Below are positions 1-32,172 of a DNA stretch of 32,172 nt, piece after piece. How positions within the stretch are numbered: the stretch's first letter is position 1; each line of letters starts with the position of its first letter. Below the pieces are notes generated by a model. That model made no database searches, was not told where the DNA came from, and saw only the letters and a program-made list of their open reading frames with translations. The position numbers were made by a program, and so were the translations under genes. The DNA comes from Cyclobacteriaceae bacterium. Its GTDB lineage: Bacteria; Bacteroidota; Bacteroidia; Cytophagales; Cyclobacteriaceae. The stretch lies in assembly GCA_026989505.1 (NCBI GenBank), contig JALSJF010000025.1, forward strand, positions 1 through 32,172, written 5' to 3'.

Positions 1-78
1 AGTGCTATTGATGTTAAAATTAGTAAAACTACCCGTGATATTGGTTGGTACATAGTCTGTAATTTTCGGCTAAAATAA
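1..78 (+). CDS. possible 3' end of a gene entering from the left (partial)
   Basis: Frame 1 is open from the first base for 25 codons and stops at TAA (76-78). The peptide ends IGWYIVCNFRLK, an alternating hydrophobic pattern that would fit a terminal beta strand of a barrel or sandwich protein. The first palindrome of the window (111-146) lies 32 bases after the stop. With only 25 codons the open frame could be chance, so no function is proposed. Confidence 0.3.
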   Translation, partial: SAIDVKISKTTRDIGWYIVCNFRLK

Positions 79-110
79 CGTGAAATACGGTAATATTGGA
101 AAGAAAGCGC

Positions 111-146
111 TTACCCCGAAAAATTCATCAGAATTTTTCGGGGTAA
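111..146. repeat. perfect palindrome, 16-bp arms, 4-nt loop
   Basis: The left arm 111-126 (TTACCCCGAAAAATTC) is exactly complementary to 131-146 around the loop ATCA. There is no T-run after the right arm, so it is not a standard intrinsic terminator. The core CCCGAAAAATTCAT and the upstream flank (GAAAGCGCTT) recur at 1307-1347. Confidence 0.85.
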
Positions 147-197
147 ATTAGGCAATCAATAAATTAAATGCTTAGGTTGACTACCTATCTTGTAGTA

Positions 198-217
198 TTG
201 CCCGGATGAGGTACCTG
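198..217 (+). repeat. 20-nt diverged direct repeat, copy A
   Basis: TTGCCCGGATGAGGTACCTG matches TTGCCGGGTGAGGTGCCTG at 1587-1605, with one gap and two substitutions. Both copies lie downstream of a palindrome (52 and 15 nt), and together they bracket the gene at 369-1121. Confidence 0.5.
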
Positions 218-368
218 AAACGGGAAGCTTAATCAGGATGGCCGAAAACTGGTCATAGTACAAGAAATAACCTTAGCGGTAAACCCTTTAAAGAATTTTT
301 GAACTTTTCATATTTTTAATAAAATTTGTTGTTGGCGATGTTTAGTCTTAACTAAATAGATAACAAAT

Positions 369-1121
369 ATGTCTGATTACGTACCCCGTTCTTTCAAAGA
401 AACCTTGTTCATCATATTAATTACAGGCGTACTGGTGGGAGGCACCATTTGGCTCCTGCGTTGGTCGTTTAAGATGGAATACGGCAAATTACTTGAGTTA
501 TTCAGTGAAACCGAGTTGTTTAGTTCCCAGCCAGAATATGGAAAGAGATATAAATTTTCCGGCCGGTTAACTACCCGGAAGCCTTACAGGCTACCAGATG
601 GAACCGGAGACCTGGTATGGGGTTATTTTAATGCTACTGCCGAATACAGCAATTTTGACGGCCTGGTAACAGAGAGCTATTTTACCAGTGTGTCAATGGC
701 CGGTGATGTTTATCTGCAATTGGACGATCAGGAGTTTCCGCTTCTGTTTGGCGAACCGGTTGCTGTTAACACAACTACGGATGATGTGTATAATGACATA
801 AAAATATTCTTCGCACCCGAAGAGGAAGTCACAGTTCCGGATATCAAGGTGAAGAAAGTAAAGGAAAATGAGTATAGTGTTAATAAGAATTATCTTATTG
901 CTTATAAAGACTTTCAATACACATACTCACCTTCACAAATAAAACTGGCTAACCTCGATTTCAAGATTAAACGGAAGTACCTGCCGGCCGGTAGTGAGGT
1001 GGTGGTGATAGGCACCTATACCCCCGAAGGTATTAAAGGAACACCGGAAGAACCTGTATATATCTTTTTTGGTAGCGAGGAGGAGTGTCTGAAAAAGTTG
1101 AATAAAAAGGCTTCAAATTAA
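369..1121 (+). CDS. membrane-anchored protein of unknown function
   Basis: This 250-residue protein has one hydrophobic helix near its start (residues 12-32), followed by a positively charged WSFK segment and a soluble region of about 215 residues. It has no signal peptidase site and no lipobox. The C-terminus (residues about 205-245: an AGSEVVVIGTY strand, a Gly/Pro turn, a PVYIFFGSEEE strand, then a short Lys-rich helix) loosely resembles the end of the GIDE/BAM fold found after membrane anchors, but that is a weak impression. It stands alone, flanked on both sides by palindromes and a 20-nt direct repeat. The first ATG gives a sensible anchor. It is probably a real gene because its composition is even over 250 codons; the function is unknown. 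Confidence 0.7.
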   Translation: MSDYVPRSFKETLFIILITGVLVGGTIWLLRWSFKMEYGKLLELFSETELFSSQPEYGKRYKFSGRLTTRKPYRLPDGTGDLVWGYFNATAEYSNFDGLVTESYFTSVSMAGDVYLQLDDQEFPLLFGEPVAVNTTTDDVYNDIKIFFAPEEEVTVPDIKVKKVKENEYSVNKNYLIAYKDFQYTYSPSQIKLANLDFKIKRKYLPAGSEVVVIGTYTPEGIKGTPEEPVYIFFGSEEECLKKLNKKASN

Positions 1122-1323
1122 ACGATAGCCAATCAATTAAGTGTAACGCCTGATGGCCTCGACCCCTCACAAGCAATATCCTGCACAAGGAGAGCCAGGA
1201 TTATTAGGGCCGCCTGGTGATTAATCAATAGCCAGGTGATTTGTGTTGGGGCTTGGTAAGCGGTGGGTAAAGTTTTGGTGCAATACATAAAACAAGTCTA
1301 TAGCAATGAAACGCTTCTTAGCC

Positions 1324-1347
1324 CGAAAAATTCATATGAATTTTTCG
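1324..1347. repeat. 24-bp perfect palindrome
   Basis: CGAAAAATTCAT is followed directly by its reverse complement with no loop. It shares the CCCGAAAAATTCAT core and a GAAA(G)CGCTT-like upstream flank with the palindrome at 111-146, so the two look like members of one repeat family. Confidence 0.8.
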
Positions 1348-1459
1348 CCCCCAGGGCTGATGAACTGCAAACTATTGTAAAACAACATGTTATGCACAAA
1401 ATGCAGGATGACTCAAAGATTAATCATGACCCAAATTTAAGGGTAAAATATTTTGCACT

Positions 1460-1505
1460 CATCAGGTCCTTAGACTCCGGCTCAGCGGAGTCTAAGGACC
1501 TGATG
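1460..1505. repeat. perfect hairpin, 20-bp arms, 6-nt loop
   Basis: The left arm 1460-1479 (CATCAGGTCCTTAGACTCCG) is exactly complementary to 1486-1505; the loop is GCTCAG. No T-run follows on either strand, so a plain terminator is unlikely. Confidence 0.85.
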
Positions 1506-1506
1506 T

Positions 1507-1540
1507 AATTAACTGACAAACAATCGTTTGGCGGTTAATT
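1507..1540. repeat. interrupted hairpin (7 bp + 5 bp, 3x3 internal loop)
   Basis: AATTAAC (1507-1513) pairs with GTTAATT (1534-1540) and CAAAC (1517-1521) pairs with GTTTG (1526-1530), with TGA opposite GCG as an internal loop and AATC as the apical loop. It starts one base after the preceding 20-bp hairpin. Confidence 0.6.
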
Positions 1541-1546
1541 TACATC

Positions 1547-1571
1547 ATTATTCACGATTTTCGTGAATAAT
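1547..1571. repeat. perfect hairpin, 11-bp arms, 3-nt loop
   Basis: ATTATTCACGA (1547-1557), loop TTT, then its reverse complement (1561-1571). It is the third hairpin in 112 bases. The following sequence is not T-rich. Confidence 0.7.
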
Positions 1572-1586
1572 CCGGGTTAGCCCACC

Positions 1587-1605
1587 TTGCCGGGTGAGGT
1601 GCCTG
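1587..1605 (+). repeat. diverged direct repeat, copy B
   Basis: TTGCCGGGTGAGGTGCCTG is the partner of 198-217. It lies 15 nt after the 11-bp hairpin and can itself fold weakly, with upstream CACCT pairing AGGTG. Confidence 0.5.
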
Positions 1606-1717
1606 GCGTGGTAAAAGGAGGTACAGGCGCAGGTTTGGGGATATAAAAACCGGCCGGCTTGTCAGGCTGTAGCAGAACCGTCATCATGCACGGGTGTCGT
1701 GCTTCTACGGATAAGGG

Positions 1718-2281
1718 CTATTGATCAGACTTATTTTTCCGGGTGTTGCCCCGGTGCCGGGTAGCGCCCCCTCTTTTACGGTTAAGCCGTTCAATCTTCT
1801 GCAAAAAACCTTGCATTTGTTCTGCGGTTAAATTCTGCCGCAGGGCCATGTTCATGGCCAGCATTGATTGGTTTAATTCCTGCATCAACTGGGCCTGGCG
1901 GGCCGACAGGGTATGGAAAGCGCTCGTGTCGAGTTCTTGTTCACTGAGCAGTTTACTCATTTGCTGGCGCCTGGCTTCTAATTGTTTCTCCAGTTCCAGC
2001 CGCTTACCCGCATAGTAATGCCAGATGGAGTCGAATACCTGCTGCTGTTGGGCTGAGAGATTGAGGTCTTTTGATAAATAATGCGTGTGCCCGGTTTTGT
2101 TCTGGCGCCTTAACTCCCGTTGTTCCTGGTAATGCCGGTACCTTTCGGAGCCCGGGTAAGTATGTGCATATTGATAGCGATGGTACCAGATAGTAGCCAG
2201 GGAAGAAAGATTGAGCAGCACCAAAATGATGATACCCCAGCGTAAAATCGTTTTTTTAGTTTTCGCTTCCATCGTCATCAA
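1718..2281 (-). CDS. Spy/CpxP/CnrX-like periplasmic stress or metal sensor
   Basis: This protein has an N-terminal membrane anchor (residues about 12-32) and a helical, Gln- and Arg-rich periplasmic domain carrying the two LTxxQ-type motifs of the Spy/CpxP/CnrX family: LNLSAQQQ (about 73) and LTAEQMQ (about 150). Family members sense envelope stress or metals and tune an anti-sigma factor or histidine kinase. The His-x-His in TGHTHY could take part in ligand binding, but no clear metal site is visible. The tail is strongly basic. The gene overlaps the end of the anti-sigma gene, so translation is probably coupled. Three ATGs (2281, 2278, 2272) lie close together; the last gives MEAKTKK and the shortest overlap (17 nt). 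The context suggests the sensor arm of the ECF system next door, like CnrX. Confidence 0.85.
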   Translation of the reverse strand: MMTMEAKTKKTILRWGIIILVLLNLSSLATIWYHRYQYAHTYPGSERYRHYQEQRELRRQNKTGHTHYLSKDLNLSAQQQQVFDSIWHYYAGKRLELEKQLEARRQQMSKLLSEQELDTSAFHTLSARQAQLMQELNQSMLAMNMALRQNLTAEQMQGFLQKIERLNRKRGGATRHRGNTRKNKSDQ

Positions 2282-2696
2282 TCATGGTTACCCAAACGGA
2301 ATACTCAGCCGGCATAACCAGCGAAGTTTCCTCTGCGGTAACCCACTCGTTGTCCTGGTTAAACAGCAACTCCAGCTCGCCATTGCCGATAATAACCCCC
2401 AGGGCAATGCTGGCAGCAACTGCCAGGGGCTTTAAGAGGGCCACCACAGTACCCGTACGCTGCTTTTGCTGTGTGCGGGCCATTTTTGTTTTGAGCCGCT
2501 GATAAAAATACGGCCGGACAGAAATTTGCCTTTCCTGGTCGATTACCTGGTAGGTGCCGGCTACGGCAGTAAAAAGTTGCCGGCAACTTGCACAGGCAGC
2601 CCGGTGGGCAGCAAACGCTTCTTTGCTGGCGGGGGGTAATTCTTCATCAAGGTAGAAGACAATATTTTCAGCAAACTCCGGGCAGTTCATGGTCAT
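2256..2696 (-). CDS. anti-sigma factor, zf-HC2 type
   Basis: A protein of 146 residues with an N-terminal zinc-binding anti-sigma domain: His31-x3-Cys35-x2-Cys38 (HRAACASC), with Cys5 as a possible fourth ligand. A single membrane helix follows at about 84-104, then a short acidic periplasmic tail of about 40 residues. This is the standard plan of membrane anti-sigma factors that hold an ECF sigma factor at the membrane. The cognate sigma gene is divergent, 122 bp away, instead of upstream in the same operon. The downstream Spy-like gene overlaps its end. The start at 2696 (MTMNC) or the ATG two codons later (2690) are both possible. Confidence 0.88.
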   Translation of the reverse strand: MTMNCPEFAENIVFYLDEELPPASKEAFAAHRAACASCRQLFTAVAGTYQVIDQERQISVRPYFYQRLKTKMARTQQKQRTGTVVALLKPLAVAASIALGVIIGNGELELLFNQDNEWVTAEETSLVMPAEYSVWVTMIDDDGSEN

Positions 2697-2818
2697 TTGT
2701 TTAATATTATGACAACCTTCTTAAAAAAAACTTGCGCCCACTGAAAAAGTAAGCATGTTTTAAGCCGGTAACGGGTCATATAGGGGGAAATTAAGCAAGA
2801 ATAGGGTTATTTTGATGT
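2697..2818. promoter_or_regulatory. divergent promoter region of the ECF sigma/anti-sigma pair
   Basis: These 122 bases separate the sigma gene (+) from the anti-sigma gene (-) and must hold both promoters. On the plus strand TATTTTG (2808-2814) sits 4 nt before the sigma ATG, a near match to the TAnnTTTG -7 element. The stretch GGTAACGGGTC (about 2767-2777) is a possible ECF recognition element, but I cannot assign it with confidence. Confidence 0.4.
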
Positions 2819-3379
2819 ATGGATGAGGCAAGCCTGGTAAAAAGATTGCAGTTACAAGACGAGGCCGCTTACAAGGAACTGGTTGCTACTTATCAGCAAA
2901 TGGTCCTCAATACCTGTTATGGGTTTCTGCACAATTACGAAGAGGCCGAAGATATAGCCCAGGAAGTTTTCATTCAGGTTTTCAAGGCCATCGGGTCATT
3001 CAGGGAGGAGGCACGGCTCAGCACCTGGTTGTACCGTATTGCGGTGAACAAAAGCCTGAATAAGATCAGGTCGAGGAAAAGCAAGTTTTTACTGGGGCTG
3101 GATATTTTATTTGAACAGGGGCAAAGTAACCGCCCGGTTGCCGAGGCCACACCCTTTGACGTGCTGGCCAACCGTGAGCGGGCAGCGGTATTGCACGCGG
3201 CTATTGACAAGCTCCCCGCCAATCAGAAAACAGCCTTTGTGCTGAGCAAATACCAGGGGCTGGCCAATAAAAAAATTGCCGGGGTAATGGGGCTGACCCT
3301 GTCATCGGTAGAAGCGTTGCTTAACAGGGCCAAGAAGAACCTGCAAAAACAGCTCGTTGGTTATTATAAAAATAGCTGA
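2819..3379 (+). CDS. RNA polymerase ECF-type sigma-70 factor
   Basis: A 186-residue two-domain ECF sigma factor. Region 2 spans about 15-85, with the DIAQEVFIQVF core-binding motif and the STWLYRIAVNKSLNKIR segment. Region 4 (about 128-178, LPANQKTAFVLSKYQGLANKKIAGVMGL then SSVEALLNRAKK) recognises the -35 element. The linker of about 40 residues is longer than usual. It directs RNA polymerase to envelope-stress genes once its anti-sigma factor lets go. That partner is almost certainly the divergent zf-HC2 protein at 2256-2696. The start is the first ATG, 4 nt after a TATTTTG box. Confidence 0.93.
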   Translation: MDEASLVKRLQLQDEAAYKELVATYQQMVLNTCYGFLHNYEEAEDIAQEVFIQVFKAIGSFREEARLSTWLYRIAVNKSLNKIRSRKSKFLLGLDILFEQGQSNRPVAEATPFDVLANRERAAVLHAAIDKLPANQKTAFVLSKYQGLANKKIAGVMGLTLSSVEALLNRAKKNLQKQLVGYYKNS

Positions 3380-3519
3380 GGGCGTTTACCTTTTGGTGAC
3401 CAACCCTATATACCCTAGCTTAGGCAATTGTTTTAATTATTTCCTCTATAATATTAATTATCAGGAGGATATTATTTCACTGAATGTGGTAATAAGTTTT
3501 TATTTTATGCAGGGAGTTA

Positions 3520-3527
3520 TATTTTTG
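3520..3527 (+). promoter_or_regulatory. -7 promoter box of the exchanger gene
   Basis: TATTTTTG matches the Bacteroidota TAnnTTTG consensus exactly. Transcription would start around 3532, giving a leader of about 30 nt to the TTG start at 3563. No clear TTTG -33 element lies at the usual distance. Confidence 0.4.
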
Positions 3528-3562
3528 CACACACTTGTTTAAAAACCCGTAAACCCCGGATA

Positions 3563-4615
3563 TTGGTACTTGTTGGCTCCGTCATAGCGTTAATTATATC
3601 GTTTTATCTCCTTGCAGAAATAAGCGACAAGTACTTTGTTGTTTCCCTGGATAAAATCTCCAGCCGCTTAAAGATGTCGCACGACATGGCCGGGGCTACT
3701 TTAATGGCTATCGGCTCCAGTGCCCCGGAGCTTTTTGTGGCCATGATTTCCATCTTTAAGCCGGGTGGCCATGGCGACATCGGGATAGGCACTATTGTTG
3801 GTTCAGCCCTTTTTAACCTGCTGGTTATTGTGGGGGCGGTCGGCCTGGTAAAGAAATCAACCCTTACCTGGCAGCCGGTGGTCAGGGACTTGATTTTTTA
3901 TGTGCTGGCTATTCTTGCCCTCTATTATGTATTGAACAACGGCTCTGTGTCTATGGCCGAAGCGGCAGGGTTTATCCTGTTGTACATTGTTTATGTATTT
4001 GCCGTTGTGCGCTGGCGTAAATGGTTTAAGTATGATTTAACCGATGAAGATCCGGAAGAAGAGAAAGACGAACCCAAAAAAGGGTTAATGCGGGTTTTTC
4101 AACCTTTCGACTGGATGCTGGCGGTGATCTTTCCCCGGCCCAAATACTATTTCCTTATCTTCTTTATTTCCATCGCCTTTATTGGTGCTTTGTGTTGGGT
4201 GCTGGTAGAAAGCGCTATTGTTATTTCCCATACCCTCGATATCCCCGAAGTGGTCATAGCCCTCACCGTACTGGCCGTAGGCACTTCCGTGCCGGATATG
4301 ATGTCATCGGTGATTGTGGCCAAGCAGGGACGGGGCGGCATGGCCGTGAGCAACGGTATCGGTTCAAACATTTTTGATATTTTTATTGGGCTGGGCTTGC
4401 CCTGGCTGATTAAATCGTACCTCGTTGACTCCGAACTGGTAACCAATATTGAAGGCCTGGGTATTTCCATTGCCCTGTTATTTACCTCGGTATTGCTGCT
4501 GCTGTTTACCCTGATATGGAAAAAATGGCGCCTTGGCCCCGGTCTGGGCCTTACCCTGATCCTGCTCTATATTCTTTATGTGGTGTGGGAAATCGCGAAA
4601 CTGTATTTCTTATAA
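3563..4615 (+). CDS. NCKX-like sodium/calcium (cation) exchanger, CaCA family
   Basis: An integral membrane antiporter with the two inverted alpha repeats of the CaCA superfamily. Alpha-1 is around 43-92, with GATLMAIGSSAPE and GIGTIVGSALFN. Alpha-2 is around 230-282, with AVGTSVPD and SNGIGSNIFDI. The halves are joined by a cytoplasmic loop with a charged DEDPEEEKDEPKK stretch (161-173). It should export Ca2+ in exchange for Na+. The alpha-2 motif ends in Asp (residue 272, SNIFD), where most bacterial YrbG-type proteins have Asn; in animal NCKX proteins this Asp gives K+ dependence. The length (350) and both repeats are complete. No ATG is available in frame, so the start is the TTG at 3563, just before the first helix. 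Confidence 0.85.
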   Translation: MVLVGSVIALIISFYLLAEISDKYFVVSLDKISSRLKMSHDMAGATLMAIGSSAPELFVAMISIFKPGGHGDIGIGTIVGSALFNLLVIVGAVGLVKKSTLTWQPVVRDLIFYVLAILALYYVLNNGSVSMAEAAGFILLYIVYVFAVVRWRKWFKYDLTDEDPEEEKDEPKKGLMRVFQPFDWMLAVIFPRPKYYFLIFFISIAFIGALCWVLVESAIVISHTLDIPEVVIALTVLAVGTSVPDMMSSVIVAKQGRGGMAVSNGIGSNIFDIFIGLGLPWLIKSYLVDSELVTNIEGLGISIALLFTSVLLLLFTLIWKKWRLGPGLGLTLILLYILYVVWEIAKLYFL

Positions 4616-4705
4616 AATTGCCAGCCCCCCTTTTTTGGCATATTCGCATTAATAAAAAAAACTAATTAAATTAGTAATTACCAAATAATATGGCTATCTT
4701 TAGCT

Positions 4706-5758
4706 ATGGAAAATCAAATTCACCGGGGTAGAGGGGCTACGTACCAGCCAGCCAACAGGTTTTTAGCGGCCCGGGCAGGCAAATTTCATGAAGAGGGGGT
4801 AGATGACTTTACCAGGCCCTCCCCGAGGACCACCTTTGTTAAGGAGTACCCGCAAAAAATTATCAGCAAAAACAGCAGTCCGGATGTGCCTTTTGCGGTT
4901 TCGGTAAACCCATATCAGGGGTGTGAGCATGGGTGTGTATATTGCTATGCCCGCGAAACCCATGAGTACTGGGGCTATAGTGCCGGTCTTGACTTTGAAG
5001 CGAAAATTATTGTCAAACACAATGCCCCGCAATTGCTGGAAGAGGCTTTTTTACACCCCCGCTGGCAGGTGCAGCCGGTAATGTTTTCGGGCAATACCGA
5101 TTGCTACCAACCGGCCGAGCGGCAGTTTAAGCTCACCCGCAAGCTGCTGAAGCTGTGCCTGAAGTTTCGCAACCCGGTGAGCATCATCACCAAAAACAGC
5201 CTTATATTGCGCGACCTCGATATTTTGACCGAACTGGCCAGCCACCGGCTGGTGCAGGTTATGGTCTCCATCACCAGCCAGAACGAAACCTTGCGCAGAC
5301 AGCTTGAGCCCCGCACAGCCACGGCCCGTAAACGTTTTGCCGTGGTTAGCGAACTGGCGGCTGCCGGGGTGCCGGCCGGGGTGATGATAGCCCCGGTAAT
5401 TCCCGGCCTGAATATGAGTGAAATCCCGGCCCTGGTAAAGGCAGCCGCAACGGCCGGGGCGGTAGAGGTAAGCCACACGGTGTTAAGGCTGAATGGCGCG
5501 GTGGAAGGTATTTTTCGTAACTGGCTCCGGGCCGTTTATCCCCACCGGGCTAACAAGATACTGGCACAGGTGCAGACGATGCATGGCGGCAAAGTTAGTG
5601 ACAGTCGTTTTATGAAACGGATGCTGGGCGAAGGCCGGGTAGCGGAAATGGCCCGGCAGATGCTGGCCGTAGCGCGGGACAGGCACCTGCCCGGGCGTGG
5701 CTTCCCCGCTTTCGACACCACGAAGTTCCGCAGGGGTGGCATGTACACTATTTGGTAA
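4706..5758 (+). CDS. PA0069-family radical SAM protein (SplB-like)
   Basis: A 350-residue radical SAM protein. Cys73, Cys77 and Cys80 (CEHGCVYC) bind the 4Fe-4S cluster that cleaves S-adenosylmethionine. Around them, the SVNPYQGCEHGCVYCYAR block is characteristic of the PA0069 family, relatives of spore photoproduct lyase SplB. TDCYQPAE (about 131) and TKNSLILRD further on are also family features. The substrate is unknown; family members are widespread and often sit alone, as here. A TATCTTTA box (4695-4702), one mismatch from the -7 consensus, lies only 3 nt before the ATG, so the mRNA may be leaderless. Its stop is 8 nt from the stop of the convergent peptidase gene, with no room for a hairpin terminator. 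Confidence 0.9.
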   Translation: MENQIHRGRGATYQPANRFLAARAGKFHEEGVDDFTRPSPRTTFVKEYPQKIISKNSSPDVPFAVSVNPYQGCEHGCVYCYARETHEYWGYSAGLDFEAKIIVKHNAPQLLEEAFLHPRWQVQPVMFSGNTDCYQPAERQFKLTRKLLKLCLKFRNPVSIITKNSLILRDLDILTELASHRLVQVMVSITSQNETLRRQLEPRTATARKRFAVVSELAAAGVPAGVMIAPVIPGLNMSEIPALVKAAATAGAVEVSHTVLRLNGAVEGIFRNWLRAVYPHRANKILAQVQTMHGGKVSDSRFMKRMLGEGRVAEMARQMLAVARDRHLPGRGFPAFDTTKFRRGGMYTIW

Positions 5759-5766
5759 GGTTTCTG

Positions 5767-7905
5767 TTACATCCCTTCTTTCGCCAGTTTCGGTACAATA
5801 CCCATATTATACCAGGCAAAGGCGTAGCGGTCGGCATTCTGTTCTATGGTTTTGGTTATGGGCGTACCGGCCCCGTGGCCGGCATCGGTTTCTATGCGGA
5901 TCAATACCGGGTTGGTGCCGGCCTGGGCTTTTTGCAGGGTGGCGGCAAATTTAAACGAGTGGGCCGGCACTACCCGGTCATCGTGGTCGGCTGTGGTAAT
6001 CAGCGTAGCCGGATAAGCGGTACCGGGTTTGATATTGTGCAAAGGGGAGTAGCCCTTCAGGTATTCAAACATTTCTTTGGAGTCTTCGGCCGTGCCATAA
6101 TCAAACGCCCAGCCGGCCCCTGCGGTAAATTTGTTATAGCGCAACATATCCAACACGCCTACGGCCGGAAAGGCTACTTTGGCAAGGCCCGGCCGCTGGG
6201 TGATAGTAGCGCCAACCAGCAGGCCGCCATTGGAGCCCCCGGCAATGGCCAGGTAGTCGTGGGAGGTATAGCCTTGGTTAATCAGGTACTCACCTGCGGC
6301 AATAAAGTCATCAAAGACATTCTGCTTGTTCATTTTAGTGCCGGCAAGATGCCATTTTTCGCCATATTCCCCGCCACCGCGCAGGTTGGGCTGGGCATAA
6401 ACGCCCCCATTCTCTAACCAGACAATGCGGCTGGCGCTGAATGATGGCCGTAGGCTGATATTAAACCCACCATAGGCATAGAGGTAGGTGGGGTTTTTAC
6501 CATTTAGTTCAAGCCCTTTTTTGTGGACAATAAACATGGGAATACGGGTGCCGTCCTTGCTGGTATAAAACACCTGTTTGGTTTCATAATCATCCGGGTT
6601 AAAATCTACCTTGGGCCTTATATATTCGGTGGATTCACCGGTTTCGATGGTGTATTTAAAAATAGTGGCAGGATAGGTGAAGGAGGTGAAGGTATAATAT
6701 ACTTCGGCATCGGAAGCCTCCCCGCCAAAACCACGGGCCGTGCCTATCCCGGGCAGTTCAATATTTCTTTCCGCTTCACCCTTACGGTTGTACTGCACCA
6801 CCTTGGTTTTGGCATCTTCAAGATAAAAGACGAAGAACTTTTTGCCGGCTGTTGCAGCGCTCATCACCATATCATTTTCGGGGATCACATCCACCCAGTT
6901 TTCCGGGGCCGGGTTGGCGGCATCTACTTTTACAATGCGGTTGTTGGGGGCATCCAGGTTCGTGTGGATAAACAATGTGCTGCCCTCATTGTCAATCACA
7001 TAGTGGTTATTGTCGAAATTACCCACTACCGTTATAAAATCATGACCGGGGTTGCGGAGGTCTTTGATGTACAGTTCGTTGCCGGAGGTACTGGTAGAGG
7101 CGGTGAGCACCAGATAACGCTCATCCTCGGTAAGGTAGGCGCCAGCGTACCTGCGCACCTGCCCTTCCCCGCCAAAAATTAGCTTGTCGGCTGATTGCGG
7201 GGTGCCCAACTGGTGATAATACACCTTGTGTTGCTGGGTCATGGCCGAAAGCTCGCTGCCTTTGGGCTTGTCGTAGCTGCTGTAATAAAAACCATCATTC
7301 CCCTGCCACGAAATACCACTGAATTTGATGTCTTTCAGGGTGTCGCCCACAATTGCTTTGGTAGTGGTGTTCAGCACAATGGCCTTGCGCCAGTCGGAGC
7401 CACCCTCGGAGATCAGGTAGGCCATCAGCGAACCATCTTTGGTAAAGCTGGTGCCGGCCAGCGAGATGGTGCCATCTTCTTTAAACGTATTGGGGTCAAT
7501 AAAAACTTCTTCGTCTCCGCCAGCCAGCTTTTGCCGGTAGAGGACATTCTGGTTTTGCAGGCCGTCATTACGGTAATAATAATTCCATTCACCATGCTTT
7601 ACCGGGGCATATACCCGCTCGTAGTTAAGCAGGTGCTCCAGCCGGGCTTTTATTTTATCGCGATAAGGGATTTGTTGCAGATAGCCAAAAGTTACCTCAT
7701 TCTGGGCCTTTACCCAGGCGGCTGTTTCGGCCGAACGGTCATCTTCCAGCCAGCGGTAGGGGTCGGGAACCTCAACGCCAAAATAAGTGTCGGTCTGGTC
7801 AACGGTTTGGGTTTCGGGGTAGTTTAGCGGGGCTTGTTTTTCGGCCGGGGCACAACCAACGGCCAGGAGCAGGATAGCAGCCAGTGAGCGATAGTTAGTT
7901 TTCAT
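5767..7905 (-). CDS. prolyl oligopeptidase family serine peptidase (S9A), lipoprotein
   Basis: A complete S9A peptidase of 712 residues. The N-terminus carries a lipoprotein signal (LLLAVGCAPAEK), so it is probably anchored in the envelope. A seven-bladed propeller domain spans about 80-440 and the alpha/beta-hydrolase domain the rest. The triad is visible: Ser558 in GGSNGG, Asp642 in DHDDRVVP, His677 in DAGHG. It should cut short peptides after proline or similar residues. The N-terminal YPETQTVDQTDTYFGVEVPDPYRWLED block is typical of the family. It is monocistronic and convergent with the radical SAM gene. Long antisense open frames over it are shadows. Confidence 0.95.
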   Translation of the reverse strand: MKTNYRSLAAILLLAVGCAPAEKQAPLNYPETQTVDQTDTYFGVEVPDPYRWLEDDRSAETAAWVKAQNEVTFGYLQQIPYRDKIKARLEHLLNYERVYAPVKHGEWNYYYRNDGLQNQNVLYRQKLAGGDEEVFIDPNTFKEDGTISLAGTSFTKDGSLMAYLISEGGSDWRKAIVLNTTTKAIVGDTLKDIKFSGISWQGNDGFYYSSYDKPKGSELSAMTQQHKVYYHQLGTPQSADKLIFGGEGQVRRYAGAYLTEDERYLVLTASTSTSGNELYIKDLRNPGHDFITVVGNFDNNHYVIDNEGSTLFIHTNLDAPNNRIVKVDAANPAPENWVDVIPENDMVMSAATAGKKFFVFYLEDAKTKVVQYNRKGEAERNIELPGIGTARGFGGEASDAEVYYTFTSFTYPATIFKYTIETGESTEYIRPKVDFNPDDYETKQVFYTSKDGTRIPMFIVHKKGLELNGKNPTYLYAYGGFNISLRPSFSASRIVWLENGGVYAQPNLRGGGEYGEKWHLAGTKMNKQNVFDDFIAAGEYLINQGYTSHDYLAIAGGSNGGLLVGATITQRPGLAKVAFPAVGVLDMLRYNKFTAGAGWAFDYGTAEDSKEMFEYLKGYSPLHNIKPGTAYPATLITTADHDDRVVPAHSFKFAATLQKAQAGTNPVLIRIETDAGHGAGTPITKTIEQNADRYAFAWYNMGIVPKLAKEGM

Positions 7906-7966
7906 GATTTTAGTGGGTTTACCGTAAAATTATTTAACCTACGGCAGAACACGGCAACAAATTATG

Positions 7967-8986
7967 CTAATGGTAGCGAAATGTTGCCTGCAGATAGGCC
8001 TTTTTAAACACGGCAATTTCATTGGTGGTGCCCATGATGATAAACTTTTCGCCCGGTTTAAGCACGGTGGTGGCCGCAGGGTTGATTTGAAAAGCGCCCC
8101 CGGCAGATTGAATGGCCACTACCGATACCCCGGTGTTTTGGCGGATGTTCATTTTCATGATAGTGGCTCCCTGGTATTCCGGTTTTAGCTCATCATAGTT
8201 AACCTGCTCGATAGTGAAGTTGCCATCGATGCCTTCGAGCAGGCTCAAAAACTGGATGACCGATGGCCGGGTAATGAGTTGGGCCATATGCTTGCCCCCA
8301 AGGGAATCGGGCATGATAACCGTATCGGAACCGGCCTTGAGCAGCTTTTTTTGCGTGAGTTCGGTAGTGGCCCGGCTGATTACCTGCATAGGCGGGTTCA
8401 TTTCGCGGGCCGACAGGGTGATGTACACATTTTCGGCATCGTTGGGCAGGGCAATAATGATGGCTTTGGCATTTTTAATACCTGCTTTTAGCAATACTTG
8501 TTCATCGCTGGCATCGCCAATAACAAAGGCATCGGCCACCTTCATAAGGGTGTCGGCCAGTTCCGGCTTGTTGTCAATGACCACACACTTCTGCTTACTT
8601 TTTTTCAGTTCACTTACGGCTTTTGAGCCGTTGCGCCCATAGCCACAAACAATTACATGGTTTTTCATTTTTTTCAAATAGTTAACATTGGCATAGTGCC
8701 GGTACTGGTTTTTCAACTCTCCCTCAAAAACAAAACGGGCCACATACGATACCATATAGGCCACCAGGCCAATATTAAACATGATGTAGGCGCTGGTGAA
8801 GATCATACCGGCCTCAGAGAGCGGTTTGGCCTCGCGGTAGCCAACCGTGGAAATGGTAATGGCCGTCATATAAATGGCCTGGGTAAACGAATAGTTTTCA
8901 ATGGCCATGTACCCGAATACACCAATACTTACACTCAATAGTGATAAGCCAAGGCCAAATATAAGTTTTCCAAGTCTTGGGTTCAT
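7967..8986 (-). CDS. potassium channel protein with RCK (TrkA-N/TrkA-C) domains
   Basis: A two-helix potassium channel subunit followed by a cytoplasmic RCK gating module. Helix 1 is about 8-28, the pore helix and filter about 36-52, helix 2 about 60-85. The RCK-N Rossmann domain starts near 109, with GYGRNG (115-120) for nucleotide binding; the TrkA-C domain covers about 255-335. The length of 339 fits MthK-type channels. The filter reads TVGYRE (47-52), with Arg where the classical TVGYGD has Gly. The ATG at 8986 is preceded, 5 nt away, by a TCTTTTTG box. Confidence 0.9.
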   Translation of the reverse strand: MNPRLGKLIFGLGLSLLSVSIGVFGYMAIENYSFTQAIYMTAITISTVGYREAKPLSEAGMIFTSAYIMFNIGLVAYMVSYVARFVFEGELKNQYRHYANVNYLKKMKNHVIVCGYGRNGSKAVSELKKSKQKCVVIDNKPELADTLMKVADAFVIGDASDEQVLLKAGIKNAKAIIIALPNDAENVYITLSAREMNPPMQVISRATTELTQKKLLKAGSDTVIMPDSLGGKHMAQLITRPSVIQFLSLLEGIDGNFTIEQVNYDELKPEYQGATIMKMNIRQNTGVSVVAIQSAGGAFQINPAATTVLKPGEKFIIMGTTNEIAVFKKAYLQATFRYH

Positions 8987-9065
8987 TCTTGCAAAAAGAT
9001 ATTAAAAATTAGCCGATTTTTACTTACCATAGGGGAATAAAAGGCATATAAAAAAACAAAGTTGC

Positions 9066-9073
9066 TACTTTTG
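9066..9073 (+). promoter_or_regulatory. -7 promoter box of the LETM1-related gene
   Basis: TACTTTTG is an exact TAnnTTTG match, 22 nt before the ATG at 9096. A start of transcription near 9078 would leave a leader of about 18 nt. Confidence 0.45.
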
Positions 9074-9095
9074 GGGTGCAGCAAAAGAGATAACT

Positions 9096-10361
9096 ATGGC
9101 ATTAAACCCGGGTAAGAAAGGCTGGCTGACTGAGTATCTTGAATACCGGAAGGATTTATTCCAATCTTTTTTTAAGGAGACGGCCGAAGACCACCACCCG
9201 GAGCAATCGTTGTACCGCTTGCTGAGGCCCAATGGCTTACTGTACGGCCACCCGATTTTACATAGCGACCTCACCGGTGATGACGTTGAGTTATCAAACC
9301 TGAACAAGATGAAAGTGCTGATGGCCGAAAGCCTGATTAACGGGTCCTTAATCTTGCACCACCAGGAGGTAAACAATGAAGACGACTTTTCGGAGGTGAT
9401 CATGAAAACGGTGCATAATATCGGGGATTTTTACAATAAGGTATATCCGGAATTGTCGGTGTCGTCACGCACCCTGTTTGGCCGCAAAAAATCACCCTTA
9501 GAGGTTGCCGAAAAAATCCTCGAAAAACGGGTGATGATGAATAAAGAGGAGGACAATTTCTGGGTTAATTTTTTCAATAACAGTTTGCTGTTCCTGGATA
9601 TTTACTTTTTCGGCCAGTGGATGCATGCCAACATAGACAAAAACGTAGCGGTTTTTTTTAAAGCGGAGAAGGAATCATTGCGCTTCTCGGTAGTAAAGGT
9701 ACTGGCGGCTGCGGCCCATGCCAATAAAATTATTGAAGAAGAGGAACAGGGGCTGTTTGACTATTTTCTTGGTTCTTCGCACCTCAATGCCCGGCAAAAG
9801 GAAGAGGCCCGGAAAATCTTTGCCGAAGGGGTATTGATAGAAGATATTAACCTGCCTACCCACAACTCCTGGATCCTGAAAAAGTATTTTCTGGAACTGG
9901 CCATTCTCACCGTGTGGGCCGACCGCAAACTGGAAGATTCGGAATATGAATTCCTGCAACGGTTTAATGCCTCCTTAGGCTTTTTTGAAGAAGACCTGGA
10001 AAACAGCCTGCTGGCCGTGGAAGGGTTTGTGCTGGAGCACTGGGAGTTTCTTGAGGACCTGCGCAGCGAGCACGATTACAGCCAGGTATCAGAAGAATAT
10101 ATCAACCGTATCCGGCAGATGGCCGCCCGCAATGCCATGCGCATCGCTACCGAAATTAAAGGGGAATCGGAGCTGAATACCCTGCTGGCCAAGGCCCGGG
10201 CCGGTGACCTGACCGATCAGGAAGCCGCACGGTTGAAAGATGAGTTGATCAATGTACTCAAAAAAGTGCCCACTTTTGTGGTTATCGGCCTGCCTACTAC
10301 TTTTCTTACCCTGCCCATGTTGCTGAAAATCCTGCCGGCCAATATTGTGCAGGCAGAATAA
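9096..10361 (+). CDS. LETM1-related biofilm-associated protein
   Basis: A protein of 421 residues in three parts: an N-terminal helical region (1-180) without a recognised domain, a TerB-like helical domain (about 190-320, with VKVLAAAAHANKIIEEEEQGLFDYFL and LAILTVWADRKLEDSEYEFL), and a C-terminal LETM1-like segment (about 365-421) with the hydrophobic LPTTFLTLPMLLKILP end. This architecture matches proteins called LETM1-related biofilm-associated protein in Bacteroidota. The biochemical role is unknown; mitochondrial LETM1 concerns K+/H+ or Ca2+ balance and ribosome binding. It is divergent from the K+ channel gene, an arrangement that may reflect shared ion physiology (inference only). Confidence 0.8.
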   Translation: MALNPGKKGWLTEYLEYRKDLFQSFFKETAEDHHPEQSLYRLLRPNGLLYGHPILHSDLTGDDVELSNLNKMKVLMAESLINGSLILHHQEVNNEDDFSEVIMKTVHNIGDFYNKVYPELSVSSRTLFGRKKSPLEVAEKILEKRVMMNKEEDNFWVNFFNNSLLFLDIYFFGQWMHANIDKNVAVFFKAEKESLRFSVVKVLAAAAHANKIIEEEEQGLFDYFLGSSHLNARQKEEARKIFAEGVLIEDINLPTHNSWILKKYFLELAILTVWADRKLEDSEYEFLQRFNASLGFFEEDLENSLLAVEGFVLEHWEFLEDLRSEHDYSQVSEEYINRIRQMAARNAMRIATEIKGESELNTLLAKARAGDLTDQEAARLKDELINVLKKVPTFVVIGLPTTFLTLPMLLKILPANIVQAE

Positions 10362-10430
10362 GCATTCGTTTTTTCTTTACTTATTGGGTAATTTTCAGGA
10401 AATTAGGCAAGACAATTTAAACCCACTGTT

Positions 10431-11345
10431 ATGTACGATTTTAAGCGCTTACTGGTATGCCTCGACCAGTCCGATATGGACGAAACCCTGATTAAGGCCG
10501 CGGCAGAGTATGCCGGTTTTGGCCGTGCCGATAATATTTATTTTGTTACCGTAGTAAAGTCATTGGAGGTGCCGGACACGGTGCGCCAGGACTTTCCCGG
10601 CCTGGGCCTGCCCCCCGAGGAGCGGGTAGCGCAGGAAATGCGTCACCGCATTGCCCATGCTTTTGACGGCATAGCCTCTACGTTTCATTTTGATGTGCTG
10701 GAGGGGGATCCCACGCACCAAATTATAAGATGGGCCCAGCTAAAAGAGATTGACCTGATAATTTTAGGCAAAAAGCAATACCCTATTGGCAAAGGGATAA
10801 CCTCACGCAATATTGTTAATATTGTGCATTGCTCGGCTTTATTTGTTACTGCCAACAGTCTCCTGAAGCCTAAAACTATTCTGGTGCCTACCGATTTTTC
10901 GCGTGCTTCGCACCTGGCCTTGCAAAAAGCCGTTAAAATAGCCGGTTTGGTTAAGGCCAGCGTTACCTGCCTGCATACGTACGAGGTGCCTACCGGTTAT
11001 CATACTACCGGCAAAACCTATGAAGAATTTGCCGAAATTATGCTTATGCATTCACAGGAAGACTTTGCAGCTTTTATTAAAGAAGAAGATGTAAAAGGCA
11101 TTGCCGTTGACGCCCGGTATCTGCTGGATAAGCATGGCCACCCCGATTTGCTGATCAGCGAGTATGCCGCTACCCACCACTATGATCTGGTGGTAATTGG
11201 CTCCAAGGGGCGCACAGCCTTGTCTTCGGTATTATTGGGCAGTGTGGCCGCCAAGCTGGTAGAAAGTGATATTGACAGCCCCGTTCTGGTGGTAAAGGCC
11301 AAGGAAGATAACCTGGGGCTGATTGATGCTATTTTGCAGCTTTAA
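10431..11345 (+). CDS. universal stress protein, tandem UspA domains
   Basis: Two UspA domains, about 1-140 and 147-292, in a 304-residue protein. The second has the full ATP-binding signature G-x2-G-x9-GS in GSKGRTALSSVLLGS, ending with the family strand SPVLVVKAK. The first has only a degenerate version (LGKKQYPIGKGITSRN), so only the C-terminal half is expected to bind ATP. Such proteins are cytoplasmic and induced by growth arrest or stress. The gene is alone on its strand, and its last 17 bases overlap the end of the convergent lipoprotein gene. Confidence 0.92.
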   Translation: MYDFKRLLVCLDQSDMDETLIKAAAEYAGFGRADNIYFVTVVKSLEVPDTVRQDFPGLGLPPEERVAQEMRHRIAHAFDGIASTFHFDVLEGDPTHQIIRWAQLKEIDLIILGKKQYPIGKGITSRNIVNIVHCSALFVTANSLLKPKTILVPTDFSRASHLALQKAVKIAGLVKASVTCLHTYEVPTGYHTTGKTYEEFAEIMLMHSQEDFAAFIKEEDVKGIAVDARYLLDKHGHPDLLISEYAATHHYDLVVIGSKGRTALSSVLLGSVAAKLVESDIDSPVLVVKAKEDNLGLIDAILQL

Positions 11346-11934
11346 CGGCTCCCGGCCAAACTGTTTTACTGATGGTTTGGTACTCCCTGGCCGGTTGTAG
11401 TACAATAGCATCGCTGCCGGTAATTTTTAGCGAGTCAAGCAACAACTGCCCGCTATAGCGGTTTAACCACAAGGTAAGCGATGTACGGGTGTGGGCAATA
11501 AAATTATTGCTGGCCAGTTGCAAATGCAGTTGGCGTATTTCGTGCGGGTCGTCCAGGTAATAGAGGGCTAATTTTTTCAGCGGCAGGTTTTTCTGCTCCC
11601 TGAGGGTAAACACCCGTACCTGTAAATTGCTCAGGCTGTCGGCCTTATTGGTGATGGCCAGGTTATCACGGTATTGGGGGGCGTTCAGGTCAATTTCTTG
11701 CAGGCGGCTTAATTCCCGCGCCCAAAAAACAGAGTCGGCCGGGGCAATGGTTTTTGTTTCCGGGTGGCCATTCAAGGTAAAAGATTTGCTTACCGTAAAC
11801 TGGCGGTCGTTCATGTTGCGTACCAGTTCAGCCACCAGGCCCGGCACATCAAAATGCTTACTGGCCTTGTGCCGGGGCAGTTGCTTGTCGCAACCCCACA
11901 GGAACACAACAAAAAAGGGTACAAACCATCTCAT
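11329..11934 (-). CDS. small lipoprotein of unknown function, coupled to gpmI
   Basis: A 201-residue protein with a lipoprotein signal (FVVFLWGC, Cys15), so it is exported and lipidated. The mature part has a predicted mix of strands (QFTVSKSFTLNGHPETK, NNFIAHTRTSLTLWLNRYSGQLLLDSLKITG) and no catalytic motif; I recognise no family. Its ATG overlaps the gpmI stop as ATGA, so it is translated with the glycolytic enzyme although its role is presumably in the envelope. Its 3' end overlaps the convergent universal stress gene by 17 nt. Confidence 0.8.
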   Translation of the reverse strand: MRWFVPFFVVFLWGCDKQLPRHKASKHFDVPGLVAELVRNMNDRQFTVSKSFTLNGHPETKTIAPADSVFWARELSRLQEIDLNAPQYRDNLAITNKADSLSNLQVRVFTLREQKNLPLKKLALYYLDDPHEIRQLHLQLASNNFIAHTRTSLTLWLNRYSGQLLLDSLKITGSDAIVLQPAREYQTISKTVWPGAVKAAK

Positions 11935-13454
11935 GCCAGCAAAACTTCCCCGGTCATTTCTTCAGGGATGCCCAGTCCCATGAGGGTGAGGATTGTGGGG
12001 GCCAGGTCACCCAGTTTACCGTCTTTTACCTGGCCTTTAAAGGCGTTATCAACTAAAATACAGGGCACCAGGTTTGTCGTATGGGCGGTATTGGGGGTGC
12101 CATCCTCGTTGACCATGATATCGGGGTTGCCGTGGTCGGCAATAATCAGGGTAGTATAGTTGTTCTGCAGGGCCGCAGTTACCACCTGGCCTGCATAAAA
12201 ATCTACGGTTTCGCAGGCTTTTACGGCTGCGGCAAATACCCCTGTATGGCCAACCATATCGGGGTTGGCAAAATTAAGGCAGATAAAATCAGGCGCCTGC
12301 GTATTGAGTTCGGGGATAATATTTTCGGCAATGTCTTTGGCGCTCATTTCCGGTTGCAGGTCGTAGGTAGCCACTTTGGGTGATGGACAGAGAATCCTTT
12401 TTTCGCCTTTAAACGGGGTTTCACGGCCTCCCGAAAAGAAAAAGGTAACATGCGGGTATTTTTCGGTCTCGGCTATCCTGATTTGCTGCCTGCCGTTATC
12501 CTGCAAAACTTCGCCCAGGGTATGGCGTAAATCTTCTTTGTCATAGATGACCTCTACCCCCTGAAAGCTGTCATCATAATTGGTCATGGTGAGGTAGTCG
12601 AGGGCAAGCTTGTGCATGCCAAAATCAGCATGGTCCTGCTGGCTGAGCACCTCGGTTATTTCACGGCCACGGTCGGTGCGGAAGTTAAAACTAATTACCG
12701 TATCACCCTCTTTAATCAACCCTACCGGCTGGCCATGGTCATCGGTATGCACAATGGGTTTAATAAATTCATCCGTTATATCTTGTTCGTAAGACTTAAC
12801 TATGGCCTGGTCAATATCGCGGGTAAGCCGGCCCAGGCCGTTGACCATGGCATCGTAGGCAAGGCGCACCCGCTCCCAGCGTTTGTCGCGGTCCATGGCG
12901 TAGTAGCGGCCAATAACCGTAGCCAGGGTACCGGTTTCTCTGGCCAGGTGTGCCTCCAGCTCTTTAATAAACCCAAGGCCGCTCTTCGGGTCACAATCAC
13001 GGCCATCGGTAAAGGCATGGACAAACAATTTTTTCACCCCCAATTGCTTGGCGGCCGTGATCAGCCCCTTCAGGTGGTTAATATGCGAATGCACCCCGCC
13101 ATCGGAGACCAGGCCCAGCAGGTGCACCGCCTTGTTGTTGGCGGCCGCCTGGTGGTAGGCTTTTTGCAGGGTAAGGTTTTTGGCCAGGGAGCCATCTTCA
13201 ACCGCCCGGTTGATCTTCACCAGGTCCTGATAAACCACCCGCCCTGCGCCAATGTTCATATGGCCTACCTCGGAGTTGCCCATTTGCCCTTCCGGCAAGC
13301 CTACGGCCAGGCCCGAGGCCTGCAACTTGCTGTGCGGGTATTTTTCATAAAGGGAATCGATAAAGGGGGTATTGGCCTGGTCTATGGCCGACACCTCTTT
13401 ATTACGGGCAATACCCCAGCCATCCAGGATCATTAACAGGACTTTCTTGTTCAT
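11931..13454 (-). CDS. gpmI: 2,3-bisphosphoglycerate-independent phosphoglycerate mutase
   Basis: GpmI interconverts 3- and 2-phosphoglycerate in the cytoplasm, using a phosphoserine intermediate and two Mn2+ ions. The alkaline-phosphatase-like fold is clear: Asp11 in MILDGWG, catalytic Ser61 in QMGNSEVGH, DGRD and DRDKRWER in the middle, and the second metal site in NFANPDMVGHTG and IADHGNPD. The length of 507 is normal. A perfect TATATTTG box lies on the minus strand (13498-13491), about 37 nt upstream of the ATG. The lipoprotein gene follows with a 4-bp overlap. Confidence 0.97.
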   Translation of the reverse strand: MNKKVLLMILDGWGIARNKEVSAIDQANTPFIDSLYEKYPHSKLQASGLAVGLPEGQMGNSEVGHMNIGAGRVVYQDLVKINRAVEDGSLAKNLTLQKAYHQAAANNKAVHLLGLVSDGGVHSHINHLKGLITAAKQLGVKKLFVHAFTDGRDCDPKSGLGFIKELEAHLARETGTLATVIGRYYAMDRDKRWERVRLAYDAMVNGLGRLTRDIDQAIVKSYEQDITDEFIKPIVHTDDHGQPVGLIKEGDTVISFNFRTDRGREITEVLSQQDHADFGMHKLALDYLTMTNYDDSFQGVEVIYDKEDLRHTLGEVLQDNGRQQIRIAETEKYPHVTFFFSGGRETPFKGEKRILCPSPKVATYDLQPEMSAKDIAENIIPELNTQAPDFICLNFANPDMVGHTGVFAAAVKACETVDFYAGQVVTAALQNNYTTLIIADHGNPDIMVNEDGTPNTAHTTNLVPCILVDNAFKGQVKDGKLGDLAPTILTLMGLGIPEEMTGEVLLA

Positions 13455-13490
13455 TCGTTATCTTGACAAGCCTAAAAATCGTATATTTTG

Positions 13491-13498
13491 CAAATATA
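13491..13498 (-). promoter_or_regulatory. -7 promoter box of gpmI
   Basis: On the minus strand TATATTTG matches TAnnTTTG exactly and predicts a leader of roughly 30 nt before the gpmI ATG. A TTG 25 nt upstream is a rather distant -33 candidate. Confidence 0.45.
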
Positions 13499-13553
13499 AG
13501 GAATGGGCTGTAGCTTTGTTCAGCAACGGGTGAGCTTATTTTCTTATCTGGCA

Positions 13554-13561
13554 TAGTTTTG
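13554..13561 (+). promoter_or_regulatory. -7 promoter box of the DUF4783-nadC operon
   Basis: TAGTTTTG is an exact TAnnTTTG match. It overlaps the possible upstream TTG codon at 13559, which supports the ATG at 13577 as the real start. Confidence 0.45.
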
Positions 13562-13576
13562 GTACCCTGCAAACCG

Positions 13577-13978
13577 ATGAACAACAGTAAACCCTTTCTC
13601 GCTATTTTTCTTATGGCCCTGACAATGCTGGCGGCCCCGGCCTTAGCCCAGGAGGAGGATTTTGCCTTGTTATCCAGGATTATTAAAACCGGTAATGCCA
13701 AAGACCTGGTGCAGCAATTCAGCCGTACCGTAGAGCTGAATATCGATGGCCGGGAAGCTTCTTACAGTAAGGCCCAGGCCGAGGCGGTGCTGAAGGATTT
13801 TTTCAGTAAAAGCCCCCCGCAGATGTTTGCCATTAACCACCAGGGGGCTTCTAAAAGCGGCTCGCCCTATGCCATTGGCGAATACAAAAATGCCCTGGGC
13901 AAGTACCGGGTATGGATTCGCCTGAAACAGGTGAATGGCAGGAACCTGGTGTATGAGATGAGTTTCATTAAAGAGTAG
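13577..13978 (+). CDS. DUF4783 domain-containing secreted protein
   Basis: The protein has a clear signal peptide (MNNSKPFLAIFLMALTML then APALAQ), so it is exported. The mature part of about 110 residues is a small NTF2-like alpha/beta domain: an AKDLVQQFSRTVELNIDGRE strand region, a long AQAEAVLKDFFSKSP helix and a C-terminal sheet ending YEMSFIKE, as in DUF4783. The function is unknown. The frame is open upstream to a TTG at 13559, but that codon lies in the -7 box and would precede the signal peptide, so the ATG at 13577 is preferred. It is followed after 11 nt by nadC; this pairing is common in Bacteroidota. Confidence 0.85.
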   Translation: MNNSKPFLAIFLMALTMLAAPALAQEEDFALLSRIIKTGNAKDLVQQFSRTVELNIDGREASYSKAQAEAVLKDFFSKSPPQMFAINHQGASKSGSPYAIGEYKNALGKYRVWIRLKQVNGRNLVYEMSFIKE

Positions 13979-13989
13979 CCCGGCCGCCC

Positions 13990-14865
13990 ATGAACCTTAA
14001 CTTAGCTTACCTTAACCCGGGTTTAATCCGGGAGTTTATCAAAAATGCCCTGGCGGAAGACCTTGGCCCGGGCGACCATTCTACCCTGGCAGCCATTGAT
14101 GCCGGTGCCGAAGGCCGTGCCCGGTTAATTATCAAAGAAAAAGGCATCCTGGCCGGCCAGGAGGTAGCCGGTGAAGTTTTTGCCCTGGTGGACAAGGCCC
14201 TGGTGGTGGAACTACGGAAGCAGGATGGTGAATGGGTCAACCCCGGGGAAACCGCCCTGACCGTAACCGGTAGCGCCAGGTCGATTTTATCGGCTGAGCG
14301 GCTGGTGCTGAACTTTATGCAGCGGATGAGCGGCATAGCCACTAAAACCCGTTATCTGACGGATATGCTGGCCGGCACCGGTGCCGCCTTGCTCGATACC
14401 CGCAAAACCACGCCTAATTTCAGGATGTTTGAAAAATGGGCAGTAAAGATTGGCGGGGGCCATAACCACCGGTTTGCTTTGTATGATATGATGCTGCTGA
14501 AAGACAATCATATTGACTTTGCCGGGGGCATTGCCCCGGCTGTGGCCCGGGCCAGGGAATACCTGGCCGTGCATAAACTTAAGCTCAAAATTGAAGTAGA
14601 AACCCGAAACCTGGAGGAGGTGAAGCAGGCGCTGGCCGCCAAAGCCGATATTATTATGCTTGACAATATGCCGGTGGCAACACTGGCCAGGGCAGTGCAG
14701 TTGGTGGGCAAACAATGCCCTACCGAAGCCAGCGGGGGCATTGATGAACGTAATATCCGCGCGATAGCCGGCACCGGAGTGGACTTTATTTCGGTAGGGG
14801 CGCTTACCCACAGCTATAAAAGTTTAGACATGAGCCTGAAGGCCGATATTGGGCCCGCAGGGTAA
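13990..14865 (+). CDS. nadC: nicotinate-nucleotide pyrophosphorylase (carboxylating)
   Basis: NadC makes nicotinate mononucleotide from quinolinate and phosphoribosyl pyrophosphate, the last step unique to de novo NAD synthesis. Motifs present: EDLGPGDHST near the start, RLVLNFMQRMSGIAT, DTRKTTPNFR (PRPP and quinolinate binding), KIGGGHNHR, LLKDNHI, and EVETRNLEE / IMLDNM / EASGGI of the barrel. The length of 291 is normal. It lies 11 nt behind the DUF4783 gene in one operon and 79 nt before the YcxB gene, which probably has its own promoter. Confidence 0.97.
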   Translation: MNLNLAYLNPGLIREFIKNALAEDLGPGDHSTLAAIDAGAEGRARLIIKEKGILAGQEVAGEVFALVDKALVVELRKQDGEWVNPGETALTVTGSARSILSAERLVLNFMQRMSGIATKTRYLTDMLAGTGAALLDTRKTTPNFRMFEKWAVKIGGGHNHRFALYDMMLLKDNHIDFAGGIAPAVARAREYLAVHKLKLKIEVETRNLEEVKQALAAKADIIMLDNMPVATLARAVQLVGKQCPTEASGGIDERNIRAIAGTGVDFISVGALTHSYKSLDMSLKADIGPAG

Positions 14866-14905
14866 CATATTTGCCTTAAACAATGGTTTCTCAGCGAATA
14901 ACTTC

Positions 14906-14922
14906 GATATTTGCAGCCAAAT
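14906..14922 (+). promoter_or_regulatory. GATATTTGcAGCCAAAT element (copy 1)
   Basis: This 17-nt element recurs with one change at 18183-18199. Its GATATTTG part is one base from TAnnTTTG and sits 31 nt before the ATG at 14945. It is probably a promoter with a conserved start region. Confidence 0.35.
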
Positions 14923-14944
14923 TATTACCTAGCTGGCGAAAACC

Positions 14945-15418
14945 ATGATAGTTAAAACCAAAAAGTACAAACTAGCGACCGGCACCTACATCAAGGAGGC
15001 CATGATCAACATATTACAGAAGCAATGGTGGGTTAGTCTTATTGTGCTGGCCCTGTGCAGCGGTTATTTTATTGTGCCTAATGCCTGGTGGTTTTGGGGT
15101 ACCGCCATCGCAGTGGTGTTATATTTGCTCTTTTGGCTGATCCAGTTTACCGGGGTTACCCAGTTGGAGCAATCAAAAATTTTATTTGAAAAGCTGGCCT
15201 ATGAGATCAGCTCACAGCAGGTGATGATCAAGCTGTCATCAAAACAGGGGATGCCCATTAACTGGGACCAAATTAAAGCGGCCAAGGTAAATAAAGAACG
15301 TATCCTGCTGGTGGTTAACAACGCCCAGTTAATCTACCTGCCGGCCAAAATATTCAAGACCGAAAACGAGCGTAAGTTTGTCGAAACCATCTTAAAGCGC
15401 AAAGGCTATATAAAATAA
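14945..15418 (+). CDS. YcxB-like membrane protein
   Basis: A 157-residue protein with two adjacent membrane helices (about 30-47 and 51-71) and a cytoplasmic domain of about 85 residues. The C-terminal pattern (IYLPAKIFKTENERKFVETILKRKG) fits the YcxB-like domain, a PH-like fold of unknown function. The preceding segment WDQIKAAKVNKERILLVVNNAQ supports the same fold. It is the first gene of a tight group with recX (11 nt) and the YHS gene. The role is unknown. Confidence 0.7.
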   Translation: MIVKTKKYKLATGTYIKEAMINILQKQWWVSLIVLALCSGYFIVPNAWWFWGTAIAVVLYLLFWLIQFTGVTQLEQSKILFEKLAYEISSQQVMIKLSSKQGMPINWDQIKAAKVNKERILLVVNNAQLIYLPAKIFKTENERKFVETILKRKGYIK

Positions 15419-15429
15419 GCCCCCTCGCA

Positions 15430-15921
15430 ATGGCTAAATCAGCCGGTGAAACAAATAAAGGCCAAGCCACTATTGCCAGTGTAAAGCTGAAAATTGCCCG
15501 CTATTGTGCTTATCAGGAAAGGGCCCATACCGAAGTAGAGCAAAAGCTTTATAGCTATGGCCTTTTCAGCGGGCAAGTGCAGGAAGTGATGGCCTGGCTG
15601 ATTACCGAGAACTATTTGAATGAAGAACGCTACGCCATAGCTTTTGCCGGGGGTAAGTTCAGGGTGAAAAAATGGGGCAGGAACAAAATAAAACAGCACC
15701 TCGGCTTAAAGAAAGTCTCGGAATATTCTATTAACAAAGCCCTGGCCGCCATTGATGAAGAGGAATACCGGCAGACCCTGACGGACTTGATCAAACAAAA
15801 GGTGGCGCAGGTTTCAGCGCCCAATAGCTACGCCCTGCGCCACAAGGTGGCCCGTTATGTGATCAACAAAGGCTATGAACCGGAGCAGGTTTGGCCGTTG
15901 GTGAAAACTATTATCACATAA
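15430..15921 (+). CDS. recX: regulatory protein RecX
   Basis: RecX binds RecA filaments and limits recombination. The three tandem three-helix repeats are visible: KIARYCAYQERAHTEVEQKLYSYG (about 22-45), LITENYLNEERYAIAFAGGKFRVKKWGRNKIKQHLGLKKVS (56-97) and the C-terminal ALRHKVARYVINKGYEPEQVWPLV (136-159). The length of 163 is typical. recA is not in the window. It probably shares a transcript with the YcxB gene. Confidence 0.92.
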   Translation: MAKSAGETNKGQATIASVKLKIARYCAYQERAHTEVEQKLYSYGLFSGQVQEVMAWLITENYLNEERYAIAFAGGKFRVKKWGRNKIKQHLGLKKVSEYSINKALAAIDEEEYRQTLTDLIKQKVAQVSAPNSYALRHKVARYVINKGYEPEQVWPLVKTIIT

Positions 15922-15940
15922 AAAGTGTTATTTTGTGGTT

Positions 15941-16423
15941 ATGCAGAAAGTAAGAATAAGCATCATGCTGTTGGTTGTACTTACCCTGAGTGCCGGCAAC
16001 GGGCTGCTTGCCCAGGATACCGCCCAGCGGCAAAAGGCGTTTAACCTGGACGAAAACCATGTTGCCCTACAGGGCTATGATGTAGTAAGTTATTTTATGG
16101 GCGAACCGGTAAAAGGCAAAAAATCCTTGCCGGTAGAGTACCTGGGGGTAACCTACCTGTTTAGCAGTGCCGATAACCAGGCCTTGTTTCAGAAGCAGCC
16201 GGAAAAGTTTGAGCCCATGTACGGAGGCTGGTGCGCCTATGCCATTGGCGTTTCCGGGGAGAAAGTTAAAATTGACCCTAAAACCTTTAAAATTATTGGC
16301 GGCAGGCTTTACCTGTTCTATAATTTTTATTTCAATAATACCCTTATCGACTGGAATAAGGACGAGCAGGCCCTGAAGGCAAAGGCCGATGCCAACTGGC
16401 AAAAAATAATGGCCACGCAATGA
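15941..16423 (+). CDS. secreted YHS domain-containing protein
   Basis: An N-terminal signal peptide (ISIMLLVVLTLSAGNGLLAQ) is followed by a YHS-type domain (HVALQGYDVVSYF, PVEYLGVTYLFSSADNQALFQKQPEKFEPMYGGWCAYAI). YHS domains are small, often metal-associated modules; the Cys in GGWCAY and nearby residues may bind a metal. The C-terminal GGRLYLFYNFYFNN is also family-typical. The start is the ATG at 15941; a GTG two codons earlier overlaps a TATTTTG box. It follows recX by 19 nt. The role is unknown, possibly metal handling in the periplasm. Confidence 0.82.
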   Translation: MQKVRISIMLLVVLTLSAGNGLLAQDTAQRQKAFNLDENHVALQGYDVVSYFMGEPVKGKKSLPVEYLGVTYLFSSADNQALFQKQPEKFEPMYGGWCAYAIGVSGEKVKIDPKTFKIIGGRLYLFYNFYFNNTLIDWNKDEQALKAKADANWQKIMATQ

Positions 16424-16557
16424 ACTTTTCCGGCAGCAGAATTGTAATAGCGGTATAATGCCGGTGCCAGAACCTGCGCTTTTGCTAAGCTTATTATTTG
16501 TACACTTCGGGAATAAACCTTAACATTATAGCCTGTATTAATCGATTTTTCTCATCT

Positions 16558-17070
16558 ATGAAGGTAATAGAAGCATGTCAGAACATACTGGATCAAATTG
16601 GCGGGGTTATCGAACAACTACCCGATGCTGATTTTGTACGGCCTGTGCAGGCTTTCAACGGGGCTACTATCGGGCAGCACTTCCGGCACGCACTGGAATT
16701 TTTTCAGTGTCTGATGAAGGGCTATCACCAGGGGCAGATCAGTTATGATAAGCGTAACCACGATAGAAATATTGAAACCAGCAAGCTCCTGGCCCTGGAT
16801 GTGATCAATAAGATTAAACTGTTCATCGCGCATTGTGACCTTGACCGGGAAGTGGAACTGCGGGTAAGCTATGACCCGCAAACCGATGCCGAGGTTGCGG
16901 TGCCCTCCAATATGGCCCGTGAAATCACCTACAATATCGAACACATAATCCATCACATGGCGCTGGTGAAAATAGGCATTAAAGAGCGCTGCCCTGCGGT
17001 TGCCCTGCCACCCGAATTTGGCATTGCCGTTTCTACCATTAAGTACCATCGCAACCAATCTGCAGGGTAA
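16558..17070 (+). CDS. DinB family protein
   Basis: A protein of 170 residues that folds as a four-helix bundle of the DinB/YfiT type. Candidate metal ligands are the His residues in GQHFRHALEFF (about 40-50) and EHIIHHMALVKIGI (about 130-143), the latter in the family's usual position. DinB proteins are often thiol-dependent enzymes or stress-induced and of unknown substrate. A longer reading from a TTG at 16498 adds 20 residues that do not look like the family, so the ATG at 16558 is chosen. The preceding 134 bases (16424-16557) hold no gene. Confidence 0.8.
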   Translation: MKVIEACQNILDQIGGVIEQLPDADFVRPVQAFNGATIGQHFRHALEFFQCLMKGYHQGQISYDKRNHDRNIETSKLLALDVINKIKLFIAHCDLDREVELRVSYDPQTDAEVAVPSNMAREITYNIEHIIHHMALVKIGIKERCPAVALPPEFGIAVSTIKYHRNQSAG

Positions 17071-17082
17071 TATTTTGCCAGG

Positions 17083-18144
17083 GTGAAAACATTTTTAAGC
17101 AATTTTTGGCTTAAGCTTACGCATTGGGAATATTGGCCCTGGTATGTGGTTTATCTGCCGGTTTTTGCCTACTGGCTGTGGTGTGGGCTCAGGGCGCAGG
17201 CTATTTTTTATCTAAGTGCCGTTAACCCCGGATTTGCCTATGGAGGCATTATCGGCACCTCTAAAAAGGCCATACTGGATAAGCTTCCACCCGGCTTAGT
17301 GCCCAAAACCCTGCTTTTTAAGGCGCATGACCCTTTAGCGAAGGTGCTGGCCGGCATGAAACCTGCCGGGCTGGTGTTTCCGGTAGTGGTGAAACCTGAT
17401 ATTGGCGAACGTGGGTTTAAGGTTGAATTAATCCGCTCAGCCGCGGAACTGCAACACTACCTTACCGGGGTAAAGGGCTTGTTGTTGATGCAGGAATACC
17501 TTGATTTACCTATGGAGGCCGGGGTGTTCTACTACCGGATGCCCGGGGCGGTAAGCGGCACGGTTTCTTCGGTGGTGCTTAAAGGCTTGCTTACGGTTAC
17601 CGGCAATGGCCAGGATAGCATTGCCCGGTTGATGGCCCGGAATGGCCGGGCCCGGTTGCAGATTAAACGCCTGAATGCTAAGGCCGGGGTTGATTTGGCG
17701 CGGGTTCCTGCCCCCGGGGAAACCGTGTTGCTGGAACCCATAGGTAACCATGTGCGGGGCACCCGGTTTATTGATGGCAATTACCTGATTACCCCGCAAC
17801 TTACGGCAACGTTTGACCGGATCAGCAAACAGGTTGATGGCTTTTACTACGGTCGCTATGATGTGCGCTGCCAGGATGCCGCAGCACTCTGCCGTGGCGA
17901 CATAAAAATCATGGAACTCAACGGGGCAGCTTCGGAGCCGGCCCATATTTATGCCCCGGGGTTTCCGTTGGTTAAAGGGTATCAGGTTTTGTTACACCAT
18001 TGGCGGGTATTGTATGCCATCAGCAGGCAAAACCACCGCAGGGGCGTACCGTATATGTCGTTTGCCACCGGCTTGCAGGCCTTACGCAAGTCACGGTTTG
18101 GCAAACAGGTTAGCGCCAGGCCAAAATACCCTACAGGGCGCTAA
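17083..18144 (+). CDS. membrane-associated ATP-grasp domain protein
   Basis: This 353-residue protein starts with two hydrophobic segments (about 18-33 and 40-50) and continues as an ATP-grasp ligase: VVVKPDIGERGFKV (about 105-118, ATP-binding Lys and Gly loop), LLMQEYLDLPMEAGVFY (adenine hinge), and RYDVRC with IKIMELNGAASEP (Mg2+ ligands Asp, Glu, Asn) near 265-290. Relatives are often labelled D-alanine-D-alanine ligase, but the membrane-proximal N-terminus and missing Ddl N-domain argue against that reaction; the substrate is unknown. Start is GTG, 12 nt after the DinB stop, preceded by TATTTTG (17071-17077). It lies just before the dTDP-sugar genes, so an envelope substrate is possible. 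Confidence 0.8.
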   Translation: MKTFLSNFWLKLTHWEYWPWYVVYLPVFAYWLWCGLRAQAIFYLSAVNPGFAYGGIIGTSKKAILDKLPPGLVPKTLLFKAHDPLAKVLAGMKPAGLVFPVVVKPDIGERGFKVELIRSAAELQHYLTGVKGLLLMQEYLDLPMEAGVFYYRMPGAVSGTVSSVVLKGLLTVTGNGQDSIARLMARNGRARLQIKRLNAKAGVDLARVPAPGETVLLEPIGNHVRGTRFIDGNYLITPQLTATFDRISKQVDGFYYGRYDVRCQDAAALCRGDIKIMELNGAASEPAHIYAPGFPLVKGYQVLLHHWRVLYAISRQNHRRGVPYMSFATGLQALRKSRFGKQVSARPKYPTGR

Positions 18145-18182
18145 ACTTGCCAGGCCAGTTCCGCCAATCCCATTATTTTAGT

Positions 18183-18199
18183 GATATTTGTAGCCAAAT
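18183..18199 (+). promoter_or_regulatory. GATATTTGtAGCCAAAT element (copy 2), rfbA promoter region
   Basis: The same 17-nt element as 14906-14922, with 16 of 17 identical. It ends 8 nt before the rfbA ATG and contains a near-consensus -7 box. Confidence 0.35.
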
Positions 18200-18207
18200 A
18201 AAAAAAT

Positions 18208-19068
18208 ATGAAAGGAATAATCCTTGCCGGTGGGGCCGGCACCCGTTTGCACCCGTTAACCCTGGCTGTGAGCAAGCAGCTCATGCCGGTGTATGATAAA
18301 CCGATGATTTATTACCCCTTGTCAACCCTGATGCTGGCCGGCATAAATGAAATTTTGATTATCTCTACCCCTGCCGACCTGCCCAATTTTGAGAAACTCC
18401 TGGGCGATGGCAAAGCCTTGGGGTGTTCTTTCTCCTATGCCGTGCAGGAAAAGCCGGAGGGCCTGGCACAGGCTTTTTTAATAGGCGAGGAGTTTATTGG
18501 CCAGGATAAGGTGGCCCTGATTTTGGGCGACAACATATTTTACGGGGTAGGCCTGTCGGAATCGCTGCAATCGTTTAACAACCCTGAGGGCGGGGTGGTC
18601 TTTGCCTATCATGTGTCGGACCCGGAGCGCTATGGGGTGGTGGAATTTGATGACCAGGGGCATGCCATTTCTATTGAAGAAAAGCCGGCCAGGCCCAAGT
18701 CCAATTTTGCTGTTCCGGGGCTGTATTTTTATGATAATACTGTGGTTGAAGTGGCCAAAAACATTCAGCCCAGCGCCCGGGGCGAGTTGGAGATCACCGA
18801 TGTTAACAAAGTTTACCTGGCACAAGGGAAATTAAATGTGGGTGTTTTGAGCCGGGGCACTGCCTGGCTGGATACCGGCACCTTTGCTTCGCTGATGCAG
18901 GCGGGGGAGTTTGTGCGGGTAATTGAAGAACGCCAGGGGCAAAAAATAGGCTGTATTGAAGAGGTGGCCTATAATATGGGCTATATTGATGCGGGGCAAC
19001 TGGCCAGGCTGGCCGGGCCACTGGTAAAAAGCGGCTACGGGGAATATTTAATGGGCCTGGTGCGATGA
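18208..19068 (+). CDS. rfbA: glucose-1-phosphate thymidylyltransferase
   Basis: RfbA (RmlA) makes dTDP-glucose from dTTP and glucose-1-phosphate, the first step of dTDP-L-rhamnose and related sugars. The nucleotidyltransferase signature [11 protein letters not shown] is at 8-18, followed by [50 protein letters not shown] and a C-terminal [10 protein letters not shown]. The length of 286 is normal. rfbC follows with a 4-nt ATGA overlap, so the two are one operon; rfbB and rfbD are not in the window. Confidence 0.96.
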
Positions 19069-19625
19069 AAATAACCGAGGCACCGCTTAAAGGCTGTTTT
19101 GTCATCCAGCCGGCTGTTTTTGCAGACCACAGGGGCTACTTTTATGAAAGCTATAATCAAAAAGTACTCACAGAGGCTATTGGGTATGCCCCGCAATTTG
19201 TGCAGGATAACCAGTCTAAGTCAACTTACGGGGTAATCCGGGGCCTGCACTTGCAAATGGGTGAATTTGCCCAGGCTAAACTGGTACGGGCCATTAGTGG
19301 CGAGATCCTGGATGTAATAGTGGATGTGCGCCCGGGTTCGTCCCAGTTCGGGCAGCAGTTTTCTTTGTTGCTGTCGGCAGCCAATAAAACCCAGCTCTTT
19401 ATTCCCCGTGGGTTTGCCCATGGGTTTGCGGTACTCACAGAAACGGCTACCATACATTATAAGGCCGATAATTACTATCATAAAGAAGCGGAATCAGGGC
19501 TGTTGTACAATGACCCGGCATTGGGTATTGACTGGCAGTTGCCAGCCGATAAAATTATTACTTCGGCCAAAGATCAGGAGCTGCCCACGTTGGCGGAGTT
19601 TAAAACCCGGTTGGCTAATAGCTAA
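19065..19625 (+). CDS. rfbC: dTDP-4-dehydrorhamnose 3,5-epimerase
   Basis: RfbC (RmlC) epimerises dTDP-4-keto-6-deoxyglucose at C3 and C5. The cupin motifs are intact: D-x-RG(Y/F)FYESYN (20-30), VIRGLHLQ with the catalytic His, [38 protein letters not shown] and a Tyr-rich DNYYHKEAE region. The length of 186 is normal. Its start overlaps the rfbA stop and its end overlaps the convergent purM gene by 11 nt. Confidence 0.95.
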
Positions 19626-20778
19626 AAGTGCCGTATTCGCTTTTGATGGTCAGTTGCTTTTGCCGGGCACTTTCTACATGACCGATAATTTGCGCGTCTA
19701 CCTTAAACGACCGCGAGATATCAATAACTGTCTGGGCATAGGTTTGGGGCAGGTAGATTTCCAGCCGGTGGCCCATGTTAAACACTTTGTACATTTCCTG
19801 CCAGGCGGTTTGGCTTTGTTGTTGTATCAGCCTGAATAAGGGTGGGGTAGCAAAAAGGTTGTCTTTAACAATATGCAGGTTATCAACAAAATGCAGCACT
19901 TTGGTTTGTGCCCCACCACTGCAATGCACCATGCCGTGAATGTATTGCCGTAACTCTGCCAGCACCTTAATAATAATGGGCGCATAGGTGCGGGTAGGGG
20001 AAAGCACCAGTTGACCGATATTTACCGGCACTTCCGCAAGGGTATCCTGCACCCGGTATTTGCCGGCATAAACCAGCCCTGGCGGTACGGCCTTGTCATA
20101 GGTTTCGGGGTATTTTTCTGCGTAGATGTGGCTGAAAATATCGTGCCGGGCAGAGGTAAGGCCGTTGCTGCCCATGCCCCCGTTATAACGGTCTTCGTAG
20201 CTGGCCTGACCGAAAGAAGCCAGGCCCACAATAACATCCCCCGGCCTGATATTGTTGTTGGAAATAACGTCTGCGCGGGGCATGCGGGCGGTAACGGTGC
20301 TGTCAACCACAAGGGTGCGCACCAGGTCGCCCAGGTCGGCTGTTTCCCCTCCGGTGGAGGTAATGTTCATGCCGTGGTCGCGCAGCATGGCCAGCACCGC
20401 TTCGGTGCCGTTGATAATGGCCGCTATTACTTCCCCGGGAATAAGGTTTTTGTTGCGGCCGATAGTTGAAGACAAAAGAATGTTATCGGTGGCCCCCACA
20501 CATAGAAGGTCATCGGTATTCATCACAATGGCATCCTGGGCTATGCCTTGCCACACCGAAAGGTCGCCTGTTTCGCGCCAGTAGAGGTAGGCCAGCGATG
20601 ATTTGGTGCCGGCCCCATCGGCATGCATGATAGTGCAGTAGGCGGGGTCATTGGCCAGGAGGTCCGGCACCACCTTGCAAAAAGCTTTGGGGAACAGGCC
20701 TTTATCTACATTTTTTATTGCCTGGTGTACATCTTCTTTGTCGGCCGAAACCCCGCGCTGGCTGTAACGATTACTCAT
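19615..20778 (-). CDS. purM: phosphoribosylformylglycinamidine cyclo-ligase (AIR synthetase)
   Basis: PurM closes the imidazole ring of the purine precursor using ATP. The N-terminal RYSQRGVSADKEDVHQAI is the form seen in Bacteroidota; HADGAGTKSSLA, MNTDDLLCVGA, GGETADLGDLVRT (ATP/substrate loop) and GLASFGQASYEDRYNGGMGSNG follow in the usual order, with VHCSGGAQTKVLHF in place of the classical ITGGG loop. At 387 residues it is longer than the E. coli enzyme but normal for this lineage. A perfect TATTTTTG box ends only 4 nt before the ATG. Confidence 0.93.
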   Translation of the reverse strand: MSNRYSQRGVSADKEDVHQAIKNVDKGLFPKAFCKVVPDLLANDPAYCTIMHADGAGTKSSLAYLYWRETGDLSVWQGIAQDAIVMNTDDLLCVGATDNILLSSTIGRNKNLIPGEVIAAIINGTEAVLAMLRDHGMNITSTGGETADLGDLVRTLVVDSTVTARMPRADVISNNNIRPGDVIVGLASFGQASYEDRYNGGMGSNGLTSARHDIFSHIYAEKYPETYDKAVPPGLVYAGKYRVQDTLAEVPVNIGQLVLSPTRTYAPIIIKVLAELRQYIHGMVHCSGGAQTKVLHFVDNLHIVKDNLFATPPLFRLIQQQSQTAWQEMYKVFNMGHRLEIYLPQTYAQTVIDISRSFKVDAQIIGHVESARQKQLTIKSEYGTFSY

Positions 20779-20782
20779 ACGG

Positions 20783-20790
20783 CAAAAATA
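20783..20790 (-). promoter_or_regulatory. -7 promoter box abutting purM
   Basis: On the minus strand TATTTTTG matches TAnnTTTG exactly and is separated from the purM ATG by CCGT. Transcription would start at or next to the A of the ATG. Confidence 0.5.
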
Positions 20791-20912
20791 ATGATTTACC
20801 TTTAGCCCGTATGTGGCCGGACGATAAAACTGCCATGGCCAGATGTCTGTAAGGGAACGGACTAAATGGGGGTTCTAGGTTTTGCTTTTTCGGGTTAATC
20901 CTACCTGGGCTT

Positions 20913-20959
20913 ACAGCCTATACCGCTTGTTGAAAGAGCGGCAGGATAAGCTGTTTTTT
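20913..20959 (+). terminator. plus-strand nested hairpin with T-run
   Basis: ACAGC (20913-20917) pairs with GCTGT (20950-20954) around an inner CCGCT/AGCGG hairpin (20923-20941), followed by six T (20954-20959). On the minus strand no T-run follows, so it points rightward although both flanking genes are on the minus strand. Confidence 0.45.
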
Positions 20960-20990
20960 CGTTATAAATCGAGATAAGGAGAACAGATTG

Positions 20991-23021
20991 TCAGCCCCCG
21001 CTATCGCCCCCGTCATCATCTTTGAAGTACTTGTCTTCTTCAAATTCATCTTCGCCCTTTTTACCGGCATTACGGTTAATGCTGATTACCTTAAACTCGG
21101 TACGCCTGTTTTTGGCCCGCCCCTCGGGGTTGTCGGTGCCATCGGGGTTGGTGTTGGGGGCAATGGGCCTGGATTCGCCATAGCCTTTGGCCACAATACG
21201 CGTGGGGTCGATGCCTGCCTGGATGATATAGTTCACGGCACTTTCGGCCCTGCGTTGCGACAGGCGCATATTGTAGGCCTCGGTGTCCACACTATCGGTA
21301 TGGGAGCTAAGCTCAATACGGATTTCGGGGTTGTCCAGCAGAATGTCCACCAGCTTATCCAACTCCTGGGCGGCTTCGGGGGTAATATCCCATTTGGCGA
21401 ACTCATAGTAAATATTTTCCAGCACAATAGATTTATCAATAATAATCTTATCGAGGTACATGAGGGTATCGAAGGTAACATCGGTAACCAGTTGGGTTAG
21501 CTCTTCCTGGGGGATGGAGCGGCCGATGGTAGAATATTCCAGGCGGGTAACATAATAGTTGTCGGCATCTTTGCCCAGTTTTTCGCCCATCAATTCATAG
21601 TTTTCATTTTCATAAACCCTGAATTTAAACTTGCCATCGGCCCCGGTAACCATTTCGTCAAGGATATTTTGCTGATAATCAATCAGCATTACCCTTACAT
21701 TCGGCAAGATCCTTTCCTTATTATCTTCATCGTGGGTCTTGGTAATGCCTTCGAGGAAGTAATTAACCGTTTTCAGGTTGGGGTCATCATTCACAAAGGT
21801 CCAGATATCGTCATCGCCTTTGCCCTCGGGGCGGTTGGAGGAGAAAAAGCCGCGGTCGGCCTTAAACATATTAATACCGAAATCATCACTGGCCGAGTTC
21901 ATTGGCTTGCCCAGGTTTTCTACGGTTACCTGGCCGCCTTTGCGTTTGGCCACGAACAGATCGAGGGCGCCAAATCCCGGGTGGCCGGTAGAAGAAAAAT
22001 AGAGGTGGCCATCATTGGAAATATAGGGGAACATCTCATCGCCCGGGGTGTTGATTTCGGGGCCAAGGTTTTTTACCCGGCCGAAGCGCCCTCTGCGGTC
22101 CATGCGGGCCGAATAAAGGTCGATTCCTCCCTGGGCATCGGGGTCATCACGCAAAGAAGAAAAGTAGATCGTACGGCCATCGCGGCTGAAGCAGGGCGAG
22201 GAGTCCCAGGTGTCGGGTTTGCTGATTGACAGCATCCGCGGTTCTGACCAGGCCTTGTTGCGGTAGCGGGAAATATACAGGTTTACATCGGCCGTGCCTT
22301 TACGTTTGCCGGTGTTGCCTTTGGCAAAAACCACCGTTTTGCCATCGGGTGAGAAGGCCAGCGTACCATCGTTGGCGTTGGGGGTGTTGAGGTTTTCGCC
22401 AAATAATTTTATGGTGGTGGTATCTACCCTGGCCCCCCGCGTTTTAACCCGGTAAATATTGGTAAAAGGCGTACCGGTGGCCTTATACATTTTACCACCA
22501 AAGCGGTTGCTGGTAAAGTAGAGGTAGCCATCCTTGTACACCGGGGAATATTCGGCTGCTGCTGTGTTTATGGCGCTAAGGTTTTTTACCCGGTAGTAAG
22601 ATTCTTTTTCTTCAAGCAAGACCAACGTGCTGAGGTTGTCCAGTTCTTTCTCTGCGAGGGCAACCAGTTTTTCATCTTTACCGCGGTTAAGATATTGCCG
22701 CAACTGTTTTTCGGCCCCGGGGTAATCGGCATTGGCTTTTTTGGCATAGGCCAGGTAAAAGTAAACCTCTTCAGCCCGGTAGCCGTTTTTGATGGCCGTT
22801 TCATAATACGGCTGGGCTTGTTTAATACGGTTGGATAAGCGGTAAGCTTCGCCAATCCGGAAGCTGGCCTCCCCGGCATATTTGGGGTTTTTTAAAAGTT
22901 TTTGATAGGCATCGATAGCCAACTCGTATTCTCCCCGCGTTAGCTTTTTATTGGCCTTTTTAAACTGGCCAAAACCAACCAGAGGGATGAGCAGCAATAA
23001 TATGATCCAGGTATTACGCAT
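20991..23021 (-). CDS. PorE-like protein: TPR, PD40 propeller, carboxypeptidase-regulatory-like and OmpA domains
   Basis: After a signal peptide (WIILLLLIPLVGFGQ) come TPR-like helices (about 20-130), a PD40 beta-propeller (about 150-410, with repeated SPDGKTVVFAKG, SRDGRTIYFSSLRDD, SNDGHLYFSSTGH), a carboxypeptidase-regulatory-like domain (about 425-500) and a C-terminal OmpA domain (about 545-655; SSHTDSVDTEAYNMRLSQRRAES), then an acidic Gly-rich tail. The order and length (676) match PorE, a peptidoglycan-binding part of the type IX secretion system. Unlike P. gingivalis PorE, the signal has no lipobox Cys, so it should be soluble in the periplasm. Its ATG overlaps the end of the upstream gene by 8 nt. 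Confidence 0.85.
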   Translation of the reverse strand: MRNTWIILLLLIPLVGFGQFKKANKKLTRGEYELAIDAYQKLLKNPKYAGEASFRIGEAYRLSNRIKQAQPYYETAIKNGYRAEEVYFYLAYAKKANADYPGAEKQLRQYLNRGKDEKLVALAEKELDNLSTLVLLEEKESYYRVKNLSAINTAAAEYSPVYKDGYLYFTSNRFGGKMYKATGTPFTNIYRVKTRGARVDTTTIKLFGENLNTPNANDGTLAFSPDGKTVVFAKGNTGKRKGTADVNLYISRYRNKAWSEPRMLSISKPDTWDSSPCFSRDGRTIYFSSLRDDPDAQGGIDLYSARMDRRGRFGRVKNLGPEINTPGDEMFPYISNDGHLYFSSTGHPGFGALDLFVAKRKGGQVTVENLGKPMNSASDDFGINMFKADRGFFSSNRPEGKGDDDIWTFVNDDPNLKTVNYFLEGITKTHDEDNKERILPNVRVMLIDYQQNILDEMVTGADGKFKFRVYENENYELMGEKLGKDADNYYVTRLEYSTIGRSIPQEELTQLVTDVTFDTLMYLDKIIIDKSIVLENIYYEFAKWDITPEAAQELDKLVDILLDNPEIRIELSSHTDSVDTEAYNMRLSQRRAESAVNYIIQAGIDPTRIVAKGYGESRPIAPNTNPDGTDNPEGRAKNRRTEFKVISINRNAGKKGEDEFEEDKYFKDDDGGDSGG

Positions 23022-23502
23022 TAAAATACCGTTTCATCCACGATTCTGCCGCAGGCACCAGCCACTGTTGGTGAAACTCGGCCATATTTTGTGCCTGCAG
23101 GTTAAAGGTAAGGGTTTCCCTGGCAATCTTACCGGCATTTATTTCATCTTTTATGTTATGCAGGCCGGTGGTATAAATATGCTCATCAATCAGAAAGGCC
23201 ACCTGGGTACGATCGAAGAAACTTACCCCTAATTGTTGTTCCAGTTCCTGTACAAACCGTACCGAAGTATCAATTGAGCAGCCGGAGGCCTGGTTGTAGG
23301 ATTCATCTACGGCCAGCACCAGGAATTTGTTGTGCAACACTTTATACGAGCTTTTGAGGGGCGTGTTGTGGGCCGTCCAGTGCGCACAAAATTCAGCCGC
23401 CCTGGCTTCTATACGATTAACCTGGTCGGCTTCCAGGGATTTATCGGCCTGGTAAATCCATATCCGGGCATCATCCGGGAGATTGGTAAATTCAGTTAAC
23501 AT
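23014..23502 (-). CDS. conserved Bacteroidota protein (often mislabelled 'ABC transporter ATPase')
   Basis: A 162-residue soluble protein with the blocks ARIWIYQADKSL, LKSSYKVLHNKFLVLAVDE, SGCSIDTSVRFVQELEQQLG and a Trp-rich end (FHQQWLVPAAESWMKRYF). This pattern belongs to a small family conserved in Bacteroidota that databases often call ABC transporter ATPase. No Walker A, Walker B or ABC signature is present, so that name is unsupported. Cys and Asp in SGCSID are the most striking conserved residues. It overlaps the PorE-like gene by 8 nt, so both are probably translated together. The function is unknown. Confidence 0.82.
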   Translation of the reverse strand: MLTEFTNLPDDARIWIYQADKSLEADQVNRIEARAAEFCAHWTAHNTPLKSSYKVLHNKFLVLAVDESYNQASGCSIDTSVRFVQELEQQLGVSFFDRTQVAFLIDEHIYTTGLHNIKDEINAGKIARETLTFNLQAQNMAEFHQQWLVPAAESWMKRYFNA

Positions 23503-23641
23503 ATGTTATAAATACTCAAAATTGCCGGTTGGGGTTACAACCAGTCAACAAATTTACAAATAAGACATCAATATAGTAAATAAACTATTTTAATGCATAC
23601 CCGTAAAACCAAAGGTACCTGTTTATGCGCGTAACCGCTTT

Positions 23642-24343
23642 ATGAAAAAGATTCTTTTGGTAGAGGATGATAAACACATTGTGGAACTGCTGTCTATCCA
23701 CCTGAATGATTTTGAAACCCGCTTAACCTGTTGCACCAATGGCCGTGACGGGCTGAAAGAAGCTACCACCAAATCATTTGATTTAATTGTTCTGGACATA
23801 AACCTGCCCGGCCTGGATGGCCTTGAGGTTTGTAAAGCCATAAGGGCAAAAAACAATACCACGCCAATAATTATGCTCACCGCCCGGGCCGAAGAAATTG
23901 ACAAAGTGCTGGGCCTGGAATTGGGGGCCGATGACTATTTAACCAAACCCTTCAGCCTACGGGAATTTATGGCGCGTGTGAAGGCTTTGCTAAGAAGATC
24001 AAAAATGACGGCCGAAATCCGGGGAGACACTACCCGGCAGATACAGTACGGTGAACTGAAAATAGATGTGGCGAAAAGGAAAGTTACTATTCTTGAAGAC
24101 CGGGTTTACCTTACCCCAAAGGAGTTTGATTTATTGGTGCTGTTGGCCACTCACCCGGGGAAGACATATTCGCGGGCCCGGTTGCTAAGCCTTGTTTGGG
24201 GGTATGATTTTGAAGGTTATGAAAATACGGTGAACGCCCATGTGAACCGCTTACGAGGTAAAATAGAAAAAGATATTGCCAAACCAACGTATATTCTAAC
24301 TACCTGGGGGGTTGGCTACAGGTTTAACGATGAACTAACTTGA
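23642..24343 (+). CDS. OmpR/PhoB-type response regulator
   Basis: A 233-residue regulator. The receiver domain (1-120) has Asp9 and Asp10, the phosphoacceptor Asp52 (LIVLDINLPG), Thr80 and Lys102 (DYLTKPF). The winged-helix DNA-binding domain (about 135-230) ends with the NTVNAHVNRLRGKIE recognition helix and TTWGVGYRF. Together with the kinase that follows after 5 nt it forms a PhoB/PhoR-like pair; no target site can be inferred here. Confidence 0.95.
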   Translation: MKKILLVEDDKHIVELLSIHLNDFETRLTCCTNGRDGLKEATTKSFDLIVLDINLPGLDGLEVCKAIRAKNNTTPIIMLTARAEEIDKVLGLELGADDYLTKPFSLREFMARVKALLRRSKMTAEIRGDTTRQIQYGELKIDVAKRKVTILEDRVYLTPKEFDLLVLLATHPGKTYSRARLLSLVWGYDFEGYENTVNAHVNRLRGKIEKDIAKPTYILTTWGVGYRFNDELT

Positions 24344-24348
24344 TTGCC

Positions 24349-25824
24349 ATGTTGAACAGTAAAAAGTTGTTTTCCGGATTGTTCTGGAAAATATCACTCA
24401 CCTTTTTTATGTTGCTGACGGCCATTGGCTTTGCTTATCTGATCATTTCTACGCGGATGTCGGAAGAGTATTTTATTGAAAAAAACCAACGGTTAAATGC
24501 CTCCATAGCGCAAAGCATTGTACAGGAAGTAAAGCCCTTTATCAACGGGGAATTATCAGAAGACGCTACCGATGCCATTATGCATCACCTGATGGCCATC
24601 AACCCCAGCATAGAGGTATATTTGCTGGATGCCCAGGGCAATATTCTGAACTATGTGGCCCCGTATAAAAAGGTGGTTGCCGACAAAGTGCGGTTAGCCC
24701 CGGTAAAGAAATTTCTGCAAGGGTTGGATAAGGGCATTATTGTTGGTGATGACCCGCGTAACCCGGGAATTGAAAAGGTCTTTTCGGCTGCCGAAATAAA
24801 GGAAAACAACCGGGTTGTCGGGTATGTGTATGTTATCCTGGCCAGCGAGGAACTCGATTCGGTTACCGAGTTGCTCAAGGGTAATTACATTCTTCGTCTG
24901 GGTTCCACTACTATGTTGATAACCCTGTTGGCCGCCTTTGTTATTGGGTTGTTGGTATTCTGGATTGTAACAAAAAATATCAACCGGATTATTGCCACGG
25001 TCAAGAAATTTCAGCAAGGGGAATTCAGCGCCCGTATCCCGGTGAAAAAAGGTGGTGATATCAATGACCTGGCCATAGCCTTCAACGATATGGCCGATAC
25101 TATTGTGGGCAATATTGAAAACATGCGTTCAATGGAAAAGCTAAGGCGTGAGTTGGTAGGTAATGTTTCGCATGATTTGCGTACCCCGCTGGCCGTAATT
25201 CATGGCTATATTGAGACGTTGATTATGAAAGACAAGGAAATAAGCGAAAATGACAGGCGCAGATACCTGAATACCGCTTTGGAAAGCACCGAAAGACTAC
25301 GCAAGCTGGTGGATGAGCTATTTGAGCTATCGAAACTGGAAGCCAAACAAATTAAACCCAATAAAGAACCTTTTTATATTGATGAGTTGATTCACGATGT
25401 TGTCAGAAAATTTAATATCATCGCCAACAAAAAAGGCATCAAGCTGGAGGCAAAAATTAACCGTAGTGGCATTATGGTAAATGCCGATGTTGGTTTGATA
25501 GAGAGGGTGTTGCAAAACCTGGTTGACAATGCTATTAAATACACCCCGGCCAATGGCGAAATCACCCTGGCTGTGGATGATACCTCCGAGAATGTACAAA
25601 TTAAAGTTACCGATACGGGCGCAGGAATACCCGAAGACCAGGCACCCTATATTTTTGACCGTTATCACATTGGGGATAAACGCATCAGCTTAGATAAAAA
25701 CAGCACCGGCCTCGGACTGGCTATTGTTAAAAGGATTTTGGAAATCCATAACACCAACATTGCCTTGCTTACCAACCCGGACAAGGGGACAACCTTTGCC
25801 TTTGACCTGCCTAAATATGCCTGA
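24349..25824 (+). CDS. sensor histidine kinase (PhoR-like)
   Basis: Two membrane helices (about 15-33 and 185-207, from this start) enclose a periplasmic sensor domain of about 150 residues. A HAMP domain (about 208-260), HisKA with His275 (VSHDLRTPLAVIHG) and HATPase follow, with the N box NLVDNAIKYTP, G1 DTGAGIP and G2 GLGLAIVKRIL. It autophosphorylates and passes phosphate to the regulator just upstream. The frame also opens at a TTG at 24340 that overlaps the regulator stop; the ATG at 24349 gives a better N-terminus. It ends 96 nt before the spondin lipoprotein gene. The signal is unknown. Confidence 0.93.
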   Translation: MLNSKKLFSGLFWKISLTFFMLLTAIGFAYLIISTRMSEEYFIEKNQRLNASIAQSIVQEVKPFINGELSEDATDAIMHHLMAINPSIEVYLLDAQGNILNYVAPYKKVVADKVRLAPVKKFLQGLDKGIIVGDDPRNPGIEKVFSAAEIKENNRVVGYVYVILASEELDSVTELLKGNYILRLGSTTMLITLLAAFVIGLLVFWIVTKNINRIIATVKKFQQGEFSARIPVKKGGDINDLAIAFNDMADTIVGNIENMRSMEKLRRELVGNVSHDLRTPLAVIHGYIETLIMKDKEISENDRRRYLNTALESTERLRKLVDELFELSKLEAKQIKPNKEPFYIDELIHDVVRKFNIIANKKGIKLEAKINRSGIMVNADVGLIERVLQNLVDNAIKYTPANGEITLAVDDTSENVQIKVTDTGAGIPEDQAPYIFDRYHIGDKRISLDKNSTGLGLAIVKRILEIHNTNIALLTNPDKGTTFAFDLPKYA

Positions 25825-25920
25825 CAGACAGCCTTTTTAAAAGTTAGAAAATGTAGATTTTTTCGTAATACTTCTGTAATAATTAGTTCGGAGCTTTGGG
25901 TTTAAACAAACTCAAATGCT

Positions 25921-27231
25921 ATGAAAAAATTATTTTATGCAACAATTATTGCCTTTATTGGCATAACTGCCTGTAAGAAGGATGATGAGATGCCGCAGGC
26001 TTCTTCCGGGTTCACCGTAGTGGTGGAGAACGTAAGCGAGCCGAAAGCCTATTTCCAAACCGGGGTGTTTAATACACCCGTTGGCGATACCAGCCCGGGG
26101 CCGGCTACTCCGGGTAAAACCTATAGCTTTTCATTTAATGCCGGTATTGGCCATTACCTGTCTTTTTCAACCATGTTTGTGCAATCAAATGATCTATTCT
26201 ATGCTCCGGCCGATACGGGCATAAAATTATTTGACGATACCGGAATGGCTATAACGGGCGATATTACGGCCCAAATATACCTCTGGGATGCCGGTACTGA
26301 AGTAAACCAGGAGCCAGGCGTGGGGACGGACCAGCCCCCGAGGCAGTCGGGCCCCAATACAGGGGCTGCTGAAAACGGCACCATCAGGATGATTTCACAG
26401 GTTATGGACGGGTACACCTACCCGGCCGTGAATGAAGCGGTTAAGGTAATGCTTAGCTATGATGGCAGCAATATGTTTACCCTTACCATTGAGAATATCT
26501 CTGCCGGTTCGGCTGTTGAAACCCCGCTGGCCCCCGGGGTGTGGTTGGTGCATGATAATACCGGGAAGTTATTTACGGCCGGGGGAATGGCCTCAATGGG
26601 GATGGAGCAAATAGCGGAAGATGGTGACCCCTCAACCATGAATGCTAACCTGGCCATGAACAGCGGCTATGTTTCCCCGTTTGCCCCCGGGGTTTTTGTG
26701 GTAGCAGCCAGTGGTAGCATGCCCTTGTTTGTTAATGGTAACCCGGATTTAGGGGAGGGCCTGGAGGCCCTGGCGGAAGATGGCGATCCAAGTGGGTTGG
26801 CAGCCGCCCTTGCGGGTAAAGCAGGTGTGATGAGCAGTGGGGTGTTTAATACCCCGGTTGGTGCTGGCGGCCCGGGGCCACTTATGCCAGGAAGTAGCTA
26901 TTCCTTTGAAATTACCGCTTCGGAAGGCGACAGCTTTAATTTTGCTACCATGTTGGTACAATCAAACGATCTTTTTTTCGCCTTCGAGGATAGTGGTATT
27001 GCCTTATTTAACAATGGCACACCGGTTAGCGGAGAGATGACAGTTAGTGTAAGCCTTTGGGATGCCGGCACGGAGGTAAACGAGTTTCCCGGTGCAGGTA
27101 TGGGCCAGCCCTTGCGGCAGGCCGGGGCAAATACCGGTACCACAGAAAATGGGGTGGTACAAAAGGTAAATGATGGTTTTGCTTACCCTGCTACTGATGC
27201 CATGATTAAACTTACCATTACGCCAAAATAA
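25921..27231 (+). CDS. spondin-domain lipoprotein with internal duplication
   Basis: A lipoprotein signal (FIGITACKK, Cys18) is followed by a spondin-N-like domain (about 28-150), a middle region with two APGV repeats (PLAPGVWLVHD and PFAPGVFVVAA, each followed by AEDGDPS), and a second spondin-like domain (about 305-436). The halves share GVFNTPVG, SYSF, VQSNDLF, LWDAGTEVN and GxxxGQP(L/P)RQ(S/A)G. In animals spondin-N is an extracellular adhesion domain; in bacteria the role is unknown. It is alone, downstream of the two-component pair, and may be one of its targets (inference). A good terminator follows at 27256. Confidence 0.85.
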   Translation: MKKLFYATIIAFIGITACKKDDEMPQASSGFTVVVENVSEPKAYFQTGVFNTPVGDTSPGPATPGKTYSFSFNAGIGHYLSFSTMFVQSNDLFYAPADTGIKLFDDTGMAITGDITAQIYLWDAGTEVNQEPGVGTDQPPRQSGPNTGAAENGTIRMISQVMDGYTYPAVNEAVKVMLSYDGSNMFTLTIENISAGSAVETPLAPGVWLVHDNTGKLFTAGGMASMGMEQIAEDGDPSTMNANLAMNSGYVSPFAPGVFVVAASGSMPLFVNGNPDLGEGLEALAEDGDPSGLAAALAGKAGVMSSGVFNTPVGAGGPGPLMPGSSYSFEITASEGDSFNFATMLVQSNDLFFAFEDSGIALFNNGTPVSGEMTVSVSLWDAGTEVNEFPGAGMGQPLRQAGANTGTTENGVVQKVNDGFAYPATDAMIKLTITPK

Positions 27232-27255
27232 ACTGCATACGTAGTGTTGCAGTTT

Positions 27256-27287
27256 GAAGGGCCGGCTTTGCCGGTCTTTCTGTTTTT
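27256..27287 (+). terminator. intrinsic terminator of the spondin lipoprotein gene
   Basis: An 11-bp stem (27256-27266 with 27270-27280, two G-T pairs, core CCGGC/GCCGG) with loop TTT, followed by TGTTTTT. It overlaps the end of the convergent Fe-S gene. Confidence 0.75.
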
Positions 27288-28086
27288 ACTCCCCGGAAGA
27301 TTTGGCAACCAACTCAGCCAGGTCAAGCACCTTTACGCTTTCTTCGGGGTAGTTGTTTTTAAGGCCGTCTTCGAGCATGGTCATACAAAACGGGCAAGCC
27401 GAAGCCACAATTTCGGCCCCGGTGGCCAGCACATCATCGGTGCGCTCGGCATTAATTTCTTTTTGGCCCGGCTCCGCTTCTTTAAACATCTGTGCCCCTC
27501 CCGCCCCGCAGCAAAGGCCGTTGGTTTTGCAGCGTTTCATCTCTACCAGGTCGGCATCGAGGGCTTCCAGCACGGCCCGGGGCGCCTCGTAGATAGCATT
27601 GGCGCGGCCCAGGTAACAGGAATCGTGGTAGGTTATTTTTTTGCCTTTAAACGCCCCGCCACCGGCAACCTTTACTTTGCCCTCGTTAATCAGTTGTTGC
27701 AGGAAGGTAGCGTGATGGACCACCTCATAATTACCGCCCAGGGCAGGGTATTCATTTTTAAACGTATTGTAGCAATGCGGACAGGCGGTGACTATCTTTT
27801 TAATATTGTAGCCCTCCAGTACCTGGATATTGGCTGTAGCCTGCATTTGAAACAGGAACTCATTGCCTGCCCGCCTGGCCGGGTCCCCGGTACAGGTTTC
27901 TTCTTCGCCCAGTACGGCAAACGAAATGCCCACCTGATTAAGGATTTTAACGAAAGCCCGGGTAACGGCTTTATAGCGCTCATCAAAAGAGCCGGCACAT
28001 CCTACCCAAAATAACACCTCTGGCGACTCGCCTTTGGCGGCCAGTTCGGCCATGGTTGGAATGTTAATAGTTGTATTACGTGACAT
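27286..28086 (-). CDS. (Fe-S)-binding protein with two CCG domains
   Basis: A 266-residue cytoplasmic Fe-S protein of the HdrB/GlcF/LutA type. Each half has a cysteine-rich CCG-like module: first FWVGCAGSFD, TCTGDPARRAGNE and ACPHCYNTFKNEYP; second HDSCYLGR, GLCCGAGGAQMF and ACPFCMTMLEDG. These bind a cubane-type cluster and pass electrons. In the first half the canonical Cys-Cys-Gly is Cys-Thr-Gly. The partner is the membrane Fe-S protein at 28602-29921; the two would be adjacent but for an inserted IVS gene and heptad repeats. The physiological donor and acceptor are unknown. Confidence 0.9.
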   Translation of the reverse strand: MSRNTTINIPTMAELAAKGESPEVLFWVGCAGSFDERYKAVTRAFVKILNQVGISFAVLGEEETCTGDPARRAGNEFLFQMQATANIQVLEGYNIKKIVTACPHCYNTFKNEYPALGGNYEVVHHATFLQQLINEGKVKVAGGGAFKGKKITYHDSCYLGRANAIYEAPRAVLEALDADLVEMKRCKTNGLCCGAGGAQMFKEAEPGQKEINAERTDDVLATGAEIVASACPFCMTMLEDGLKNNYPEESVKVLDLAELVAKSSGE

Positions 28087-28111
28087 TAGCGTTTAGTTAA
28101 CAAATTATTTA

Positions 28112-28188
28112 TTACGATTTACGATTTACGACTTACGATTTACGACTTACGGTTTGCGATTTACGATTTGTGATTTACGGTTTACGGT
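28112..28188. repeat. 11 tandem heptanucleotides (TTACGAT-like)
   Basis: Exactly 77 bases divide into 11 units of 7: TTACGAT four times, TTACGAC twice, TTACGGT three times, plus TTGCGAT and TTGTGAT. The tract lies between the Fe-S gene start and the end of the four-helix-bundle gene. Confidence 0.9.
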
Positions 28189-28225
28189 TTTAGAATTGCG
28201 TAGTTTAAGTTTAAGAGATATTATG

Positions 28226-28582
28226 TCATCCATTTTTCTTTTGATTTTCTCTTAAAGTTATTAAGGATTTAACAAAGATGGCAAGCAATTCATCCCCCTC
28301 CAGGTAGACTTTTGCCCATTTTCCCTTCTCTTTTTCAGAGAGCTCGGAGATAATTTCTATAAAAAAGAGTGATTCGTCCAGTTCTTCTTCAACAATCTTA
28401 AGTTTGTTAATAAAATCACGTGTTGATTTGGCCCTACATGCGGCCCTGTAATTAGCTCCTACCGAACTTGAACAACGAATTAGTTGCCTTTTATAGTCAA
28501 TAAACTCTTTTGGCAGTGTCTGGCATAACCTCCAAGCTTCTATAGTAAACATTTTAGTTCGTTGTAGTAATTCTTTTTTCAT
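28226..28582 (-). CDS. four-helix-bundle protein of the 23S rRNA IVS family
   Basis: A protein of 118 residues, almost entirely helical. The blocks FTIEAWRLCQTLPKE, YKRQLIRCSSSVGANYRAACRAKSTRDFINKLKIVEEELDE and SLFFIEIISEL are characteristic of the four-helix-bundle family first seen in 23S rRNA intervening sequences. Biochemical function is unknown. It sits on the same strand between two Fe-S genes that normally belong together, next to heptad repeats, which suggests an insertion. Only 19 bp separate it from the upstream Fe-S gene, so it is probably co-transcribed. Confidence 0.88.
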   Translation of the reverse strand: MKKELLQRTKMFTIEAWRLCQTLPKEFIDYKRQLIRCSSSVGANYRAACRAKSTRDFINKLKIVEEELDESLFFIEIISELSEKEKGKWAKVYLEGDELLAIFVKSLITLRENQKKNG

Positions 28583-28601
28583 TAATGGTATGCCGTAAAT
28601 C

Positions 28602-29921
28602 TTAATTCCTTAGCTCATCTGCCCATTTAAACCTGTCGGAGGGGGCAAACTTCCAGGGGGAAAAGCTGGTTTCAATATTCTGGAACATGGCATTCCACTC
28701 TGCCGGGGCGCTGCTTTCTTCCATGACCAGGTACCTGCGCAATTCAATAATGATGGTCAGCGGGTTAATCAGCACCGGGCAGGCTTCTACACAGGCATTG
28801 CAGGTGGTACAGGCATTAAGTTCTTCGCGGGAGATGTAATCATCGAGCAGGAACTTGCCATCGTCTGCGCCCTTGCCCCCGGCCAGCAGGCTGCGGGTAA
28901 TTTCTTCGGCCCGGTCGCGGGTGTCCATCATAATTTTTCTGGGCGACAGCTTCTTGCCGGTTTGGTTGGCCGGGCACTCGGCTGTACAGCGCCCGCATTC
29001 GGTACAGGTAAAGGCGTCCATAATGTTTTTCCAGCTAAGGTCGGTTACGTCTTTGGCCCCGAAACGCTCCACTTCGGCTGGTGGTGCTGCATCGGCAGGC
29101 TGCAGCCCGAGCATTATTTTCACCTCGTTGGTAACGCTGTTCATATTGGTAATCTCCCCTTTGGGTTTCAGGCTGGCGTACCAGGTATTGGGAAAGGCCA
29201 TAAAAATATGCAGGTGCTTGGAATAGGTTACATAAATGGCAAAAGCAAGGATACCGGTAATGTGTACCCACCAGAAGGCACGCTCAAAACCAACCAGCGT
29301 GGGGGTAGAAAAGCCATCAAAAAAGGGCATCAGCAGCGAACTGAAAAACAGTCGCCCGGTGGCCGTATAATGTTCTGCCCCCCGGGCTTGCAGCAGTTGA
29401 TCGGTGGCATTCATTTTCAGGATGGCCACTACCAGGATGATTTCAAAAACCAGGATCAGGTTGGCGTCAAGAAACGGCCAGGCCTTCATTTCGGGCTTAT
29501 GGAAACGGGGTACTTTAAGAATATTCCTGCGGATGAGAAAGAAGACACAGGCCACCAGCACGCCTACTGCCAGGAACTCAAAAAAGTTCAGCAAGACAGT
29601 ATAAAACGTACCCAAATACGGGGCAAAAATACGGTGGGTACCTGCCAGGCCGTCAATTATGATCTCCAGCACTTCAATATTGATTAGCACGAAGCCCACA
29701 TAAACAAATAAATGCAACAGGGCAGGGACAGGCTTTTTAAACATTTTTTGCTGCCCGAAGGCCACCAGCAGCATGTTGCGCCAGCGTGCCGGTTTGTTGT
29801 CGGTAAGGTCTTGCGGCTTGCCCAGGTTGATACTTGTTTTGATAAATTTAATGCGCCTGACCAGCAGGAAAGTGGCCGTGGCCACCAGCACCAGGAATAA
29901 AACTTGTTGTAAATAGGCCAT
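28602..29921 (-). CDS. membrane-bound 4Fe-4S dicluster oxidoreductase subunit
   Basis: The N-terminal half has about six membrane helices (about 5-22, 68-88, 102-128, 150-170, 188-205, 215-232) resembling the cytochrome b/NarI-like unit of respiratory complexes, with possible haem His residues in the helices. The C-terminal half holds two 4Fe-4S clusters: Cys306, 309, 312, 316 (CTECGRCTAEC) and Cys371, 374, 377, 381 (CTTCNACVEAC), each followed by Pro. This is the HdrC/GlpC-like plan. With the CCG protein at 27286 it should pass electrons between a cytoplasmic donor and the quinone pool or another acceptor. Confidence 0.9.
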   Translation of the reverse strand: MAYLQQVLFLVLVATATFLLVRRIKFIKTSINLGKPQDLTDNKPARWRNMLLVAFGQQKMFKKPVPALLHLFVYVGFVLINIEVLEIIIDGLAGTHRIFAPYLGTFYTVLLNFFEFLAVGVLVACVFFLIRRNILKVPRFHKPEMKAWPFLDANLILVFEIILVVAILKMNATDQLLQARGAEHYTATGRLFFSSLLMPFFDGFSTPTLVGFERAFWWVHITGILAFAIYVTYSKHLHIFMAFPNTWYASLKPKGEITNMNSVTNEVKIMLGLQPADAAPPAEVERFGAKDVTDLSWKNIMDAFTCTECGRCTAECPANQTGKKLSPRKIMMDTRDRAEEITRSLLAGGKGADDGKFLLDDYISREELNACTTCNACVEACPVLINPLTIIIELRRYLVMEESSAPAEWNAMFQNIETSFSPWKFAPSDRFKWADELRN

Positions 29922-29945
29922 TTTATCGATGTTTTTAAAAGTATG

Positions 29946-29978
29946 TTTTGGCTACAACGTTTAAATTATGTTCTTTTG
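29946..29978 (+). promoter_or_regulatory. promoter of tRNA-Phe
   Basis: A -33 TTTTG (29946-29950) is followed after 20 nt by TTCTTTTG (29971-29978), one base from TAnnTTTG. The spacing fits Bacteroidota promoters and transcription would start about 10 nt before the tRNA. Confidence 0.6.
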
Positions 29979-29992
29979 TGCCTCCAAAAGGA

Positions 29993-30065
29993 GGTGATAT
30001 AGCTCAGTTGGTAGAGCATCGGACTGAAAATCCGTGAGTCGGTGGTTCGAGTCCACCTATCACCA
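29993..30065 (+). tRNA. tRNA-Phe (GAA)
   Basis: A 73-nt cloverleaf. The acceptor arm GGTGATA pairs with TATCACC, the D arm contains AGCTCAGTTGGTAGAGC, the anticodon loop CTGAAAA gives GAA at 30026-30028, and the T arm is GGTGGTTCGAGTCCACC. The discriminator base is A and CCA is not encoded. The anticodon stem has four pairs plus a T-T mismatch at the outer position. Confidence 0.97.
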
Positions 30066-30073
30066 CGTACCGG

Positions 30074-30113
30074 AAGCTTCTTCAAACTTGTTTTGGAGGA
30101 GCTTTTTCGTTTT
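30074..30113 (+). terminator. intrinsic terminator after tRNA-Phe
   Basis: AAGCTTCTTC (30074-30083) pairs with GGAGGAGCTT (30095-30104), with two G-T pairs, followed by T-rich sequence (TTTCGTTTTC). It starts 9 nt after the tRNA. Confidence 0.6.
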
Positions 30114-30156
30114 CAGCGCCCATGGCCTAACCGGCAATAAAGATAAACATTAATTT

Positions 30157-30193
30157 AAGAATTTAGTATGCATGCATACTAAATTCTTTTTTT
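30157..30193 (+). terminator. strong palindromic terminator, 16-bp perfect arms
   Basis: AAGAATTTAGTATGCA (30157-30172) is followed directly by its reverse complement (30173-30188) and a seven-T run (30187-30193). It lies between the tRNA and the convergent peptide/propeller operon, so it could end transcripts from both sides, although only the plus strand has the T-run. Confidence 0.7.
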
Positions 30194-30267
30194 ACCAGCA
30201 AAGGCGGCCATCAATATTTTTGCTCACGGGTTAAACAGCAAAAGATCCACGCTGACGCAAAAACCCA

Positions 30268-30486
30268 TCATATTAAAGTAGTTGGCGAATTCAGGCTTTT
30301 CAAGGAAAAGGAAACCTGTGTATGTTTGGCGGCATATACTTCATACCTGGCGTTTTGCACAAGGGCGTTTTGATATTTTTTGGACAACCGGTCATATCCG
30401 GCATTTTGCTGTCTTAAAAACCACCCCCCGTAGAGAAAGATAGCGCCACAGGCCAGCCATCCCGAATACGCTAAAAAACGACTCAT
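30268..30486 (-). CDS. small single-pass membrane protein
   Basis: A 72-residue protein with one membrane helix (about 6-26, YSGWLACGAIFLYGGWFL) and a basic, Tyr-rich tail of about 45 residues. Its ATG overlaps the stop of the beta-propeller gene as ATGA, so translation is coupled. I recognise no family. The coupling makes it likely to be real and part of the peptide/propeller unit. Confidence 0.65.
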   Translation of the reverse strand: MSRFLAYSGWLACGAIFLYGGWFLRQQNAGYDRLSKKYQNALVQNARYEVYAAKHTQVSFSLKSLNSPTTLI

Positions 30487-31733
30487 GACGGATTGGCCTG
30501 TTTGAAGTTTAGTAAAAACAAGATGGCATTGGAGTCGTAGCGCAGCGAATCAAACAGATCGATCCATGGCTTCTTTTCGTCATAAAAGCGGGCCCATTCT
30601 TCGGGGGCCAATTTGTCCCGGGCCTGTTCAATTTTAAGTTTTTCGTCATACGGTTCTACGACAAAAATCAGCGTGTTGCCATTATGCCCTCTGGGTATGG
30701 TGGTGTAGGAAGTGAGGTCGCTGTCGGCTATACCAAACAGGTCATTCCGTACCTGGTTATACACCAGATATTCGCCCGAGGCCAAATGGTAAAAGCAGTG
30801 CAACCATATGCCTTGGTACTCAAAGGTAAAAAACAAATGGTCCGGCAGGCGGAGAACATTGGCAATGCCATAGGCATACGGAGTGGTTTTGCAGTATTCG
30901 AGAAACGCGCGGATGTCGGCATATTCCTTTTGCAGGACGTTTTCCGGCAGGCTTTTCTTGCCAAAGTTGATGTGGTATTTTTTAGCCAGCTTCCCGTTGG
31001 CATGGGTGTAAAGGGTGTCGTTAAATTTGTAATGAAACAGCAGACTATCGGTAAAATTGTCGGCTTCGATGAAAAACATAAACCGGCTTTGGTTTTCTTC
31101 TAAGGGAAAATGGGAAGAAAGGATTTTACCGGAGGCCAGATCAAGGAAAAAAAGCCGGTAATTTAAGTTGCCGTAAAACCCGACCCCGCCATATACTGCC
31201 AGCACGTTGGGGCCGGCAAGGGCAATGGATTGCGCAAACCGCAAATTTTTATTGCCGTATTCTTTCACTAAGTCGCCTGTTTCGGCCGCGTAAACGAGTA
31301 CTTTCCCCTGTTTCCCATCCAGCATATAGATGTGGTCCTTTGGCTTGTTAACCGTAAAGTTGGAGGCCGTAACATACTCGCCCGGCCCTTTGCCTTTTTT
31401 CCCGAGAACACGCAAAGTGCCGTTGTCCAGGTTTTTAACCAATAGCTTGTTTATCATGCCACCGCACAAAAGCACGATGTAGTTATCCCAACGGGCAACT
31501 TTTTCAATGTTGGAAACAATTAGTGTAGTATCGAAAAACAGGAGCCTGTCCAGTTGAAAGTGTTTGGAATAAGTTAACGTGGCGGCTTTGGCCGGATTAA
31601 CCGGCAGTTCAATGACCGTTGCCTTTTGCTCTTGTGCCGGGGTGCATCCAGACAGCAGGCAAACGAAAAACAATCGGGCAACACAATTTTGGCTGACACC
31701 CGGCTGGAACAAGCTACGGAAGAAACCTCTCAT
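30483..31733 (-). CDS. 6-bladed beta-propeller lipoprotein
   Basis: From the ATG at 31733 the protein has 416 residues and a lipoprotein signal (ARLFFVCLLSGCTPAQ), so it should be anchored in the envelope. The rest consists of blade-like strand repeats: NYIVLLCGGMINKLLVKNL, DHIYMLDGKQGKVLVYAAETGDLVKEY and GKKGKGPGEYVTASNFTV, the last a hallmark of the 6-bladed/BF3164-like propeller lipoproteins of Bacteroidota. The C-terminus (EQARDKLAPEEWARFYDEKKPWIDLFDSLRYDSN) fits too. The frame is open upstream to 31874, but that would overlap the peptide gene and bury the signal. It lies 70 nt downstream of the Cys-rich peptide gene and overlaps the small membrane protein gene by 4 nt. Confidence 0.8.
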   Translation of the reverse strand: MRGFFRSLFQPGVSQNCVARLFFVCLLSGCTPAQEQKATVIELPVNPAKAATLTYSKHFQLDRLLFFDTTLIVSNIEKVARWDNYIVLLCGGMINKLLVKNLDNGTLRVLGKKGKGPGEYVTASNFTVNKPKDHIYMLDGKQGKVLVYAAETGDLVKEYGNKNLRFAQSIALAGPNVLAVYGGVGFYGNLNYRLFFLDLASGKILSSHFPLEENQSRFMFFIEADNFTDSLLFHYKFNDTLYTHANGKLAKKYHINFGKKSLPENVLQKEYADIRAFLEYCKTTPYAYGIANVLRLPDHLFFTFEYQGIWLHCFYHLASGEYLVYNQVRNDLFGIADSDLTSYTTIPRGHNGNTLIFVVEPYDEKLKIEQARDKLAPEEWARFYDEKKPWIDLFDSLRYDSNAILFLLNFKQANPS

Positions 31734-31803
31734 AGCCAATCTATGGCTAAACAGCGAAGCACAATATTGGCCCCGCTGTATAATGCTTCCACAGGAAAAA
31801 GAA

Positions 31804-32013
31804 TCATTGGTCAACGATAGTTTTTCCGTCACAATCGGGACTGCTTGAGCAACTCCGCAACTCGCAATCGGCACAACAATAGTCCCCGTTCTTTTTTTGT
31901 GCCAGGCACTTGTCGTTTCCTCCCTGGAATGCCGGGGCAGGGCTTACCAAGGTTAGTGAAACAAAGGCACTGCAAAGGACTCCACCAAGCATAAGCATAA
32001 TTTTATTTTTCAT
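31804..32013 (-). CDS. secreted six-cysteine peptide (NVEALA-like)
   Basis: A 69-residue precursor. The N-terminus (MKNKIMLMLGGVLCSAFVSLTL) is a signal peptide, and the remaining part of about 40 residues has six cysteines spaced C-x9-CC-x2-C-x4-C-x5-C, with a Gly/Asp-rich context and the end TIVDQ. The plan (short leader, cys-rich mature peptide, beta-propeller lipoprotein next) matches the NVEALA-type peptides of Bacteroidota, although the literal NVEALA string is missing. Function unknown: signal peptide, toxin or modified peptide are possible. The frame is open further to 32163, but only the ATG at 32013 starts a signal peptide. Confidence 0.7.
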   Translation of the reverse strand: MKNKIMLMLGGVLCSAFVSLTLVSPAPAFQGGNDKCLAQKKNGDYCCADCELRSCSSSPDCDGKTIVDQ

Positions 32014-32086
32014 AGCACTGTATTTTAAATAAAACATCAATTTACCACCCCAAGCATACCCCCCTTGCCTATAAAAAACAAATGCG

Positions 32087-32105
32087 TGAAACATTTTGAA
32101 ACATT
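32087..32105. promoter_or_regulatory. tandem TGAAACATT direct repeats upstream of the peptide gene
   Basis: TGAAACATT occurs at 32087-32095 and 32097-32105, 10 nt apart (one helical turn), about 75 nt upstream of the peptide gene. Followed by TCA, the pair also forms a partial inverted repeat (TGAAA/TTTCA). It is a plausible regulator binding site. Confidence 0.35.
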
Positions 32106-32172
32106 TCATTTTAGTCGAAAAACCCTGCAAACACCTGCTTACGCCTGCCGGTTGTGCCGCCATTCAGGCGTT

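Follow-up and report, generated by a model that had tools for sequence, protein, structure and literature searches.

In Coxiella burnetii, the 23S rRNA intervening sequence (IVS) carries three tandem GACAGAT heptamers before an S23p open reading frame, their number varies between strains, and the IVS is excised by RNase III (PMC4990558). The same paper cites an early proposal in which 23S IVSs are remnants of a mobile element, and describes a Xanthomonas relative of the four-helix-bundle (4HB) protein as a homopentameric toroid; the portion of its text that was available does not generalise the Coxiella heptamers. Avd, a component of diversity-generating retroelements (DGRs), is homologous to PF05635 (PMC10053308). 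In most genomes surveyed for them, heptanucleotide repeats are reported to outnumber all other long simple repeats, for which polymerase slippage has been offered as the cause, and TAACTGA arrays occur in Beggiatoaceae, cyanobacteria and five Bacteroidetes, with no transfer mechanism given in the accessible part of that account (PMC4679880). GGGAATC heptamers are over-represented in Xanthomonas and have no accepted cause (PMC4692102; four-helix proteins, S23 and XCC0516 go unmentioned in its available text), and the cyanobacterial STRRs are intergenic 7-bp repeats that fold into hairpins and have no known function (PMC2670836). Our literature search, to which subscription journals and bioRxiv were mostly external, found no publication joining 4HB genes, inverted heptad arms and insertion.

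Orphan S23p/4HB genes without known function are widespread, a single peptide pattern matching at least 590 times in a collection of species genomes. Here we describe one of them, which lies between two Fe-S genes of a Cyclobacteriaceae bacterium. The insert that contains it is probably one copy of a widespread family of mobile elements of ~0.4-0.6 kb, each with a 4HB gene between inverted heptad arms and a protein that we infer to be the reader of those heptads.

The insert between two Fe-S genes

The window, by which we mean the whole stretch of 32,172 nt that was analysed, contains the features listed in Table 1. An earlier note on this DNA had placed a 4HB gene and about 11 heptads in the 515-nt gap between the Fe-S genes, and both are confirmed: the protein scores above the cut-offs of PF05635 (45.9 bits vs 33.8; Pfam) and TIGR02436 (66.2 bits vs 24; NCBIfam), and TRF reports TTACGAT in 11.3 units with 81% matches and a score of 102. 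AF2 predicts a four-helix bundle (pLDDT 95.4), and the profile scores and predicted fold together place the protein in the TIGR02436/PF05635 (S23p) family. The solved folds nearest to the AF2 model are 2rld and 2gsc (five chains each), followed by the Avd structures 8ub7 (TM 0.75) and 4dwl (TM 0.72), with Foldseek E-values of 0.02-0.04. Pfam and NCBIfam profile searches found no nuclease, recombinase or RT domain in the window protein, and thus the autonomy of the element is unproven; the same two collections gave only the 4HB family, and no Y1 HUH transposase of the kind found in REP/RAYT systems.

Table 1. Parts of the insert and the genes on either side (window coordinates)
Feature	Position	Strand	Remarks
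Whole insert, candidate mobile element copy	28087..28601	-	515-nt spacer between hdrB-like and hdrC-like genes
Short 5' arm GATTTACGGC	28592..28601	-	Reverse complement of heptad units in the 3' array; inverted score 25
4HB gene (TIGR02436/PF05635, S23p/Avd fold)	28226..28582	-	118 aa, net charge +5
3' arm, 11.3 tandem heptads	28112..28190	-	TTACGAT on + strand, AAATCGT on gene strand
hdrC-like membrane Fe-S protein, upstream neighbour	28602..29921	-	Profile matches
hdrB-like CCG-domain Fe-S protein, downstream neighbour	27286..28086	-	Profile matches

The array (lag-7 score 46) is the only one with a TRF score above 50 among the 10 arrays that TRF found in the window, and it lies 3' of the 4HB stop codon on the gene strand, where its unit reads (AAATCGT)n. 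Its inverted partner, GATTTACGGC, directly abuts the stop codon of the hdrC-like gene and base-pairs with the array in the predicted minimum-energy RNA fold, although the inverted score of this copy is marginal (equalled or exceeded in 8 of 128 mismatched comparisons) and the folding energy of the insert is ordinary, not better than that of shuffles (z -1.02). The "adjacent tandem repeat" of the earlier note is real, but it is one arm of an inverted pair, of which the other arm is very short and goes unmentioned in the note.

Nearby, a tRNA-Phe gene (GAA; 29993-30066, + strand) lies just upstream of the hdrC-like gene. A 436-aa lipoprotein-like ORF (25921-27231) consists, by eye, of two tandem copies of one domain, and its start falls in a 16-bp tandem duplication (25920-25950).

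The Fe-S genes are adjacent in 15 of 18 relatives, with ~21-241 nt between their matched parts and no 4HB gene; in the remaining three, the second Fe-S gene lies outside the stretch examined. In one of the 15, from another genus (L003, contig C33 of genome G002), the hdrC-hdrB spacer contains, by eye, a hairpin that lacks a gene and is built of a different heptad (ACAAGAA...TTCTTGT). The comparison of relatives that the earlier note had proposed therefore yielded sites without the 4HB gene but did not define the ends of the insert: the insertion ends and any target duplication cannot be read in the window because the same-genus relative has too dissimilar a spacer.

Elsewhere in this genome, TTACGAT-like tracts occur only on contig C248 (~28492-28600; L056:1439-1606), where solo arrays (GTAAATCGTAAATCGCAACTCGTAACTC...) have units in common with the window array, lack a 4HB gene and sit, by eye, between RNase HII-like and MoeA-like ORFs. 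The other intact 4HB gene of the genome, on C185, is flanked by CTTCGAG-type units, and a broken 4HB fragment, which contains an in-frame stop and lacks heptads (C26:20962-21120), is possibly a dead copy. As a correction to the earlier note, the heptad is thus not TTACGAT at every 4HB gene but differs between subfamilies; arrays as such accompany most of the other family members examined.

Heptad arms insert together with the 4HB gene

A search of 19 genomes gave 75 TIGR02436 matches in 17 of them, and 71 were examined with their flanks. Lag-7 scores of at least 14 were found in 29/65 5' flanks and 32/67 3' flanks (a minority had lag 6 or 8), compared with 8 of 1312 control tiles of 300 nt from 8 genomes. 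A chance origin of arrays at 4HB loci is ruled out by their rarity in these 1312 tiles. When lags 6-8 are admitted and loci are scored on either side (11/1312 single control tiles reach 14), arrays accompany 47/65 loci from the relatives, 20/28 of the window subfamily, 10/10 on plasmids and 57/77 in a multi-phylum set, but only 13/28 of the L044 subfamily.

The two arms are inverted and matched at each locus. The 5' flank resembles the reverse-complemented 3' flank of its own locus (median 34) more than that of mismatched loci (median 18), and 51/65 loci fall in the top 5%, whereas direct 5'/3' similarity is near background (median 20 vs 18; top 5% in 15/65); six of the 71 loci, with short flanks, were left out. 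The multi-phylum set consists of the 80 best matches, out of at least 590, to a single peptide pattern (three with short flanks left out), and inverted similarity is again higher within its loci (median 32 vs 18; top 5% in 45/77). Lag 6-8 arrays occur there in 37/48 loci from Bacteroidota and 20/29 from other phyla, the latter including Geobacter, Vreelandella, Gastranaerophilales, Cloacimonadota and Clostridia; in Vreelandella (L298), GTGAGTG-type units extend over >200 nt before the gene and ACTCACA units over >600 nt after it. In the Luteimonas family, 29/60 genomes encode the 4HB family. Arrays with lag 6-8 accompany 21 of the 30 loci analysed there and lag-7 arrays 20, while the inverted-arm score exceeds the 95% point in 12 (the 30 come from 40 matches; fragment L413 and nine others were left out). 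The arms are also oriented relative to the gene, with a GC skew of +0.20 on the 5' side and -0.18 on the 3' side.

Units of 6, 8 or 10 nt instead of 7 were noticed at L093 (G014:C55), L077 (G018:C22), L285, L292, L034 and L076. Since L034 and L076 both have mainly 8-nt units, unit length may follow protein kinship.

One query placed 4HB genes on 30 of 72,556 plasmid records, mostly cyanobacterial, and a one-query search of 50,697 phage records found none. Ten of the 30 plasmid records were opened at the 4HB gene, and two loci (L368 and L382) were added through later searches. All ten genes lie between mutually co-directional genes, nine of them in the direction of these neighbours, which are cas6 and cas4 (twice), cas10 and cmr3, nrdB and nrdA, conjugation genes and others. 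Heptads adjoin every one of the ten, with an inverted partner by eye in nine and a weak one in L356, and no RT or DGR repeats are annotated beside them. The elements at L355, L356 and L364, all on cyanobacterial plasmids, lie inside CRISPR operons (cas6/cas4 and cas10/cmr3).

In a conjugation operon, two filled plasmids could be compared with three empty ones that are ~97% identical. The empty site reads AAAAAGTAATTAACAAA and the filled site AAAAAGTAAT-element-GTAATTAACAAA, the insert being 428 nt including a 5-bp target duplication, GTAAT. Heptads are absent from the empty site, and the duplication encloses both arms, which rules out heptads as pre-existing targets. The second filled copy is exactly 14 nt shorter, a difference of two heptads in the 5' arm, and by eye two further plasmids have at this site a hairpin without the gene (L375) and a truncated 4HB remnant that retains heptads (L369), respectively. 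A second element (L362 compared with L379, ~91% identical) has the target duplication TTCTA, with a one-base uncertainty in the right flank. Filled and empty pairs confirm insertion at the TraM, nrd, cas10/cmr3 and integrase sites as well, although divergence blurs the ends at these four and at L361.

Thus, the gene and its arms insert as a unit between co-directional genes, with a 5-bp duplication in the two cases resolved to the base. The heptads belong to the inserted unit, and in one case their number changes between copies. Filled and empty sites together with a target duplication, the mark of a transposable element, are found on plasmids (GTAAT and TTCTA); for the window copy only the filled and empty sites can be read. 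The suggestion of the earlier note that the insert is a mobile or spreading unit, kin to the 23S IVSs, is strengthened by the 15 of 18 relatives without the 4HB gene, by the arrays at most of the other family members examined and by the 5-bp duplications on plasmids.

Heptad cores, protein subfamilies and gene-less arrays

Across 64 loci (7 of the 71 with stops or <100 aa were left out), the similarity of the periodic segments increases with protein identity. A prediction was fixed beforehand, namely that homologues of the window protein at ≥45% identity would have TCGT-core heptads and L044 homologues CAGTCGG. In 291 genomes, TACGA-NN-TACGA on the 5' side or its complement on the 3' side was found in 14/17 homologues at ≥50% identity (17 of 18 matches were examined), compared with 1/12 remoter homologues and 0/28, 0/80 and 0/66 in other locus sets, which overlap slightly (L233 = L074, L210 = L035). 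On the 5' side of the close homologues, the core is forward in 11/17 and reversed in 1/17, and the opposite orientation of the core is confined to single loci. All five homologues examined at 45-50% identity lack the TACGA core, and the predicted limit of 45% therefore held only from 50% up. The prediction for L044 was borne out in part: a GCAGT core occurs in 5/16 of its close homologues, compared with 1/12, 0/29, 1/80 and 0/68 in the other sets.

Common flanking genes are found at 11 of 29 window-subfamily loci, which are also 11 of the 17 close homologues, and this single genomic context indicates vertical inheritance in that lineage. TACGA-type cores occur in further contexts (the window, L186, L193, L196/L199 and L203, some by eye) and are missing at L189 and L200. 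We also compared 189 loci, using only pairs from different genomes and removing all pairs with common flanking genes. Heptad similarity reaches 25 in 62/330 pairs at ≥60% protein identity vs 2-3% of pairs below 45%; the observed difference is reached in 0/1000 permutations and in 5/2000 shuffles within genomes, which keep the vocabulary of the host. As judged from these sequence comparisons, the heptads vary between loci but track the 4HB protein subfamily across genera and contexts.

Heptad arrays without a 4HB gene are common. For example, the CAGTCGG pattern has 858 matches in G014 and its reversed control 5 (counts of overlapping registers, not of arrays); the count for G002 was not used because the reversed-pattern control was high (86 vs 144). 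Among the first places listed in three sets, a 4HB gene is present at 1/13, 0/23 and 3/29 distinct array loci. By eye, the six most recurrent ORFs near the arrays of each set are repeat translations and host genes, and in the TACGA set also 4HB genes. TACGA arrays are present in 24/32 genomes with the window subfamily vs 33/259 without it (Fisher p 3e-13, ignoring phylogeny), an association with some circularity, since the arms of the 4HB genes themselves, the window array among them, match the pattern too. GCAGT arrays do not accompany the window subfamily (8/32 vs 40/259). TACGA arrays also accompany the other subfamily (13/21 vs 44/270) and occur in 28/247 genomes that have neither of the two. 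The association of solo arrays with subfamilies is confounded by 4HB-rich genomes.

A possible heptad reader, its alternatives and known systems

How such an element might work can be sketched from these observations. A ring of 4HB subunits would read its cognate heptad array, in DNA or in RNA, at about one unit per subunit, with five constant letters of each heptad contacted and two variable letters serving as spacer. The TRAP ring reads spaced triplets, which provides an analogy for the proposed reading of heptads. With the arrays read in this way, the two ends of the element could be brought next to each other for mobilisation, while a different enzyme would carry out the chemistry; to judge from the staggered 5-bp cut, this would be a strand-transfer enzyme from the host or from another element. 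Solo hairpins may be non-autonomous derivatives used in trans, or may be left after loss of the gene. In host transcripts, the arms would pair and could be trimmed by RNase III as in the 23S rRNA IVSs, and operon spacers might be tolerable targets because transcribed arms can be removed in this way.

An alternative is a MITE-like unit that depends on an ordinary DDE transposase acting in trans; the 4HB gene would then be cargo, or a stabilising or regulating accessory. Inverted ends and a 5-bp target duplication are what this alternative leads one to expect, and it fits the greater frequency of array loci without the gene. We nevertheless regard it as rather unlikely, because the heptad ends track the 4HB protein as the ends of an element track its own recognition protein. 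Across many phyla, the 4HB gene is what stays constant in a recurring layout, although the loci were chosen by that gene, and no transposase is among the six most recurrent ORFs near arrays in each of three sets, a weak argument that was made by eye and meets the objection that an enzyme acting in trans need not be near.

The orientation of the arms relative to the gene, evident in the GC skew and in the 5' bias of the TACGA core, would also be expected if the 4HB protein were an RNA-binding autoregulator that reads the heptads in its own mRNA, with mobility incidental or ancient. Avd-like proteins do occur in an RNA-protein complex (the DGR structures, 8ub7), and 11 of 29 window-subfamily loci lie at one conserved site. 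This account is improbable, in our estimate, since it leaves unexplained both the gene-less hairpins and the joint insertion of gene and arms with a target duplication. Independent origin of the heptads by polymerase slippage, with 4HB genes merely landing in or beside arrays, can be given very little credence: it has been proposed for the bacterial heptanucleotide excess (Mrazek, as told in the available parts of PMC4679880 and PMC4692102) and solo arrays are abundant, but the empty conjugation-operon site is heptad-free with both arms within the target duplication, the arms are inverted and locus-matched, and the core remains subfamily-specific even in different hosts.

Returning to a mobile family with its own heptad reader, 4HB genes and heptanucleotide repeats are now linked and can move together with a target duplication of fixed length. 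The idea of 23S IVSs as mobile relics is extended from rRNA to ordinary operons, and for each 4HB subfamily there is now a predicted nucleic-acid ligand amenable to bench testing. The element family may also help to explain the many unexplained seven-letter repeats of bacteria. More tentatively, and somewhat short of what we would call probable, these elements could constitute a new class of transposable elements in many phyla, in which an Avd-like pentameric ring reads a spaced heptad code at its own inverted ends and moves its own and, in trans, gene-less units with borrowed catalysis, much of the heptad excess being its footprint. If this were true, the cyanobacterial STRRs, the Xanthomonas GGGAATC repeats, the heptads of Bacteroidota and the IVS heptamers of Coxiella would be the footprint of one family.

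Among described systems, the 23S rRNA IVSs of Coxiella and Leptospira are similar in having the same protein family, a 428-nt IVS and terminal inverted repeats around the gene, as far as the accessible description goes. An S23p ORF within stem-forming inverted repeats is likewise found in the family described here, weakly so in the window copy with its ~10-nt 5' arm. The window unit, however, lies between protein genes (hdrC-like and hdrB-like) and not in rRNA, and no rRNA was found at 20 scanned loci of the multi-phylum set (best 80 of at least 590). Unlike the 23S IVSs, 4HB elements show a 5-bp duplication and gene-less copies, and their arms may be long heptad arrays matched to the subfamily. 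Avd of the DGRs is predicted to have the same fold as the window protein.

REP/REPIN-RAYT and MITE systems, the former with an HUH (Y1) nuclease as the RAYT and the latter dependent on DDE transposases, resemble 4HB elements in combining a gene-bearing copy and gene-less hairpins with similar ends in one genome; 4HB elements differ from both in that their ends are heptad arrays of variable length and that Pfam and NCBIfam give the 4HB protein neither an HUH nor a DDE domain. The BrickBuilt MITE of P. gingivalis was considered as the same element and rejected (its units are 23 nt, and no mention of 4HB was found).

The Xanthomonas heptamers and the cyanobacterial STRRs, for which the available text of PMC4692102 and PMC2670836 gives no mechanism, are like 4HB arms in being 7-nt, intergenic and often hairpins, as described there. 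At least two GGGA[A/T]TC units lie near the gene in 12/30 4HB loci of the Luteimonas family, and the link to the Xanthomonas heptamers is only suggestive because the exact dimer GGGAATCGGGAATC occurs in 1/30. For the STRRs, the ten cyanobacterial plasmid 4HB loci likewise carry heptads between genes.
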